A stretch of DNA of 64,000 nucleotides. It comes from an uncultured Prevotellaceae bacterium. Lineage in GTDB: Bacteria > Bacteroidota > Bacteroidia > Bacteroidales > Muribaculaceae. The notes beneath the pieces are model-generated. The model made no database searches and was not told the origin of the DNA. It saw nothing but the letters and a program-made list of their open reading frames with translations. The position numbers were made by a program, and so were the translations under genes. Within the stretch, counting starts at the first letter, position 1. Each line of letters begins with the position of its first letter. The stretch is from assembly GCA_900318255.1 (NCBI GenBank), contig ONJX01000013.1, positions 1 to 64,000 of the forward strand. Reading direction: 5' to 3'. Shown here piece after piece: positions 1-64,000 of this stretch.

Positions 1-271
1 ACAAGGCGTCAAAAAAACCGCTCAACTCGGGCGGACGCCCTCGTGAGCCGAAAAGCGATGCAAAATTACTGCCGCCGCGCGACATGGCAAAATATTTCGA
101 CAAGAAAATCGCAAAAACAGGCGATTTTTAACAGTCATTCACAATTCCAGGGCCTTTTTGCGCAAAAAACGCACCCACCACACCCCCACTGGCGAGAATC
201 ACACGAGCAACACCCTTGCCACACCGGCATCACCGCATGAGAACAACCAACTCGCTACACCTTATTATATA
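1..271. other. Gene-free left edge, 3' of porX
   Basis: I see no convincing gene here. A short plus-strand open frame (43-240) has an amino-acid composition unlike a real protein and no family resemblance. The one recognisable element is the hairpin described separately at 105-129. Confidence 0.5.
105..129 (-). terminator. Hairpin terminator downstream of porX
   Basis: AAAATCGC (105-112) pairs perfectly with GCGATTTT (121-128) around an 8-nt loop. The A/T flanks would give a U-run on either strand. It sits 140 nt beyond the porX stop, so it could end porX or a transcript entering from the left. Confidence 0.5.
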
Positions 272-1816
272 TTATTTGCTCGAGAGTGTGACGATGGGAA
301 TTAGCATCTCTTCCATTGAGATGCCTCCGTGCTGGAATGTGTCGCGGAAATATTGCACGTAGTAGTTGTAGTTGTTAGGATAGGCGAAGAAATCGCGCGT
401 TGTGGCGAATATATAGGTTGATGCCACATTAGGGCTTGGCAATCCCACCTTCTTGGGTTGCTTGATTTCAAACACCTGCTTGGGGTTATAGCTCAGGTTC
501 TTGCTCACCTTGTAGCGCAGGTTGGTGTTAGTGTTTCGGTCACCAATCACTTTCACTGCGTTATCCACCTTGATAGTTCCGTGGTCGGTAGTGATGACCA
601 CTTTAGCTCCCCGGTGAGCTATCTGCTTGAAAATCTCGAAGGCGTAGGAGTTTTTGAACCACGACACGGTGAGCGAGCGGTAGGCCTCGTCGGTATTAGC
701 GAGCTCGCGTATCATCTTCGACTCGGTGCGCTGATGCGACATCATGTCCACGAAGTTGAAGACCATCACATTGAGGTCGTTTTTGTCGAGTGCTGCGAAG
801 TTTTGCAGCAATCTCTCTCCAGCCGTGGAGTCGTTGAGCTTATTGTAGGAGAATTTATAAGGCTTGCGGTACCTTTGGAGGATAGTGCTCACTAGCGGTT
901 CCTCGTTTACATTCTTGCCTTCCTCCTCGTCTTCATCGACCCATAGCTCGGGAAACATCTTCTCTATATCCACTGGCAGGAGGCCCGAGAAGATGGCATT
1001 ACGCGCATATTGAGTTGCCGTGGGGAGGATAGATGTGTAAAGGCCATCGTCATCGATGTTGAAGTAGTCACTCAGCAGTGGGCTGATGGTCTTCCACTGG
1101 TCTAGCCTGAAATTGTCGATAACGATAAAATACACCTTCTCGCCCTTGTCGAGAAGTGGGAAGATGCGTGTCTTGAAAATCTCATTGCTGCGCAGAGGGT
1201 GATTGTCGCTCACGAACCAATCCTCGTAGTTGCGTTTTACAAACTTGGCAAACATGCCGTTAGCCTCGGTTTTCTGCATTTTGAGCATCTCTCCCATGCC
1301 AGTGTCGGCCGAGGTGAGAGTGAGCTCCCACCTGACCAGGGTGTTATATAGCTCATACCAGTCCTCGATGGAATGAGCCTGAGCTATCATCTGACTGATT
1401 TTCATGAACTCCTGCTGATAGTCGCTTGAAGCCTTTTGTGCCACGAGCGCATCGCTGTGCAAGTTTTTCTTTATAGAGAGGAGAATCTGCATAGGGTTGA
1501 CAGGCTTGATGAGGTAGTCGGCAATTTGGCTACCTATTGCCTGGTTCATGATATTCTCTTCCTCGCTCTTGGTGATCATGATAACCGGCACGTTAGGCTG
1601 CGAGATTTTAATCTGCTGCAAGGCCTCGAGCCCACTGATGCCCGGCATGTTCTCGTCGAGGATGATAAGGTTATAGTTCTGGGTGGCGATGGCGTCGAGC
1701 GCATCGCGTCCGTTAGTCACGGTCTCCACTTCGTAACCTTTATTCTTAAGGAAAAGTATGTGAGGCTTGAGGAGGTCTATCTCGTCATCGGCCCATAAAA
1801 TCAGCTCTTTTGTCAT
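272..1816 (-). CDS. porX: PorX-type response regulator with PglZ phosphatase domain
   Basis: This is a cytoplasmic two-domain regulator of type IX secretion. The receiver domain spans about residues 1-120, with the acidic pair D10/D11, the phospho-acceptor D54 in LIILDENMPG and the conserved Lys in DYLIKP. The rest is an alkaline-phosphatase-superfamily PglZ domain, with VIDNFRLDQW, a Thr in SILPTATQYARN and metal-binding TTDHGT. Its length (514 aa) matches the PorX family (about 520 aa). Established knowledge: PorX works with the sensor PorY and the ECF factor SigP to control por genes and is a zinc phosphodiesterase. It is a single-gene unit, divergent from the serine hydrolase, with its own TATCTTTG box. 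Confidence 0.93.
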   Translation of the reverse strand: MTKELILWADDEIDLLKPHILFLKNKGYEVETVTNGRDALDAIATQNYNLIILDENMPGISGLEALQQIKISQPNVPVIMITKSEEENIMNQAIGSQIADYLIKPVNPMQILLSIKKNLHSDALVAQKASSDYQQEFMKISQMIAQAHSIEDWYELYNTLVRWELTLTSADTGMGEMLKMQKTEANGMFAKFVKRNYEDWFVSDNHPLRSNEIFKTRIFPLLDKGEKVYFIVIDNFRLDQWKTISPLLSDYFNIDDDGLYTSILPTATQYARNAIFSGLLPVDIEKMFPELWVDEDEEEGKNVNEEPLVSTILQRYRKPYKFSYNKLNDSTAGERLLQNFAALDKNDLNVMVFNFVDMMSHQRTESKMIRELANTDEAYRSLTVSWFKNSYAFEIFKQIAHRGAKVVITTDHGTIKVDNAVKVIGDRNTNTNLRYKVSKNLSYNPKQVFEIKQPKKVGLPSPNVASTYIFATTRDFFAYPNNYNYYVQYFRDTFQHGGISMEEMLIPIVTLSSK

Positions 1817-1839
1817 AATGCGATGTTATTAATTTGTCA

Positions 1840-1847
1840 CAAAGATA
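1840..1847 (-). promoter_or_regulatory. -7 box for porX
   Basis: TATCTTTG on the minus strand, 24 nt upstream of the porX ATG, fits the Bacteroidetes TAnnTTTG element. No strong -33 TTTG is seen. Confidence 0.6.
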
Positions 1848-1901
1848 CAACATTCTTGCGAACAAAAAAAGCGATGATGGCTGAACCTCAAAAATTTTAA
1901 G

Positions 1902-1909
1902 TATCTTTG
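1902..1909 (+). promoter_or_regulatory. -7 box for the serine hydrolase gene
   Basis: TATCTTTG on the plus strand, 22 nt before the ATG at 1932. With the minus-strand box at 1840 it forms a compact divergent promoter region. Confidence 0.6.
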
Positions 1910-1931
1910 CGCTACAAAATACCTATTAATA

Positions 1932-3146
1932 ATGAAAGCGACAACAATAAAAGTAATAACAATAGCACTTGCTGTGTGCTGTGGGAGTGTAGCAAACGCA
2001 AAGAGAGTGAACATGAAGCGGCTGGAAACACGGCTCGACTCGGTGATGGAGTCGCACTACGACACTCAGTCGCCAGGCACCGCCCTGCTCATTGCCAAGA
2101 ATGGCAAGGCGATATATGACAAGGGCATAGGCATCGCCGACATGTCCACTGGCGAGAAGATTGACGGCAACACGGCGTTTAACATCGCCAGCATCAGCAA
2201 GCAGTTCACCGCCATTGGCGCGCTGAAGATGCAGGAGATGGGCCTTATCGACCTCAACAGCAGTGTTTCCAGCTACTTTCCGGAGCTCAAAGGCGACATC
2301 TGGAAGAAGGTGAAGCTGCGCCACTTGCTCAGCCACAGTTCGGGCATTCCCGATGCTCGTCCTCGCGACGACCGTCACTTCACACTCACCGCTACCGACG
2401 AGCAGAGCGTTCAGTACATGAAAGACCTCACTGAGCTGCACTTCGAGCCAGGCAGTGCCTATGAATACATCAACCCCACGTTCGACCTGTTTTACCTGCT
2501 TGTGGAAAAGAAGACTGGGATGCGATTTGTTGACTTCCAAAAGAAGTACATCTTTGACCGCGCAGGGATGAAAAACGTGCAGTATTTCACCCCTGATGCC
2601 AAGATTGCCCACATGGCGCACGGCTACATCGTGAACGAGGACGCCGAGGTGAGCGGCAGCGACAGCGACTATGCCAAGAAGCGTGAGAAGGTGGAGAACG
2701 ACTATGTTGACGGCAAGGGAGTACACTGGGCAGAGTGCGACTACGGCGAGGAGACCTTCTTTGCCACCAAGGCCGACGGCGGCATCTACACCACCACGCA
2801 CGACTTCCTGCGGTGGGAGAACGCCCTGCATCGCAACATCCTGGTGAAGCGCTCGTCGAAGCGCAAAGCCTACACCCCTCACATCACCGTGACAGGCAGC
2901 AAGTGGAGCGGCTACCAAAACCGCGCCAACACATGGTACGGCTACGGATGGTTTATCGACAAGACCCCTGGCCGCGAAGTGAAAATCTACCACACTGGCG
3001 ACAACGGCGGTTTCCAAGCCTATGCCGCAAAATATGAGCGCAGCCGCGTGAACGTGATCATGCTTGAAAACCAGAACACCGTTGACCGCTGGTCACTGCA
3101 ACTCGAGATAGAAAGAATCTTGCGAGAAGAAGGCGTGCTCAAGTAG
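1932..3146 (+). CDS. Secreted serine hydrolase, class C beta-lactamase fold
   Basis: 404 aa with an N-terminal signal peptide (about residues 1-23, ending SVANA). The beta-lactamase/penicillin-binding fold is shown by S87-x-x-K90 in ASISKQFTA, a YxN-type motif in YEYINPT and a KTG-like HTG in IYHTGDNGG. Such proteins hydrolyse ester, amide or peptide bonds; the substrate cannot be read from sequence and true beta-lactamase activity is not implied. The chosen ATG lies just behind the TATCTTTG box. It is a single gene. A short palindrome after it (3195-3208) is interpreted below as an operator for the next gene. Confidence 0.85.
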   Translation: MKATTIKVITIALAVCCGSVANAKRVNMKRLETRLDSVMESHYDTQSPGTALLIAKNGKAIYDKGIGIADMSTGEKIDGNTAFNIASISKQFTAIGALKMQEMGLIDLNSSVSSYFPELKGDIWKKVKLRHLLSHSSGIPDARPRDDRHFTLTATDEQSVQYMKDLTELHFEPGSAYEYINPTFDLFYLLVEKKTGMRFVDFQKKYIFDRAGMKNVQYFTPDAKIAHMAHGYIVNEDAEVSGSDSDYAKKREKVENDYVDGKGVHWAECDYGEETFFATKADGGIYTTTHDFLRWENALHRNILVKRSSKRKAYTPHITVTGSKWSGYQNRANTWYGYGWFIDKTPGREVKIYHTGDNGGFQAYAAKYERSRVNVIMLENQNTVDRWSLQLEIERILREEGVLK

Positions 3147-3194
3147 AGCTTCCCGCATCACCCCCATTATTGTAACATACACAATCGTCCAAAA

Positions 3195-3208
3195 CGCAAT
3201 CGTTTGCG
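3195..3208. promoter_or_regulatory. LacI-type palindromic operator candidate (site 1)
   Basis: CGCAATCGTTTGCG, one mismatch from a perfect palindrome with central CG. Its centre is 61.5 bp upstream of the -7 box at 3263. Closely related palindromes lie at 19238 and 28392, each about 62 bp before the -7 box of another starch gene. The even-length palindrome with central CG is typical of LacI-family operators. The regulator gene is not in the window. Confidence 0.5.
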
Positions 3209-3262
3209 CGGTTTTTTATTGAAAAAACAGCGCAAATTATCCCTTACACATTATTATATAGA

Positions 3263-3270
3263 TAATTTTG
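3263..3270 (+). promoter_or_regulatory. -7 box for the starch-binding protein gene
   Basis: TAATTTTG matches TAnnTTTG. It lies 56 bp before the ATG at 3326. Confidence 0.6.
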
Positions 3271-3325
3271 TGCGCTTTTTACATGAAAATCATCATAATA
3301 ATACACAATTAATACTAAAACTAAA

Positions 3326-6300
3326 ATGAAAAGATTTATTTACCAATGGCTACTTAGAACCGCACTGGCTCTAGTATGCCTGTTAACAACCACCTCGGCT
3401 TGGGCCGACGTGACAATTTATGTTTCTACTGTTGATGGAAACGCCCCTGCATTATATATTTATGGCAATAATGGAGGAAACACTACAGTAGATGGGAAGA
3501 ATTATAATAGTTCTCCCGTTCTCTTGACTAAGAGCACATCACTTGGTGGTAAAACCTGGTGGTATGAAACATTTTCTGGAATGAATAGCTGTAATGCTAT
3601 TTTCACTAAGGTAAATGGTGATTGGAATAATCAGACCGCAGATATTCTGAACGTAAGTGGAAATAGATTTTACACTTATGATTCATCAAAAGATAAAAAC
3701 AATAACAATCATGCTGATGAAACTTCACAGTATGCTAGTTATCTAGACACTTACTATGCTACAGGTAATAGCGACGCATTTTTTGGCACAGCTTGGTCGG
3801 CTACTGCTAATGAAATGACTAATGATTATAATGGCAACTGGTCATGGACATCAGGCCAAGTTCATCTTAATGCAGGTGAATCGGTTGGTTTCAAAGTTGT
3901 AAAAAATGGAACGGATTGGATTCCCAGTGGAAATGGAACTGAGATAGTAAAAACTGCTTCGGAACCTGGCACATACACACTTACAGTGAATTATAGCTTA
4001 GGAGCAACTTCTCCAACAGGAGCACTCAACTTAATTCAGGCAGATCCTGCTACATATTACGTTGCTGGTGCTACTAATGGTACTGCTGCTGGTTCAAATG
4101 ATGTTTTGTTTGGTACTGCTTGGAATGCAACAGGCAATGAGATGACTACCACCGATGACACGCATTACACTTGGACTTCGGGGCAGGCTACTCTGTCGGC
4201 AAATGATGTTGTAGAATTTAAAGTTGTGAAGAACGGTAGCGTGTGGATTCCTGATGGCGAAGGCAACAATATTACTGTTCGTCCCAAATTTGGTGCAGGC
4301 AACTATACACTTACTGTAAATTATGTCACAGGTGAGACTCCTACTGGAACTCTCACTCCACTCTTTGTTACCACACCGGTGTTCTCACCCGCTCCTGGCA
4401 CCTACGACAGCAACCAGGATGTAACCATCACCGCTGGCAGTGGCACTATCTACTATACCACCGATGGCAGTGATCCCAAGACAAGCGAGACTCGCATTGC
4501 CTATACAGGCCCAATCAGTGTGGCTGGTGAGGGAGAGCACATTATCAAGGCCGTTGCAGTTAGTGGTAATGATGTTAGCGATGTTGTTACTGCCGAGTAC
4601 GTTATCAAGTATCAGAACATCTATCTCTTTGGTTCGGTAGGTAAGGCTCAGGCATGGAATTATTCTTACACCGACCCTGAACTTATTACTAGTGATGGTA
4701 TTAACTATAGTGGCGTTTATAACGTTAACGTCATGAACGATTATCACCGCAGCGACAATAAGCCTGTGGGTTTGTTCCTTCTCACTAAAGGCTTTGGTAC
4801 CACCTGGGAGACAACAGAGTCCATGATGATTGGTACTACAAGCACCTACGAGAACGACCACTTTTGGATAGATGGTGGCTCCGCTCCATCTTATCACTTT
4901 GGCGAATGGCTTGATACCAGACCTGGTAGTGAGAATGTGGGAAATAATAATCTTCATACCAATGGTTGGAGCTTGCCAGCTGGAACCTATGAATTCTTCT
5001 ATAACCGTACCACAGGTAAGCTCAAGGTGGAGTTATTTGACGGCCCAACCATCTATGTTTACGACTACACTCGTCCTTATATCTATGTAGAGGACGATAT
5101 GGGTAATCCATTTGATGGCGTTCAGCCTGGTAACCCAATTCAAATTCTTGATGAGACCGTGGGCGGTCACAGCGGTTTGAGCACTGTTGGCGATGGCACC
5201 GGCGATGGCAATGTCACTCTGGGATGGTACAAATTTTCTGTGCCAGTGCATCCTGCCACCTGCAATTCAGTCAAATTCCAGTTTCACCACAATGGCGACA
5301 AGAAGGTTATTGACAGTGACGAGTATTCCATGCAGTTGAGCGAGACAACTAAGGCTTACTACTACTGGGATGGCGAGCAATATGTTAAGCTCAACTCTCG
5401 CGACGATGCCGCCAACCTGCGCCGCATCGTGGCTCACGTGCGTGTGCAAGGCACCACAGTGCCCACCTGCGACAATCAGCCCATGAACGGCCCCAGCTCG
5501 TTCTATGGACAGATGTACTACTGGATGGCAGTCACCAAATACAATGCCGGTGAGCGCATGGTCATCACCGATGGCACACACCACTATGATCAAACCATCA
5601 CCAGCGATGTTTATTTAGAGTGGACCGACGCACAAGGAGCAGATTATGTTGTTCTGAGCAGCGACACCCTTGAGCACCGCCTTGCCAACAAGACAGGTCG
5701 TGGTACTGTTATCCACTTGCAGAAGAACAAGAATGTACCCACAAGTGTTACTGTTAATGGTAACAATTACTTCGTGGGGGTTGATACAAAAGTCGAAGCT
5801 TCGACAGGTGACCTTGACCATGATGGCTATGTGAACACGACCAACTTAGGTGCAACATGGTGGGGTAATAATAATGCTGGCTATAATGATTCAAAGGGTG
5901 TGTACCAGCAAGTGGATGGACTTACCGAATCGCAAAACTTGAATCCAAACTTTAGTAACTCACAATACCTTGCCAATGATGAAAATGCTCCAGTTTTCAC
6001 CATAACTGCCGAGAATGGAACAGAATGGTACACTTGGTATAGCGATCGCAGTGTGGCAACTATCAAGTTTGGAATGGGTACTCTCACTGGCAATACTCAG
6101 TATCCTACCTATAATCCACAAGAGAACGTATATAGTTTCTATGCAAACTATGAATCACCACAGATTTATCAGCAGGCTGGTGAGCTATGGTATGTTTGGA
6201 CTCCCGATTTCAACGTTGAGCTCAATGACCATAATCAAAACCAGAATAACGGTGAACTTATCGACGTGACACGCACTTATGAAAGCCGCGCTAAGCAAAA

Positions 6301-7645
6301 GGCTCTGTGCTCTACCTTCCGCGATGGTAGCTATGTTTACTACACCGACATAAAAGGTTGGGGTGATGACCATGTGTATTGCTACGTTTGGACTGTTCCA
6401 GGTCTAGAATGGAATAATAGCGTTCAGATGGTTAAGGTAGGATATGATGACGAGGGACACCCCATCTATCTTGCTGACCTGTCAAACTATGATTTAACCA
6501 ACGCTACAGGTATAATCTTCCATAATGGTAAAGCAAGCGAAGATTCTGATAAGCGACAAACTGGTAACTTGCCATTTGAGAACCAAGGTTGCTATGATTA
6601 TCTTGGTTTGCTCTACCGCATTGGCGGTAACGTTGACGTTATTGAGAACGAGCCCGACGGTTTCCCGACTTCGGTAACTCTCACTGGTGTGTGGTACAGC
6701 CGCGTGAAGGGCACTCTCTTTGCCAAAGGCAATAACGACTACAACAACAAGAGCGTGAACGGCATGGGTTATAAGGACTTTGCAAAGACCGTTAATGCTG
6801 GCAATGACGATGGTTCTGTTCTGCAATCTCGCGACTATGACCAGAGCAACTGGGTGGAGATCTATCCAAGTGAGGATGGACTGGTAAATGCAGAAACTCT
6901 TATTGACCTCATTGGTAAGCCTTTCACACTTTATGGCACCAAGACCAATAGCGTGAACCCCACTTTCACAGCTATCTCTATTAGCAACGTGGGGTCAGGG
7001 GGCGAGAAGTATCAACCTAACCACTTCACTCCCATTCACTTGAATGGCTCTTGTTATCAGTATCGCAATGGAGAGAATGAATGGTACTTCTTAGTTGAGC
7101 CAAAACCTAACGAGTTTGCCATTATGGACTGGGCAACATATCACGAAGATAGTGATAGACTTGAATATTTCTATACTCTGAGCAAGACTGGTTTTGATGG
7201 CGAGTTTGTTGTCGACTGGAGCTATTTTGATAAGTTTAACCAAGATGGTTATAACTTTGCAGATTTTAAACCAGGGGAGATGGCAGTATGTGGCCAATAT
7301 CCTGGCGAGAATTATCTTCATGAGGGCGAAAGCTATAAGGGTTGGTATGCCATTATCAAGGTAAATCAGTCGTCAACACCAGCAGGTGATGATGTTAATA
7401 CAAAAGCTGAAACTGGTTCAACAGGCAAATACACTGTTTGTCCTGTATATCTAAGTGACGATCAGATAATGACTCCCATCGAGACCATCAACGCCGACAA
7501 GGCCAGCGGCATGCGCACTCTCAAGGCCACACGCTACTACAACATGATGGGTGTGGAGTCGAGCACTCCATTCCAGGGCGTGAACATCATCGTTAAGGAA
7601 TACACCGACGGCTCTCGCGAGTCATCAAAGGCTATTGTCAGGTAA
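3326..7645 (+). CDS. Large secreted starch-binding-like protein with type IX-like C-terminus
   Basis: 1439 aa with a signal peptide (about 1-28, ending TSAWA). Two tandem modules of about 90 aa (about 148-240 and 246-340) share FFGTAW/LFGTAWxAT, W-T-W-TSGQ and FKVVKNGxxWIP; they resemble SusE/SusF-type starch-binding domains. A chitobiase C-terminal-like domain follows (about 345-432, TIYYTTDGSDPKTSE). The middle 900 residues are Trp/Tyr-rich repeats I cannot assign. The last ~40 residues (YYNMMGVESSTPFQGVNI to SSKAIVR) look like a type IX sorting domain. I see no catalytic motif, so it may be a surface polysaccharide-binding protein. The 5' part (about 3400-4300) is AT-rich and the middle (about 5400-5600) GC-rich, a mosaic look. 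Site 1 operator upstream, own terminator downstream. Confidence 0.7.
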   Translation: MKRFIYQWLLRTALALVCLLTTTSAWADVTIYVSTVDGNAPALYIYGNNGGNTTVDGKNYNSSPVLLTKSTSLGGKTWWYETFSGMNSCNAIFTKVNGDWNNQTADILNVSGNRFYTYDSSKDKNNNNHADETSQYASYLDTYYATGNSDAFFGTAWSATANEMTNDYNGNWSWTSGQVHLNAGESVGFKVVKNGTDWIPSGNGTEIVKTASEPGTYTLTVNYSLGATSPTGALNLIQADPATYYVAGATNGTAAGSNDVLFGTAWNATGNEMTTTDDTHYTWTSGQATLSANDVVEFKVVKNGSVWIPDGEGNNITVRPKFGAGNYTLTVNYVTGETPTGTLTPLFVTTPVFSPAPGTYDSNQDVTITAGSGTIYYTTDGSDPKTSETRIAYTGPISVAGEGEHIIKAVAVSGNDVSDVVTAEYVIKYQNIYLFGSVGKAQAWNYSYTDPELITSDGINYSGVYNVNVMNDYHRSDNKPVGLFLLTKGFGTTWETTESMMIGTTSTYENDHFWIDGGSAPSYHFGEWLDTRPGSENVGNNNLHTNGWSLPAGTYEFFYNRTTGKLKVELFDGPTIYVYDYTRPYIYVEDDMGNPFDGVQPGNPIQILDETVGGHSGLSTVGDGTGDGNVTLGWYKFSVPVHPATCNSVKFQFHHNGDKKVIDSDEYSMQLSETTKAYYYWDGEQYVKLNSRDDAANLRRIVAHVRVQGTTVPTCDNQPMNGPSSFYGQMYYWMAVTKYNAGERMVITDGTHHYDQTITSDVYLEWTDAQGADYVVLSSDTLEHRLANKTGRGTVIHLQKNKNVPTSVTVNGNNYFVGVDTKVEASTGDLDHDGYVNTTNLGATWWGNNNAGYNDSKGVYQQVDGLTESQNLNPNFSNSQYLANDENAPVFTITAENGTEWYTWYSDRSVATIKFGMGTLTGNTQYPTYNPQENVYSFYANYESPQIYQQAGELWYVWTPDFNVELNDHNQNQNNGELIDVTRTYESRAKQKALCSTFRDGSYVYYTDIKGWGDDHVYCYVWTVPGLEWNNSVQMVKVGYDDEGHPIYLADLSNYDLTNATGIIFHNGKASEDSDKRQTGNLPFENQGCYDYLGLLYRIGGNVDVIENEPDGFPTSVTLTGVWYSRVKGTLFAKGNNDYNNKSVNGMGYKDFAKTVNAGNDDGSVLQSRDYDQSNWVEIYPSEDGLVNAETLIDLIGKPFTLYGTKTNSVNPTFTAISISNVGSGGEKYQPNHFTPIHLNGSCYQYRNGENEWYFLVEPKPNEFAIMDWATYHEDSDRLEYFYTLSKTGFDGEFVVDWSYFDKFNQDGYNFADFKPGEMAVCGQYPGENYLHEGESYKGWYAIIKVNQSSTPAGDDVNTKAETGSTGKYTVCPVYLSDDQIMTPIETINADKASGMRTLKATRYYNMMGVESSTPFQGVNIIVKEYTDGSRESSKAIVR

Positions 7646-7693
7646 TAATCAGCATCTAGTTTTGGAAACAGCCCAAGCTAGAGCATATAACCC

Positions 7694-7721
7694 AAAAGGC
7701 GTCACCGAGTTGACGCCTTTT
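7694..7721 (+). terminator. Intrinsic terminator after the starch-binding protein gene
   Basis: AAAAGGCGTCA pairs with TGACGCCTTTT, an 11-bp stem ending in a T-run, 48 nt after the stop codon. Confidence 0.8.
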
Positions 7722-7794
7722 GTTGTTAATTGCCTTGCGATGCCAACTTAATGTGCAATAAAATGTTTTTTAGATGATAATTTGCTGAATATCT

Positions 7795-7824
7795 TTTGCA
7801 TTTCAAAAAAAATGATTACCTTTG
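7795..7824 (+). promoter_or_regulatory. rpsU promoter
   Basis: TTTG at 7795-7798, an 18-nt spacer and TACCTTTG at 7817-7824, a near-ideal Bacteroidetes promoter. Predicted transcription start near 7831 gives a leader of about 290 nt before rpsU. Confidence 0.75.
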
Positions 7825-7830
7825 CAGGCA

Positions 7831-8118
7831 CAAAATTGAAAGGAGGTTTGTTTCAACCACCACATAGCACTGAATAACAGACATATAACCCACCATCAAA
7901 GGCAGTCCACCGCACTGCCTGATTGCTGGCACAATCGCGTGATGATTGAGCCAAGCAGTTGCCATAAAGCGGGAAATCACATTTTTTTACAATCTATCAG
8001 ACTTTAAAAAGTCATCACATCATTGCGCAACTGCCCCACTGGTGGCACAGCGCATGGCGATTGTCGCCACAAATCAAGAAACACATTAATTCACAACAAT
8101 TTAATACACAACAAAATT
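7831..8118 (+). promoter_or_regulatory. Long structured rpsU 5' leader with SD-like sequence in a hairpin
   Basis: About 288 nt without a credible ORF. At its 5' end AAAGGAGG (7839-7846) overlaps a hairpin: GGAGGTT (7842-7848) pairs with AACCACC (7855-7861), A-A mismatch allowed. Further hairpins: GGCAGT/ACTGCC (7901-7919), GATTG/CAATC (7921-7936), and near the gene TGCCCCAC/GTGGCA and GGCGA/TCGCC. Shine-Dalgarno-like sequences are scarce in this genome, so one at the 5' end of a ribosomal-protein leader stands out. A cis-regulatory role, perhaps sensing bS21 or anti-SD availability, is inference. Confidence 0.55.
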
Positions 8119-8313
8119 ATGATTATCGTACCTATCAAAGAAGGCGAGAACATCGAGCGCGCCTTGAAGAAATTTAAGAGAAAAACAGAACGCACTGGCA
8201 TCATCAAGCAATTACGCCAGCGTCAGCAGTTTGAGAAACCTAGCGTGATCAACCGCAAGAAGATGATGAAAGCTGTTTATGTGCAGCACCTCCACACTAC
8301 CGAGGAACTCTAA
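8119..8313 (+). CDS. rpsU: 30S ribosomal protein bS21
   Basis: 64 aa beginning MIIVPIKEGENIERALKKFK, the normal length and start for Bacteroidetes bS21. The frame is open further upstream, but the extra residues lie in the structured leader and do not resemble the family, so the ATG at 8119 is chosen. bS21 sits near the 16S 3' end; in Bacteroidetes it helps sequester the anti-Shine-Dalgarno tail. It is a single gene with its own promoter and strong terminator. No SD is seen directly before the start. Confidence 0.95.
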   Translation: MIIVPIKEGENIERALKKFKRKTERTGIIKQLRQRQQFEKPSVINRKKMMKAVYVQHLHTTEEL

Positions 8314-8371
8314 TAAGATTACACTTATAAAAGATTAACTCACAGGATTTCTCTTATTACACATTTCTACA

Positions 8372-8420
8372 GATGACCGATGCCTCGTTGCAACGAGGCA
8401 CCGGTCATCTAGCTTTTATT
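8372..8420 (+). terminator. rpsU terminator
   Basis: GATGACCG (8372-8379) pairs with CGGTCATC (8402-8409). The inner TGCCTCG/CGAGGCA extends the stem, and CTTTTATT follows. It separates rpsU from convergent recO. Confidence 0.85.
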
Positions 8421-8537
8421 ATTGACTGAGTCAAGTTTAAAAAATAAAAACACACGACTTAAACGAATTCTATTTCATTTGTATCTCTTCAGCTAAAGCG
8501 TCGAGGACGCTAAGTGCCTCGATGAGCTCACACTCTC

Positions 8538-9263
8538 TCACACGAAGAGCTGCTTCAGCACCTGTGGTGAGCGCAGCGTTCCTAATGTGGAATGATGAAT
8601 GCGGTAGTAGCCAAGTATCATCTCAAGCATCTGGTTGCGCTGCTCTCGCGAGAACTTGAAGAGGTGCATGTTGTCGAATGTCATGCGCGACAACAGCGGC
8701 AGAACCTGGGCCTGGTCGGGCGGCAGCGACTTCATTCCCGGCAGTGGCCTCGGGGTGAACACCCCCTCATTCATGTTGAACCAGTAGCCCTCGCGGTAAC
8801 TGTCGATATCGGGCTGAATGCCAATGAACTGCCCCAAGCGATACAGGAAGCAGATGTGAAAATTGGCAACACTGCCTCTCATCTGCTCAAGCCTGATGAT
8901 GCAACTGCTGATGAAGCTGTAGAGCGTCATGTTCTGTTCCTGCTCTTGTATGGTGTGAGAGAGCAGCTCGCTCACAAACATCGCAATGGCATTCTTCATG
9001 GGGTCGCCAAAGATTGACATGAGCATGGCAGTGCGGCGCACATCGTGCAGCGTGCCAAGGTCTCGTCCCGGCTGCAGACGCGCCTCAAACTCTATCAGCG
9101 ACAGCGGCATGAACATGGCGTTGCGCATGCGCGCGGCATGAGTGGTGCCCTGTCGCACCAGGAAGGCCATCATCCCCATCTTGTCGGTGTAGATGTGGGC
9201 AATATTGTGCTTCTCGTTATACTTAATAACGCTAACTACTATGCCATTAAGTTTCTCTTGCAT
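8538..9263 (-). CDS. recO: DNA repair protein RecO
   Basis: 241 aa, the usual RecO length. The N-terminal OB-fold (about 1-80) begins EKLNGIVVSVIKYNEKHNIA, followed by the helical domain (FHICFLYRLGQFIGIQPD) and a C-terminal HHSTLGTLRSPQVL motif. The zinc-finger cysteines of some RecO proteins are absent, common in this phylum. RecO loads RecA on SSB-coated single strands with RecR in gap repair. It is transcribed toward rpsU; the start is 160 bp from the divergent tRNA-Glu gene. Confidence 0.92.
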   Translation of the reverse strand: MQEKLNGIVVSVIKYNEKHNIAHIYTDKMGMMAFLVRQGTTHAARMRNAMFMPLSLIEFEARLQPGRDLGTLHDVRRTAMLMSIFGDPMKNAIAMFVSELLSHTIQEQEQNMTLYSFISSCIIRLEQMRGSVANFHICFLYRLGQFIGIQPDIDSYREGYWFNMNEGVFTPRPLPGMKSLPPDQAQVLPLLSRMTFDNMHLFKFSREQRNQMLEMILGYYRIHHSTLGTLRSPQVLKQLFV

Positions 9264-9365
9264 CAGTTGCAGTAATTTCTAGGCAACGAAGTTACAGCAA
9301 ATTGCGCAAATAAAGCGCAAAAAGCCAAAAAATCTTTGTCTTTTAAAGTTTTATGGAGAATAAAT

Positions 9366-9396
9366 TTTGCCAATTCAAAAATTTGACCTAATTTTG
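9366..9396 (+). promoter_or_regulatory. Promoter for tRNA-Glu / rpsT / tRNA-Glu
   Basis: TTTG (9366-9369), a 19-nt spacer and TAATTTTG (9389-9396). Start predicted near 9403, about 20 nt before the first tRNA. Confidence 0.75.
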
Positions 9397-9423
9397 CAGT
9401 CGCTTTTGCGAAAAAAGGTTTTT

Positions 9424-9495
9424 GGCCCATTCGTCTATCGGCTAGGACGCAAGATTTTCATTCTTGAAAGAGCAGTTCGATTCTGCTATGGGCTA
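9424..9495 (+). tRNA. tRNA-Glu (anticodon TTC), copy 1
   Basis: 72-nt cloverleaf: acceptor GGCCCAT/ATGGGCT with one G-U pair, anticodon stem CAAGA/TCTTG around loop TTTTCAT giving anticodon TTC, T-loop GTTCGAT, discriminator A, no encoded CCA. It is 38 nt upstream of rpsT in the same orientation. Confidence 0.95.
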
Positions 9496-9533
9496 CTAAT
9501 AATCAAACAATTAAAATTTTTTACACACACATT

Positions 9534-9794
9534 ATGGCAAACCATAAATCATCTATCAAACGAATCCGTCAAACAAAGACAAGAAACGAGCGTAACCGTT
9601 ACTACGCTAAGACTATGCGCAACGCCGTTCGCAACCTGCGCAAAATGGAGAACAAAGAGGAAGCTGCTGCTGCTTATAAGAAAGTTTCGGCAATGCTCGA
9701 CAAGCTCGGTCGCAAGGGCACTATCAGCAAGAACAAAGCTGCCAACCTCAAGAGCAAGCTTGCAAAGCACATTAACAAGCTCGAAGTTGCCTAA
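9534..9794 (+). CDS. rpsT: 30S ribosomal protein bS20
   Basis: 86 aa, Lys/Arg/Ala-rich, starting [20 protein letters not shown] and ending [14 protein letters not shown], full family length. bS20 binds 16S rRNA early in 30S assembly. It lies between two identical tRNA-Glu genes and is probably cotranscribed with them from the promoter at 9366; I see no separate promoter for it. Confidence 0.97.
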
Positions 9795-9882
9795 AAGCTT
9801 CTCTGCTGAGGGTGAGTCACTCTCGGCTTAGAATATTATTCATGAAGATTTTGGCATGCCACACGCCAGGTCTTCACATGAT

Positions 9883-9954
9883 GGCCCATTCGTCTATCGG
9901 CTAGGACGCAAGATTTTCATTCTTGAAAGAGCAGTTCGATTCTGCTATGGGCTA
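9883..9954 (+). tRNA. tRNA-Glu (anticodon TTC), copy 2
   Basis: Identical over all 72 nt to the copy at 9424-9495, 88 nt after the rpsT stop. The rpsT-tRNA gap holds a hairpin-forming stretch (TGAAGA/TCTTCA around TGGC/GCCA, about 9842-9876) that could mark processing. Confidence 0.95.
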
Positions 9955-9960
9955 CATCAC

Positions 9961-10000
9961 AGAGCGTTAAGTCCCAGAACTTAACGCTCTTAACTGCTTT
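9961..10000 (+). terminator. Terminator of the tRNA-rpsT-tRNA unit
   Basis: AGAGCGTTAAGT (9961-9972) pairs perfectly with ACTTAACGCTCT (9979-9990) around a 6-nt loop, then TAACTGCTTT. It starts 6 nt after the second tRNA. Confidence 0.8.
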
Positions 10001-10065
10001 ATACCCTTTTCAAAAAGCAATCTCTGACATCAATGTGGCATCCACCCCCTTGATGCACGGCACTG

Positions 10066-10626
10066 CTAGCAATTCTTGTCCCAGAGCACCTCCTCTACGT
10101 TACTGGCTACGTTGCAGTGGCGAGCGAGGATGAAGAAGAAATCGCTCAGGCGGTTGAGGTAGCGCTGCGCCAGGGGGTTGAGAGGCTTCAGGGCGGCAAG
10201 CGTCACCACACGTCGCTCGGCACGGCGGGTGACGGTGCGGCAGATGTCGCAGCACACCGAGGCCTGCGTGCCACCAGGCAAGATGAAGCCTCGCATGGGC
10301 GGCAGCTGCTCGTCGAGCGCGTCGATCATCGCCTCCACCGCCTTCACATCCTCGTCGCTAAGGCCATAGACTGGCGCCTGAGCATCGTTTTGCTCAGTGG
10401 CAAGGTACGCCCCCAGGTTGAAGAGCTTGTTCTGGATGGTGAAGAGCAGCTTCTCCACCGCGGCGTCGGTGCCTTTAATGGCGTGAGCCAGCATGCCAAT
10501 GTGTGCGTTTAGCTCATCTACTGTGCCGTAGGCCTCAACGCGTGTGTCGTCTTTGGCAACCCGCTGGCCACCAACTAGTGAGGTTGTTCCTTTATCTCCT
10601 GTGAGTGTATAGACTTTTGATTTCAT
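10066..10626 (-). CDS. PduO-type ATP:cob(I)alamin adenosyltransferase
   Basis: 186 aa. Family hallmarks: an N-terminal ATP/cobalamin motif (TGDKGTTSLVGGQRVAKDD, then VEAYGTVDELNAHIG) and a C-terminal RRAERRVV with LNRLSDFFFILAR. It transfers adenosyl from ATP to cob(I)alamin, making the cofactor of methylmalonyl-CoA mutase. Its start overlaps the stop of the upstream LOG gene by 4 nt (ATGA), indicating translational coupling. The functional partner meaB lies at 56905-58113. Confidence 0.93.
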   Translation of the reverse strand: MKSKVYTLTGDKGTTSLVGGQRVAKDDTRVEAYGTVDELNAHIGMLAHAIKGTDAAVEKLLFTIQNKLFNLGAYLATEQNDAQAPVYGLSDEDVKAVEAMIDALDEQLPPMRGFILPGGTQASVCCDICRTVTRRAERRVVTLAALKPLNPLAQRYLNRLSDFFFILARHCNVASNVEEVLWDKNC

Positions 10627-11180
10627 AGCTTGTTTATTTCGTTTAATTTGTTTATTAGTTCTTGTGAGTTATTGACCAGTATTGAGCTGGCGATCACTGA
10701 TGAGCGCGAGAACTGCGACGCGGCAGTGTTGCGCAACTGCTGAGCCATAGCGTCGTACATGCCGTTGTGGTTCACCACAATGACGGGACACTTGCTGCCT
10801 CGCCCAACAATGCCCTCAACCATCAGGTGCGAGAGGGTGGAAATCCACTCGTCGATAGTGCCCAGGCCACCAGGCAGCACCACAAACACGTCACCGTGCT
10901 CAATGAGCCTTGACTTGCGGTCGTTGAGGTCGCGGGCCAGCACCAGCTCGGTACACAACGGGTCGGCACGATGCCTGAAAAACTCGGGCACCACGCCCAC
11001 AATGCTCTGGCAGCCTGCCGAGGCGGCAGCTTGCGCGGTGATGTGCATCAGCCCAGCATTCACTCCGCCATAGACCAGCGCGTGACCGCCCTCCCCTATC
11101 CACTTGCCCAGGGCAGTGGCTATCGACGTGATCTCGACGGGGAGGTCTTGATTAGCTGAGCAATAGACTACTATATTCAT
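10623..11180 (-). CDS. LOG family (TIGR00730) Rossmann-fold nucleotide hydrolase
   Basis: 185 aa with the signature PGGLGTIDEWISTL, matching the PGGxGTxxE motif, and an N-terminal Rossmann start (IVVYCSANQ). Family members cleave nucleoside 5'-monophosphates to base and ribose-5-phosphate; plant and some bacterial members activate cytokinins. The bacterial role here is probably nucleotide turnover. First gene of a two-gene operon with the adenosyltransferase. Tandem heptamer repeats sit directly upstream of its start. Confidence 0.88.
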   Translation of the reverse strand: MNIVVYCSANQDLPVEITSIATALGKWIGEGGHALVYGGVNAGLMHITAQAAASAGCQSIVGVVPEFFRHRADPLCTELVLARDLNDRKSRLIEHGDVFVVLPGGLGTIDEWISTLSHLMVEGIVGRGSKCPVIVVNHNGMYDAMAQQLRNTAASQFSRSSVIASSILVNNSQELINKLNEINKL

Positions 11181-11181
11181 G

Positions 11182-11237
11182 ATTAAGGGTTAAGGGTAAA
11201 TGTTAAGTGTTAAGTGTTAAATGTTAAGTGTTAAGTA
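11182..11237. repeat. Tandem heptamer array (TTAAGTG type)
   Basis: Imperfect period-7 repeats of TTAAGTG/TTAAGGG directly before the LOG start codon. The same word forms a cleaner array at 52828-52867. Confidence 0.7.
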
Positions 11238-11239
11238 GC

Positions 11240-11257
11240 GACAAGGCGTGCCTTGTC
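11240..11257. repeat. Palindrome GACAAGGC-GT-GCCTTGTC
   Basis: 8-bp inverted repeat with a 2-nt centre. The same element, in the other orientation, is at 55865-55884. Confidence 0.65.
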
Positions 11258-11266
11258 CGTCAGAGT

Positions 11267-11297
11267 GAACTAATTGGGGACGGTTCTCTTTTAGTTC
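11267..11297. repeat. 31-nt palindrome-ended repeat, copy 1 (over the glgB stop)
   Basis: Starts GAACTAATTGGGGACGG, ends TTAGTTC; the ends GAACTAA/TTAGTTC are a 7-bp inverted repeat. Identical to copy 2 at 11321-11351. The glgB TGA stop is formed at the edge of this copy. Resembles REP-type elements. Confidence 0.8.
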
Positions 11298-13368
11298 ATT
11301 TTTTGGCTTTTGCCTTTTTTGAACTAATTGGGGACGGTTCTCTTTTAGTTCGTTTTTGTGGCATCAGGCGCAGCACAAGCGCGCTGCGTGCTGGGATGTA
11401 GAGCTTGAGCCATCCCAGCCCGGCGCTGTCGTAGAGCGGGTCGGGCTGTGTGAGGTGTTTCACCGCCTCATCCACGTTGCCGTAGCCTCCATAGCGTGCA
11501 TTGTCGCTGTCGATCACGCCATGATACTCACCGGCGGGTGCCAGGAAGCCATAGTCGCTGAACGACTTAACGGGGTTGAAGTTGAAGACAAACACCAAAT
11601 TGCCACGCATGAAGGCGAGCACCTGGTCGTCGTCCTTGTCCCATAGCTTGCGAATGGGCAGTGCCTGGAAGTTGTGAGTGCCGCCAATGAGGTGCATCAC
11701 ATCGTTGTCCCAGTTGTTGAGGAACTGGTACTTGAGGTCCTCACGATCGACGAGGTTCCACTGGCGCCGCGCATACTTGTAGCTCCAGCCGTTGCCCTCT
11801 CGCGGGAAGTCGATCCACTCGGGATGCCCCCACTCATTGCCCATGAAGTTGAGGTAGCCGCCGTTGATAGTGGCGACGGTGACGAGCCTGATGAGCTTGT
11901 GCAGAGCCATTCCTCTGCTCACCACAGCGTTGTCGTCATCCCGCATCATGTGCCAGTACATCTCCTTGTCGATGAGCCTGAAGATGATGGTCTTGTCACC
12001 CACCAGTGCCTGGTCGTGGCTCTCGGCATAGGAGATTGTCTTCTCGTCGGCACGGCGGTTGGTGAGTTCCCAGAATATTGATGTGGGTTTCCAGTCTTCG
12101 TCTTTGTGCTCCTTGATGGTCTTGATCCAGTAGTCGGGAATGCCCATGGCCATGCGATAGTCGAAGCCTATGCCCCCATCCTTCACCTTGCGTGCCAGGC
12201 CTGGCATGCCGCTCATTTCCTCGGCAATGGTGATGGCGTGTGGGTTCACCTCATGGATGAGCTTGTTGGCAAGTGTGAGATAAGTGATGGCATTAGTGTC
12301 TTGATTGCCATTATAGTAGTCCTCATATCCGCCAAAGGCCTGCCCCAGGCCGTGGTTATAGTAGAGCATCGATGTGACCCCGTCGAAGCGGAAGCCGTCA
12401 AACTTATACTCTTCGAGCCAGAACTTGCAGTTGCTCAGCAAGAAGTGAAGCACGGCGTTCTTGCCGTAGTCGAAGCACAGCGAGTCCCATGCGGGGTGCT
12501 CGCGGCGGCCGTCGCCATAGAAGTAAAGGTCGTAGCTGCCGTCGAAGCGTCCCAGCCCCTCCACCTCGTTTTTCACGGCGTGGGAGTGCACGATGTCCAT
12601 GATCACGGCAATGCCGCGCGAGTGAGCGTCGTCGATGAGGTGCTTGAGCTCCTCGGGGGTGCCAAAACGGCTCGAGGCGGCATAGAAGCTCGACACATGG
12701 TAGCCAAAGGAGCCATAGTAGGGATGCTCCTGGATGGCCATGATTTGGATGGCGTTATAGCCGTCGGCAGCGATGCGTGGCAGCACGTTGGTGCGGAACT
12801 CCTCGTAGGTGCCCACTCCCTCACGATTTTGCGCCATGCCTATGTGGCACTCATAGATGAGCAGCGGCTTTACGCTAGGCTTGAAGTCCTTTACCTTGAA
12901 CTCATATTGGTGCTCAGGGTTCCACACCTGAGCCGAGAAAATCTTGGTGTTGTCGTCCTGAACCACACGTGTGGCATAGGCCGGGATGCGCTCGCCCTGG
13001 CCTCCCTGCCAGTGGATGGAGAGCTTGAAGAGGTCGCCATGCCTCATGCCGCGGCTGGGGAGGGTAAGCTCCCAGTTGCCATTATCGAGAGCTCGCATCT
13101 TGTAGGGGGCGCACTCGGTCCAGTTGTTGAAATCGCCAATGACAAAAATCTCGGTAGCGTTAGGTGCCCACTCACGCAGCACCCAGCCCTGAGCGTTGTG
13201 GTGCAGCCCGTAGTAGTTATGTGCGTTAGCAAAATCCACCAGCGAGCCATCGCCGCCAGTGAGCTCTTTCTCCTTGTTGAGGAAATCGTTGTGGCGGCCC
13301 ACTATAGCGTCCTCAAATGGTTCCAGCCAGGGGTCATCCTTGATGATGGAGAGTGTTTTTTTCTTCAT
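11296..13368 (-). CDS. glgB: 1,4-alpha-glucan branching enzyme
   Basis: 690 aa, GH13_8-type branching enzyme that makes alpha-1,6 branches in glycogen. N-terminal CBM48-like domain (about 25-130, WVLREWAPNATEIFVIGDFN), then the catalytic barrel: HSH (DIVHSHAVKN), nucleophile D in GFRFDG (about 324), acid/base E in IAEEMSG (about 382) and HD in YAESHDQAL (about 450). All-beta C domain at the end. No signal peptide, so cytoplasmic. The last ~18 residues (from KRTKREPSP) are encoded by two copies of a 31-nt repeat and their spacer, so the natural end was probably about RLMPQK. Own divergent promoter. Confidence 0.94.
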   Translation of the reverse strand: MKKKTLSIIKDDPWLEPFEDAIVGRHNDFLNKEKELTGGDGSLVDFANAHNYYGLHHNAQGWVLREWAPNATEIFVIGDFNNWTECAPYKMRALDNGNWELTLPSRGMRHGDLFKLSIHWQGGQGERIPAYATRVVQDDNTKIFSAQVWNPEHQYEFKVKDFKPSVKPLLIYECHIGMAQNREGVGTYEEFRTNVLPRIAADGYNAIQIMAIQEHPYYGSFGYHVSSFYAASSRFGTPEELKHLIDDAHSRGIAVIMDIVHSHAVKNEVEGLGRFDGSYDLYFYGDGRREHPAWDSLCFDYGKNAVLHFLLSNCKFWLEEYKFDGFRFDGVTSMLYYNHGLGQAFGGYEDYYNGNQDTNAITYLTLANKLIHEVNPHAITIAEEMSGMPGLARKVKDGGIGFDYRMAMGIPDYWIKTIKEHKDEDWKPTSIFWELTNRRADEKTISYAESHDQALVGDKTIIFRLIDKEMYWHMMRDDDNAVVSRGMALHKLIRLVTVATINGGYLNFMGNEWGHPEWIDFPREGNGWSYKYARRQWNLVDREDLKYQFLNNWDNDVMHLIGGTHNFQALPIRKLWDKDDDQVLAFMRGNLVFVFNFNPVKSFSDYGFLAPAGEYHGVIDSDNARYGGYGNVDEAVKHLTQPDPLYDSAGLGWLKLYIPARSALVLRLMPQKRTKREPSPISSKKAKAKK
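11321..11351. repeat. 31-nt palindrome-ended repeat, copy 2 (inside the glgB 3' end)
   Basis: Identical to copy 1, 54 bp apart. Read on the minus strand in the glgB frame it encodes about RTKREPSPISS. Confidence 0.8.
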
Positions 13369-13407
13369 AATATTATATATAATGTGTTAGTCGCTTAAAA
13401 TGCATGG

Positions 13408-13415
13408 CAAAGTTA
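13408..13415 (-). promoter_or_regulatory. -7 box for glgB
   Basis: TAACTTTG on the minus strand, 40 nt upstream of the glgB ATG; the -33 element is not clear. Confidence 0.5.
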
Positions 13416-13524
13416 AAGCTAATTGCTCAAACGCCGCCTTGCTGCGCGCCAAAAAAAACATGGCACAATGGTTAACCGATTTCATTGGCAAAAATAGTAA
13501 TTATTGAAGACAAATGCAACGAAT

Positions 13525-13555
13525 TTTGCTGTTTTAGAATTTTTCTGTAATTTTG
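13525..13555 (+). promoter_or_regulatory. Promoter for the acyl-CoA ligase gene
   Basis: TTTG (13525-13528), a 19-nt spacer and TAATTTTG (13548-13555), 43 nt before the ATG. Confidence 0.7.
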
Positions 13556-13597
13556 TAGGCTAAAAACTATTGCAAAAAGAGAAAACATCATTGCGTC

Positions 13598-15256
13598 ATG
13601 ATGAAAGAAAATACCATCAAGATTTTTGAGGAGAGCTTCCGCAACAACTGGGACCTCCCCGCACTCAGTGACTACAACACCAAGCAAACTCTGACCTACG
13701 GCGGCTTTGCCGAGCAGATAGCACGTTTACACCTTATATATAAAGAGTGTGGCATCAAGCCTGGCGACCGCGTGGCGCTCATTGGCAAGAACACCCCCAG
13801 CTGGGTGGTAGTGTTCATTGGCACCATTACCTATGGCGCCGTCATAGTTCCCATTCTCCAAGAGTTCAATCCTCGCGATGCCCAGCACATCATCAACCAC
13901 AGCGAGGCGAGCCTGCTCTATGCCAGCAACGCGATATGGGAGTCGTTTGACTTCGACAACATGCGCCACATACGCGCCGCCATCTCGCTCGACACCGGCA
14001 AGCTGCTGGCCCAGAAAGAGGAGGAGACAGTTGACACCGTGCTCGACAATATCGACACCCTCATGCAGCAAGCCTACCCAGGCGGTTTCATCGCTGCCGG
14101 CATCAACTACATAGAGCGTGGCAACGATGAGCTCATGGAAATCAACTACACCAGCGGCACCACTGGTTTCAGCAAGGGCGTGATGCTCACCGGCAACAAC
14201 CTTGCTGGAAACATCGTCTATGGCATCAACTCGCAGCTACACCGCCGTGGCACCCGCTGCGTGTCGTTCCTGCCACTAGCCCACGCCTACGGCTGCGCCT
14301 TCGACATGCTCACACCGCTGGCTGTGGGGTCGCACATCACCCTGCTGGGTCGCATCCCTGCCCCCAAGGTCATTGTCAAGGCTATGCAGGAGATTAAGCC
14401 TAACCTGGTGATTTGCGTGCCGCTTGTGCTAGAGAAAATCTACAGCAAGATGATAGTGCCCATGATCAGCAAGACCAAGCTGCGCTGGGCTCTGGCAGTG
14501 CCCTACCTCGACCGCAAGATTTATGACCGCATTCGCGAGCGCCTCATCGAGGCCTTTGGCGGCGAGTTTGAGGAAGTGATAGTGGGTGGCGCGCCATTTA
14601 ATGCCGAGGTCGAGGAATTCTTGTATAAGATAAAATTCCCCTTCACCGTGGGCTACGGCATGACCGAGTGCGCACCGCTGGTGAGCCACACCCCCTGGCG
14701 CGAGTTTGTGCTTCACAGCGCCGGCCGCGTGCTGCCTGGCATCATGGAGTGTAAAATCCTGAGCGACGACCCCGAGAACACGCCTGGCGAGATTTGCGTC
14801 AAGGGCGAGAACGTGATGAAGGGCTATTTCCACAACACCGAGGCCACCGACAAGGTGCTGCACGAGGACGGGTGGCTGCACACTGGCGACATGGGCACGC
14901 TCAGCGCCGACGGCACCATCTTCATTCGTGGTCGCCTCAAGACCATGCTCCTGAGTTCTAACGGGCAGAACATCTACCCCGAGGAGATTGAAGCAAAGCT
15001 CAACAACATGCTCTATGTGAGCGAGAGCCTAGTCGTGGATCGTGACCACAAACTCGTGGCTCTAATCTATCCCGACTATGACGCCATGGACCGCGACGGT
15101 GTGACCCGCGACCAGCTGCCAGCCCACATGGAGACCGTGAAGACCGAGCTCAACAAACTTGTGGCACCCTACGAGCGAGTGTCGCAAATCGAGATTATGG
15201 TCAATGAGTTTGAGAAAACACCCAAGCGCAGCATCAAGCGTTTCTTGTACCGATAA
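13598..15256 (+). CDS. AMP-dependent long-chain acyl-CoA synthetase
   Basis: 552 aa member of the ANL adenylating superfamily. P-loop INYTSGTTGFSKG (about 180-192), A5 motif GYGMTECAPL, A7-like HTGDMG, hinge RGRLKTMLLSSNGQNIYPEEIE, and a C-terminal lysine region TPKRSIKRF. It activates a carboxylate, most likely a long-chain fatty acid, to acyl-AMP then acyl-CoA. No signal peptide or obvious membrane span. Two adjacent ATGs (13598, 13601) are both usable. Divergent from glgB; a weak hairpin with a T-run follows. Confidence 0.88.
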   Translation: MMKENTIKIFEESFRNNWDLPALSDYNTKQTLTYGGFAEQIARLHLIYKECGIKPGDRVALIGKNTPSWVVVFIGTITYGAVIVPILQEFNPRDAQHIINHSEASLLYASNAIWESFDFDNMRHIRAAISLDTGKLLAQKEEETVDTVLDNIDTLMQQAYPGGFIAAGINYIERGNDELMEINYTSGTTGFSKGVMLTGNNLAGNIVYGINSQLHRRGTRCVSFLPLAHAYGCAFDMLTPLAVGSHITLLGRIPAPKVIVKAMQEIKPNLVICVPLVLEKIYSKMIVPMISKTKLRWALAVPYLDRKIYDRIRERLIEAFGGEFEEVIVGGAPFNAEVEEFLYKIKFPFTVGYGMTECAPLVSHTPWREFVLHSAGRVLPGIMECKILSDDPENTPGEICVKGENVMKGYFHNTEATDKVLHEDGWLHTGDMGTLSADGTIFIRGRLKTMLLSSNGQNIYPEEIEAKLNNMLYVSESLVVDRDHKLVALIYPDYDAMDRDGVTRDQLPAHMETVKTELNKLVAPYERVSQIEIMVNEFEKTPKRSIKRFLYR

Positions 15257-15260
15257 TTTG

Positions 15261-15286
15261 CTTACAATTTGTAAGACGTTTTTTTG
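15261..15286 (+). terminator. Weak terminator after the acyl-CoA ligase gene
   Basis: CTTAC/GTAAG stem with a 5-nt loop, then ACG and a run of seven T. The rest of 15287-15470 is very AT-rich with no recognisable element. Confidence 0.5.
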
Positions 15287-15471
15287 TGAGAAAATCAGCA
15301 TTTTTCCAATTTATTATTTTGGCAACAATATTTAACACTATTCCAAATAAAGCAAAATTTCTTTATTTAAATTGCTTATAATGTGCGATTTAAAATTATA
15401 AAATTTGGTAATTATTTGTTAATTTATCGATTTTTAGATTTTTTTCTCCAAAAAAAAAATTCAAAAAAGAC

Positions 15472-15500
15472 TTGCATATAAATTTTTTGCTATAAATTTG
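15472..15500 (+). promoter_or_regulatory. Promoter for the small lipoprotein gene
   Basis: TTG (15472-15474), an 18-nt spacer and TAAATTTG (15493-15500), inside a long A/T tract resembling an UP element. The leader would be about 65 nt. Confidence 0.65.
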
Positions 15501-15572
15501 CACCGTTTTTCGAAACAACCAAAGAAGAAAATTATTTATTGTTTTATTATTTACTTATTAAATTTTTAAGAA

Positions 15573-15860
15573 ATGAAAAAGTTAGTTTTATTAGTTGCTG
15601 TTATCGCAAGCGTTTCTATGTTCTCTTGCACTGGTAATGAGGCTAGCAAGAGTGGTTCTGACTCTGCTACTTCTGCCGCTTCTGCTGCTTCTGCTCAACC
15701 TCAAACTGAGCAAACAAGTGTTGTTAGCACTCCCGCTGAGGCTACAAGCGCTGCTCCCGTTGTTGAGGAGAACAAGGCTAGCAAGCCTGCTGAGGCTACA
15801 AGCGCTGCTCCCGTTGAGGAGGCACAACCCAGCAAGCCAGCTGAGCAGCCTGCAAAATAA
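15573..15860 (+). CDS. Small Ala/Ser/Pro/Glu-rich lipoprotein
   Basis: 95 aa. Lipoprotein signal with lipobox SMFSC (Cys19). The mature part is low-complexity, with the unit PAEATSAAPV occurring twice and SKPAE three times. No domain recognised. Alternation of Lys/Glu with Pro/Ala suggests an extended envelope spacer. Strong A/T-rich promoter and two hairpins downstream suggest an abundant transcript. The repeats could expand or contract by slippage. Confidence 0.75.
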   Translation: MKKLVLLVAVIASVSMFSCTGNEASKSGSDSATSAASAASAQPQTEQTSVVSTPAEATSAAPVVEENKASKPAEATSAAPVEEAQPSKPAEQPAK

Positions 15861-15883
15861 TTGCAACTCGCTAAAAAACTTTG

Positions 15884-15920
15884 AAGCTGTTTTCCACGTG
15901 CGTGGAGAGCAGCTTTTTTT
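15884..15920 (+). terminator. Terminator of the small lipoprotein gene
   Basis: AAGCTG (15884-15889) and CCACG pair with CGTGG and CAGCTT (15910-15915), followed by a T-run. Confidence 0.75.
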
Positions 15921-15962
15921 ATTATGAAAAAAAACTAAGCACTCTTGACCTACCATAAAAAT

Positions 15963-15987
15963 GCGTCCTTGAAGGGCGCTTTTTTTT
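15963..15987 (+). terminator. Second terminator before the sigma factor gene
   Basis: GCGTCCTT/AAGGGCGC stem (one G-T pair) with eight T immediately after. It isolates the sigma promoter at 16020 from upstream transcription. Confidence 0.6.
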
Positions 15988-16019
15988 GAGAAAAAATTTT
16001 TTTTCAAGAAATGATGCAG

Positions 16020-16027
16020 TATTTTTG
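16020..16027 (+). promoter_or_regulatory. -7 box for the ECF sigma operon
   Basis: TATTTTTG. Start predicted near 16033, which makes an ATG at 16036 unlikely and supports the start at 16057. Confidence 0.55.
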
Positions 16028-16056
16028 CACCTCGTGTGTTTATAGAGTGCAACAAC

Positions 16057-16644
16057 ATGATGCGTGAACGAGATATTAGCCGAGGTTGCAAGCGGGGCGA
16101 TGCTATTGCTCAGCGGGCACTTTTTGAGCAATACTCCCCACTGCTGATGGCCAAGATTTTCAGATATGTGGGCGATGACGACGATGCCAAAGATGTGCTC
16201 CAAGACACCTTCATCAAGGCCCTCACTATGATTGACAACTTCGCCTGGGCTGGAGAGGGGTCGTTGCAGGCATGGCTCACACGCATTGCGGTGAACACCT
16301 CGCTCAACTTCCTGCGCAGCCGCAAGCGCCTGAGCCCGTTGAATGTTGACACCCTCGACGACCCGCCCGACCTTGCTGAGGAACCCACGGCGACCGAAGT
16401 CAACAGCCTCGACGCCAGCACCATCCTCGCGATGGTGGCCGAGCTGCCCGATGGTTACCGCACGGTGTTCAACCTCTACTGCCTCGACGGCTATTCCCAC
16501 AAAGAGATTGCCGAGCAGCTGGGCATCAACGAGAAATCGTCATCGTCGCAACTGGTAAGAGCTAAAACTCTGCTAGCACACAAAATTAAGAAATACATTA
16601 ACGAGAACAATATCGACACCTACTATGAGCAACAACATGAATAA
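16057..16644 (+). CDS. ECF-family RNA polymerase sigma factor
   Basis: About 195 aa. Sigma region 2 (LFEQYSPLLMAKIFRYVGDD to LQAWLTRIAVNTSLNFLR, with DVLQDTFIKAL) and region 4 (LPDGYRTVFNLYCLDGYSHKEIAEQL, then EKSSSSQLVRAKTLL). A start at 16036 is possible in frame but falls about 2 nt after the predicted transcription start, so the ATG at 16057 is preferred. Its 3' end overlaps the next gene by 20 nt, the usual arrangement with a cognate anti-sigma factor. Confidence 0.93.
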   Translation: MMRERDISRGCKRGDAIAQRALFEQYSPLLMAKIFRYVGDDDDAKDVLQDTFIKALTMIDNFAWAGEGSLQAWLTRIAVNTSLNFLRSRKRLSPLNVDTLDDPPDLAEEPTATEVNSLDASTILAMVAELPDGYRTVFNLYCLDGYSHKEIAEQLGINEKSSSSQLVRAKTLLAHKIKKYINENNIDTYYEQQHE

Positions 16645-18010
16645 TAACGACTGGCTCGACGCTTTGAAGCAAAAAGCTCAAGACGCCACCCGAGAGGTTC
16701 CCGAGGGGACGTGGGAGGCTATCGCCAAGTCGGTCGCCAAGCAAGCAGCGCCAGCAGCGAAGGTAGCACCTCGCATGTGGTGGAAAGCGGCGGCTGCCGC
16801 AGCTGTTGTTGCCATAGTAGCCACCACGGGATACTACCTGCTCAACAACAAGCCTGCCATTAGCGACCAGCAGGCAACACCCCTAGCTGGCAACAATTCC
16901 CCCTCGGCAGGTGATGACACCCCTAGCGCCGGCGACAATCAGCGACAACCTGCCGTCATCGACGAGCCGCTGCTTGCACAGAACAACAGCACCCTGTCGC
17001 AACCCTCAGCAACCGTGCCACCCGTTTATGACAGAGTGCCACGGCATGGCCACGGCAGCAGCCCCAGCACTCGCCCCGTCAGCGCCGAGGAGACCGAGAT
17101 CATCAACAACGAGCTGCTCACAGCCAACTTCAACGAGCCTATCGACCTGGCCGACTATCCTAACGAGTTTGACCCCGAGAACTACTACTACGACATCGAG
17201 ACCATGCTTGCTCTCGAGGAGCTTTACAACCAGTATGACAACGCTATGAACCAGGATGCCATGGAGCCGTGGAAGAGCTACACCGATAGCACCTATCAGC
17301 AATATCTCGTCTATGATGCCAACGCCCGGCGGGCAGCGCGCGAGAAGATGGCTCTCACCAAGCCTGGCAAGAAGTCGTCGATGCTCGTGGCAGCCTATGG
17401 CAATGGCATGCTCTCGACCGACCGCACCAGCACCGTGAGCGGCTCGTCGGCACCGATGCTGGTGCCACCACCCTCATCACAACCGGGCATGATGCTCGCT
17501 CCGGCAGCGCCTGGCACCAGTCCCAGCATGGCGCCACCCGTCAACTACGACTACCACCATCACATGCCACTCACCTTTGGCCTCACCTTCAACAAGCGCA
17601 TCGTGGGCAACCTCTACGGCAATGTGGGTCTCAACTTCACCTTAATGTCAAGCGAAGTCACGCCCGACAATGGCGGCAGCACGTTTAAGCAGAACATCAA
17701 GCTCATAGGGCTGCCCTTTGGCGTGAGGTGGAACTTCTGGCGATACAAGGGTCTCTCCACCTTCGTGGGTGCCGAGGGAATGGTAGAGCGCGTGGTTGAC
17801 GCCTCATTTGGCAAGGACGATGTCACCATCAAGCGACTGCAATGGTCGGCACACGCCATTGCCGGCGTGCAGTACAACTTCACCAAGCATGTGGGCATCT
17901 ACGTCGAGCCCAAGCTCTCGCACTACATCACCACATTGCCCCTCAACACCCTGCGCAACGAGCACCCCTTCAACTTCAACTTGCAGATGGGCTTATCGAT
18001 AGATTTCTAA
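16625..18010 (+). CDS. Dual-membrane-spanning (Dma-type) anti-sigma factor
   Basis: 461 aa in four parts: a short cytoplasmic anti-sigma-like region (about 1-48), one inner-membrane helix (about 52-74, WWKAAAAAAVVAIVATTGYY), a long Pro/Ser/Asn-rich disordered linker (about 75-310), and a C-terminal outer-membrane beta-barrel-like domain (about 315-461) of alternating strands ending in aromatic F (GLSIDF). This matches the Dma proteins described in Bacteroides thetaiotaomicron, which span both membranes and hold an ECF sigma factor. The 20-nt overlap with the sigma gene supports pairing. Starts at 16625 or 16637 are possible. The signal sensed is unknown. Confidence 0.78.
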   Translation: MSNNMNNNDWLDALKQKAQDATREVPEGTWEAIAKSVAKQAAPAAKVAPRMWWKAAAAAAVVAIVATTGYYLLNNKPAISDQQATPLAGNNSPSAGDDTPSAGDNQRQPAVIDEPLLAQNNSTLSQPSATVPPVYDRVPRHGHGSSPSTRPVSAEETEIINNELLTANFNEPIDLADYPNEFDPENYYYDIETMLALEELYNQYDNAMNQDAMEPWKSYTDSTYQQYLVYDANARRAAREKMALTKPGKKSSMLVAAYGNGMLSTDRTSTVSGSSAPMLVPPPSSQPGMMLAPAAPGTSPSMAPPVNYDYHHHMPLTFGLTFNKRIVGNLYGNVGLNFTLMSSEVTPDNGGSTFKQNIKLIGLPFGVRWNFWRYKGLSTFVGAEGMVERVVDASFGKDDVTIKRLQWSAHAIAGVQYNFTKHVGIYVEPKLSHYITTLPLNTLRNEHPFNFNLQMGLSIDF

Positions 18011-18228
18011 AAAAACGTTAAAAAGCATCCCTGCGGTGCAGTATTTCATTATATGCCGTGTTTAGAGGGCAAAATGAGAGATTTAATCCATAGCTTTTTT
18101 CATGACAGAAAAAGATAAAGCACACTGAAGATTAATTACGATGGTTATATTTTTTTTTGAAATCACACACTCTTAGTTTTTTTGATTTAGAATAACTTCA
18201 TTTTACTCTTTTTATTTGCAATAGTATT

Positions 18229-18265
18229 GAGGCCGAGTTGAATTTGTGGTAAATTCCTCGGTCTC
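18229..18265. terminator. Hairpin in the convergent 18.0-18.3 kb gap
   Basis: GAGGCCGAG pairs with CTCGGTCTC (one G-T), extended by GAATTT/AAATTC around a 5-nt loop. It lies between convergent genes. No clear T-run follows, so bidirectional terminator is inference. The rest of 18011-18228 is AT-rich without visible features. Confidence 0.45.
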
Positions 18266-18299
18266 ACCGTTTTGATGGGTGGAACATGGAATCGGCTAG

Positions 18300-19148
18300 T
18301 TAATATTCCACTTGGCTCGACTTGTTGCGCCAGTACTCGGCTTGCGTCTCATCAACGTCCACCCCCCAGCCATAGGTGTAGCAGTCGGCCAGCGCCAGCT
18401 GTGCTGCCAGGTGCCCCTGGGTAGCTGCCATGCGAAACCACTCGACGGCAAACTTGTGATCGGCATCGGTCCCCACGCCTTTAAGATACATCATTCCAAG
18501 CTGATACTGCGCCTCGGAGTCGCCCTTATAGGCGCGCACTCTGAGTGAGGGCACGCTGTCATCGTCGCCAGAGCTTGTGGTCTCCAGCGGCGTGTTGTAG
18601 TCACTGTCGATATAGGTGACATCGGCTGGGCTGATGGCTTGCGGCATCTCGTCGGTGGGCTGCTCGCCATAATAGTCATGGAGGATAAGGTTGCCCTTGC
18701 GCATAGTCCAGTCGCCAAGCAGGTCAATGACGTTGAGTCCTAGCAGCAGCGGCGCCTTTTGCGATACTGCAATTATGGCCTCAACATTTTTCAACAATCT
18801 GTTTCCCACCTTCACCTGCTTGAGAATGACAGTGGCGTTGTTGTCAACCACGCCATTGGCATTGCGCGTTTGTGTGGTGCCCTTGAAATCGTTGCGCGTG
18901 AGGGCGCGCTTGGCCAGCAGCTCGTTGGCCAGCTCTTGCGAGAGGCTCATCTTGGCGGCCCCCGTGTCGAAGATGAAATCTTTTTTCACGCCATTTATCA
19001 CGCACGGCACATAATACACCCCACTCTTGCGTTTCATTTTCACGATATGGTCGGCAGCCACAGCATTTAGCATCACTGCCACTACTAGAATCAGCAGCAC
19101 GGCAAGCCTCCTGTATTTGTCAGTAAGATGATGATAACGAAAATTCAT
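18300..19148 (-). CDS. Retropepsin-like aspartic protease with Sel1 repeats
   Basis: About 282 aa from the ATG at 19148; an ATG at 19205 would lie upstream of the -7 box at 19170. An N-terminal hydrophobic segment (LAVLLILVVAVMLNAVAA) exports or anchors it. The single aspartic-protease motif FIFDTGAAKMSLS (about residues 60-72) is of the dimer-forming retropepsin type. Two Sel1-like repeats (AYKGDSEAQYQLGMMYLKG; AATQGHLAAQLALADCYTYG) follow at the C-terminus, suggesting protein-protein contacts. Substrate unknown. Confidence 0.8.
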   Translation of the reverse strand: MNFRYHHLTDKYRRLAVLLILVVAVMLNAVAADHIVKMKRKSGVYYVPCVINGVKKDFIFDTGAAKMSLSQELANELLAKRALTRNDFKGTTQTRNANGVVDNNATVILKQVKVGNRLLKNVEAIIAVSQKAPLLLGLNVIDLLGDWTMRKGNLILHDYYGEQPTDEMPQAISPADVTYIDSDYNTPLETTSSGDDDSVPSLRVRAYKGDSEAQYQLGMMYLKGVGTDADHKFAVEWFRMAATQGHLAAQLALADCYTYGWGVDVDETQAEYWRNKSSQVEY

Positions 19149-19169
19149 ATTTCTGTGTTGTTGAATGTA

Positions 19170-19177
19170 CAAAATTA
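19170..19177 (-). promoter_or_regulatory. -7 box for the retropepsin gene
   Basis: TAATTTTG on the minus strand, 21 nt before the ATG at 19148. Confidence 0.55.
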
Positions 19178-19237
19178 TCACATTTTTTCCACTCATGCAA
19201 GGCATTGCCGTAAAAGTTGAGAAAAACAGGGCAAAAA

Positions 19238-19251
19238 CGCAAACGTTTGCA
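19238..19251. promoter_or_regulatory. LacI-type palindromic operator candidate (site 2)
   Basis: CGCAAACGTTTGCA; the core GCAAACGTTTGC (19239-19250) is a perfect 12-bp palindrome with central CG. Centre 62.5 bp upstream of the -7 box at 19307. The core matches the E. coli PurR box, a LacI-family operator. Confidence 0.6.
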
Positions 19252-19306
19252 CCTTTTTTGACACAATATATAATGAATTATAACAAATGGTTTTCGCTAT
19301 TTTCAG

Positions 19307-19314
19307 TAAATTTG
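19307..19314 (+). promoter_or_regulatory. -7 box for the alpha-amylase gene
   Basis: TAAATTTG, 42 nt before the ATG. Confidence 0.6.
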
Positions 19315-19355
19315 CTTGCCCAAATAGCCAAACATAAATTCTAAACTATAACAAC

Positions 19356-22289
19356 ATGAAAAAATTCTATCTATCATTAGCATCACTGGTCATTGCCATC
19401 AGCGCAATGGCGCAGGGATGGCCAGCCAACTATGGCGGCATAATGCTGCAAGGGTTCTACTGGGACAGCTACGACTACACCAAGTGGGACAACCTCACAG
19501 CACGCAGCGAGGAGCTAGGCTCGATTTTCGACCTCATCTGGGTTCCTAACTCGGCCATGACGCGCGGCGGCAACACTGCACAGACCATGGGCTACATGCC
19601 CTACTTGTGGTTGCGTCACACCACCATCTTTGGCGGTCAGAGCAAGCTTGTGAACATGATTCAGACCTACGGGGCCATGGGCACAGGCATCATCGAGGAT
19701 GTGGTGCTCAACCACAAGGATGCCCGCTCTCAAAACGGCGATGGATACCTCAGTTTCATCGATGAGACGGCAGGCACCTATAGCATCACGTGGGACAACG
19801 AGAACTACACCGGCATCGTGAGCAACGACGACGTGGAAGGCGGTGGTGGCAACCCCGACACTGGCGAGGGCTTTAGCGGTGCGCGCGACCTTGACCACAC
19901 CAATGCCCGCGTGCAACAAAACTGCATCACCTATCAGCGCTTTCTGCTCGACTCGCTGGGATATGTGGGTTTCCGTCTCGACATGACCAAGGGTTATGCG
20001 CCGCAATACACCGGCAAGTATAACGCTGCCACCAACCCCATCTTCTCGGTGGGAGAGTATTTCGACGGCAACACCGACCTCTTGAAGCAGTGGATTAACG
20101 GAACGGCCGTCAATGGAGTAATCCAAAGCGGCACCTTCGACTTCGCGCTGAAGTTTGCCATCAACGACGCCTTTGGCGGCGGTGACTGGAATCGCCTCGA
20201 CATGTCAGGCCTTATTGCCGACGACAACTACAAGCGCTATGCCGTGACCTTCGTCGATAACCACGACACTAACGAGGACCACAACAAGTGCGGTGGCAAC
20301 ATTGAGGCCGCTAACGCCTTCATCCTTGCCATGCCTGGCACGCCGTGCATCTTCAGCAAGCATTACGAGGAATATAAGGCCGCTATCACTAACATGATCA
20401 AGGGTCGCCGCGCCTGCGGCATCACCAACATGAGCGGCTGCACTAGCTCTAAGGTGAACGGTGGCATCATCTTCACCACCACTGGCTCGGTGGGCAGCGC
20501 CATGGTGCGCCTGGGAGCGGCAGCCTCGAGCAACCCTGGTGCCGCGGAGTGGCAACTTGTGCAGAAGGGCACTAACTATGCCTTCTACATCACTAAGGGC
20601 ATCGACTGGCAGAACAGCGAGAAAATAGGCAAAATAGTGGGATATCCCGTTATTGACAAGCCCAGTGGCGTGTATGCCAACTCTGTGTCAGTAAAAATCA
20701 AGCCCTCGATGGCAAGCACCACCCTGGTATATACTACCGACGGCACTAACCCCACCCCCGAGAGCACACCAATCACTGGCTCTACCACGCTCACCTTCAC
20801 CGAGACCACCACTCTCAAGGTGGGAGCCCTCATGGAAGGCGAGGTGAGTGGCATCGTCACCCGCAACTACATCATTGGCGATGCCGACCCTAACAGCATC
20901 ACCGTCTTTGTCAAGGCCGACTCTCCCTACCTCTATGCCTGGGACGAGAATGGCACAGCACTCAATGGTGAGTGGCCAGGCAACAAAATGACACTCAAGC
21001 GCACCATTGGCGGCGTGGAGTTCTTCTACAAGACCTTCCCAAAATCTAGCGCAGACTACAGCATCAACTTCCTGCTCAACGATGGCAACGGCGACGAGAG
21101 CAAGACGCAAGACGTCACTGCTGTGGCTGGCGACGTCTTCTACACCTATAGCAACAACGAGGCGCGCGACCTGAGCAACATCTACCTTGCCGAGCTCTAC
21201 AACCCGTTTGTGTGCATCGACAAGCCCAGCGGCGACCTGCCTGCCAACAAGCACGTCTATCTCAACGCCAGCTATGCCGACGCAAAGATTGTATATACCA
21301 CCGATGGCAGCGAGCCCACAGCGGCAAGCCAGCAGGCTACCGGCAGCAAGGAGCTCTCGTTCACCACAGTGGGCCAAGAAGTGACCGTGAAGGCAGGACT
21401 GCTCGTTGGCAACCAAGTGAATGGCGTCGTCACTCGCGACTACAAAGTGGTTGCTGCCACTAGTGGCGGCAGCGGCAACACCAGCGAGGGTGTCACCATC
21501 TACTGCAAGGCTACAAGTGCTCCCTACCTGTACTCTTGGGAGGACAGTGGCACGCAGCACAACGGCGACTGGCCTGGCACCAAGATGACCACCAGCACGA
21601 CCATCGACGGCGTGAAGTGGTGGACCTACACCTATGACGTGAAGCCCATCAACATCATCTTCAACGACGGCAATGGAGCGCAGACTGCCGACATAAAAGG
21701 CCTCACTAGCGACAGCTACTTTGAGTATAACGGCTCTAACAGTGCCACTAACGTCACAGCTCAGCATGTAGATATGAGCGGCGCCGACATACCATCGTGC
21801 GCCACATGGATTAACGGCTCTCAGTTCATCTACTTCGAGGCAAGCAGCTATTATGAGCCATACGCTTGGGTTTGGAACACCGCTGGCGCCAACTTCACTG
21901 GCAATGTGTGGCCTGGTGAGGGACTCATCGATGTGGCTGGCGTAGCGCCTAGCGGCAAGAACATCTACCGCTGGACTACCAGCCGCCAGGATGAGCCCAC
22001 AGGACTGCTTTTCAGCAACTATGGCGCGCCACAGACCAGCGACTTTGCCTTTGTCAACGGCGGCTATTACACCGAGAGCGGCCTCATGGGAGTTATCGAG
22101 AACAAGCCAGCAGTAGCTGGCGACGTTAACGGCGACGGAGTAGTCACAGCAGCCGACATCACCGCCATCTACGATGTGCTGCTCGGTGTCAACTACAAAT
22201 ATGAAGACACTGCCGACATCACTGGCGACGGAGTGGTCACTGCAGCCGACATCACTGCAGCCTACGACATCATGCTGGGAGGAAACTAG
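19356..22289 (+). CDS. Secreted multi-domain GH13 alpha-amylase with dockerin-like C-terminus
   Basis: 977 aa, signal peptide about 1-19 (SAMAQ). GH13 barrel (about 22-430): nucleophile D in GFRLDMTKG (about 208), acid/base E in VGEYFDG (about 233), transition-state D in FVDNHDTNED (about 303). Then alternating chitobiase-C-like domains (about 435-510 and 620-700, LVYTTDGTNPTPES / IVYTTDGSEPTAAS) and CBM26-like starch modules (about 513-605, 708-795, 825-910, each with YLYxW and a WPG motif). The last ~55 residues are a two-loop dockerin-like repeat (GDVNGDGVVTAADITAIYD twice). Cuts alpha-1,4 bonds in starch outside the cell. Operator site 2 and own promoter upstream, strong terminator downstream. 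Confidence 0.9.
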   Translation: MKKFYLSLASLVIAISAMAQGWPANYGGIMLQGFYWDSYDYTKWDNLTARSEELGSIFDLIWVPNSAMTRGGNTAQTMGYMPYLWLRHTTIFGGQSKLVNMIQTYGAMGTGIIEDVVLNHKDARSQNGDGYLSFIDETAGTYSITWDNENYTGIVSNDDVEGGGGNPDTGEGFSGARDLDHTNARVQQNCITYQRFLLDSLGYVGFRLDMTKGYAPQYTGKYNAATNPIFSVGEYFDGNTDLLKQWINGTAVNGVIQSGTFDFALKFAINDAFGGGDWNRLDMSGLIADDNYKRYAVTFVDNHDTNEDHNKCGGNIEAANAFILAMPGTPCIFSKHYEEYKAAITNMIKGRRACGITNMSGCTSSKVNGGIIFTTTGSVGSAMVRLGAAASSNPGAAEWQLVQKGTNYAFYITKGIDWQNSEKIGKIVGYPVIDKPSGVYANSVSVKIKPSMASTTLVYTTDGTNPTPESTPITGSTTLTFTETTTLKVGALMEGEVSGIVTRNYIIGDADPNSITVFVKADSPYLYAWDENGTALNGEWPGNKMTLKRTIGGVEFFYKTFPKSSADYSINFLLNDGNGDESKTQDVTAVAGDVFYTYSNNEARDLSNIYLAELYNPFVCIDKPSGDLPANKHVYLNASYADAKIVYTTDGSEPTAASQQATGSKELSFTTVGQEVTVKAGLLVGNQVNGVVTRDYKVVAATSGGSGNTSEGVTIYCKATSAPYLYSWEDSGTQHNGDWPGTKMTTSTTIDGVKWWTYTYDVKPINIIFNDGNGAQTADIKGLTSDSYFEYNGSNSATNVTAQHVDMSGADIPSCATWINGSQFIYFEASSYYEPYAWVWNTAGANFTGNVWPGEGLIDVAGVAPSGKNIYRWTTSRQDEPTGLLFSNYGAPQTSDFAFVNGGYYTESGLMGVIENKPAVAGDVNGDGVVTAADITAIYDVLLGVNYKYEDTADITGDGVVTAADITAAYDIMLGGN

Positions 22290-22322
22290 CACTTCGCGCA
22301 GCACAGATTAGTGCAAAACTAA

Positions 22323-22366
22323 AGAATGAGACTCAGAACACCTCTGGGTCTCATTCTCTGTTTTTC
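22323..22366 (+). terminator. Terminator of the alpha-amylase gene
   Basis: AGAATGAGAC pairs with GTCTCATTCT, extended by CAGA/TCTG around ACACC, then CTGTTTTT. Confidence 0.85.
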
Positions 22367-22410
22367 CCTACCTCAATGGGCACGACACTCGCACATTATA
22401 CATTCCGCTT

Positions 22411-22477
22411 TGTGCATTATGCATTGTGAATTATGCATTATGCATTGTGAATTATGCATTGTGAATTATGCATTATT
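22411..22477. repeat. TGCATTGTGAATTA tandem array, copy A
   Basis: Period-14 to 15 repeats of TGCATTGTGAATTA ending exactly at the stop codon of the minus-strand PIG-L gene. A sister array at 58207-58263 also abuts a minus-strand stop codon. Confidence 0.75.
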
Positions 22478-23227
22478 CTAAAGCGAGGCCAGCGAGTCGG
22501 TGTGCAGCGCGAAGGCTTCGGCCACCGAGCAATGGCTCTCGATGCCGCGGAAGCGCTCCATGGGCACATGCCACCCCTCGAAGATGGGCTCTAGCTGCTG
22601 GCTCACATGGCTGTAGCAGGCCTTGTGCTTGCGCTCGAGCACGCTGCCAATGTTCACCCAGTGCGTGGGGTGGAACATCTGCGTTTGGTCACCAGTCATC
22701 ACCTCAAAGTAGTAGAGCTGGAAGCTGCGGCCCATCCGTCGCCAGGCATCGAGCACCAGCATGCCACACACGGCATGGTCGCGGTGCGAGTCGATGGGCC
22801 AGTGCGTGAGCACCACATCGGGGTTCTCACGCTCAATAAGAGCGCGCATCTCCTGGTAGCGTTCCTGATTGACCTGAGTGTTGCCGTCAACCTGATTCAT
22901 AAAGATGTAACGAGCACCCGTAATCTCGCAAGCCTTCTTGCACTCCTCCACCCTTATTGCCGCTGCCTCGTCATGACTCTTGCCAGGGATGCCTGCCTCA
23001 CCACGGGTGAGATAGACACACACCACCTCGTGCCCGGCATCGGCCAGAAGGCACATCGTGCCTCCACAGCCCGTCTCGGGGTCATCGGGGTGGGCTCCTA
23101 TCACGAGCACCTTGCGTCGCCGCGTGTCAATAATCTTGCCGCTATCACTCGCTGCCGCCGGCAGTCCAAGCACGGTTGCACCCAGTGCTGCCATGCCAGT
23201 TTTCTTAATCATTTCTCGTCGATTCAT
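22478..23227 (-). CDS. PIG-L/LmbE-family deacetylase, exported
   Basis: About 249 aa from the ATG at 23227. The N-terminus NRREMIKKTGMAALGATVLG looks like a twin-arginine (Tat) signal. Zinc motif AHPDDPETGCGG and the later HRDHAVCG are PIG-L hallmarks. The family removes N-acetyl groups from GlcNAc-containing substrates. Tat export of a metalloenzyme to periplasm or surface is reasonable inference; substrate unknown. An in-frame ATG at 23284 lies upstream of the -7 box at 23259 and is rejected. Single gene between amylase and BspA-like genes. Confidence 0.87.
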   Translation of the reverse strand: MNRREMIKKTGMAALGATVLGLPAAASDSGKIIDTRRRKVLVIGAHPDDPETGCGGTMCLLADAGHEVVCVYLTRGEAGIPGKSHDEAAAIRVEECKKACEITGARYIFMNQVDGNTQVNQERYQEMRALIERENPDVVLTHWPIDSHRDHAVCGMLVLDAWRRMGRSFQLYYFEVMTGDQTQMFHPTHWVNIGSVLERKHKACYSHVSQQLEPIFEGWHVPMERFRGIESHCSVAEAFALHTDSLASL

Positions 23228-23258
23228 TTCTTGAAAAGGTATTAAATGGTTTCCTCTA

Positions 23259-23266
23259 CAAAAGTA
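23259..23266 (-). promoter_or_regulatory. -7 box for the PIG-L gene
   Basis: TACTTTTG on the minus strand, 31 nt upstream of the ATG at 23227. Confidence 0.55.
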
Positions 23267-23515
23267 GTAAAAAAATAAATGCAATTCACATAAAGTTCAC
23301 TAAATCTTGAACTAAATGTTTGCATATCTCATGAGTTTTGATGAAATCTGCATATAAGTTGTGCATAACCGTCATTTTGACACACTCACTCTTTTTTATT
23401 ACACTCAAACAACGAGAAAATAATAAAAATCAAGAAAACAAAAGTCAATTATGGAAAATGCGTACTTTTTTCTTGGATTTTGCCATAATTATTTATTTTT
23501 CTCAAGTTTTTTGTT

Positions 23516-23523
23516 TATATTTG
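23516..23523 (+). promoter_or_regulatory. -7 box for the BspA-like gene
   Basis: TATATTTG; leader about 85 nt. The stretch 23267-23515 is AT-rich, with a short open frame (23338-23544) that lacks gene-like character. Confidence 0.5.
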
Positions 23524-23615
23524 CAATCTAGAACAATAAGCTAAAAAACAGAACGGACGAGAAGGGCCTCGTTACTACAGAAAACTCACAACTGATAACT
23601 CAAAACTATAATATT

Positions 23616-26600
23616 ATGAAAAAGATATTACTACTACTTGTGGCGCTGCTTGCCACATCCACGGTTTGGGCTGCGGACTTTATCACCGATGTGATGGTCA
23701 TTGGCGGCTCTAAAAGTGTGGTCAATAACTTGAAGGACACCTACACGTCACAGGGCTGGACGGTTATCGACAAGGACTTGAATGACGGTTGCGGCTCAAG
23801 CAGCGACTACATCTATCTGCTCTACAAGACGGCGAGCAACGAGAACAATGATGTCGGCTTTATCACTGGCTTCTACATCAGCGACGCCAGTGGCACCGCC
23901 CCCGACAATGTCACGCACGACGGGCACACCTACACTCTTGTTGACTATGATGGCAGCGACTATTTCAGGAACAGCAAGGGAGACTTGAACAGCCATTGTG
24001 GCTCAAGCAGCGCCTACATCCACCTCTACTACACTAGGGACAACGATGAGTATTACAGTTCCACGGCTGTGAATTCTATCTCCTTCAACGACACTCAGAG
24101 TGGGGCTGTAGGCGTGAATGGTGGCACCACGGGCTATGACCTCAACACTGGCGCTGGCGGTGACTACATCTACATGCATGCCGGCACGGGCAATAAGGGA
24201 TGGGTCATCAGCATGAACTCAAACCATACCCAATGCACTATCACGGGGTATCAGGGCACTAAGAATAACAAGACAACAGTATATATACCCAACTACATAG
24301 ACGGCGCACCGGTAATCGGCTTCTCGGGCTCGGTTTTCAGCGGGTTCACCAACCTTGAGACAATGTTTTTTTATGAAAACACCCAAGTCACCCAAATGGC
24401 GTCGATGCAAGGATGCTCTAAGTTCTACAATGTTAAAACAGGTAATAAGAATCACCAAACTCCGGCTTCGATGACAAGCATCCCTGCCTCAGCGTTTGTG
24501 GGTACAGACCTTAGGAATGTCACGCTCACGTCGGTCACCAACGTCGGGAGCAATGCTTTCGCTGGAAGCACAGTGCTAAACAGTGTAGTGTTTAATCAAT
24601 CAGACGTTACTATAGGTGATGGCGCTTTTTCTTACATAGTTAAAGAAGGCAACGCCAAGTGCCAAGTCACTTATCCGGGCTCTATTAATGCCTGGAGTCC
24701 CAGTAAGTACATGTATTCGCCAAGTTTGGTTGTCAATGGCGGAAGTGGCAACAACACATGGTCCTGCGGCTGGTGTGGCGGAAGTTCCTCAAGCAGCTAT
24801 AACAGTCTCTACTGGACACTTGATGCTGCCGGGCAACTGAAAATAGACTGTGCCGACAACAATTGGTCTAATCATCCCTCCGAACAGGTCATAGTTTACA
24901 AAAGCTGGACTAAGAATCTTGTGAAATCGCTCACTTTAGAGCATGTTTACTCTTTAGGAGTTATGGAATTCACTAACCATGCCAATCTAAAGAATGTGTA
25001 CATCAACCCCACTTTGCACTCTATAGGCAGTAATGCGTTCTCGGGTTGTAGTTCTTTGACCGATATTTGGTTCAACGGCACACTGTCACAATGGGAAGCC
25101 GTTGACAAGGGAGGCAACTGGAATCCCAGCGCCGCCACCGAGCACTGGCGCTGCACGGTCACTTTCAACGCCAACGGCCACGGCACCGCTCCTGCCTCAC
25201 AGACCCTCTGGAGCAACTATGACAAGGCCACTACTCCAACAGCTCCAACTGCCAATGGCTACATCTTCCAGGGGTGGTACACCGAGGCAGCATGCATCAA
25301 TCAGTGGGACTTCAACACAGTGGTCACTGGCGACATGACGCTCTATGCCAAATGGGGGTTGGCACAATACACCTTTAACAGTGAGACTGGTGAGCTGACC
25401 CTAAACTGGGGCGAGTTCAACAAGGACAACAAGTGGGGCAGCGATGTGCCAGCCTCGACCGTCAAGAGCGTCACCGCCACCAGCCAGGTGAGCTTCACTG
25501 GCGACTGCTCACAGCTGTTCAAGGACTTCAGCTATTGCACAAGCATGGATCTGGACAATGTAAACACCAGCAATGCCACTAATATGACCAGGATGTTCGA
25601 AAACTGCGGATCTCTCCGAACGTTCAATATCTCGAATTGGGATACCGGCAATGTCACCAATATGAGCAGGATGTTCAATAGTTTTTCGATTAGCATCAAC
25701 CCTCTCAATATCTCGGGCTGGAACACAAGCAAGGTCACCGATATGAGCGAGATGTTCTCCAATTGTAGGATTTACAACAACCCTCTCGACATCTCAAACT
25801 GGGACACCGGCAATGTTACAACCATGAGTAATATGTTTGAACTATTTCAGAACAACTATCCGCTTGACCTCTCGGGGTGGAACACCGGCAATGTCATCGA
25901 TATGACCTCGATGTTTATGACTTGCTCTCTCACTCCATCAATCAATCTCTCGGGCTGGGACACTGGCAATGTCATGAGCATGATGTATATGTTCACAGGT
26001 TGCACTCAACTCACCACCATTTACACTACCACAAGTTGGAGTACCGAGAATGTCGAATATTCAAATTACATGTTCGACCATTGCAACAAACTGGTGGGTG
26101 GCATGGGCACGACCTTCGATGAAAACCACAAAGACAAAGAATATGGCCGCATCGACCGCGGCACTGCCGAGCCAGGCTATTTCACGGGTGTGTTTAAGCT
26201 CATCCTGCCCGAAGATGTGACCACCTCGGCAACCCCTATCTGCACAATTGGCGACTCTATCTACTACACCGCTGGCACCGCTGTTACGCTCACTTACAAC
26301 GGCGAGGTGCCCGAGGGCCAAGTGGTTGTCTATAGCGTGAACGGGACCGCCATCGAGGGCAACACATTCGAGATGCCGTTAAACGATGCTACCGTGACCG
26401 TTGAGCTTCAGGAGCTGTGCTACACCTACGACAGCGCGACCGGTGCACTGACGCTTCTTAGGGGCGAGTTCAACAAAGACAACAAATGGGGCAACGATGT
26501 GCCAGCCACAGCCGTCAAGAGCGTTACCGCCACCAGTGAAGTGAGCTTCACGGGCGACTGCTCGCAGCTGTTCTATAACTTTGAATCTTGTGAGAGCATG

Positions 26601-28256
26601 GACTTGAATAGTGTCAATACCAGTGCGATGACGAGTGCATGCGAAATGTTTATGCAATGCGAAGCCTTAACCACGCTCAACATCTCAAGCTGGAACACCA
26701 GCGCTGTTACCAATATGAGCAGTATGTTCTACTATTGTTCAAACATTAAGTCATTCGATATCTCGGGCTGGAACACCGCCAGTGTCACCAGCATGGAAAG
26801 CATGTTCTCATATTGCACTTCCTTGACTTCGCTCGACATCTCAAGCTGGAACACCAGCGCTGTTACCAACATGACTGGCATGTTCTTCTATTGTTCAAGC
26901 ATGAAGTCATTCGATATCTCGGGCTGGAATACCGCCAGTATCACCAGCATGGAAAGCATGTTCTCATTTTGCGATTCCTTGACTTCGCTCGACCTCTCGG
27001 GTTGGAACATGGGCAATGTCACCAACTTGAGTGAGATGTTCTACTATTGCTCAAGCATGACGTCAATCAATATCTCGGGCTGGAATACCACCAATGTCAC
27101 CAATATGAGCGGTATGTTCGTAAGATGTACTGGTCTTACCTCACTCGACCTCTCGGGCTGGGACACTGGCAATGTCACCAGCATGTACGAAATGTTCCGT
27201 GCCTGCTCAAACTTGACCACCATCTATGTTGGCGCCGATTGGAGCACCGAGAAAGTTACTGCGTCAGGGTTTATGTTCGATGGCTGCACATCGCTGGTGG
27301 GCGGTATGGGCACGACCTATGACATGTACCACACAAATAAGGAATATGCCCACATCGACGGCGGTTCGGCCAACCCCGGCTACTTAAGCTCCAAGACGCC
27401 GCGCTACACCTACGACAGCACCACGGGCGCCCTTTCGCTCAACTGGGGCACATTCAACAATGGCGACAAGTGGGGCAGCGAGGTGATTGCCAATGACGTC
27501 ACGAGCGTCACCGCCACCTGCGATGTGAGCTTCACGGGCGACTGCTCGGAGTTGTTCAAAGGCTTCAGCAATTGCACAAGCATGGACTTGAATAATGTCA
27601 ATACCAGCAGTGTCACCAACATGAGCAATATGTTCGAAAACTGCTCAAGCTTGACTTCGCTCGACCTCTCGAACTGGAATACTGACGATGTGAATATCTT
27701 GAACAATATGTTCAAGTCTTGCACGAGCCTGAGTAATGTTGACGTTTCGAACTTCAACACCTCTATGGTTTACACAATGTACTCCATGTTCGAAGGCTGC
27801 TCAAGTCTCGTAAGACTCGACCTCTCGGGTTGGGACACCCGCAATGGCACAGATATGAGTAGGTTGTTCTGTGGCTGTTCAAAACTGAGAACTATCTATG
27901 TCGGTGGAGGATGGACCACACAGATTGCCTTGAGCTCCAATAGCATGTTCTACGGCTGCACCTCGCTGGTGGGCGGCATGGGCACAACCTATGACCCCAG
28001 CCACACCGACAAGGAATATGCCCGCATCGACGGCGGCCCCGACAACCCAGGCTACTTCACCGACCCGAATGCAGTGGTGGTTGTTCCTGGCGACGTGGAT
28101 GGCGATGGCGTGGTGACAAGTGTTGATATCACTTGCATCTACAACTACTTGCTCAATGGCGACGAGACCTTTATCGACACCAGCGACGTTGACGGCGACG
28201 GCTACATCACTTCAGTTGATATCACCTTCATCTACAACATCCTGCTAGGAAATTAA
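23616..28256 (+). CDS. Giant BspA/DUF285 surface protein with MABP-like head and dockerin-like tail
   Basis: 1546 aa, signal peptide 1-19. Head (about 20-200): three motifs of type DLNxGxGGxYIYLxY (DLNDGCGSSSDYIYLLYKT; DLNSHCGSSSAYIHLYYTR; YDLNTGAGGDYIYMHAG) like the MABP beta-prism. Then BspA-type leucine-rich repeats (about 200-500), one InlB/Flg_new-type repeat (about 515-580, GYIFQGWYTEAA) and three large DUF285 cassettes (about 585-870, 930-1245, 1250-1490), each opening with a Ca-loop-like FNKDNKWGS segment and carrying NMSxMFxxCxxLxxLDLSGWNT units. The tail is a two-loop dockerin-like repeat (about 1490-1546). Probably an adhesin; ligand unknown. Its length suggests cassette duplication. 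Confidence 0.85.
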   Translation: MKKILLLLVALLATSTVWAADFITDVMVIGGSKSVVNNLKDTYTSQGWTVIDKDLNDGCGSSSDYIYLLYKTASNENNDVGFITGFYISDASGTAPDNVTHDGHTYTLVDYDGSDYFRNSKGDLNSHCGSSSAYIHLYYTRDNDEYYSSTAVNSISFNDTQSGAVGVNGGTTGYDLNTGAGGDYIYMHAGTGNKGWVISMNSNHTQCTITGYQGTKNNKTTVYIPNYIDGAPVIGFSGSVFSGFTNLETMFFYENTQVTQMASMQGCSKFYNVKTGNKNHQTPASMTSIPASAFVGTDLRNVTLTSVTNVGSNAFAGSTVLNSVVFNQSDVTIGDGAFSYIVKEGNAKCQVTYPGSINAWSPSKYMYSPSLVVNGGSGNNTWSCGWCGGSSSSSYNSLYWTLDAAGQLKIDCADNNWSNHPSEQVIVYKSWTKNLVKSLTLEHVYSLGVMEFTNHANLKNVYINPTLHSIGSNAFSGCSSLTDIWFNGTLSQWEAVDKGGNWNPSAATEHWRCTVTFNANGHGTAPASQTLWSNYDKATTPTAPTANGYIFQGWYTEAACINQWDFNTVVTGDMTLYAKWGLAQYTFNSETGELTLNWGEFNKDNKWGSDVPASTVKSVTATSQVSFTGDCSQLFKDFSYCTSMDLDNVNTSNATNMTRMFENCGSLRTFNISNWDTGNVTNMSRMFNSFSISINPLNISGWNTSKVTDMSEMFSNCRIYNNPLDISNWDTGNVTTMSNMFELFQNNYPLDLSGWNTGNVIDMTSMFMTCSLTPSINLSGWDTGNVMSMMYMFTGCTQLTTIYTTTSWSTENVEYSNYMFDHCNKLVGGMGTTFDENHKDKEYGRIDRGTAEPGYFTGVFKLILPEDVTTSATPICTIGDSIYYTAGTAVTLTYNGEVPEGQVVVYSVNGTAIEGNTFEMPLNDATVTVELQELCYTYDSATGALTLLRGEFNKDNKWGNDVPATAVKSVTATSEVSFTGDCSQLFYNFESCESMDLNSVNTSAMTSACEMFMQCEALTTLNISSWNTSAVTNMSSMFYYCSNIKSFDISGWNTASVTSMESMFSYCTSLTSLDISSWNTSAVTNMTGMFFYCSSMKSFDISGWNTASITSMESMFSFCDSLTSLDLSGWNMGNVTNLSEMFYYCSSMTSINISGWNTTNVTNMSGMFVRCTGLTSLDLSGWDTGNVTSMYEMFRACSNLTTIYVGADWSTEKVTASGFMFDGCTSLVGGMGTTYDMYHTNKEYAHIDGGSANPGYLSSKTPRYTYDSTTGALSLNWGTFNNGDKWGSEVIANDVTSVTATCDVSFTGDCSELFKGFSNCTSMDLNNVNTSSVTNMSNMFENCSSLTSLDLSNWNTDDVNILNNMFKSCTSLSNVDVSNFNTSMVYTMYSMFEGCSSLVRLDLSGWDTRNGTDMSRLFCGCSKLRTIYVGGGWTTQIALSSNSMFYGCTSLVGGMGTTYDPSHTDKEYARIDGGPDNPGYFTDPNAVVVVPGDVDGDGVVTSVDITCIYNYLLNGDETFIDTSDVDGDGYITSVDITFIYNILLGN

Positions 28257-28285
28257 TCAATGCATAATGAATCATTGTGCACAAT

Positions 28286-28316
28286 AACGTCGCCAACTTC
28301 TTTGGCGGCGTTTTTT
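28286..28316 (+). terminator. Terminator of the BspA-like gene
   Basis: AACGTCGCCAA/TTGGCGGCGTT stem (one G-T type mismatch) with a 4-nt loop and TTTTTT. Confidence 0.8.
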
Positions 28317-28391
28317 ATTATTAAAGGGAGGTGGGGAACATCTAAACACTAAACCTTTAAACTTCAAAATCTTGATTTCGACCACCGACTT

Positions 28392-28405
28392 TGCAAACGT
28401 TTTCA
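28392..28405. promoter_or_regulatory. LacI-type palindromic operator candidate (site 3)
   Basis: TGCAAACGTTTTCA, one mismatch from a palindrome with central CG, centre 62.5 bp before the -7-like box at 28461. Same word and spacing as sites 1 and 2. Confidence 0.5.
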
Positions 28406-28460
28406 CATTTTATTCTACATTATTATATCAATTATTTGTCAATAATAGTGTCATTATTAG

Positions 28461-28468
28461 TAATTTTA
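28461..28468 (+). promoter_or_regulatory. -7-like box for the malQ operon
   Basis: TAATTTTA, one base from TAnnTTTG, 38 nt before the ATG. Weaker than the other boxes, which would fit an activator-dependent promoter. Confidence 0.4.
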
Positions 28469-28505
28469 CTCACTAGAAAAATGAATAAATAATATAAATG
28501 CAATT

Positions 28506-31187
28506 ATGAAACTTATTTTCAATCTTGACTATCAAACTATCTTTGGAGAGGAGATTGTGCTGCACATCGACGACAGCGAGCTCGACTTCCTGGACCGTGC
28601 CCACAAGATGACCACTACCGACGGGCGACGCTGGACCTGCGAGGTGTCTTATCCTGGGGTGAGCGGACGCCACATCGACTACTACTACAGTGTGAACCGT
28701 GGCGACGAGCAGATGCGACAGGAGTGGCTCACAGTGCCTCACCGGCTCATCTTCTCGTGTGCCAAAGCCAAGCGCTACACCATCTATGACCACTGGCTCG
28801 ACATGCCCGAGGACAGCTACCTCTACAGCAGCGCCTTCACCGACTGCCTTGCCAAGCGACCCGTGAGCAAGCTCACCAGCACCAGCTTTGGCAAGACTGC
28901 CATTATCAACGTGCGCGCGCCACAGCTGGCTGGCAACCAGCGACTGTTGCTTTGCGGCGAGGGCCCAGCCCTGGGCGACTGGAGTGCTAAGCGCGGCCTG
29001 GAGATGACCGAGACCACCCACAACCAGTGGACCATCAAGCTCAACACCTCTAAGCTCGCCAGCAACCACATCGTCTTTAAATTTGTCGCTATCGACGACA
29101 AGGGAAACGTTTGCTGGGAGGAGTGTGACAACCGCAGCATCGAGCTGCCCGACCTTGCCACTGGCGAAGTGGTGTGCTACGAGTTGGCTCAGGCCACCTT
29201 CCCACTGCCCGCCTGGCGCATCGCCGGCACCGTGATACCCATTTTCTCGATGCGCAGCAAGCAGAGCTGCGGCGTGGGCGACTTTGGCGACCTCAAGAAG
29301 ATGATCGACTGGATGGAGCGCACTGGCCAGCGTGCCCTGCAGGTGCTCCCTATCAACGACACCACCATCACCAAGACGTGGACCGACAGCTATCCCTACA
29401 ACAGCATCTCGATCTATGCCCTTCACCCCATGTATGTGGACCTGCGCCAGCTCCCCGCCCTCAAGGACGTGGAGAAGATGAAGGACTATTTGGCCCAAGG
29501 CAAGGAGCTCAATGCTCTGCCACAGATCGACTATGAGCGTGTCAATAATCTCAAGCTCTCTTACCTGCGCGACGTGTGGGCTCAAGATGGTGAAAAGATT
29601 GTAAAAAGCAACGCCTACAAGAACTTCTATAACGCTAACAAGCGCTGGCTCGTGCCCTATGCTGCCTTCTGCGTGTTGCGCGACAAGTATGGCACAGCAT
29701 GCTTCAAGGACTGGCCCAACCACCGCCAGTTCACACCATCGCTCAAGAAGAGCGTGGAAGACCCTGCCACCGACATGGGCCGCGAGGCAGCCTTCTGGAT
29801 GTTTGTGCAGTTTGAGCTTAGCCAGCAGATGAAGGCGGCTCACGACTATGCCCGCAGCAAGCACGTCATTCTCAAGGGCGACATCCCCATCGGCATCAGC
29901 CCCAACGGCTGCGACGCCTGGGTAGAGCCTAAATACTTCAACATGAACGGCCAGGCTGGTGCGCCACCCGACGCCTTCAGCGCCGACGGCCAGAACTGGG
30001 GCTTCCCCACCTACAACTGGGACGAGATGCTCAAGGACGGCTGCCAGTGGTGGGTGCGCCGCTTCCAGAACATGAGCGAGTATTTCGACGCTTACCGCAT
30101 CGACCATGTGCTGGGCTTCTTCCGCATCTGGGAGATTCCCATCAGTTCGGTGCAGGGCTTGCTGGGACAGTTCTCGCCCGCTCTGGGCATGACCCGCGAG
30201 GAGGTAGAGGGCTACGGACTGCACTGGCAGGAAGAGTTCTTCACCGAGCCTTTCATCGCCGACTGGATCATCGACCGCGTCTTCGGGCCTCACGCCCAGC
30301 GTGTGCGCGACACCTTCTTGCAGCACTCTCACGACGACATCTGGAAGATGCGCCCCGAGTTCGACACTCAGCGCAAAGTGGAAGCCGCCTTTGCTGGCAA
30401 GACTAGCGACGACGACAAGTGGGTGCGCGACGGCCTGTTCTCGCTCATCAACAACGTGCTCTTCGTGCGCGACCGCAAAGACCCCAACAAGTTCCACCCA
30501 CGCATCACCGCACAGCTGGCACTCATCTACGAGGCACTGTGGGATAATGACAAGGAGGCCTTTAACCGCCTCTACAACGACTACTACTACCGTCGCAACA
30601 ACCGCTTCTGGTATCACGAGGCCATGAAGAAGCTGCCGCGCCTGGTTCAGGCCACACGCATGCTCGTGTGTGCCGAGGATCTGGGCATGGTGCCCGACTG
30701 CGTGCCCTGGGTGATGAATGAGCTCAAGATTCTGAGCCTCGAGATTCAGTCGATGCCTAAGGACAACAAGCTCAAGTTTGGCAACCTGCAGAGCAACCCC
30801 TACCGCTCGGTGAGCACCATCAGCACCCACGACATGAGCACCCTGCGACAGTGGTGGGACGAGGACTGGCAGCTCTCGCAGGAATACTACAACGAGGTGA
30901 TGTGGAAGTCGGGACCTGCTCCCCATCCACTGCCCGGATGGCTGGCTCGCGACATCGTTGCCCAGCACCTCTACTGCCCATCGATGCTGTGCTTGCTGAG
31001 CCTGCAAGACTGGCTGTCGATTGACGAGGAGCTGCGACTGCCCGATGCCAATGCCGAGCGCATCAATGTGCCTGCCAACCCCCGCCACTACTGGCGCTAC
31101 CGCATGCACATGACCATCGAGGACCTGATGGAGAACAGCGAGTTTAACGCAAAGGTTAAGCAACTCATCACGCAAAGCTATCGTTAA
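28506..31187 (+). CDS. malQ: 4-alpha-glucanotransferase (amylomaltase, GH77) with N-terminal CBM20-like domains
   Basis: 893 aa, no signal peptide, so cytoplasmic. Two N-terminal starch-binding-like domains (about 1-105 and 125-225, the second with RLLLCGEGPALGDWSA typical of CBM20). GH77 catalytic domain (about 240-880): nucleophile D in AYRIDHVLGFFR (about 531), acid/base E in CAEDLGMVP (about 721) and HD in ISTHDMSTLRQWW (about 774). It transfers glucan chains between maltodextrins, feeding glucose and longer chains to phosphorylase and glycogen metabolism. First gene of a five-gene starch operon behind operator site 3. Confidence 0.94.
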   Translation: MKLIFNLDYQTIFGEEIVLHIDDSELDFLDRAHKMTTTDGRRWTCEVSYPGVSGRHIDYYYSVNRGDEQMRQEWLTVPHRLIFSCAKAKRYTIYDHWLDMPEDSYLYSSAFTDCLAKRPVSKLTSTSFGKTAIINVRAPQLAGNQRLLLCGEGPALGDWSAKRGLEMTETTHNQWTIKLNTSKLASNHIVFKFVAIDDKGNVCWEECDNRSIELPDLATGEVVCYELAQATFPLPAWRIAGTVIPIFSMRSKQSCGVGDFGDLKKMIDWMERTGQRALQVLPINDTTITKTWTDSYPYNSISIYALHPMYVDLRQLPALKDVEKMKDYLAQGKELNALPQIDYERVNNLKLSYLRDVWAQDGEKIVKSNAYKNFYNANKRWLVPYAAFCVLRDKYGTACFKDWPNHRQFTPSLKKSVEDPATDMGREAAFWMFVQFELSQQMKAAHDYARSKHVILKGDIPIGISPNGCDAWVEPKYFNMNGQAGAPPDAFSADGQNWGFPTYNWDEMLKDGCQWWVRRFQNMSEYFDAYRIDHVLGFFRIWEIPISSVQGLLGQFSPALGMTREEVEGYGLHWQEEFFTEPFIADWIIDRVFGPHAQRVRDTFLQHSHDDIWKMRPEFDTQRKVEAAFAGKTSDDDKWVRDGLFSLINNVLFVRDRKDPNKFHPRITAQLALIYEALWDNDKEAFNRLYNDYYYRRNNRFWYHEAMKKLPRLVQATRMLVCAEDLGMVPDCVPWVMNELKILSLEIQSMPKDNKLKFGNLQSNPYRSVSTISTHDMSTLRQWWDEDWQLSQEYYNEVMWKSGPAPHPLPGWLARDIVAQHLYCPSMLCLLSLQDWLSIDEELRLPDANAERINVPANPRHYWRYRMHMTIEDLMENSEFNAKVKQLITQSYR

Positions 31188-33485
<2,298 letters not shown>

Positions 33486-33502
33486 ACTAAGATTACCAAT
33501 TG

Positions 33503-33533
33503 CTCGACCACTCGATTATTCGAGCTTTCGATT
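33503..33533. repeat. TCGA-word palindromic spacer (susB-pulA)
   Basis: Interleaved CTCGA/TCGAG/TTCGAT words (CTCGATTATTCGAGC) in the susB-pulA gap. A similar TCGA-based array is at 35529-35567, one gene further on. Confidence 0.5.
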
Positions 33534-33549
33534 AATAATAATAACAACA

Positions 33550-35523
33550 ATGAAAAAAATACTATTATCAGCAATAATCGCTTTGACTATGGCTACAGCA
33601 AGCGCTCGCGACTATAACTTCAACGAGATGACCTACTCGCCACGGGCCACGGAGTTCTTGCTTAACACCAACGATGACGCGCAGGGCGTGACGCTGCGCA
33701 TCTACGATGCCGGCAAAGACGGCAAGGTACTCAAGAAGGTGGAGATGAAGCGCGACAAGAACATCGCCGGCGAGTGGCACGCCACCATCAAGGGCGACCT
33801 CAAGGGACGTTTCTACACCTTCGACGTGAAATATAATGGCAAGTATATGGGCGAGAACCCCGGCATCTTTGCCAAGGCAGTGGGTGTGAACGGCCGTCGC
33901 GGCGCCATCATCGACATGGCCGAGACCAACCCTGAGGGCTGGGAAGCTGGCCGACACACTAACTTGATGCACATCTATGACCACATCATCTACGAGATGC
34001 ATCACCGCGACTTCTCGATTGACCCTTCTAGTGGACTAGAGCACAAAGGCAAGTTTCTTGCGCTCACCGAGCCTAAGGCGATAGAGTATCTCAAAGACCT
34101 GGGAGTGAACACCATCCACATCCTGCCATCCTACGACTACGCCTCTATCGACGAGGAACGCCTGGCCGAGGGCAACTACAACTGGGGCTACGACCCCGTG
34201 AACTACAATGTGCCCGAGGGAGGATATTCCACTAACCCCTACGACCCCGCCACACGCATTCGCGAGTTCAAGCTCATGGTGCAGGCTCTTCACAAGGCTG
34301 GCATCCAGGTGGTTCTCGATGTGGTGTATAACCACACCTTTAGTATCGACGACGGCAATTTCCAAAAGACCTGCCCTGACACCTTCTACCGCAAGAACCC
34401 CGATGGCTCGTGGAGCAACGGTAGCGGCTGCGGCAACGAGACCGCCAGCGACCGCGACATCATGCGCGCCTACATGATGGCCAGTGTGAAATACTGGATG
34501 GAGGAGTATGGCATCGATGGCTTCCGCTTCGACTTGATGGGTGTACACGACATTGAGACGATGAACGCCATTGCTCAAATGGTGGAGGAAGAATTTGCTA
34601 AGGACAATTACAGCATACCCCGTTTCCCACCCAATGTGCTACTCTACGGCGAGGGGTGGAGCGCTGGCAGCTGCGCCTATCCTAACGAGAAGCTGGCAAT
34701 GAAAGCCCACATGAAGCAGATGCCAGCCATCGCAGCCTTCAGCGACGAAATGCGCGACGCACTGCGCGGCCCCTGGGACGGCGACGACAAGGCAGCCTTC
34801 CTGGGCGGTGTGCCAGGATTTGAAGAGAGCCTGAAGTTTGGTATCGCTGGCGCAACGCAGCATCCACAAATCGACTACAGCAAGGTAAACTATAGCAAGG
34901 AGCCGTGGGCCAACTACTCCAGCCAGATGATCTCCTATGTGAGCTGCCACGACGACATGTGCCTGGTGGATAGGCTCAAAACGAGCATCCCCAACATCTC
35001 ACAGAAAGACCTTATCAAGCTCGACCTGATGGCGCAGACTGCTGTCTTCACCTCGCAGGGCATTCCTTTCATCCTCAGCGGCGAGGAGATGCTGCGCGAC
35101 AAGAAGGGCGTGCACAACAGCTACAACAGCCCCGACAGCATCAACCACCTCGACTGGAACAACCTCAAGCGCTATCCACAGGTTTATAATTACTACAAGA
35201 ACCTCATAGCCCTGCGCAAGCATCACATCGCGGCATTCTCGATAGGCTTGAGCAACAAGAACCTGGCCAAGCATCTTGAGTTCCTGCCTGGCGGCGACTG
35301 CCTCGTGGCTTATCGCTACAAAGACCTGAAAAAACTTGGCGACAAGTGGAGCAACATTATTGTCATCCTTAATGGCAACAACGACAAGCGCACGGTGAAA
35401 CTGCCCAAATCGACCTACACCATCGTGGGCGACGGCGACACCATCAACGAGGACGGCATCTACACCCTCACCACCGACGAGATTATCGCCCCACCCCGCT
35501 CGGCAATCATCATGCACGACTAA
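33550..35523 (+). CDS. pulA: Type I pullulanase (GH13_14)
   Basis: 657 aa, signal peptide about 1-19 (MATASA). N-terminal CBM48-like domain (about 25-115), the pullulanase signature YNWGYDPVNYNVPEG (about 215), nucleophile D in GFRFDLMG (about 326), acid/base E in LLYGEGW (about 366) and D in SCHDDMC (about 465). It hydrolyses alpha-1,6 branch points, complementing the alpha-1,4 enzymes around it. Third gene of the operon, 64 nt after susB and 57 nt before susA. Signal type I, so periplasmic or secreted rather than a surface lipoprotein. Confidence 0.92.
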   Translation: MKKILLSAIIALTMATASARDYNFNEMTYSPRATEFLLNTNDDAQGVTLRIYDAGKDGKVLKKVEMKRDKNIAGEWHATIKGDLKGRFYTFDVKYNGKYMGENPGIFAKAVGVNGRRGAIIDMAETNPEGWEAGRHTNLMHIYDHIIYEMHHRDFSIDPSSGLEHKGKFLALTEPKAIEYLKDLGVNTIHILPSYDYASIDEERLAEGNYNWGYDPVNYNVPEGGYSTNPYDPATRIREFKLMVQALHKAGIQVVLDVVYNHTFSIDDGNFQKTCPDTFYRKNPDGSWSNGSGCGNETASDRDIMRAYMMASVKYWMEEYGIDGFRFDLMGVHDIETMNAIAQMVEEEFAKDNYSIPRFPPNVLLYGEGWSAGSCAYPNEKLAMKAHMKQMPAIAAFSDEMRDALRGPWDGDDKAAFLGGVPGFEESLKFGIAGATQHPQIDYSKVNYSKEPWANYSSQMISYVSCHDDMCLVDRLKTSIPNISQKDLIKLDLMAQTAVFTSQGIPFILSGEEMLRDKKGVHNSYNSPDSINHLDWNNLKRYPQVYNYYKNLIALRKHHIAAFSIGLSNKNLAKHLEFLPGGDCLVAYRYKDLKKLGDKWSNIIVILNGNNDKRTVKLPKSTYTIVGDGDTINEDGIYTLTTDEIIAPPRSAIIMHD

Positions 35524-35528
35524 ATTTA

Positions 35529-35567
35529 CTCGAGTGCTCGAGCATTCGATAATTCGATAATTCGATA
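35529..35567. repeat. GATAATTC tandem repeat (pulA-susA spacer)
   Basis: CTCGAG palindromes followed by three period-8 copies of ATTCGATA directly after the pulA stop. Confidence 0.6.
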
Positions 35568-35580
35568 AAAAAATTTCATA

Positions 35581-37491
35581 ATGAAAAAGATTCTATTAAT
35601 AGTAATTGCTACTATCACAGCATTAGGTGCCGGGGCAATGCCCAAAATGCCTGTTTTCAAGGTTGACCGCATTGAGCCCACCTGCTGGTTTGTGGGCATG
35701 AAAGACCCCTCGGTGCAGCTCATGGTCTATGGCGATGGCATCCGCGATGCCGAGGTTTCAACCAACTATGCTGGTGTGAAAATCGACTCGGTGGTGCGCC
35801 TCGACAGCCCTAACTATCTGCTCGTGTATCTCAACACAGCTGGCGCCAAGCCCGGCACAATGGAGCTTAAATTTAGTAAGGACAAACTCACAATGGTGAC
35901 GCCCTACGAGCTCCGTGCCCGCGAGATGAGCGGCGACCGTCGCATGGGCTTCACCAACGCCGACGTGCTCTACATGCTCATGCCCGACCGCTTTGCCAAT
36001 GGCAACCCAGCCAACGACCGCGTGGCGGGAATGCGCAGCCAGGTGTGCGACCGCAGCAAGCCCAGCTACCGCCATGGTGGCGACTTGGAGGGAATACGTC
36101 AGCATCTTGACTACCTCACCGACCTGGGAGTGACTGCCTTGTGGTTCACGCCAGTGCTTGAGAACGACTCGCCCGAGAGCCCCTGGAACGACACCTATCA
36201 CGGCTATGCCACCACCAACTACTACCGCGTGGATCCACGCTTCGGCACTAATGCCGACTATCGTCGCCTCGTTGATGAGGCTCACAGCAAGGGTCTCAAG
36301 GTGGTGATGGACATGATTTTCAACCACTGCGGCTTTGAGCATCCCTGGGTGGCCGACATGCCCAGCCATGACTGGTTCAACACCCACGAGTGGCTCAAAG
36401 AGAGCGGCGGCAAGAGCGACTCGCGAGGCACCAGCTTCATGCAGACGAGCTACAAGCTGGCTCCTGTATTAGACCCCTATGCCAGCGAGTTTGATAAGAA
36501 ACAGACCGTTGAGGGCTGGTTTGTCTCTACCATGCCCGACCTCAACCAGAACAATCCTCATGTGATGAACTACCTCATCCAGAACAGCATCTGGTGGATA
36601 GAGACGGTGGGCATCGACGGCATACGCATGGACACCTACCCCTACGCCTTCGCCGCTCCCATGGCGCGCTGGATGAAGCGCATCGACATGGAGTACCCCA
36701 ACTTCAACGTGGTGGGCGAGACATGGTTTGAACAGCCACCCTACACCGCCGCTTGGCAGCGCGAGAGCAAGATTGCCCGCGACAACAGCTATCTCAAGAC
36801 GGTGATGGACTTCTCGTTCTATGCCTGCTGCGACTCGGCACGCATCGAGCAGACCGACGGCCAGTGGCGAGGCTTCAACCGCGTGTATAACAGCCTGGTA
36901 TTTGACTACCTCTACCCCAACCCAAGCAGCGTGATGGCATTTATCGAGAACCACGACACCGACCGCTTCATCAAGGACGGCAAGGACGACCTCACCCTCA
37001 AGCAGGCACTAGCCCTGCTGCTGACCATCAACCGCATCCCGCAGCTCTACTACGGCACTGAGGTGCTGCTGGGCGGCACCAAGCGTGTGACCGACGGCAA
37101 TGTGCGCAAGGACTTCCCTGGCGGCTTCCCTGGCGACACGCACAACGCCTTCACCTCGCAGGGCCGCACCCCGCAGGAGAACGACATGTATAACTGGCTG
37201 CGTGCTCTGCTCCACTGGCGCAAAGGACCTGGCAGCGAGGTTGTCACTAAGGGCAAACAGACCCAGTTCCTGCCCCACAACGGCATCTATGTTGTGGCAA
37301 GGCAATATAATGGCAAGACCGTGATGACCATCGTCAACGGCACCAATTCCAATGCCACCATGCCCGTGAAGCGCTATGCCGAGATAATAGGCAGCGCCGT
37401 AGTGGCTCGCGACATCCCCACCAGCAACCACATCAGCCTGGTGAGCGACATCACCCTCACTCCACGACAGACTCTCATCCTTGAGTTCTAA
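35581..37491 (+). CDS. susA: Neopullulanase / cyclomaltodextrinase-like GH13 (SusA type)
   Basis: 636 aa, signal peptide about 1-19. N-terminal cyclomaltodextrinase-type beta domain (about 22-120), then the GH13 barrel: MPDRFANGNP, nucleophile D in GIDGIRMDTYP (about 350), acid/base E in VVGETWFE (about 378), HD in IENHDTDRF (about 456). All-beta C-terminal domain ends SDITLTPRQTLILEF. SusA-type enzymes are periplasmic and cut alpha-1,4 (and some alpha-1,6) bonds of imported oligosaccharides and pullulan. Fourth gene of the operon. A near-copy of its last 19 codons lies at 38167-38223. Confidence 0.9.
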   Translation: MKKILLIVIATITALGAGAMPKMPVFKVDRIEPTCWFVGMKDPSVQLMVYGDGIRDAEVSTNYAGVKIDSVVRLDSPNYLLVYLNTAGAKPGTMELKFSKDKLTMVTPYELRAREMSGDRRMGFTNADVLYMLMPDRFANGNPANDRVAGMRSQVCDRSKPSYRHGGDLEGIRQHLDYLTDLGVTALWFTPVLENDSPESPWNDTYHGYATTNYYRVDPRFGTNADYRRLVDEAHSKGLKVVMDMIFNHCGFEHPWVADMPSHDWFNTHEWLKESGGKSDSRGTSFMQTSYKLAPVLDPYASEFDKKQTVEGWFVSTMPDLNQNNPHVMNYLIQNSIWWIETVGIDGIRMDTYPYAFAAPMARWMKRIDMEYPNFNVVGETWFEQPPYTAAWQRESKIARDNSYLKTVMDFSFYACCDSARIEQTDGQWRGFNRVYNSLVFDYLYPNPSSVMAFIENHDTDRFIKDGKDDLTLKQALALLLTINRIPQLYYGTEVLLGGTKRVTDGNVRKDFPGGFPGDTHNAFTSQGRTPQENDMYNWLRALLHWRKGPGSEVVTKGKQTQFLPHNGIYVVARQYNGKTVMTIVNGTNSNATMPVKRYAEIIGSAVVARDIPTSNHISLVSDITLTPRQTLILEF

Positions 37492-37552
37492 AACAAACTA
37501 GCAATAATAGAATTAATTCAATTATTAATACTAACAATTAAAAAAAATTGAC

Positions 37553-38083
37553 ATGAAAAAGTATTTTCAATTTGCCATCGTAGCTGTTGCTGCACTGCTG
37601 ATGGTTTCCTGCGACAACAAAGACAAGAAATCTAGTGACAGTTCTTCATCCGAAGCCCAAGAAGAAGAGGTTGCAAAGGGCACCACTTTTGAAGGCGAGA
37701 AATTCTCAATTGTTTATCCTGAGTTTCTCAAGGAAAGTTATAAGAGTGATATAGCCGTTAATGCTACCAATGACGAAGAAGGTGTGAAGATGGATGCCAC
37801 ATTCAGCGAATTCCCTTGCACTCCCGAGGATTTCACTCAATACTATAACAATTATAAGGCACCTGAAATGTTTTCAGATTACAAATTTGAGGAGCCTCAG
37901 ATTCAGGACAATATCATGATTTTCAAAGCTGTAAACGAGAAAGCAGGATTAGCAATGACCAATTTTGTCGTTTATCTCGATGAGAAAGCTGGTGTTGCTG
38001 GAAAGATGGAATATCCCATTGATAAAGCCAGTGAAATTGAACCACTTGTTATGCCAATGGCTAAGAGCATCAAGAAGAAATAA
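37553..38083 (+). CDS. AT-rich lipoprotein of unknown function
   Basis: 176 aa, lipobox MVSC (Cys21) then a Lys/Asp/Ser/Glu-rich spacer. The globular part (about 45-176) has no family I recognise; it has alternating beta-type segments (FSIVYPEFLKESY, FVVYLDEKAGVAG). The gene is clearly more AT-rich than the operon before it and sits between susA and a stray copy of the susA 3' end, so it was probably inserted or left behind by recombination. Last gene before the operon terminator. Confidence 0.75.
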   Translation: MKKYFQFAIVAVAALLMVSCDNKDKKSSDSSSSEAQEEEVAKGTTFEGEKFSIVYPEFLKESYKSDIAVNATNDEEGVKMDATFSEFPCTPEDFTQYYNNYKAPEMFSDYKFEEPQIQDNIMIFKAVNEKAGLAMTNFVVYLDEKAGVAGKMEYPIDKASEIEPLVMPMAKSIKKK

Positions 38084-38166
38084 CTAATTCTTCTCATCAT
38101 TTAAAAGCAGTTACCAGCATGGCAGGGGGGCTGATTCTTCAGAGGTGGTCGGCAAGCTAGCATGGC

Positions 38167-38223
38167 AGCCTGGTGAGCGACATCACCCTCACTCCACGGC
38201 AGACGTTAATTCTAGAGTTCTAA
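38167..38223 (+). pseudogene. Remnant of a second susA 3' end
   Basis: Encodes SLVSDITLTPRQTLILEF and a stop, identical in protein to the last 18 codons plus stop of susA (37435-37491). The two 57-nt stretches differ at six bases, all synonymous. No upstream susA-like frame remains, so this is the vestige of a duplicate or of a recombined allele. Confidence 0.85.
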
Positions 38224-38243
38224 TACACTGAAAACACAAATAG

Positions 38244-38282
38244 AAAGGGCGGTGCATCTTTTATTGCAGCCACCCTTTTTTT
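38244..38282 (+). terminator. Terminator of the malQ-susA operon
   Basis: AAAGGGCGGTGCA pairs imperfectly with TGCAGCCACCCTTT around an A/T loop; seven T follow. It lies just after the susA remnant. Confidence 0.65.
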
Positions 38283-38310
38283 GTCGTCTTATGGGTTTAT
38301 TCCCAAATCC

Positions 38311-40920
38311 CTATCTACCCCCTAGCAGGACACTATAGACGGCAGTCACATCGCCAGCAGTGATGTTGCCGTCGCCAGTTTGGTCGCCATTAACCAGATG
38401 GGTGGTGTCGTTGTTAAGCAAGTAGTCGTAGAGCGTTGTCACATCGGCAGCAGTGACCGTGCCGTCGCCATTCACGTCGCCAGCAACTGCCACAGGTGCT
38501 GTGCCGCTGCTATAGACAAAGGAAATGACGTCGCCATAGGGGGTGTTGGCCGCACCACTCTCGGTGTTGTAGCTAGCACGCGCGCGGGCATAATAGGTGG
38601 TGCCGTCAACCATGAGCTTGTTGTTGACCTTTATCTCGCTAGCGGGCAACGTGGTGTGGTAGGCAAAGTCGCGCACTGTTTCCACAAAGCGGGTGCGACC
38701 CCACGTGGTGGCGCTGGTAGAAATCTCGATGGTGTAGCTCACGGCAGCCTCTTGGCGGTCAAGTGTCACATACTGGTCGCTGTAGAGCGTGCCACCCGCC
38801 GTTGGTATGGCAAAGGTGGGTGGTGTAGCTTCCAGGTAGGCGGTCTTGAAGGTGACGGTACCCGTCTCGCGGTAGTTGCCGTTGTCAATCATGTGAACAC
38901 GCATGTAATAATAATTTCCTGGCACAAGTGTGAACTGGGGGATTGCCAGTTCGCCAGTGGCCGATGTGCCGCTGAAGACGATGTTTGAGAAGTCATCGTC
39001 GGTAGCTATCTCGAGCGTAGCCTCGGCGCTAGAGCCTCCAGTGAGCCACTGTGCAGTAAATGAGGGGTGAATGTTGTCCTGGTTGTTCTCAGGATAGGTG
39101 ATGGTGAACACCTGCGGGGCGCACCAGCGAGTCTCGCTCACGCCGTCGCGGTAGCCCTCGGCACAGGCGCGCACGCGCCAGTAGTAGTTGCGGGGCAGGA
39201 AGTCGCCAAAGGCGCTTGAGGCGATGCTGGTGGCAGTGGTGGTGAGGCGCCGCACGTCGCTGAAGTCCTCACTGCTTGCCAGCTCTATCATGTAGCCTTG
39301 CGCACCGGCCACGGCCTGCCAGCTCATGGTGAATGGGTCGGGCACTAGAGCGCCGTTCTCGGGCGAGAGCAGCACGGGTGCGTCAAGTTGCTGGTCGGCA
39401 GGCGGGATGAGAAATGCTGGCTGGAACTCGTTATCGGTGCGGTCCACGGGGCACACGGCATAGTAGTAGCCATAGCGAGCATTCTCGGGGATGGTGTAGC
39501 TGGTAGTGTAGCTCACGTCGAGCAGCATCTCGGCTTCTTTGTTGAACTGGGCAGGTTCCACGCTGTTAGGCACGGCATAGATGGAATACTTGTAGTTGTC
39601 AAAGCCTTCCCACGACAGCACATGGTCGCTGCTGCTGAGGCCAGTCACCACACCTGGGTCGGTGCCAGGCTTCCACGGCATAGCCGGTGGCAGAGCGGGG
39701 CGGGTGAACACCTTGCGCTTGAGGTAGGTGGCAAGCTCCTCGCGGTTGCCAGTGCGGTAGAGGTACTTGCAGCTATAGAATATTGCACCTGGCGCGTCGT
39801 CGAAGCTGTAGTCGCGGTTGAGCTGCACCTCGTTGGCATACTCCTCGTGGTGGAGCTCGGTGCTCTGGCTTGTCATCCCCGAGATGGAGTTAGAGACAAA
39901 GAGCTGGCGATCGAAGTAGTCGCACACCTGGTTCCACCAGGGCACTATTTTGCTGTAGTCGGCACTGGCACCTATCTTCCAATAGACCTGTGGCGAGATG
40001 TAGTCGATGGTCTTCTCATTGAGCCATGCCAGTGGGTCGCTATAGATGGTGTTATATTGCCAGTCGCTGCCTGCCGGGCAGTGGGGCAAGCCATAGTTGG
40101 GCGCCGAGGTGCCTGCCACGCCAGCGGGCGAGATGCCGAAGCGTATGTCGGGGCGCGTCTGCTGTATCATGTTATAGACGGCACGCACCATGCGGTTGAC
40201 GTTGGCGCGGCGCCAGTCACCAAATGTCATATCTACATTGCTGTCGAGCCACTCCTGGTAGTCGCCGGCATCGCTGCCACCAGAGATGCCGTCGGGGTAG
40301 AAGTAGTCGTCATAGAGGATGCCGTCAACGTCATATTTTGTGATAATCTCCTGGCACACGTTCACGATGCGCTCCACCGTCTCGTCGCGCGCGGGGTCGA
40401 GAACCACATAGTTGCCGGCACTCAGCAACAGACCCGACTCGCGCAATGCCATGTCTTGAGGATTGCCAGCGGCATCCCACTGGTCAATGCCGTTGCTGCT
40501 GTAGCGATAGGGGTTGATCCAGGCGTGGCACTCCATGCCGCGCTGGTGGCACGCCTCCACAGCATAGGCCAGAGGGTCCCAGGTGGGCACCTGCCCACGG
40601 GTGCCGGTGAGATAGCTCGACCAGGGCTCATAGCTCGACTCATACATGGCGTCGCACATCGAGCGCACCTGGAAGTTGATAGCGTTGAAGTTGTTGTTCT
40701 TGAGCGAGTCGAGCATGCGGTCGAGCTGCGCTTTCTGCTTCGCCTCGGCATTGGCGCCATAGGCTTGTGTCTCGGGCCAGTCGAGGCACCACACGGTGGC
40801 TACCCATGCCGACCGAAACTCGCGCTTGGGCACGGTGTAGGTGAAAGAAGCAGCCTGCATCGCCATGCCACACAGCAGCAACATAGCCAGCAGAGCCGTT
40901 AAACGTGTTAATCTTATCAT
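38311..40920 (-). CDS. Family 10-like glycosyl hydrolase (GHL10/DUF187) with dockerin-like tail
   Basis: 869 aa, signal peptide about 1-23. The GHL10 (YngK-like) domain spans about 30-400: REFRSAWVATVWCLDWP, INFQVRSMCDAMYESSYEPW, HAWINPYRY, VDGILYDDYFYPDG, YISPQVYWKIG. Fibronectin-like beta domains follow (about 420-790). The C-terminal ~60 residues are a two-loop dockerin-like repeat (GDVNGDGTVTAADVTTLYDY, GDQTGDGNITAGDVTAVYSV). Substrates of the family are poorly known; some act on peptidoglycan-like or exopolysaccharide glycans. Secreted, single gene. Confidence 0.87.
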   Translation of the reverse strand: MIRLTRLTALLAMLLLCGMAMQAASFTYTVPKREFRSAWVATVWCLDWPETQAYGANAEAKQKAQLDRMLDSLKNNNFNAINFQVRSMCDAMYESSYEPWSSYLTGTRGQVPTWDPLAYAVEACHQRGMECHAWINPYRYSSNGIDQWDAAGNPQDMALRESGLLLSAGNYVVLDPARDETVERIVNVCQEIITKYDVDGILYDDYFYPDGISGGSDAGDYQEWLDSNVDMTFGDWRRANVNRMVRAVYNMIQQTRPDIRFGISPAGVAGTSAPNYGLPHCPAGSDWQYNTIYSDPLAWLNEKTIDYISPQVYWKIGASADYSKIVPWWNQVCDYFDRQLFVSNSISGMTSQSTELHHEEYANEVQLNRDYSFDDAPGAIFYSCKYLYRTGNREELATYLKRKVFTRPALPPAMPWKPGTDPGVVTGLSSSDHVLSWEGFDNYKYSIYAVPNSVEPAQFNKEAEMLLDVSYTTSYTIPENARYGYYYAVCPVDRTDNEFQPAFLIPPADQQLDAPVLLSPENGALVPDPFTMSWQAVAGAQGYMIELASSEDFSDVRRLTTTATSIASSAFGDFLPRNYYWRVRACAEGYRDGVSETRWCAPQVFTITYPENNQDNIHPSFTAQWLTGGSSAEATLEIATDDDFSNIVFSGTSATGELAIPQFTLVPGNYYYMRVHMIDNGNYRETGTVTFKTAYLEATPPTFAIPTAGGTLYSDQYVTLDRQEAAVSYTIEISTSATTWGRTRFVETVRDFAYHTTLPASEIKVNNKLMVDGTTYYARARASYNTESGAANTPYGDVISFVYSSGTAPVAVAGDVNGDGTVTAADVTTLYDYLLNNDTTHLVNGDQTGDGNITAGDVTAVYSVLLGGR

Positions 40921-40966
40921 AATGTGTAAAAATTAATTGATAATATACAATTCTGTTTAAAACCCA

Positions 40967-40974
40967 CAAATTTA
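40967..40974 (-). promoter_or_regulatory. -7 box for the GHL10 gene
   Basis: TAAATTTG on the minus strand, 46 nt before the ATG at 40920. Confidence 0.55.
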
Positions 40975-41011
40975 CACATTTTTTTGAATAACTATAGGCA
41001 TAATAAGCAAA

Positions 41012-41046
41012 AAAAGAGGCAAGCCCTTAAAAAGCTCGCCTCTTTT
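41012..41046 (-). terminator. Terminator of the 41-43 kb secreted protein gene
   Basis: AAAGAGGCAAGC/GCTCGCCTCTTT stem (one mismatch) with A/T flanks giving U-runs on both strands; 39 nt past the minus-strand stop. Confidence 0.75.
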
Positions 41047-41084
41047 GTTAGAGTGTGTTGTCGTTGTGACTGTTGCTCTAGGCA

Positions 41085-43043
41085 TTAATTGTTACCACCA
41101 AGTATTGCGTTATAGACAATAGTAACGTCGCCGGCAGTAACTTCACCATCGCCATTCTGGTCGCCGTTTACTACGCCAGTCCAGTCGTTGTTAAGGATGA
41201 TGTTGTAGAGCAGAGTAACGTCGCCAGCAGTAACACTGCCGTCACCGTTAACGTCGCCTGAAACCACTGTGCTACCGCCCACCTTCTCGATGAGGTTGGG
41301 ATAGAACTGGAGCTGCTGAGTCTCGCCATTAGCACTTTCGTAGTAAGCGAGGAAGCCCTCCACGTTGTAGTTGGCAGTGAAGTCGAAGTCCTCGGCAATA
41401 GAAACACTGCTGAAGTTGAGGCGCATAATCATGTTGCCAGTCTCGTCGGTGAGAGTGAAGTTGCGGGTGTCGCCCTCGATAGCTGCGATTGTGCAGTTCT
41501 CCATGCGCAAGTAGTGGTGAATCATGCTCTGGTCAATCTCCTCAATGGTGATGAGCTCTGGCTCAACGGGAGTGCCTGGAGTGGCCTCGCCAAAGGTGGA
41601 AGCCACGGGGATAATCTCGGTCAAGCCGTTGTGTACAGTCCAGTTACCAGCGATGCCGGTGAGCTGGTCACCATTGTTGTAGGTGTTGGCCAGCGAACCG
41701 TAAACGAGCATGTAAGCGCTCTCGTCCTTGATGTAGAGCTGCTTGCCGCTGTGGTAGAGAACGGTAACGGGGTTGGTGATAGTAGCGTTAACACCTGTTG
41801 CAAGAGCCATCAGGCCTGCAATGTTGTCAACATAGGTGGGGTTAACGTCAACAAACTCGATGGGATACATCTGGATTGCGCCCTTGTAGCTAGTAACAAT
41901 TCCGTAGATGTCGTAGGTGCCATTGAGGTCGGGCAGGGTGAAGTCAAACTGGTTGTAGCCAGCAACCGAGTCGGTGCTGTTGTCAACGCGGAAGCCCAGG
42001 TAGCGACCATTGTGGTAGGTGATATTAGCACCACGCAGCACTACATACTGCCACATCTGGCTGTTGCCAAAGTTCTCAACAGTAACCTCGTCGGCCTCTA
42101 CAGCCTGAGTCTCGGTAGCATCCTCGAAGCCAAAGAGTGGGAACTTCATCTCAACACCATTGTTGAAGGTAGTCTTCAAGCCACCAAAACCGGCGGGGAT
42201 AACGTCGCCCTGGCTGTACTTGCCACTGAGCTCGTTGCCATAGATGCACATGAAACCGCTAGCATCCTTAACGTAGGTGTTCTGGCCGTTGGCATAGGTA
42301 ACGACTACAGGGTTGCTGATGGCGGCGTTGGTGTTGTCGGCAAGAGCGGCAAAGGCTGCAATGTTGGCAACGCTTTGAGCAGTCTCCATAGTGTAGGTAG
42401 CAGTAGCTACGTCGCTGGTCACGCCATCGAGAGTGGCTATAGCCTTGATGGTGGTGGTAGCGGTCACGTTGATGGGCTCGCTGTAAACTGCACTGGCGGT
42501 AGTGGGAGTGCTGCCATCAAGAGTGTAGTTAATAGTAGCGCCATCTTGAGCGTTGATCTTCACCTCGGTGGGACCATAAATGGTGCCCTCGCCAGGAGTG
42601 AAATAAGGAGCTGCTACAGTGCCATCCGAGAGAGTGACAACCATCTTTTTGCAGCGATACTGAGCGGCCATGGTGAAGGTTACCTCAGTTGCGTTGCCGC
42701 TCCAGCCATCGCTGGTGGTGGCGCCCACGTTGGGAACGAAGTTTGCTGCATCATAACCAGATCCGTCGGGAGTGAACTCAATCTTGGTGATGGGGCTTCC
42801 AGCCGAAACTGTAACGGTAGTGTTTTTGTAGAAACGAATGTGGTTGGCTGTCAGACCCTGAGAAGTGGGGGTGTTAGAACCAGCCTTGGCATAATAGATG
42901 GTGATGCCTTGAGAAGTAGTCTGCTGGTCATTGCCAACTGCAGTCCAAGTGAGGTCAACATTGTTCATGTTGAGAGTAACCTCACTTGCCCATGCTCCCA
43001 CTGAGAGCAGAGCCAACATTACGAGAGATAGAACTTTCTTCAT
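41085..43043 (-). CDS. Secreted protein with chitobiase-C-like domain, two repeated beta domains and dockerin-like tail
   Basis: 652 aa, signal peptide about 1-19 (SVGAWA). N-terminal beta domain (about 20-140), a chitobiase C-terminal-like domain (about 145-220, TINYTLDGSTPTTAS), then two related OB-like modules (about 222-405 and 410-590), each opening NIAxFxALAxxxNAxIxNPVxVxY and containing YxKDxSxFMxIYG. The tail is a two-loop dockerin-like repeat (GDVNGDGSVTAGDVTLLYN, GDQNGDGEVTAGDVTIVYN). No catalytic motif seen; carbohydrate binding is inference. Codon use is like the neighbouring core genes. Confidence 0.8.
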   Translation of the reverse strand: MKKVLSLVMLALLSVGAWASEVTLNMNNVDLTWTAVGNDQQTTSQGITIYYAKAGSNTPTSQGLTANHIRFYKNTTVTVSAGSPITKIEFTPDGSGYDAANFVPNVGATTSDGWSGNATEVTFTMAAQYRCKKMVVTLSDGTVAAPYFTPGEGTIYGPTEVKINAQDGATINYTLDGSTPTTASAVYSEPINVTATTTIKAIATLDGVTSDVATATYTMETAQSVANIAAFAALADNTNAAISNPVVVTYANGQNTYVKDASGFMCIYGNELSGKYSQGDVIPAGFGGLKTTFNNGVEMKFPLFGFEDATETQAVEADEVTVENFGNSQMWQYVVLRGANITYHNGRYLGFRVDNSTDSVAGYNQFDFTLPDLNGTYDIYGIVTSYKGAIQMYPIEFVDVNPTYVDNIAGLMALATGVNATITNPVTVLYHSGKQLYIKDESAYMLVYGSLANTYNNGDQLTGIAGNWTVHNGLTEIIPVASTFGEATPGTPVEPELITIEEIDQSMIHHYLRMENCTIAAIEGDTRNFTLTDETGNMIMRLNFSSVSIAEDFDFTANYNVEGFLAYYESANGETQQLQFYPNLIEKVGGSTVVSGDVNGDGSVTAGDVTLLYNIILNNDWTGVVNGDQNGDGEVTAGDVTIVYNAILGGNN

Positions 43044-43112
43044 AAAGTGCTTTAAGTTAAGAAGTTAATAAATACTATGAATTATTACGTTAATGCCTCT
43101 ATATATTCACGG

Positions 43113-43120
43113 CAAAGGTA
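43113..43120 (-). promoter_or_regulatory. -7 box for the 41-43 kb gene
   Basis: TACCTTTG on the minus strand, 69 nt upstream of the ATG. The rest of 43121-43254 is AT-rich without other elements. Confidence 0.5.
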
Positions 43121-43254
43121 GTCATTATTTTTCAATAATGAAAACGAAAAACCAAATAATTCCAAAAAAACAATTTTGTATGAACCCGAATTTTGCCGAG
43201 CCTTTTATTAGACTTTCATATCAAAACCCACAAAAAACCTACAAAAATCTACAA

Positions 43255-43306
43255 AATGCATAAAAATTCGGACAAAAAGAACCGACCCCTTTTTCCGATT
43301 TTTGTC
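43255..43306. repeat. ATTCGGAC repeat, copy 1
   Basis: About 50 nt beginning TGCATAAAAATTCGGACAAA and containing GAACCGACCCC. Copy 2 lies 117 bp away at 43372. Copy 1 has a damaged right palindrome arm. Confidence 0.75.
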
Positions 43307-43371
43307 CTCCACTTTGGTTAAAAACAGAACTAAAATAGGAAATATCACCAAAAAACACCTCAAAAACCTGC

Positions 43372-43420
43372 ATAATGCATAAAAATTCGGACAAAAAAGA
43401 ACCGACCCTTTTGTCCGATT
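43372..43420. repeat. ATTCGGAC repeat, copy 2
   Basis: Same sequence as copy 1 with a perfect inverted repeat TCGGACAAAA/TTTTGTCCGA around GAACCGACCC. The core resembles GAACCGTCCCC of the glgB repeats. It lies just beyond the stop of the 43432 gene and may serve as its terminator. Confidence 0.75.
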
Positions 43421-43431
43421 TATTCACTTTT

Positions 43432-44001
43432 TCACTTTTGGGCGATGGCCAGGTGCGTCAGGCCGTGGGTGCGGCCTGCTATGTAGAATGGCTTTGTGGT
43501 GCCGTTGTGCTCATGGTTGGTGGCCATCATGGGCTGCCCCAGGGCGAAAAGTATCACGTCGAGGGTGTCGCCCGTGCTCAGGCGCTTGCTGCCCCTCACT
43601 TCCATCACTTCAAATCGCTTGTTTCCAAGATACTTGAGCCGGCAATATCGGTTGGGCCTCCATTGCATTTCCACCTCATCACCGGGGTGCAGGTGGTCGC
43701 TTTGCACTATTTCTTGGCTTAGCGAGCCCGATGTAGGGTCTTCGCCTTGCATAATGAAGTCGGTCCAGTCTCTATATCCCACATATCTTGCCAGCACGCT
43801 CAGCGTGGCGTTGCTTGGTTCGTGGCTGTCGTTGACATATCCCACCAGCCTCTTGATGGTGCTGATGCTCATGCGCTCGCCGGTGGTCTGCATCACTGCC
43901 AGCAGCAGCGCGTCGAAGTCGCTAGGCGTGGCAAGTGAGCGTCCCAGCTTGTTCTGCACCTGCCGCAGTAGTTCTTTTATGTTGCCATTATTATCATTCA
44001 T
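43432..44001 (-). CDS. HTH-like DNA-binding-type protein of Bacteroidales
   Basis: About 189 aa from the ATG at 44001. The N-terminal ~75 residues (TPSDFDALLLAVMQTTGERM, then ISTIKRLVGYVND, NATLSVLARYVGYRDWTDF) match a helix-turn-helix-like module seen at the N-terminus of many Bacteroidetes hypothetical signalling proteins. The C-terminal half is a small beta domain (LHPGDEVEMQWRPNRYCRL to GDTLDVILFAL). A regulatory or nucleic-acid-binding role is inference. It is 171 nt downstream of the kinase gene on the same strand. Confidence 0.6.
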   Translation of the reverse strand: MNDNNGNIKELLRQVQNKLGRSLATPSDFDALLLAVMQTTGERMSISTIKRLVGYVNDSHEPSNATLSVLARYVGYRDWTDFIMQGEDPTSGSLSQEIVQSDHLHPGDEVEMQWRPNRYCRLKYLGNKRFEVMEVRGSKRLSTGDTLDVILFALGQPMMATNHEHNGTTKPFYIAGRTHGLTHLAIAQK

Positions 44002-44172
44002 GGTGCGAAAATAGTGAATAATCTTCAAATAATGACGATTTTTACCAGCCGTGAACCAAAATGAGCCAAAAAAAGTTGTTCAGATAGCTTATATACTTAT
44101 TAATTTTGCAGTAGGAGAGCCTCGCAATAGCTCCCAAGTAAATATCAGGTGGGTTTCCTTGTAAAAGGGAGT

Positions 44173-45570
44173 TCACCTTATTTTCATGTCTGTGAAGATT
44201 GGAGCGAGGTTAGGTGACAGCTTGCTTGCGGTGGTTGTGGCTACTTTGCGGGCCTCCATGCGCGCCTGTTCGAGTAGCTGCCTACCCTCATCGGTTTCCA
44301 AATATTCGCGCATGGCGGCGTTGCGCTTAAGGTCGTTGCTATAGATGGTGATGACTTGTGCCTTGACCTGATTCTCAATGTTGATGATAAATCGCGTGCA
44401 TGCCATGATTTTAGACGGTCCCATATTGACGTAGGTGCTGTCTATCTCGGCAAGTTTGTTGTGCTGAGAAGTCACAAGGCTTTGCGCTTCGCTGCGGGCA
44501 AAGTCGAGTATGTCTTCTTTGAACGATGTGTCCAGTGAGGTGGATGGCGCTTGAGGTTTCTCGGTAACAGTTGGTTGTGAATCGCTGGCGGCATCTTGTT
44601 CTGGTAAAGATGTGGTCTGAATTGTCTCGTTGGTGGTTGTTGGTATTGCAGTGTCGATTTTTTCCTCAGGCAGTGTGATGGCTGTTGTATCAGGAGATTG
44701 AGTGACGGGAGCCTTTTTGCCATTGTTTTTCAGCATCATGAAAACAGCGATAAATGCACAGATGAGTGCTATCACTGTGGCAATCGACATCCAGCGTCGG
44801 TCATGGTGATTGAGAATATCACGGGCGGCTATAGCTGTGGCGGGGCGCTCGTCGGGACTCTCCTTGCGACACGCTTTGGCGAGTCGTGAAAGGCGGCGGT
44901 CGCGGTGAGGCAGGGCATCGCTCATCTCGCCGGCTATCACCCCTAGCGAGTAGAGGTCGGCACGGCTATCGACCTGCTCTCCAGCAATCAGCTCGGGGGC
45001 GGCATAGCGGCGTGTGCCGGCAGGCCCCTTGAGGATGGCGTGGCTGGCGGTGTCGCTCACGCCAAAGTCTATGAGTTTCACACGGTTGCCACTAGCGGTG
45101 ACCATGATGTTGCTGGGCTTGAGATCGCGGTGCACCACCTGGCGGTTGTGGAGGTATTCAAGGGCGTCGAGTAGCTGGCCTATGATATCGTGAGCTTGCG
45201 ATGGGCCGAAATCGTCGCGCCTCATCGCCTCTCGCAAGGTGGTGCCATCCACCCACTCCTGCACGATGCACTGGCCCAAGCCAGGCACCTGCTCAAGACC
45301 GGTGACGGCAGCAATGGCGGGGTGCGAGATGCTGTAGCCTATCTCAAACTCCTTGCGCTGCTGCGCCAGGGCGATGGGGTTGGAGCGGTAGTCGGCTTTC
45401 AACGCCTTGAGCACGTGCCACTTGCCATACCTCATGGCACGATACACGGCACTGGTGCTGCGCTCGCTCTCGCGCAGCAGCTCCACGTCGCGCCACTGCC
45501 CACCGGCAGCAGTCACGGCACTCTCGTCCTCGGGCCACGACGACTCGGTATATGCTTCCTCTTCGCTCAC
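44173..45570 (-). CDS. Membrane-anchored Hanks-type Ser/Thr protein kinase
   Basis: 465 aa. Kinase domain (about 27-250): catalytic Lys55 in WHVLKALK, HRDLKPSN loop (about 143-150), DFGVS (about 164) and APE in RRYAAPELI. The glycine-rich loop is degenerate (ESERSTSAVYRA), so activity needs testing. One membrane helix (about 258-277) leads to an extracytoplasmic region: a Thr/Pro-rich linker and an Ala/Arg-rich helical tail. No PASTA repeats. The start is a GTG only about 5 nt past the -7 box at 45575, so the mRNA would be nearly leaderless unless another promoter is used. Confidence 0.88.
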   Translation of the reverse strand: MSEEEAYTESSWPEDESAVTAAGGQWRDVELLRESERSTSAVYRAMRYGKWHVLKALKADYRSNPIALAQQRKEFEIGYSISHPAIAAVTGLEQVPGLGQCIVQEWVDGTTLREAMRRDDFGPSQAHDIIGQLLDALEYLHNRQVVHRDLKPSNIMVTASGNRVKLIDFGVSDTASHAILKGPAGTRRYAAPELIAGEQVDSRADLYSLGVIAGEMSDALPHRDRRLSRLAKACRKESPDERPATAIAARDILNHHDRRWMSIATVIALICAFIAVFMMLKNNGKKAPVTQSPDTTAITLPEEKIDTAIPTTTNETIQTTSLPEQDAASDSQPTVTEKPQAPSTSLDTSFKEDILDFARSEAQSLVTSQHNKLAEIDSTYVNMGPSKIMACTRFIINIENQVKAQVITIYSNDLKRNAAMREYLETDEGRQLLEQARMEARKVATTTASKLSPNLAPIFTDMKIR

Positions 45571-45574
45571 ACTG

Positions 45575-45582
45575 CAAAGGTA
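45575..45582 (-). promoter_or_regulatory. -7 box at the kinase start
   Basis: TACCTTTG on the minus strand, ending 4 nt before the GTG start codon. It implies leaderless transcription of the kinase gene or a chance match. Confidence 0.45.
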
Positions 45583-45700
45583 GCACTTTTTATGTCATTC
45601 AGCAAAAGGTGACGTTGCATTTTTCTTGAAAATGCCTATGGCTCTGATGTGCCACACCTAACGTGAGCTTGACGAGAATAATATTTAGCGCACACTAGTG

Positions 45701-46183
45701 CTAGTACTCAAGATTAAGAGTGTTGCCATTAAAAGGTGGCCAAGTTTTAAACGTGATACTTTTGCCGCCCGAGTTGATAACTGCCACAGGCGCTTTTTGC
45801 CCATAGATATAGATGTTGCCGTTTTTTACATAGTAGTCTTCAAAAGTGGTGGTTTCCATCTGGTTTCGCATCGCATCAAGCACTTGGGCAAGTTCCTCTT
45901 GTGAATAATAGTCGCTTTCAATATCGACCGATAGTGTAAGTTCCATTTCCTTGGAATTCAAAAAATGGACTGACACATCTGTGATTAGGCGAAACTTGCC
46001 GTTATCGTAGGCAGCGGCCAATTCAGGATCTGAAATTTTGGCATTATATTTTGTGTAAGTGTGTCCAATTATGACATCAGGATTGACACCACTCTTTTTA
46101 TTGCCTTGCTTAACCTTGGGAGCCGCCATGATTATAAGGCAACCCAAGAACAGCATTATTGATATAAGTGAAACCTTTTTCAT
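45701..46183 (-). CDS. Secreted protein of unknown function
   Basis: About 160 aa from the ATG at 46183. Signal peptide (MKKVSLISIMLFLGCLIIMAA) then a small alpha/beta domain (PDVIIGHTYTKYNAK, LITDVSVHFLNSKEMELTLS). No family recognised. The segment after the signal shares a short PDVI(I/A)G motif with the upstream gene product, so the two may be related or act together. 24 nt after that gene, probably cotranscribed. Confidence 0.65.
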   Translation of the reverse strand: MKKVSLISIMLFLGCLIIMAAPKVKQGNKKSGVNPDVIIGHTYTKYNAKISDPELAAAYDNGKFRLITDVSVHFLNSKEMELTLSVDIESDYYSQEELAQVLDAMRNQMETTTFEDYYVKNGNIYIYGQKAPVAVINSGGKSITFKTWPPFNGNTLNLEY

Positions 46184-46207
46184 GTTATTCACACATTAGG
46201 TGGATTA

Positions 46208-46975
46208 TTATTTGCCGCGTCTCTTTTTTGACGAGTTGCTTTTGTTGGATTGCGGAGTTGATTGTGTGTAATACTCAATTTCTCTTTCTTCCATCTTAAC
46301 CAAATTGCCATCTTCCCACACCAGTCGTGTAGTCCAGTTGCCTTGGCTGTCATATTCATAATCGTCATATTCCGTGACTTTTGCGGCGTATGAGTTCTTC
46401 ACCTTAGCGACAGTTCTCTCTACTGCGCCTTTAGCGTTGTATTCATAAGTCATCTCGGCAGCAATGCCATAAGGAAACTTTGTCACAGCACTTTCGGCTT
46501 TCCATTGATTGTTGTAGGTTATTGTCCCAACAGCGTCACTGGTTGGCGCCGACAATGTGGCTGACCTGCCGTTATACACCACTTTCTCGGTCATCCTGCC
46601 GTTTCGAAATACCTTAGAGACCACACTGGCACCTTGCTTCTCAAAGGTGGTTTTAGAGCTTAAATCATCATCGTCATCAAAGCACTGGATTAATGTGAGT
46701 TTGCCATTTGTGTAGGTGTTCTTGTAAGTGAAAAAGCTGCCGTCGTCAAGTTCTTTGTAGGTCATAAAACCATGATTGTCATATTCCTCATAAGTGACAA
46801 CAGCTTCTTCGAAAATGTACTCATCGCCTTCCTCGTGACTGAACTTAGAGTTATAGAAAGTGCATGACTTCACTTTACCATGCATCTCGCCAGCTATGAC
46901 ATCAGGTATTTGGGCTTGTGAGTAATTTGTCACTGAAGCTAATAGCATCGCGGTAAATAAAAAAAACTTTTTCAT
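46208..46975 (-). CDS. Secreted beta-rich repeat protein of unknown function
   Basis: About 255 aa from the ATG at 46975. Signal peptide (MKKFFLFTAMLLASVTNYSQ). The mature part resembles YD/RHS-like wrap repeats (VVTYEEYDNHGFMTYKELDD; MTYEYNAKGAVERTV; DYEYDSQGNWTTRLVW), common in Bacteroidetes secreted proteins of unknown role. The C-terminus is Ser/Asn/Lys-rich. First gene of a two-gene unit behind the box at 47017. Confidence 0.7.
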   Translation of the reverse strand: MKKFFLFTAMLLASVTNYSQAQIPDVIAGEMHGKVKSCTFYNSKFSHEEGDEYIFEEAVVTYEEYDNHGFMTYKELDDGSFFTYKNTYTNGKLTLIQCFDDDDDLSSKTTFEKQGASVVSKVFRNGRMTEKVVYNGRSATLSAPTSDAVGTITYNNQWKAESAVTKFPYGIAAEMTYEYNAKGAVERTVAKVKNSYAAKVTEYDDYEYDSQGNWTTRLVWEDGNLVKMEEREIEYYTQSTPQSNKSNSSKKRRGK

Positions 46976-47016
46976 TTGCTTTTTGTTTTTAAAGTTCATA
47001 AATAGAATTAGTCATG

Positions 47017-47024
47017 CAAAGGTA
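47017..47024 (-). promoter_or_regulatory. -7 box for the 46.2-47.0 kb gene pair
   Basis: TACCTTTG on the minus strand, 41 nt before the ATG at 46975; it argues against the alternative start at 46999. Confidence 0.55.
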
Positions 47025-47096
47025 GTTAGGAGTTGTTGAACAAAATCGTCCACCATTGGTTCATTTTAGTTCACGGCAAGTTTTTTCTTGCTTCTC

Positions 47097-47127
47097 TTGT
47101 GCATTTCAGCAATAATTATTATATTTG
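47097..47127 (+). promoter_or_regulatory. Promoter of the structured RNA
   Basis: TTG (47097-47099), a 20-nt spacer and TATATTTG (47120-47127). Predicted start near 47134, just before the first hairpin of the RNA. Confidence 0.65.
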
Positions 47128-47133
47128 CACTCT

Positions 47134-47423
47134 CCTTCAGCAGTGAAGGGGGGGTGACATAAAAGCGTTTGCTAACGTTTTTCCAATGGCGCTCGAACTC
47201 GCAAACTTCGAACCCAAGTCATTGAGAAACAACAGCAGATGCCTGTGCAAAGTGCGTAGCACTTTGCCCCATGTGATGGCTCACCGCGAGCTGTCGCATG
47301 CTGGGCGTAGCTATATAGCTTGCGTGGGTCTGCAGCATGTTTCTTGTAAACCAAGACTTGGGAGCATTGCGAGGCTTGAGCGTCGTGGGAACAAGAACAG
47401 CAGCAAGGTTCCCACGCTTTTTT
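47134..47423 (+). ncRNA. Candidate novel structured RNA, about 290 nt
   Basis: No credible ORF, but its own promoter and terminator. A long-range helix: GCGCTC-g-AA (47189-47197) with TTGAGCGT (47376-47383), CTCGCAA (47198-47204) with TTGCGAG (47367-47373), CCCAAGTC (47213-47220) with GACTTGGG (47355-47362), about 23 bp in all. Inside: GCAAAGTGC-gta-GCACTTTGC, GTGA/TCAC, GCGA/TCGC, and GCATGCTG (47297-47304) with CAGCATGT (47333-47340). Before it: CCTTCA/TGAAGG and AAAAgCGTT/AACGTTTT hairpins. I see no hallmark of RNase P, tmRNA, SRP RNA or a B12 riboswitch. It may be a free RNA or an attenuating leader of the operon starting 39 nt after its terminator. Confidence 0.55.
47384..47423 (+). terminator. 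Terminator of the structured RNA
   Basis: CGTGGGAAC (47384-47392) pairs perfectly with GTTCCCACG (47408-47416), then CTTTTTT. It begins immediately after the closing helix of the RNA. Confidence 0.85.
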
Positions 47424-47461
47424 GAATAATTTACCAGCCTCATCAGGGAATCGTGAGGGAC

Positions 47462-48190
47462 ATGAAAACTGAGAGAACTATGGATCCAGATTTGAATTTT
47501 TTATTACAATGTAAGAATGAGGATTTGAAAAATCTTGCTGATTACTTGGTCTATGATCCCAAAGATCAAAAAAAACGCATTTCAGAATCATTGACTGAAA
47601 CTATGCAGTATCGTAACTATTACCCTAATCAGATGGTAAAAGTTGTGCCTCAAATGGTAGAAGAACTGCATAGATTTGGAGGAAACACTGTAGTTAATTT
47701 TTTTAGAGGTAAAGGTGTTTCTTACAAAGAAATCTTATGTGATGTAAGTAAAAAACTGAAGGTCAACTTTAACAAAAATTCTTCTGTTGAACGAATTGAG
47801 AGCAACCTTCTACAAAAGGTGATGTATGATTCTCTTGACAACATGACTCAAGAAGAAATTCAAGAGCTTGGAGAAGACTATGGATTCAAGAATGCTGCGG
47901 ATATCAAGCGAGCAATAGGAGTCGGTAGCCCAATGTATTTTAGAGTCTTGATTCTTATATCACAGGCTTTAGTTAAAAGATTAGGGTTAAGTGCAGTAGC
48001 AGCTTTTTTAGGTAGTCGTGCATTGACCATTTTGGCTGGTCCGGTTGCATGGGTTGCTACAGCAATATGGGCGGCTTTAGACATAGCTGGTCCTGCATAT
48101 CGTGTCACAACCCCTTGTGTAATCCTTATTGCATCAATGCGAGCTATGTTAGGAATGAGCAATGAAGAGTTGTCAGAATATGCACAATAA
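47462..48190 (+). CDS. YaaW / UPF0174 (DUF3944) family protein
   Basis: About 242 aa from the first ATG (47462); 47480 (MDPDLNFL) also fits the family start and an in-frame GTG exists at 47453. It resembles E. coli YaaW along most of its length: N-terminal DUF3944-like DLNFLLQCKNEDLKNLADYL, central ELHRFGGNTVVNFFRGKGVS and YKEILCDVSKKLKVNF, a Gly/Ala-rich hydrophobic region (about 170-220) and SAYRVT-like GPAYRVTTPCVILIASMR. The biochemical role of the family is unknown; the hydrophobic part suggests membrane contact. AT-rich, unlike flanking genes. First gene of a three-gene cluster. Confidence 0.78.
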   Translation: MKTERTMDPDLNFLLQCKNEDLKNLADYLVYDPKDQKKRISESLTETMQYRNYYPNQMVKVVPQMVEELHRFGGNTVVNFFRGKGVSYKEILCDVSKKLKVNFNKNSSVERIESNLLQKVMYDSLDNMTQEEIQELGEDYGFKNAADIKRAIGVGSPMYFRVLILISQALVKRLGLSAVAAFLGSRALTILAGPVAWVATAIWAALDIAGPAYRVTTPCVILIASMRAMLGMSNEELSEYAQ

Positions 48191-48200
48191 TTTATTTTTT

Positions 48201-48235
48201 GAGGGGGGTATTAATATTTTTGGTTAATGCCCCTC
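48201..48235 (+). promoter_or_regulatory. Strong hairpin between the first and second cluster genes
   Basis: GAGGGG (48201-48206) pairs with CCCCTC (48230-48235), extended by ATTAA/TTAAT around a 9-nt loop. It is followed by TTTAA and then the next ATG. It could partly terminate transcription or stabilise the upstream mRNA. Confidence 0.6.
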
Positions 48236-48240
48236 TTTAA

Positions 48241-49083
48241 ATGACTATTACTATGAACATTTTACCGTATAGCAAACAATTAAAAACTGCCATAGAATTA
48301 TATGAGCAGAAAAAAGTTGAATGTGAGAAAACTTTGAATGAACTTAAACCTTGTGTTGATGCTATATATGATGTGAGGAAGACAGCTGTTAAAGCAATTC
48401 GCGCTTTTGAAGCCTTCTTACAGGGTATTACAAACCGTGATATTCAATTAGACAATAATATGGCTGAGATCATAAATATGATTCAATTTTTTGAAGAATG
48501 TGTCCAAGAAGAAGAACATCCAGATAAATTAGTAAAAAACAGTGATTATGCTACTGCCGTTGGAGCTTTAGTGGGTGCATTTGGAGGAACAGGTCTTACA
48601 GCATTGGCAACAACATTTGGCGCAGTTTCTTCATCAGGTGCTGCATTACATGGAGCAGCTGCAACAAACGCAATGTTAGCTTATTTGGGGGGAGGATCTT
48701 TGGCTGCTGGTGGTGGTGGTATGGCAGCAGGAGAAGCGTTGCTGGCAGCAGTTGGACCATTAGGTTGGGCTATAGCTGGTGTGTTTTTGACAACCAGTGT
48801 TATGTCTCGAATTCATAACAAGATTGATAACAAAATTATGTATGATGCGGCTCGTCATCAGTTGAGATTGACTATTGACTCTGCAAAAAGAAATATAATA
48901 GAAATTAAATGCAGTACTAAACATACTAAAAAACTTACTAGTGATATCTCCATTTCAAGTTTCAATGACATTCCTAAAGATTATACATTACTAACAAAAG
49001 AACAAGAACAATTATTATTAGATATTGTGAACAAGTGCAAATTGCTTGCTGATGAGATTGACAAACGTTTTGTGATTAAATAA
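48241..49083 (+). CDS. Coiled-coil protein with long glycine-zipper membrane region (unknown)
   Basis: 280 aa (an ATG at 48253 is equally possible and leaves more room after the hairpin). Residues about 10-105 are helical and charged, likely coiled coil. Residues about 105-190 are a Gly/Ala-rich hydrophobic stretch (GALVGAFGGTGLTALAT; YLGGGSLAAGGGGMAAGEAL; VGPLGWAIAGVFLTT) with GxxxG spacing, as in glycine zippers that insert in membranes. The C-terminal ~85 residues are again helical. No family assigned. Such architecture occurs in pore-forming and membrane-remodelling proteins; that reading is inference. Confidence 0.7.
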   Translation: MTITMNILPYSKQLKTAIELYEQKKVECEKTLNELKPCVDAIYDVRKTAVKAIRAFEAFLQGITNRDIQLDNNMAEIINMIQFFEECVQEEEHPDKLVKNSDYATAVGALVGAFGGTGLTALATTFGAVSSSGAALHGAAATNAMLAYLGGGSLAAGGGGMAAGEALLAAVGPLGWAIAGVFLTTSVMSRIHNKIDNKIMYDAARHQLRLTIDSAKRNIIEIKCSTKHTKKLTSDISISSFNDIPKDYTLLTKEQEQLLLDIVNKCKLLADEIDKRFVIK

Positions 49084-49105
49084 CAAATAACAAAATATAA
49101 TTAAA

Positions 49106-50614
49106 ATGGAGTGTTCTGATTATTACAAATATATTGGTCATATACTTATTCAGAATGATTTGCAAGCAAGACAAGATGCTTTTAATAAGGCTGTTGATAG
49201 TATTGTAAATACTGAAAGAATAAGTAAAGAAGCTGCATCAAAATGTTTATCAAAAGCTTTTGATGAACTCTCACTTCTGGAAGAAAGACTCAAGCAATCA
49301 TTTTTGGGAAGTCCTCAAACAAGACATGGTGAAGCTGCTGAAGAATTATATCGTTATTTTGATAATGCAGATAGGGCAATATATGGGAATAATAGATTAG
49401 TCAAAGGGGCATCAGGCAGAACATCCCCTGAAGATTTATTGATTTTTGGTAAAACCGCACAATTAAAATCATGCAAGTCTCTTAATGCAACCTTACTGGC
49501 CTGCATTGAGGATATGAAAAAATATGATAATGAACTGCAAATTATACCGAAAGACCAATATGAGTTATTTGATAGAATCTTGAAAGGAGACGTTGATGGA
49601 ATACCTGCTAAAACTGTGGAAGCTATACAGAATAAGATAGAAATGATTAGAAAACTCAATCCAGGGAGGAATATAGATGAGCTTTTTAGACCTCATAAAT
49701 TGACTTACGACCAAATTCATCCTAATAATAATTATCAGGAAGGTCAGTATGATTCAATAGTGGATGATAAAAAGAACGAGCTTTTAGATAAACACAAACA
49801 ACATGAGAAAGATATTAAGAAGAAGTCTAAAAGTGACAGAAATGATGCTAGAAACAAAGTTAAACCATCAATGTCAAGCTCTTTTAAGATTTCTTCCTTT
49901 AATGGTCTTTTAAGTGGTTCATTGTCATCTGTAACTCTTGTATATGCGAAACTTAAAACGGGCAAGAAAATAGAAGATTTTTCTGTAGAGGATTGGAAAG
50001 AGGTAGGTGTTAAGTTTGCTGCTGAAGGTTCAAAAGGTTTTGGGACATCTTTCGGAATCTATTGGTTGTCTAATAATAAACACGCTTTGAATTTAATAAA
50101 TAACGAAATTCAAGCAGCAAATACATTAGCAACTTCTGCTACATTATTTGTCAATACAGCTGTTACCATAGCAGATTTTTATAATGATTACAAAAAGGGT
50201 ATTATAAATAAAGATGATTTTATTGACTGCTGTTATTCTGCATCTATAGAGCAAGCCATAGTCTCTGCTGGGGCATTATTGGGTGCACCAATACCAGTAA
50301 TAGGACCAATAATAGGTGCTACGATTGCAAGATATACATATAAATTTGTTGCCTCTGCTGTCAATGAATACGATATAGCTTGCAGTAATTTAGCAAAAGA
50401 GCGTTCTCACATTGTTGATTTAAAGGTTGAACATGAATTTTCAGAGTATAAAAAAAAGATAACAAATAATTATGCGAGATATGATAAATTGTTGGAGAAG
50501 ACAGCACATCCATCAATTAATTTAGCAAGAACGTTTAGATTATGTGAAGAACGAGGTATCAATCCTGAAAGAGATCTACATGTTTTTATAGAGAGGTTTC
50601 CTATAAAAAAATAA
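49106..50614 (+). CDS. Large coiled-coil protein with C-terminal glycine-rich hydrophobic segment (unknown)
   Basis: 502 aa. Residues about 1-260 are helical, with a highly charged Lys/Asp/Glu stretch (KKNELLDKHKQHEKDIKKKS). The second half has several hydrophobic segments: FNGLLSGSLSSVTLVYAKL (about 272-290), LATSATLFVNTAVTIADFY (about 343-361) and IVSAGALLGAPIPVIGPIIG (about 388-407), the last with the Gly/Pro pattern of membrane-inserting helices. The C-terminus is helical. I recognise no family. 22 nt after the preceding gene, same strand and AT-rich composition, so cotranscribed. Confidence 0.7.
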   Translation: MECSDYYKYIGHILIQNDLQARQDAFNKAVDSIVNTERISKEAASKCLSKAFDELSLLEERLKQSFLGSPQTRHGEAAEELYRYFDNADRAIYGNNRLVKGASGRTSPEDLLIFGKTAQLKSCKSLNATLLACIEDMKKYDNELQIIPKDQYELFDRILKGDVDGIPAKTVEAIQNKIEMIRKLNPGRNIDELFRPHKLTYDQIHPNNNYQEGQYDSIVDDKKNELLDKHKQHEKDIKKKSKSDRNDARNKVKPSMSSSFKISSFNGLLSGSLSSVTLVYAKLKTGKKIEDFSVEDWKEVGVKFAAEGSKGFGTSFGIYWLSNNKHALNLINNEIQAANTLATSATLFVNTAVTIADFYNDYKKGIINKDDFIDCCYSASIEQAIVSAGALLGAPIPVIGPIIGATIARYTYKFVASAVNEYDIACSNLAKERSHIVDLKVEHEFSEYKKKITNNYARYDKLLEKTAHPSINLARTFRLCEERGINPERDLHVFIERFPIKK

Positions 50615-50700
50615 TCCTGTTTTCCGCAAAGGGACACAAGAAAATGTTAAACGTGAAAGCATCGAAGATGTGATATACAAACAAATAGAACTATCTAATT

Positions 50701-50910
50701 ATGGTACGAGGAAAGATTCTATTCAAATGCACTGGGTGTGGGAAGCGATTTTGGGACTTGGACATCGAGTATATGGCAACAATATATAGTGTTCCTCAAC
50801 GTTGTCCGTACTGCCACAGCTTCCGCACCCGCCCAAGCCGTTGGATGTCGTTAACAAGCTATAATTCCATCTACGAAAAAATTTGGGCGGATATGGAAAA
50901 GAATGGTTAA
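50701..50910 (+). CDS. Small zinc-ribbon protein
   Basis: 69 aa. Two CxxC knuckles (KCTGCGKRFW and RCPYCHS) spaced 23 residues apart form a typical zinc ribbon; the rest is basic and aromatic. Role unknown; zinc ribbons often bind nucleic acid. The gene lies 86 nt after the three-gene cluster in the same orientation and may belong to it, though its base composition is intermediate. The gap holds no terminator I can see. Confidence 0.65.
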   Translation: MVRGKILFKCTGCGKRFWDLDIEYMATIYSVPQRCPYCHSFRTRPSRWMSLTSYNSIYEKIWADMEKNG

Positions 50911-50952
50911 AACATTCTCTGTGTCCGACTTGTCCGACTTGTCCGAAGGCCA

Positions 50953-51579
50953 TTACGCATTCTTCGAGTATTTCCAGCCTACGTAGAGGTTTCTGGAGAA
51001 GATTAGGATTGAGACGCTTTGTCCTAGCATTAGGATGGGGTCGCGGCGGATGATGCCGTAGATGAGGGTGAGAGATGCGCCTACTACGCTGATGAGCCAG
51101 AACACCGGTGGCAGGCACGACTCGTGGCGGCGCACGGAATAGACCACCTGATAGGCATATCGCGAGAGGAAGATGAGCTGGGCGCAGGTGCCGTAGAGCA
51201 TGAGCCACAGCGGTATGAGGGGGTTGTGGACGAAGCGGTCCACGAGGTGCGGGGCGTTGATAGCGGTGAATATCAAGGCGATGACGGGCACGCAGTAGAG
51301 CACGATGCGCAGCGGCAGCGGAATCTTGCGCCAAGCCCCCTTGTAGTCGAGGTTGAGGACATACACATAAAACGAGAGCATCTGTCCCACGAGGATGACG
51401 ATGTCCTCGCGCAGCCATCCGTAGGTGAGCATAAAGCAGCACCCGGCAAGGCTGAACGCCCAGTAGCCGGTGGGCGAGACCACGCGCTTGAGGCGCTCGG
51501 TCATCACCCATTGCACCAGCTGGCGCGCTCCATAGCACAGCTGCGACATGAGGCCTATGAGGAATGTGAATGTGAACAT
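50953..51579 (-). CDS. Membrane protein with lipid-A-disaccharide-synthase N-terminal-like domains
   Basis: About 208 aa from the ATG at 51579. Two copies of the LABN-type module (GARQLVQWVMTERLKRVVSP, YWAFSLAGCCFMLTYGW; later SRYAYQVVYSVRRHESCLPP, FWLISVVGASLTLIYGI), each with membrane helices and followed by LVGQ/MLGQ. It lacks the glycosyltransferase part of LpxB. Standalone LABN proteins in Bacteroidetes are thought to act in envelope lipid or glycan metabolism, not proven. An in-frame ATG at 51666 precedes the -7 box at 51588 and is rejected. Confidence 0.82.
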   Translation of the reverse strand: MFTFTFLIGLMSQLCYGARQLVQWVMTERLKRVVSPTGYWAFSLAGCCFMLTYGWLREDIVILVGQMLSFYVYVLNLDYKGAWRKIPLPLRIVLYCVPVIALIFTAINAPHLVDRFVHNPLIPLWLMLYGTCAQLIFLSRYAYQVVYSVRRHESCLPPVFWLISVVGASLTLIYGIIRRDPILMLGQSVSILIFSRNLYVGWKYSKNA

Positions 51580-51587
51580 TTTGCGCG

Positions 51588-51595
51588 CAAAAGTA
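51588..51595 (-). promoter_or_regulatory. -7 box for the LABN-domain gene
   Basis: TACTTTTG on the minus strand, 8 nt upstream of the ATG; a very short leader is implied. Confidence 0.45.
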
Positions 51596-51639
51596 CGAAA
51601 AAAAAATGGTTGCAACGGCTCAATTTGTGTAAAAATACT

Positions 51640-51647
51640 TATCTTTG
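51640..51647 (+). promoter_or_regulatory. -7 box toward the ABC transporter
   Basis: TATCTTTG on the plus strand, 280 nt before the ABC ATPase ATG, with the MITE-like element lying between. Confidence 0.45.
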
Positions 51648-51738
51648 TGGCGTTGCAAGTAATCAAACGATTAAAAACGATTAAATTACTATATTAATCA
51701 CCCGACCAGAAACAGCTAAAAACGACGAAATAACTTAC

Positions 51739-51872
51739 TGAGTCCACTTCAAAAAATAAAAAATGGCGAATTAAACCATTTTTTTGCTACTGAAAAATCA
51801 ATGATTTAATTTTCTGTTTTGCTTGTTATTGGGGCAATAGACTCAAAATATGGACTTTTTAAAGTGGACTCA
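51739..51872. mobile_element. MITE-like element with terminal inverted repeats
   Basis: 134 nt. Left end TGAGTCCACTTCAAAAA and right end TTTTTAAAGTGGACTCA are inverted copies (11 bp perfect, then 5 of 6). AT-rich interior with no ORF. The ends resemble those of DDE-type insertion sequences, but family assignment is uncertain. It sits between promoter and start of the ABC transporter gene. Confidence 0.7.
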
Positions 51873-51927
51873 ATATATTACTATTGTCTGTTAGCTTGTT
51901 TGCTTGTCAGCTTGTTAGCTAAATATT

Positions 51928-52827
51928 ATGAATTTCATTGACGTTAATAGTGTGGTGAAGCAGTATGACGGGCACTTGGCGCTCGACCATGTCGATCTTC
52001 ATGTGCCACAGGGTTGCATCTATGGCCTGCTCGGGCCTAACGGTGCCGGCAAGACGTCGCTCATACGCATCATCAACCGCATCACGCGTGCCGACAGCGG
52101 CACGGTGCTGCTCAACGGCCGCGAGATGAGGCAGGACGACATCGCCAACATTGGCTACCTGCCCGAGGAGCGTGGCCTCTACAAGAAAATCAAGGTTGCC
52201 GACGAGATTGTGTATCTGGCTCGCCTCAAGGGCATGCCCAAAGCGCTTGCCGTGAGCGAGATGGAGAAATGGCTGGAGCGGTTCGACCTCACCGAGTGGC
52301 GTGACCGCAAGGTGGAGGAGCTCTCGAAGGGCATGCAGCAAAAGGTGCAGTTTATCACCACAGTGATACACCGGCCACAGCTGCTCATCTTCGACGAGCC
52401 GTTCTCGGGCTTCGACCCAGTGAATGCCGAGCAGCTAAAGCGCGAAATAATGCAGCTGCGCGACGAGGGCGCTACCATCCTGTTCTCGACCCACAATATG
52501 GCGAGTGTGGAGGAGATATGCGAGCAAATCACGCTAATCAATCACGCGCGCGTGGTGCTCGAGGGCAGCGTTGCCCACATCAAGCAGCAGCACAAGCAGA
52601 ACCTCTTTGTGGTGAACGTGGCAGGCGACGAGAAGGTGGAGCCGCAGCAAGGCCTCTTCGATGTGGTGCCTAGCGACGACGTCAGGGGCACGCTCATCAA
52701 GCTCAAAGCTGGCGTGACCTTGCACGACGCCATCGCCCACCTCAACGAGCGCCACAGCCTCACCGGCATCACCGAGAAGCTGCCCAGCATGAACGAGATT
52801 TTCATCGAGACAGTTCAAAATAAGTAA
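51928..52827 (+). CDS. ABC transporter ATP-binding protein (NatA type)
   Basis: 299 aa. Walker A GPNGAGKT (36-43), Q-loop region GYLPEERGLYKK, signature LSKGMQQK, Walker B LLIFDEPFSGFDP, H-loop STHNM. A C-terminal DUF4162-like extension (about 225-299) is typical of ATPases paired with ABC-2 permeases such as NatB. It energises export with the permease encoded 96 nt downstream; substrate (Na+, drug or lipid) cannot be told. A heptamer array fills the gap. Confidence 0.92.
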   Translation: MNFIDVNSVVKQYDGHLALDHVDLHVPQGCIYGLLGPNGAGKTSLIRIINRITRADSGTVLLNGREMRQDDIANIGYLPEERGLYKKIKVADEIVYLARLKGMPKALAVSEMEKWLERFDLTEWRDRKVEELSKGMQQKVQFITTVIHRPQLLIFDEPFSGFDPVNAEQLKREIMQLRDEGATILFSTHNMASVEEICEQITLINHARVVLEGSVAHIKQQHKQNLFVVNVAGDEKVEPQQGLFDVVPSDDVRGTLIKLKAGVTLHDAIAHLNERHSLTGITEKLPSMNEIFIETVQNK

Positions 52828-52867
52828 TAAGTGTTAAGTGTTAAGTGTTAAGTGTTAAGTGTTAAGT
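52828..52867. repeat. TTAAGTG heptamer array between ABC genes
   Basis: Five to six perfect head-to-tail copies of a 7-bp unit (GTTAAGT) directly after the ATPase stop codon. Confidence 0.85.
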
Positions 52868-52923
52868 ACGTCCAACATACATTTATATTTAACACAAAAC
52901 TGTGCCGTAAACACCAAAGAAAG

Positions 52924-54231
52924 ATGAATAAACTAAAGCTTATAATCCAGCATGAGTACATGACCATAGTGGGCAAGAAGTCGTTCATTATCATGACGAT
53001 ATTGATACCTTTCTTGCTCATCCTGCTGATGTTTTTCCCCATTCTGCTCAAGTATATCAACGACAAGACCGACTCGAGCGAGATGCGCGTAGCAGTGATT
53101 GACCGAAGCCACAACTACGGCGGGGCGTTCAAGGACAATGGCCGTTACCGCTTTGAGCTCATGGAGGGCGACTCGATGAACAAGACCTACGACATCTACA
53201 AGAAAGCTGCCGACAGGGTTGACGCGATAATGGTGATTCCCACCGATGTGCTCGAGAGCCAGCAGGTGGAGCTCTTCAGCGAGAAGACGCTCGACGAGAG
53301 CACGGTCATGTATCTGAACCAATGCCTCACCGACACGCTGAGCAAAGCCAAGATAGCGTCGTTCCACGACCCCGACCTGGCCGATAAAATAGCACAGTCG
53401 CAAGTGGATGTAGTCATCAAGTCGAAGAAGTGGAACGAGAACGGCGAGGAGCAGGAGCAGAGTGCTACCATAGCATCGGTGATAGGCATTGTGCTGGCGT
53501 TCTTGACCTACACCTTTGTGCTCTCCTATGGCGCCATGATCATGAACAGCGTGGTGGAGGAGAAGACTAACCGCATCGTCGAGGTGATAGTGAGCAGCTG
53601 CCGACCCATGGAGCTGATGATGGGTAAAATCATTGGCGTGGGACTCGTGGGGCTCACACAGTTTGCCATCTGGGTGGTGCTCATGGGCATTGCCATGGGT
53701 GTGCTGGGCTTCATGGGAGTGGGCTCCGACACCGCTTCGCAAGCCAGCACCGTGGCGATGAACATGCCCGAGACCGAGAGCACAGCAGCAAGCCTCATGG
53801 CGGCCATTGCGGGCATCAACTGGTTCTCGCTACTGGGCAATTTCATCCTCTACTTCGTGGGAGGCTACTTGCTTTATGCGTCGCTCTTTGCGGGCTTTGG
53901 CTCGGCAGTAGATCAGGCCAGCGACAGTTCGCAGTTCACCATGCCCATCATCCTCATCATGATGGTGGCCCTCTATGCCGGCATTGGCTGCATGAGCAAC
54001 CCTAACGGCCCCATGGCAGTGTGGTGCTCAATCATCCCGTTCACCTCTCCAGTGGTGATGATGGTGCGCCTGCCCTTCGACGTGCCTTGGTGGCAGCTGC
54101 TGCTGAGCATCGTGCTGCTCTTTGGCACCGCACTAGGCTGCATCTGGCTCTCGGCGCGCATCTACCGCACCGGCATCTTGCTCTACGGCAAGAAACGCTC
54201 GTTCAAAGAAATCATTAAGTGGATTAGATAG
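52924..54231 (+). CDS. ABC-2 type permease (NatB-like)
   Basis: About 435 aa from the ATG at 52924 (MNKLKLIIQHEYMTIVGKKS), the normal start of the family; an in-frame ATG at 52852 lies inside the heptamer array and is rejected. One N-terminal membrane helix (about 24-47), a large extracytoplasmic domain (about 50-185), then five or so helices from about 188 onward, with NSVVEEKTNRIVEVIVSS, typical of the ABC2_membrane_3 family. Works with the preceding ATPase. Confidence 0.9.
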   Translation: MNKLKLIIQHEYMTIVGKKSFIIMTILIPFLLILLMFFPILLKYINDKTDSSEMRVAVIDRSHNYGGAFKDNGRYRFELMEGDSMNKTYDIYKKAADRVDAIMVIPTDVLESQQVELFSEKTLDESTVMYLNQCLTDTLSKAKIASFHDPDLADKIAQSQVDVVIKSKKWNENGEEQEQSATIASVIGIVLAFLTYTFVLSYGAMIMNSVVEEKTNRIVEVIVSSCRPMELMMGKIIGVGLVGLTQFAIWVVLMGIAMGVLGFMGVGSDTASQASTVAMNMPETESTAASLMAAIAGINWFSLLGNFILYFVGGYLLYASLFAGFGSAVDQASDSSQFTMPIILIMMVALYAGIGCMSNPNGPMAVWCSIIPFTSPVVMMVRLPFDVPWWQLLLSIVLLFGTALGCIWLSARIYRTGILLYGKKRSFKEIIKWIR

Positions 54232-54286
54232 TTCAAGTTTATAAATTTCGAATTAATAAACTTGAAGGTTAGTGGTTCGTTAAGAG

Positions 54287-54322
54287 TTTTCTAGGAATTC
54301 TAGATTTTCTAGAAGTTCTAGA
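54287..54322. repeat. TTCTAGAA-family palindrome, locus 2
   Basis: CTAGGAATTCTAGA then TTTTCTAGAAGTTCTAGA, nested CTAG-centred palindromes downstream of the permease gene. Confidence 0.7.
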
Positions 54323-54356
54323 GGCTACAATGCCCATAATCTCATCACTGTCTTCC

Positions 54357-54390
54357 ATAAACGATAAACGATAAACGATAAACCATAAAC
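54357..54390. repeat. ATAAACG heptamer array
   Basis: Period-7 copies of ATAAACG (last unit degenerate) 30 nt before the LD-carboxypeptidase start. Confidence 0.75.
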
Positions 54391-54419
54391 AAGTCAACAA
54401 TTTATACAAATTATTAAAT

Positions 54420-55466
54420 ATGAAGAAGTTATTTTTACTGATTGTGATAATTAGTTCAGTGGTGACGGCAGGTGTGGCACAACACAGGCCACATCATCGT
54501 GGGCATCGCCCTCACCATGAGAAGAAAGAAAACCCTGTGGCACCCGAGTTCTTGAAGAAAGGCGACAAGGTGGCGATTCTGTCACCGTCGAGCGTGCCCA
54601 CCGACCTGAGCATCATCGACAAGGGCGCTGACGTGCTGCGTGGATGGGGCTTTGAGGTGGTGGAGGGTCGCTATGCCCGCACCAACTATCACACCTACGC
54701 CGGCACACCCGAGCAACGCGTGGAGGACATAATGTGGGCGCTGCGCGACCCAAGCATCAAGGCTATAGTGTGCTCGCGTGGCGGCTATGGCTCGGCCAAC
54801 TGCCTCAACCTGCTACCTCTCGACACATTGAAAAAATACCCTAAGTGGATAGTGGGCTACAGCGACATCACGGGCTACCTGAGTGCCGAGGTGCGCGCCG
54901 GCAACATGGCCATTCACGGCAACATGTGCGGCTACCTGGCTAAGACTGGCGGCACCGACGCGGTGAGCCACTACCTGCGCGACATGCTCATGGGCAAGAT
55001 GCCACGCTATGAGGTGCCTGGCCACGAGCTCAACAAGGCTGGCCGTGCCAGCGGCATCTTGATAGGTGGCAACATGTGTGTGTATGGCGACATCGCCTCC
55101 ACACCCTACGACTTCCTCGACCGCTCGTTTACCGACGGCCGCGACATCATCCTCTTCATCGAGGAGGTGGAGGAGCCCTACTCGCGCATCGACCGCATGT
55201 TCCAGCACCTGATATTGCGTGGCGCTATGGACAAGATTAAAGCGCTGGTGGTGGGCCGCTTTGACGGCTGCCCCACGTCGCGCGGCTACAACTCGGTGCC
55301 TGAGTTCATTGCCGAGTATGTGAAGCCCTACAACATACCCGTGTGCTACGACTTCCCCACTGGTCACGACGAGAGCTGGAACTACCCCCTCATCGAGGGT
55401 TGCCCCGTGACGCTCGACGTGACTCGCGACAAAGTGACCCTAGAGTTTAACCTTCCCAAGAAATGA
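54420..55466 (+). CDS. LD-carboxypeptidase-like S66 serine peptidase
   Basis: 348 aa, signal peptide about 1-20, then a His-rich linker (HRPHHRGHRPHHEKK). S66 family features: GDKVAILSPSS, SRGGYGSANCL, nucleophile Ser in VGYSDITGYL, Glu in LFIEEVEEPYSRID and the catalytic His in TGHDESWNYPL. The family cleaves the L,D-bond of tetrapeptide stems in peptidoglycan recycling (LdcA) or microcin adducts (MccF). The signal peptide places this copy in the periplasm. The His-rich linker may bind metal. The DUF4491 gene follows within 4 nt, so the two are coupled. Confidence 0.9.
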   Translation: MKKLFLLIVIISSVVTAGVAQHRPHHRGHRPHHEKKENPVAPEFLKKGDKVAILSPSSVPTDLSIIDKGADVLRGWGFEVVEGRYARTNYHTYAGTPEQRVEDIMWALRDPSIKAIVCSRGGYGSANCLNLLPLDTLKKYPKWIVGYSDITGYLSAEVRAGNMAIHGNMCGYLAKTGGTDAVSHYLRDMLMGKMPRYEVPGHELNKAGRASGILIGGNMCVYGDIASTPYDFLDRSFTDGRDIILFIEEVEEPYSRIDRMFQHLILRGAMDKIKALVVGRFDGCPTSRGYNSVPEFIAEYVKPYNIPVCYDFPTGHDESWNYPLIEGCPVTLDVTRDKVTLEFNLPKK

Positions 55467-55470
55467 TGCT

Positions 55471-55800
55471 ATGATGGATTTTCTGCAAGAGCATCACCTG
55501 CTGGGACTCATAATAGGCATTAGCACATTCCTGATAATAGGCATTTTCCACCCCATTGTCATCAAGGCCGAGTACCACTTTGGCACTCGCTGCTGGTGGT
55601 GGTTCCTGGCGGCGGGGCTGGTGATGATTGTGCTCACAGTGATAGTTGACAACGTGCTCGTGGCGGCACTGCTGGGCGTGACAGGCTTCTCGTGCCTGTG
55701 GAGCATCCTCGAGGTGTTTCACCAGGAGAGGCGTGTGAAAAAAGGATGGTTCCCCCGCAACCCCAAGCGCCGCTACCCATGGGACAACGAAAATAGTTAA
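55471..55800 (+). CDS. DUF4491 family membrane protein
   Basis: 109 aa with three hydrophobic segments (LLGLIIGISTFLIIGIFHP, WWWFLAAGLVMIVLTVIV, VLVAALLGVTGFSCLWSIL) and a conserved C-terminal basic KKGWFPRNPKRRYPW. The family is common in Bacteroidetes and some Firmicutes; function unknown. It starts 4 nt after the carboxypeptidase stop. Confidence 0.88.
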   Translation: MMDFLQEHHLLGLIIGISTFLIIGIFHPIVIKAEYHFGTRCWWWFLAAGLVMIVLTVIVDNVLVAALLGVTGFSCLWSILEVFHQERRVKKGWFPRNPKRRYPWDNENS

Positions 55801-55813
55801 GAGTTAAGAGTTT

Positions 55814-55854
55814 ACTAGAGGTTCTAGAAATTCTAGATTTTCTAGAATTTCTAG
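55814..55854. repeat. TTCTAGAA-family palindrome, locus 3
   Basis: Repeated TTCTAGAA words: GGTTCTAGAAATTCTAGA and TTTTCTAGAATTTCTAGG. Confidence 0.75.
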
Positions 55855-55864
55855 GCCTCTTCAC

Positions 55865-55884
55865 GGACAAGGCACGCCTTGTCC
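55865..55884. repeat. Palindrome GGACAAGGC-AC-GCCTTGTCC
   Basis: 9-bp perfect inverted repeat with a 2-nt centre; same element as 11240-11257. The remaining gap to 55932 contains short GATC-type direct repeats (CGATCCTCGATCCCCGATCT). Confidence 0.7.
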
Positions 55885-55932
55885 CTACCTTCCTCGATCC
55901 TCGATCCCCGATCTCCGATCTCCCCTATAAAC

Positions 55933-56445
55933 TCACAGCGGTGGCCTTACTATGCTGGGGCCAGTGTACTGGATGCCGGCGTTCTCGAGGTCTTGGCGGG
56001 TGACTTGCTGGAACACCACGTCGCTGGGCTCCATGCGATCTACCACAATAGCGGTGTAGGGGCGCATGGTGTAGCTTGTGGCGTGGCCCTGCTCAATGAT
56101 ATAGGAGAAATAGAGCCTGTCGCCCAAGCGCCGCACCAGTGCCACCTCGACCGAAGTCTGGCGGTTAGTCTCGGGCAAGATAAGTGCCACCACAAATTGA
56201 CGGCTGAAGTCAACTCTCGTGGGTTGCCCATTGCGGCCCATCACAGCCCCCTCGCCAAAGACGCTCTCAAAGTCGTGCTGGTTATGAATCACGAGTTTGT
56301 GAGTGCCGTTAGAGAGGTGGTTGTTGACGTAGTAGTTGTTCATGCGGTAATAGTTGGCAGTGACGCCACCCAGGTTCACAGCACACGACGAGAGCATCGC
56401 CGCCATAGCCATCACCGCCAAAGAGAGGAAAAGTGTTTTTTTCAT
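55933..56445 (-). CDS. Lipoprotein of unknown function
   Basis: 170 aa, lipobox LSSC (Cys21). The mature domain (about 40-165) contains NNHLSNGTHKLVIHNQHDFE, DFSRQFVVALILPETNRQTS and YFSYIIEQGHATSYTMRPY, a compact alpha/beta pattern common in Bacteroidetes lipoproteins that I cannot name with certainty. Single gene with codon use like the core. Confidence 0.75.
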   Translation of the reverse strand: MKKTLFLSLAVMAMAAMLSSCAVNLGGVTANYYRMNNYYVNNHLSNGTHKLVIHNQHDFESVFGEGAVMGRNGQPTRVDFSRQFVVALILPETNRQTSVEVALVRRLGDRLYFSYIIEQGHATSYTMRPYTAIVVDRMEPSDVVFQQVTRQDLENAGIQYTGPSIVRPPL

Positions 56446-56453
56446 TTTTTTAT

Positions 56454-56512
56454 AGTGATTAATGATGAGTGATTAGTGATTAATGAGTGTTGGAAAATGA
56501 TGAGTGATTAGT
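56454..56512. repeat. GTGATTA short-word array
   Basis: Repeated TGATGAGTGATTAGTGATTA words between the lipoprotein gene and the four-helix protein gene, ending at the stop codon of the latter. Confidence 0.6.
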
Positions 56513-56876
56513 GTTGTAATCTTGCTATTTTGCTAGCCCGTAATCCACTAACCAAGCGAGAGGTGTTACTGATATTTGGCTTGACTACATTGAAATCATC
56601 ATCAGTAATGTAACCAAGGTCAACCGCTAATTGTAACTGGCTATAAACTTCCATTATTGAACCATAAGCTATTTCAAGAAAATGAATTTGTTCTTTAGTG
56701 GATATGCGACCATTACCTTCTGCTATATTAGATGAGATAGAAATAACAGCTCTGCGTAGCTGATCACACAACGCATAGCGTTCTTCTATAGGGAACTTCT
56801 TTAAAAGTTGATAAACATTTACTGCCAACTTCCTAGACTCGTTCCAACAATCTAATTTATTAAGTTGAAACTCCAT
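56508..56876 (-). CDS. Four-helix bundle protein of the S23 / 23S rRNA-IVP family
   Basis: 122 aa, all-helical: LDCWNESRKLAVNVYQLLKK, LCDQLRRAVISISSNIAEGN and FLEIAYGSIMEVYSQLQLA match the family whose founders are encoded in intervening sequences of 23S rRNA genes. Here it stands alone with no rRNA nearby. It is AT-rich compared with its neighbours, consistent with mobility. It probably forms a pentamer; function unknown. Located 28 nt after meaB. Confidence 0.88.
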   Translation of the reverse strand: MEFQLNKLDCWNESRKLAVNVYQLLKKFPIEERYALCDQLRRAVISISSNIAEGNGRISTKEQIHFLEIAYGSIMEVYSQLQLAVDLGYITDDDFNVVKPNISNTSRLVSGLRASKIARLQH

Positions 56877-56904
56877 GATTTCACTAATCCTTAATCTTTA
56901 ATCA

Positions 56905-58113
56905 CTAATCTTTAATCTTGTCATAGTAGAAGTTGAGCACGTCGGTAGCTGCCACGAAGGAAGACTGCTGGTTGGCAAGAACCATGTCTTGCTTGAGCTG
57001 GAGCAGACGCTCCACCTCGGGGTCGTTGTAGAAGCGCGCCTTGAGCTGCTCGTTGATGGTCTCATACATCCAGTATTTCTCCTGCTGGCTGCGCTTGCGG
57101 GCGAAGTAGCCGTTGCGGTTCACATGGTCGAAGTATCGGTCAATCATGTCCCACACCTCGGCAATGCCCAGCTCATAGTAGCCGCTGTAGCACAGCACCT
57201 CGGGAGTCCACTTGCTCGGTGGCAAGGGGAAGAGGTGCAGCGCGTTGCGAAACTGCGCTGCGGCGAGATTGGCACGCTCCAGGTTGTCGCCATCGGCCTT
57301 GTTGATGACGATGCCGTCGGCCATCTCCATGATGCCACGCTTTATGCCTTGCAGCTCGTCGCCAGTGCCTGCGAGCTGTATTAGCAAGAAGAAATCGACC
57401 ATCGAGTGTACGGCGGTCTCGCTCTGCCCCACTCCCACGGTCTCGACAAAGATATTGTTGTAGCCGGCGGCCTCACACAGCACAATGGTCTCGCGAGTCT
57501 TGCGCGCCACGCCACCTAGCGACCCCGCCGAGGGAGAAGGACGGATGAAGGCCCGAGGATGCACCGAGAGCTTCTCCATGCGCGTCTTGTCGCCCAGGAT
57601 GGAGCCATTGCTGCGCTCACTGCTGGGGTCGATGGCGAGCACTGCCAGCTTGGCGTTCTCATCTTGCAGCACATGTAGCCCAAACACGTCGATCGATGTG
57701 CTCTTGCCAGCCCCAGGCACTCCGGTGATGCCTATGCGGCGCGACTGCCCGGTGTGGGGCAGGCATTTCTCGATTACCTCCTGGGCTATCGCCTGATGGT
57801 CGGGGTTGAGACTCTCAACCAGCGTCACCGCTTGCCCGAGCACAGTGGTGTTGCCCTTGAGGATACCTTCCACATAGTCGCCCACGGTGAGCTGTGGCTT
57901 GCGCTTGCGGTGTTTCATATAAGGGTTGACGATAGGCATCTGCTCAATGCCAGCATTCACCTGTAGCCCAGTGTATTGCTCATCGTTCTCGGGATGCTCA
58001 ATGCATGGGGTCTCCACATTGTGATGCTTAGCGATTTCCTCCTGCTCCTGCTGGGTAAAAAATCGCTTATCGCCATCGCTTACTGTGTGTTGAGTTACTT
58101 TGCTGTTTGCCAT
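56905..58113 (-). CDS. meaB: Methylmalonyl-CoA mutase-associated GTPase MeaB
   Basis: 402 aa. G-protein of the MeaB/ArgK family: Walker A GVPGAGKST (131-139), AIDPSSERSNGSILGDKTRM, FVETVGVGQSE, switch and base-recognition NKADGDN. The N-terminus (about 75 residues) is longer than in typical MeaB. It loads and protects adenosylcobalamin on methylmalonyl-CoA mutase in the succinate-propionate pathway; the adenosyltransferase at 10066 makes that cofactor. The mutase genes are not in the window. Confidence 0.93.
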   Translation of the reverse strand: MANSKVTQHTVSDGDKRFFTQQEQEEIAKHHNVETPCIEHPENDEQYTGLQVNAGIEQMPIVNPYMKHRKRKPQLTVGDYVEGILKGNTTVLGQAVTLVESLNPDHQAIAQEVIEKCLPHTGQSRRIGITGVPGAGKSTSIDVFGLHVLQDENAKLAVLAIDPSSERSNGSILGDKTRMEKLSVHPRAFIRPSPSAGSLGGVARKTRETIVLCEAAGYNNIFVETVGVGQSETAVHSMVDFFLLIQLAGTGDELQGIKRGIMEMADGIVINKADGDNLERANLAAAQFRNALHLFPLPPSKWTPEVLCYSGYYELGIAEVWDMIDRYFDHVNRNGYFARKRSQQEKYWMYETINEQLKARFYNDPEVERLLQLKQDMVLANQQSSFVAATDVLNFYYDKIKD

Positions 58114-58131
58114 ATATTAGTTTTATTCTTT

Positions 58132-58184
58132 TTCTAGAAGTTCTAGAATCTCTAGATTTTCTAGAAGTTCTAGATTTTCTAGAC
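58132..58184. repeat. TTCTAGAA-family palindrome, locus 4
   Basis: TTTCTAGAAGTTCTAGAATC and TCTAGAAGTTCTAGATTTTC, the longest TTCTAGAA cluster, just upstream of the meaB start codon. Confidence 0.8.
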
Positions 58185-58206
58185 TATAGTTGATAATTTC
58201 TTTGTT

Positions 58207-58263
58207 AATTATGCATTGTGAATTATGCATTGTGAATTATGAATTATGCATTGTTGTGCATTA
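58207..58263. repeat. TGCATTGTGAATTA tandem array, copy B
   Basis: Same period-14 unit as at 22411-22477, again running into the stop codon of a minus-strand gene. Confidence 0.75.
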
Positions 58264-59358
58264 TTCCACTTCTCCCACCACTCTCACTGTTGTTCTTGGG
58301 GTGAGGGGGTCGTTGGTGATAACGGTGATTTGTGAGTTGAGAACCTTGTCGCTCATCTTGCCAGGGTTCACCTTGATGGTGACGGTGGCTTGATTGCCAG
58401 GCTTGAGCAGCGTTTTGTCGCATTTAGTGGTGATGGCTTTGTCGGCCGCCATCACTCTGCGCACTATCATGTTGCTCTTGCCGGTGTTTTTTATCGTGAG
58501 CGTGCCCTCGGCAATCTCGCCAGAGCGCAAATTCTCGAACACCAGTTTGTCGCGCCCAACTTCGCACACTGGAGCGCTGGCGCGCTCCTCTTCGGTCAGT
58601 TGCGAGAAATCCTCCACCACATTCACTACCACATTGGCATCGGCATGGATGGGAGCCTTGTCGCCCTTGAGCGGAGTGGCTATGATGGTGAGGTGGTCGT
58701 CGTTAATGCCCCACACGGGGGTGCGCATGGTGTCGAAGAAGAAAGTCATGGTGCTGATGCTGCCTGGCGCCACCGTGTCGGGGACAGCATGTGGCGTGAT
58801 GTGGCTGGTGTTGTTGTCGAAGGTGATGACAAGGGTGTCGCTGCCAGCATTGTAGGCGGTGATGCTGTTGTTGCGCAGCACGCCCTTCTTCACCTCGCCA
58901 GCTGCCATTGCCAGGTTAGTGAACTGCAAGTCGCCGGCGCCCACAGGAAAATAGCGGCTCACCGATTCTGGACTGCCCACCACTATCCCCTTGATGACCA
59001 AGCGTGTGCGGCCGGGTGTGGTGTTAGTATAAACCCACACGGCTTTCTCAAAGGGTCCTGGACGCCCCGTGGGCGTGAAGGTGATGTCGATGCCGTCGCT
59101 GGAGCCAGGGGTAATGGGTGCTGTGGGATGACTGGCGACGGTGCATCCGCAAGTCGATTTCACCTGCGTTATCACCATAGCCGAGTCGCCAGTGTTAGTA
59201 ACGACAAAGCGGCACGACTGCCCTCCGGCGCTCTCGTGAAAAGTGCCAAAGTCGTGCGTCGTCTCCTGCCATGAAGCTACAGGCTGCGCCAGGGCGCTGC
59301 CGCCCAGAGCCACCACTGCCAGCAAGACGGTTGCGATATGCCGCCAGGCTTGCTTCAC
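58261..59358 (-). CDS. DUF1573 multi-domain secreted protein
   Basis: 365 aa, signal peptide about 1-24. The first DUF1573 (Ig-like/ASH) domain (about 30-130) has TTHDFGTFHES and STCGCTVASHP; two more beta-sandwich domains follow, the last (about 265-365) with FENLRSGEIAEGTLTIKNTG. The start is a GTG directly after the TAG stop of the upstream gene, so translation is coupled. DUF1573 proteins are abundant secreted or periplasmic proteins in Bacteroidetes of unknown function. Confidence 0.85.
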   Translation of the reverse strand: MKQAWRHIATVLLAVVALGGSALAQPVASWQETTHDFGTFHESAGGQSCRFVVTNTGDSAMVITQVKSTCGCTVASHPTAPITPGSSDGIDITFTPTGRPGPFEKAVWVYTNTTPGRTRLVIKGIVVGSPESVSRYFPVGAGDLQFTNLAMAAGEVKKGVLRNNSITAYNAGSDTLVITFDNNTSHITPHAVPDTVAPGSISTMTFFFDTMRTPVWGINDDHLTIIATPLKGDKAPIHADANVVVNVVEDFSQLTEEERASAPVCEVGRDKLVFENLRSGEIAEGTLTIKNTGKSNMIVRRVMAADKAITTKCDKTLLKPGNQATVTIKVNPGKMSDKVLNSQITVITNDPLTPRTTVRVVGEVE

Positions 59359-59748
59359 CTATTTTTCTTTGCCTTTGGGGATTATGGTGCCAGTGATGAC
59401 TAGCGACGACACCTTATCGGGACAGTTGGTCCTCACTTTAATGGTCTTGCGGAAGGTGCCACGGCGTCCAGTAGGACTAAAAGTCACCTCCACCTTGCCC
59501 TTCTTGCCAGGCTTGATGGGCTTGGCGGTGAAGCTGGGGCGTGTGCATCCGCACGAAGCCACGGCATCGATGATGATGAGCGGCTTGTCGCCAGTGTTCT
59601 TAAACTCAAACGTGTGTTTCACAGCGCCTTTCGACTCCTTTATTGTCCCAAAGTCGTAGGTGACTTCCTTAAACTCTGCCTTAGGTTGCGCCATCATTGC
59701 CAGCTGGCACAGGAGGGCGGCAATTGTAAAAAGAAAAATACGTTTCAT
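59359..59748 (-). CDS. DUF1573 single-domain secreted protein
   Basis: About 129 aa from the ATG at 59748. Signal peptide (MKRIFLFTIAALLCQLAMMAQ) then one DUF1573 domain: VTYDFGTIKESKGAVKHTFE, ASCGCTRPSFTAKPIKPGKK, RTNCPDKVSSLVITGTI. The ATG at 59802 lies upstream of the -7 box (59772) and is rejected. First gene of a two-gene operon with zero spacing to the next. Confidence 0.9.
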   Translation of the reverse strand: MKRIFLFTIAALLCQLAMMAQPKAEFKEVTYDFGTIKESKGAVKHTFEFKNTGDKPLIIIDAVASCGCTRPSFTAKPIKPGKKGKVEVTFSPTGRRGTFRKTIKVRTNCPDKVSSLVITGTIIPKGKEK

Positions 59749-59771
59749 AAAAACCAAATACTTATTTGTGG

Positions 59772-59779
59772 CAAAATTA
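59772..59779 (-). promoter_or_regulatory. -7 box for the DUF1573 operon
   Basis: TAATTTTG on the minus strand, 23 nt before the ATG at 59748. Confidence 0.6.
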
Positions 59780-59953
59780 CAAAGAAATGCTGTCATTGCC
59801 ACAATATTTACATTTAATTATTTATAAAAATTAGACTACTACAACCTCGCCATGGTTTATTAGAACATGAGATATATTCCTTAAAATTGTCTTCTCATGA
59901 GAATAAAAATGTTAAACATGCCGTGAAAATTGTAATTTTAATTAGTATTTTAT

Positions 59954-59961
59954 TACCTTTG
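59954..59961 (+). promoter_or_regulatory. -7 box for the GH25 gene
   Basis: TACCTTTG. It ends 1 nt before an ATG at 59963, so the true start is taken as 59987. Confidence 0.6.
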
Positions 59962-59986
59962 CATGAATAATGAAAAAATACATGTT

Positions 59987-61369
59987 ATGCGAGTATATGT
60001 AATCCTATTTTTTACATTATTATTGTCACTCACTTCTCATGCCGGCGACAACGATGAGCATGAGGTGAAAGTTGTGGGCGACAAAAACTACAGCAACAAT
60101 GCCACCCTCGTCTATGATGGCATTGATGTCTCTAATTATCAAAAGGATATCAACTGGCGAGCCACAGCTGCCGACCCCTCAATAAAATATGTCTATGTTA
60201 AGGCCACCGAGGGAGCCACTCACAAGCAGCACCGATACCGTGCCAACATCGAGAACGCACGCAAGCATGGCGTGAAGGTGGGAAGCTATCATTTCCTGAA
60301 GACCACTTCGTCGATACAAAAGCAGTTTGAGAACTTCATCAGCATGGCAAAGCCCGAGGAGCAAGACCTCATACCGCTGCTCGACGTGGAGACACATGCC
60401 GGATGGAGCGCCAAGCAGCTGCAAGACAGCGTAATGCTTTTTTGCCAACTGCTAGAAGACTATTATGGCTGCAAACCCATGATTTACACCAATGTGAGCT
60501 ATTTTAACACCCTGCTGGGCTATAACTTCAAGCACTTCCCGCTCTTCATTGCCCGCTACTCTAAGAGCGAACCGCAGCTCAACTTTGGCGCCAAGTGGAT
60601 ATTGTGGCAGTTCAGCGACAAGGGCATAATAAGTGGCATTGACGAGAAGGTGGATTTGAGCCGTTTCAACCGAGGCTGCTCACTAAAAGACATCACCTAT
60701 CACTCACCGAGGTCGAAGAAGAAGAACGACAAGCCACGCAACCATGTGCCACGCCCCAAGCCCAGGAAAGAAGAGCCCAAACCCGAAGTGCCCTATCCTC
60801 CTACCACTAGGGACAACTACAATAGCAACAAGGAAAAGACCGAGGCTCAAAAGCGAGGCGAGGAAAACGCCAAGAAGCGCCAAAAGATGGAGGAGAAACG
60901 CCGCAAGGAAGAAGAAAAAGCACAAGAGAAAGCGCGCAAAGAAGAAGAGAAGCGGCGCAAAGAGATAGAGAAGAGAGAGAAAGAGCTGGAAAAGAAACGG
61001 CAAGAGATAGAGAAAAAGCAGCGCGAGCAAGAGGAAAAGCTGCGCAAGGAGGAGGAGAAGCGACGCAAGGAAGAAGAAAAGCGCCGCAAGGAAGAAGAGA
61101 AGCGCAAAGCTCGTGACAACGCCACGGCACGCATGAAGGCCGACAAAGAGCGCTCGGCACTTGCCAGCAGCCAGCAGCAAAACGACCTTGAGCAGAAACG
61201 CCGAGACGACCTCGAGCGAGCTAAGCAAGAGCGCATAGCCAGCGAGAAGTCTAAAGAGATGTCCAGCACCAGCGGCAAAAAGAGTAGTTCAAAGTCTTCT
61301 ACTAAGAAAAACTACAACCAAAGCTCGGCCGACAACGACGAGATAAGATATAACCGAAACAGGAAATAA
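59987..61369 (+). CDS. GH25 lysozyme-like protein with highly charged C-terminal tail
   Basis: About 460 aa from the ATG at 59987, where a signal peptide starts (MRVYVILFFTLLLSLTSHAG). GH25 domain (about 40-230): YDGIDVSNYQKDINW, YVKATEGATHK, PLLDVETHAGW with the catalytic D/E pair, MIYTNVSYFN and WQFSDKG. It would cut peptidoglycan between MurNAc and GlcNAc. After a Pro-rich hinge (about 250-280) comes about 150 residues of Lys/Arg/Glu repeats (EEEKRRKEEEKRRK) predicting a long single alpha-helix or coiled coil, then a Ser/Lys tail. The tail could hold the enzyme in the envelope or bind the cell wall. Confidence 0.85.
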   Translation: MRVYVILFFTLLLSLTSHAGDNDEHEVKVVGDKNYSNNATLVYDGIDVSNYQKDINWRATAADPSIKYVYVKATEGATHKQHRYRANIENARKHGVKVGSYHFLKTTSSIQKQFENFISMAKPEEQDLIPLLDVETHAGWSAKQLQDSVMLFCQLLEDYYGCKPMIYTNVSYFNTLLGYNFKHFPLFIARYSKSEPQLNFGAKWILWQFSDKGIISGIDEKVDLSRFNRGCSLKDITYHSPRSKKKNDKPRNHVPRPKPRKEEPKPEVPYPPTTRDNYNSNKEKTEAQKRGEENAKKRQKMEEKRRKEEEKAQEKARKEEEKRRKEIEKREKELEKKRQEIEKKQREQEEKLRKEEEKRRKEEEKRRKEEEKRKARDNATARMKADKERSALASSQQQNDLEQKRRDDLERAKQERIASEKSKEMSSTSGKKSSSKSSTKKNYNQSSADNDEIRYNRNRK

Positions 61370-61385
61370 CAAAACGTTAAAAAGC

Positions 61386-61425
61386 GAGGGTGTCACAAAA
61401 GTTCAACCACTGGTGTGACACCCTC
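61386..61425. terminator. Bidirectional hairpin between GH25 and GNAT genes
   Basis: GAGGGTGTCACA (61386-61397) pairs perfectly with TGTGACACCCTC (61414-61425). It lies between convergent genes; no strong T-run. Confidence 0.7.
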
Positions 61426-61457
61426 AATGCTATATCTTCTTCACACTTCCCGTTAAT

Positions 61458-61946
61458 TTACAACTTCTGGTAAGCCAGGCGTTCATCGCCACTGTCAAGG
61501 TAGATGATGCCACAATAGGTGAAGCCATGCTTCTCGATGAGGTGCTGCATGATCGTGTTGTCGCGGTGGGTATCGATGCGGATGTTTGGGTCAACCCCAA
61601 AGCAATAGTCCATAGCGCTGTCAAAAATGCCGCTAGCCTCGGGCATGCCACCCATGCGGTGCACCACATGATAGGGCAGAGTGTCGTCGAGCCACGCTCC
61701 TCCGTAGATGGCAGCGTAGGTGGGCTCGGGCGACGGCAGGAAGGCAAAATAAGCCACCACCACACCGTCATCTTCCACCACCATTGCCCCACCCCGCTCC
61801 ATGTCGCTGAGGATGGCGGCCTCATGGGGGTAGCCATTTATCCATTGGTTAACATTACCAGCTCGCCGCATCACCTGCTTGGCAGCCGCCAGCACCTCCA
61901 TGATGCGCCCCAAGTCGCCAGCACTGGCATGTCGTATTATTCGCAT
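61458..61946 (-). CDS. GNAT family N-acetyltransferase
   Basis: 162 aa. GNAT fold: N-terminal IRHASAGDLGRIMEVLAAAK, central VVEDDGVVVAYFAFLP, and the acetyl-CoA region DTHRDNTIMQHLIEKHGFTY, followed by CGIIYLDSGDERLAYQ. Acceptor unknown. An overlapping longer frame in another phase (61430-61837) is a shadow. Single gene after the outer-membrane protein gene region. Confidence 0.88.
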   Translation of the reverse strand: MRIIRHASAGDLGRIMEVLAAAKQVMRRAGNVNQWINGYPHEAAILSDMERGGAMVVEDDGVVVAYFAFLPSPEPTYAAIYGGAWLDDTLPYHVVHRMGGMPEASGIFDSAMDYCFGVDPNIRIDTHRDNTIMQHLIEKHGFTYCGIIYLDSGDERLAYQKL

Positions 61947-61960
61947 GGTTTATTGATTAT

Positions 61961-61998
61961 AATAATGGCTGTGAAGAGCTTTGTTCACAGCCATTATT
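61961..61998 (-). terminator. Terminator of the outer-membrane barrel gene
   Basis: AATAATGGCTGTGAA (61961-61975) pairs perfectly with TTCACAGCCATTATT (61984-61998), a 15-bp stem with an 8-nt loop, 14 nt past the minus-strand stop at 62013. Confidence 0.85.
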
Positions 61999-62012
61999 GC
62001 GGTATTAAAAAA

Positions 62013-63884
62013 TTAAAAATTCACTGAGATGCCGCCCATCAGGCCTATCTTCTGTGCACCCTGGCCAGGCATAATGTCCCATTGCTTGCACAGGAGGTTG
62101 TTAGCCTGAGCCCACACCGAGAAGATGTGGCTAAAGTTGTAGCGAGCGCTCACATAGAGGTTTATCACGTCTTTCATCTCAAGATCGTCGTAGTTGTAAA
62201 ACCCCTCGCTAACGAGCGTGCCATCATCGGCAATCACGGGAGCGACCCAGCGACGAATGAAGGTAGAGCGGTTGATGCGGCAGTTGAGACCGGCATTCAC
62301 CATCAAGGGCTTGATGGGCCACACCTTTACATCAATGTTGAAAATGCTGGTAGGGCCGTCATCGCCCAGTGGGTAACCAGTGTATCGAATACCGTCAACA
62401 TAATCTTCATCGCTAGTGAAAGTGTGAACAAACTGGAGATTTGCCTCGGCAAGCGAGCGGTATTTGTAACTTGCCTCAATGCCCATGTATGCGCCCTGGC
62501 ATTTGGTCATTTTGTAGATAATAGCAGCATACTGGTTGCCATCGATGTAGGGCGAGTTGGGGCCGTCGGGCTTAGGGTTCTCCATGTCGAGCACCTCTTT
62601 ATATATGCCAGAGTTGGCAGCTGGCACCACAGCATCGAGCTGGCCCGTCATGAAGCCATAGCCCACATAGGCCTTAGCACTGAAGCCCACAAAGGGGCCA
62701 ACGTTAAACCCTATCCTGCCGTCAAATGGCACATAGGTGGTAGCATCATAGCCTGCCAGCGGGTCGTTATAACGGTAGGCATTGTGAAGGTCGCCCAAGT
62801 GGTTAATCATCTTGCCACCAGTGGCCTGGGCAAAAAGGTTCACACCCTTAGTGATCTTGAAGTTGAGATCCACATCGGGGGCGATGCGAAATACAGTGCC
62901 TTCGTTGAACGAGAGATTAATGATGCCGCCAGCCTTGGCAGTGAAGATGTCGTTAGAATACTTATAGTATGGATTGAGGGTTAGCATTGCAAAGGTCTTG
63001 TCGCTAGCAACGTTGTTGACGATGTTATGGCGACGACGATTTACCACATCCACGCCAAAGAGCATTCCCACATCACCTATTTTCTCAAACTCATATCCAC
63101 TCTCTATCGAGGCACCGAGCCAAAACTCCTTGCTGCCGTCGATGCCCTCGAGATGCGACTTGTCGTAGCCGGCATAGTCGAGAGTGGCGTGAGCCTCATA
63201 GCCAAGTTTCTCGTCATTAATCCCGATCTCGCTCTGCCACTTGCCGTCGGCGCGCGCCTCGAAGAATGCCGTCTTGCGGTCCTTGAGATAGTTGGTGAAG
63301 CCGCCATAGTAATTGAAACTATCGAAGTGCAGGTGTCCGTCGATGGCCAGCGTGCCGGCATTGAGTTCCTTCATCCAGTTGGCACCCACGATGTTATCGT
63401 TAAAGCGCTGTTTTTGCCTGTCAGACGACCGTTCTATGAGTTTTGTGGTGTTCTTGCCTAGCCATGTGCTGTTGTGCAGCATCCACACGCTCAGCTTCTC
63501 GTTGGTGCGGTCAATGGCACGGTATCCCGCTCCTGCCACAAGATTTAGACAGGTTCCTAGGCCCATGAAGAGATATCCCCGCTGATTAGAGAAGTTGTGG
63601 CGCGTGCGGTAACCATAGGGCTCCATAGTGGGAATTTCCACTGGTACCAGCGTGGGCACTGCCCAGTCGCTGAACTGCGGTGCCACGGCGTCTTTCTCCT
63701 CCTTCTTGACTTCTTTAGGCAGCACAGTCTTCTTGACTACAGTTTTCTTCACTGGGTCAAACTCTCTCTCGAGGGTGATGTTCTTATTCAGGTCGGTTTT
63801 GTCTTGGTTGTTGTTTTGAGCTATCGCCACATTGCCCAAGACCATCGCCATTGCAAGGCACACATATTTAATTTTTTTGTCCAT
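62013..63884 (-). CDS. TonB-receptor-like outer-membrane beta-barrel protein
   Basis: About 623 aa from the ATG at 63884 (MDKKIKYVCLAMAMVLGN). Signal peptide about 1-22, an N-terminal periplasmic stretch with ITLEREFDPVKKTVVKKT, then about 500 residues of amphipathic strands ending in aromatic-terminated GLMGGISVNF, as in outer-membrane barrels. It resembles the Bacteroidetes family annotated as TonB-dependent receptor but lacks a plug domain, so active transport is doubtful. Usually found next to a TPR-type gene; a C-terminal fragment of an upstream gene is present at the window edge. Confidence 0.8.
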   Translation of the reverse strand: MDKKIKYVCLAMAMVLGNVAIAQNNNQDKTDLNKNITLEREFDPVKKTVVKKTVLPKEVKKEEKDAVAPQFSDWAVPTLVPVEIPTMEPYGYRTRHNFSNQRGYLFMGLGTCLNLVAGAGYRAIDRTNEKLSVWMLHNSTWLGKNTTKLIERSSDRQKQRFNDNIVGANWMKELNAGTLAIDGHLHFDSFNYYGGFTNYLKDRKTAFFEARADGKWQSEIGINDEKLGYEAHATLDYAGYDKSHLEGIDGSKEFWLGASIESGYEFEKIGDVGMLFGVDVVNRRRHNIVNNVASDKTFAMLTLNPYYKYSNDIFTAKAGGIINLSFNEGTVFRIAPDVDLNFKITKGVNLFAQATGGKMINHLGDLHNAYRYNDPLAGYDATTYVPFDGRIGFNVGPFVGFSAKAYVGYGFMTGQLDAVVPAANSGIYKEVLDMENPKPDGPNSPYIDGNQYAAIIYKMTKCQGAYMGIEASYKYRSLAEANLQFVHTFTSDEDYVDGIRYTGYPLGDDGPTSIFNIDVKVWPIKPLMVNAGLNCRINRSTFIRRWVAPVIADDGTLVSEGFYNYDDLEMKDVINLYVSARYNFSHIFSVWAQANNLLCKQWDIMPGQGAQKIGLMGGISVNF

Positions 63885-63943
63885 ATCAATATTATCAAAC
63901 TCTTTTAAACATCTGGTTATCATTCTTTAACTGTTACTGACGA

Positions 63944-64000
63944 TTATTTCTTGCCCTTCTGCAACTTGCTCAGGCGATTGTCAATCTCATTGAATATCTC
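63944..64000 (-). CDS. Partial CDS, C-terminus only
   Basis: The minus-strand frame entering at the right edge ends IFNEIDNRLSKLQKGKK and TAA. Helical and charged. From its position before the barrel gene it may be the TPR-type partner often seen there; this is inference from 18 residues. Confidence 0.5.
   Translation of the reverse strand, partial: EIFNEIDNRLSKLQKGKK

Follow-up and report, generated by a model that had tools for sequence, protein, structure and literature searches.

The RNA encoded at positions 47120-47458 of the 64,000-nt stretch of DNA analysed here (the window), which lies on the + strand together with the genes behind it, is probably one copy of a large, strongly conserved but uncatalogued family of cis-acting leaders in the Bacteroidales, whose members would serve as transcription attenuators. 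Comparison of the copies shows their predicted parts built up in the order promoter, 5' hairpin, GACATAA-AAAGCGUUU block, covarying rod, terminator-like arm with a U-tract, stem-loop and same-strand gene. An attenuator role, including control of the following operon by read-through of the terminator, is the most likely one, given a promoter of its own, a terminator-like hairpin with a U-tract, mutually exclusive alternative pairings, for which the evidence is statistical, and a gene downstream on the same strand. The preliminary description of this locus had missed both that the RNA belongs to a multi-copy family spread across the order and that a stem-loop downstream of the terminator is part of the element.

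We consider the chances about even that these order-wide attenuator RNAs of 170-300 nt act as portable gates, placed before accessory genes that encode surface adhesins, defence systems, RiPP-like peptides and regulators. In this reading a local and a distant arm would contest the terminator strand with the loop of a hairpin after the U-tract, which would represent a new switch architecture, and all copies in a genome would answer to one common signal. While the RNA itself is absent from Rfam, its kind, the attenuator-type leader, is already known, and it is the copy number, the range of cargo and the downstream-loop design that are unusual. Cis-regulatory RNAs are poorly charted in the Bacteroidales, an order dominant in the mammalian gut, and a multi-copy leader family that Rfam lacks, standing before adhesin, defence and peptide genes, would offer direct access to a hidden regulon. 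Compensatory mutations can test the precise predictions that follow from the covarying downstream loop, and the family bears on the question of how premature termination is controlled in the leaders of variable Bacteroides operons.

Promoter, 5' block and rod

The element starts from a Bacteroidetes -7 promoter box, TATATTTG (47120-47127), which fits the pattern TAnnTTTG; the same box occurs within the upstream 160 nt of 79 of the 85 homologous copies, against 8 expected, bearing out the promoter first proposed at this site. A sigma-70 pattern scan cannot detect a box of this type and is uninformative here. The box is followed by a 5' hairpin, H0 (CCTTCA/TGAAGG; 47134-47149), a region that in homologues is more stable than shuffled sequence (mean z -3.0, n=69), and then by the conserved block TGACATAAAAGCGTTTGCTAACGTTT (47155-47180), near-invariant in both of the alignments A1 and A4. 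This block can form an AAGCGTT/AACGTTT hairpin or, alternatively, use AAAAGCGT for a closing helix with 47414-47421, which is 96.5% paired; the closing helix, AAAAGCGU/ACGCUUUU, draws on part of the terminator strand too.

The predicted fold of 47134-47423 beats all 200 shuffles in stability (z -4.8). It contains the three stacked long-range helices noted in the preliminary description, 47186-47196 with 47376-47386 (11 bp), 47198-47204 with 47367-47373 (7 bp) and 47213-47220 with 47355-47362 (8 bp), which enclose further helices and hairpins. Together with helices at 47225-47231, 47235-47239 and 47242-47244, they place the 5' strand of the rod at 47186-47244 and its 3' strand at 47326-47386, both from the fold and from covariation, around a variable apical part (47246-47324) whose local hairpins (47270-47282/47288-47300 and others) are reduced or missing in short-class copies. 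The helices of the window are taken from the single-sequence fold, as its 3' strand is partly out of place in A4, an alignment made with MAFFT. As an RNA structure the long-range rod is strongly supported by 25 full-length copies, in which 94.0% of rod cells are paired, against 81.8 +/- 0.5 when shuffled and 37-45% with the register slid by 1-3, and in which the covariation score reaches 0.407, against 0.180 +/- 0.008 in shuffles. The compensatory changes in homologues that the preliminary description had looked to as a check are abundant, with two-sided changes at 32 pairs of the rod in these copies. The open reading frames running through the element (60-79 aa) pass over bases that covary as RNA pairs, in keeping with the initial view that about 290 nt here hold no credible ORF.

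The same initial view held the RNA not to be RNase P, tmRNA, SRP, 6S or a known riboswitch, and this too is upheld: among the Rfam 15 covariance models, which cover these classes, none matched the window RNA at gathering score and none was credible at E<=10, and no match to homologous copies overlapped the leader RNA at E<=1. A literature search, itself of incomplete coverage, turned up no description of it.

Competing partners of the terminator strand

The local terminator of the window (47384-47423) is a hairpin of CGTGGGAAC (47384-47392) and GTTCCCACG (47408-47416), with a stability of -13.7 kcal/mol, followed by a C and six Ts (47418-47423); a pattern scanner overlooked it because its loop is 15 nt long. 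Within its 3' arm, GGTTCCC (47407-47413) appears from covariation to be a switch strand with three alternative partners, namely the local 5' arm (GUGGGA; z 7.3), a distant GCGUGAGG segment (z 7.0) and the loop of the downstream stem-loop (z 11.1). In the window, the long-range 5' arm of the terminator domain is GCGTGGG (47322-47328), which covaries with the 3' arm (z 7.0) as the alternative partner of 47411-47417. A second strand, X (TGTTTCTTG, with GTTGCTCG in relatives; 47338-47346), pairs with either 47225-47231 or 47391-47397, and both pairings covary. In the family, the 3'-half strand GUUGCUCG covaries with an AGCAAC word in the 5' half (z 3.8) and with a CGAGCAAC word in the 3' half (z 4.4). 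The intrinsic terminator reported in the preliminary description is found at its given place, with covarying arms, and the two related A-rich words that it pointed out, AACAACAGCAG (47228-47238) and AAGAACAGCAG (47393-47403), are present and correspond in the family to rival partners of the one strand GUUGCUCG. Such mutually exclusive, covarying partners of the terminator arm and of a second strand look like the signature of a conformational switch.

Beyond the U-tract stands a stem-loop, SL-D (CCTCA...TGAGG; 47438-47458), whose loop GGGAATC (47446-47452) is complementary to 47407-47413. Across the family, the 8 nt right before the CGC-U-tract are complementary to this downstream site locus by locus, with a permutation z of 11-13 when arms are permuted among the 89 loci (48 different arms); the signal is gone with the arm shifted 4 nt upstream (z -0.6) and nearly gone with it shifted downstream (z 2.3). 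The stem of SL-D itself tests at z 12.4 (n=76), while a clear complementary loop is missing in a few copies, such as L101, L035 and L064. The element therefore ends not at 47423, as first drawn, but at about 47458. The locus had been put forward as a structured RNA gene or an attenuating leader; a covarying stem-loop past the terminator, followed by a same-strand gene, speaks for the leader and against the stand-alone gene, the main argument being that the element includes sequence absent from a transcript ended at the U-tract.

We propose a mechanism in which, in the terminator fold, the 3' half would fold on itself, GUUGCUCG pairing with CGAGCAAC and either GCGUGAGG or GUGGGA pairing with the arm, and intrinsic termination would follow at the U-tract. 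In the read-through fold, the rod, of which the closing helix of AAAAGCGU with ACGCUUUU is a part, would let the 5' half capture the 3' half, so that the terminator could not form and polymerase would enter the gene. The balance between the two folds might be tipped by a ligand, by an RNA-binding or elongation factor, by temperature or by how fast RNA polymerase moves. Lying beyond the U-tract, the downstream loop cannot itself block termination, and its role would fall after read-through or in translation: it might occupy the freed arm next to the start codon, keeping the open state, and perhaps set access to that codon, a step that may act on transcription, translation or RNA stability. In the window, the leader would in this way gate a YaaW-type operon. 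The predicted fold of the window copy has the rod and the local terminator partly compatible, and the exclusivity of the two is thus not absolute there.

Distribution, cargo and locus history

BLAST with the window RNA finds one close copy (96%, in G049, a genome of the same genus), one diverged copy and otherwise only fragments, and covariance models were needed to follow the family further. In the diverged copy (G293) compensatory changes are visible, an example being CCCAAGTC/GACTTGGG versus GGTTAGT/ACTAACC. A model of the 5' 100 nt (R1), used with a cut-off of E <= 0.1 per genome, has matches in 268 of the 397 genomes sampled from the window's GTDB family, in 26 of 30 genera and often several times per genome. 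The full model (R2; 261 positions) has matches in 85 of the 344 sampled from the order and, beyond the order, in only four genomes of a class-wide sample of 295. With deeper scoring the window's own genome holds 12 candidate copies at E <= 0.01, mostly strong and each inspected together with the sequence on either side, and other genomes have 2-15 matches each; the weakest of all these (E > 1e-5) are to be taken as candidates. The copies come in two size classes, about 215-305 nt and 167-190 nt, with a common architecture. Those within one genome have usually diverged (about 80% identity where compared) with their structure intact, which argues that the RNA structure is under selection. In a pattern search of IMG/VR, two patterns had no match and a third matched one contig; an 85.7-kb viral contig of that collection bears the conserved 3' motif of the leader RNA (L113 554-584).

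The first gene behind the leader in the window, and the one putatively regulated, encodes a YaaW/MsyB-like protein with DUF3944 and Ubiq_cyt_C_chap matches (47480-48190). The operon had been thought to begin 39 nt after the U-tract, which holds for the first in-frame ATG (47462), but the likelier start is the ATG at 47480. The rest of the putative operon (48241-50910) encodes proteins of 280 and 502 aa without a Pfam match and a 69-aa zinc-ribbon protein. Elsewhere in the window, two tRNA genes with identical scores (9424-9495 and 9883-9954) lie about 460 nt apart.

Across the family, the downstream gene is on the same strand at 76 of 77 loci and on the opposite strand at one, whereas upstream neighbours divide 44 to 25; the gap from RNA to ATG has a median of 64 nt. 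The cargo consists of heterogeneous accessory genes without a shared pathway. A crude signal-peptide pattern is found in 48 of 89 downstream products, BspA-type LRR proteins (adhesins) account for 9 of 79, and lipoproteins are also represented, as are, in one or two cases each, a type III methyltransferase (R-M), anti-phage proteins, a peptidase C10, an FHA protein and others. In two genera the RNA stands before genes for CXXX-repeat radical SAM target peptides, and in a third genome before one for a radical SAM maturase (L094 2349-2636, L021, L032). A regulon devoted to defence alone was rejected, as PADLOC matches make up a minority of the cargo. Four similar small HTH-like proteins are encoded behind the RNA in different genomes (L062, L066, L070, L091), and at two loci (L130 580-645 and L133 1771-1839) the DUF805 RNA (RF03081) lies directly downstream of the leader, as if RNA devices were stacked.

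The RNA persists where the genes that follow it are exchanged. Collinearity between the window and G049 extends to 47482 and resumes at 50952, the YaaW-type operon in between (47483-50951) being replaced as a block by unrelated genes, and what they share before the break is the upstream flank, the RNA and up to 24 nt past the stem-loop. Similarly, L049 and L050 are 98% identical across the RNA and as far as +57, beyond which they diverge, and near-identical RNAs precede different genes in L015, L032 and L035. A comparison covering 101 genomes of the genus found the window's upstream flank to have orthologues only in G049.

Alternative readings and related systems

With its own promoter and terminator-like 3' end, the RNA could be read as a stand-alone, trans-acting small RNA gene that ends just before a functionally unlinked operon, a layout found in some Bacteroides sRNAs (PMC7366714); the strand bias of the downstream genes and the membership of the post-U-tract stem-loop in the element make this quite unlikely, and a leader that is terminated and also acts in trans may combine both roles. 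A strict ligand-binding riboswitch, with the conserved internal loops as its aptamer, would account for the many invariant unpaired positions and the bistable 3' half, yet we regard it as unlikely, since the heterogeneous cargo differs from that of typical riboswitches and hints at no ligand, and since the RNA has no relative in Rfam.

UpxY proteins are reported to prevent premature termination in the 5' leaders that lie upstream of upxY (PMC7819879), and such UpxY leaders belong to the capsule operons of Bacteroides (Chatzidaki-Livanis 2009, cited in PMC7819879). Processive antitermination by a specialised, UpxY-like NusG paralogue nevertheless seems improbable for this family. The RNA stands directly before a UpxY-family gene at three loci (L135/L150, L142 and L136/L151), but at neither the window nor most other copies, and other NusG-paralogue loci carry no leader RNA; G107, G596 and G431, with 8, 15 and 7 RNA matches, each show just one NusG-domain protein at the search threshold, and UpxY/NusG as a general partner was rejected on account of such RNA-rich genomes. 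Of the three adjacent loci, L150 has SrfB and Virul_Fac genes after the UpxY-family gene and L142 an AAA+ ATPase gene. The exchange of genes between the window and G049, with shared flank and RNA, unrelated operons and resumed collinearity, and the near-identical RNAs before different genes would suit an element that serves chiefly for mobility or recombination, as a portable 5' cassette behind which genes are swapped. This we hold to be very improbable, as plasmids and phages yielded no copy of the leader RNA, the swaps can be explained by ordinary recombination where a leader is repeated, and diverged yet structurally intact copies in the same genome point to selection as RNA. An attenuating leader remains the reading that we favour.

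Among known systems, the UpxY-dependent leaders come from the same order and likewise involve premature termination in 5' leaders, and three copies of the RNA stand directly before UpxY-family genes, whereas most copies are unlinked to UpxY and several hosts lack a second NusG-domain protein at the threshold used. JUMPstart/ops leaders are controlled by RfaH, ops being a short element. They too are portable leaders common to many horizontally acquired operons, but the leader described here is a folded RNA of 170-300 nt with its own promoter and terminator. HMP2_1881, one of the candidates of Fremin and Bhatt (2021; PMC8040213), is a Bacteroidetes element of 108 bp located near radical SAM genes. 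It recalls those copies that precede radical SAM peptides or maturases and, compared by description only, could be at most a fragment of the leader RNA. The DUF805 RNA is likewise cis-regulatory but is a separate 68-nt motif that does not overlap the leader and is absent from the window. Finally, attenuating leaders such as riboswitches, T-box and r-protein leaders resemble the RNA in their position between promoter and gene, their U-tract terminator and the exclusive pairings of their terminator strand; in contrast to them, the present leader belongs to no Rfam family, can be present about twelve times in one genome, in front of accessory genes that are unrelated, and has in addition a stem-loop downstream, the loop of which is a rival for the terminator arm.
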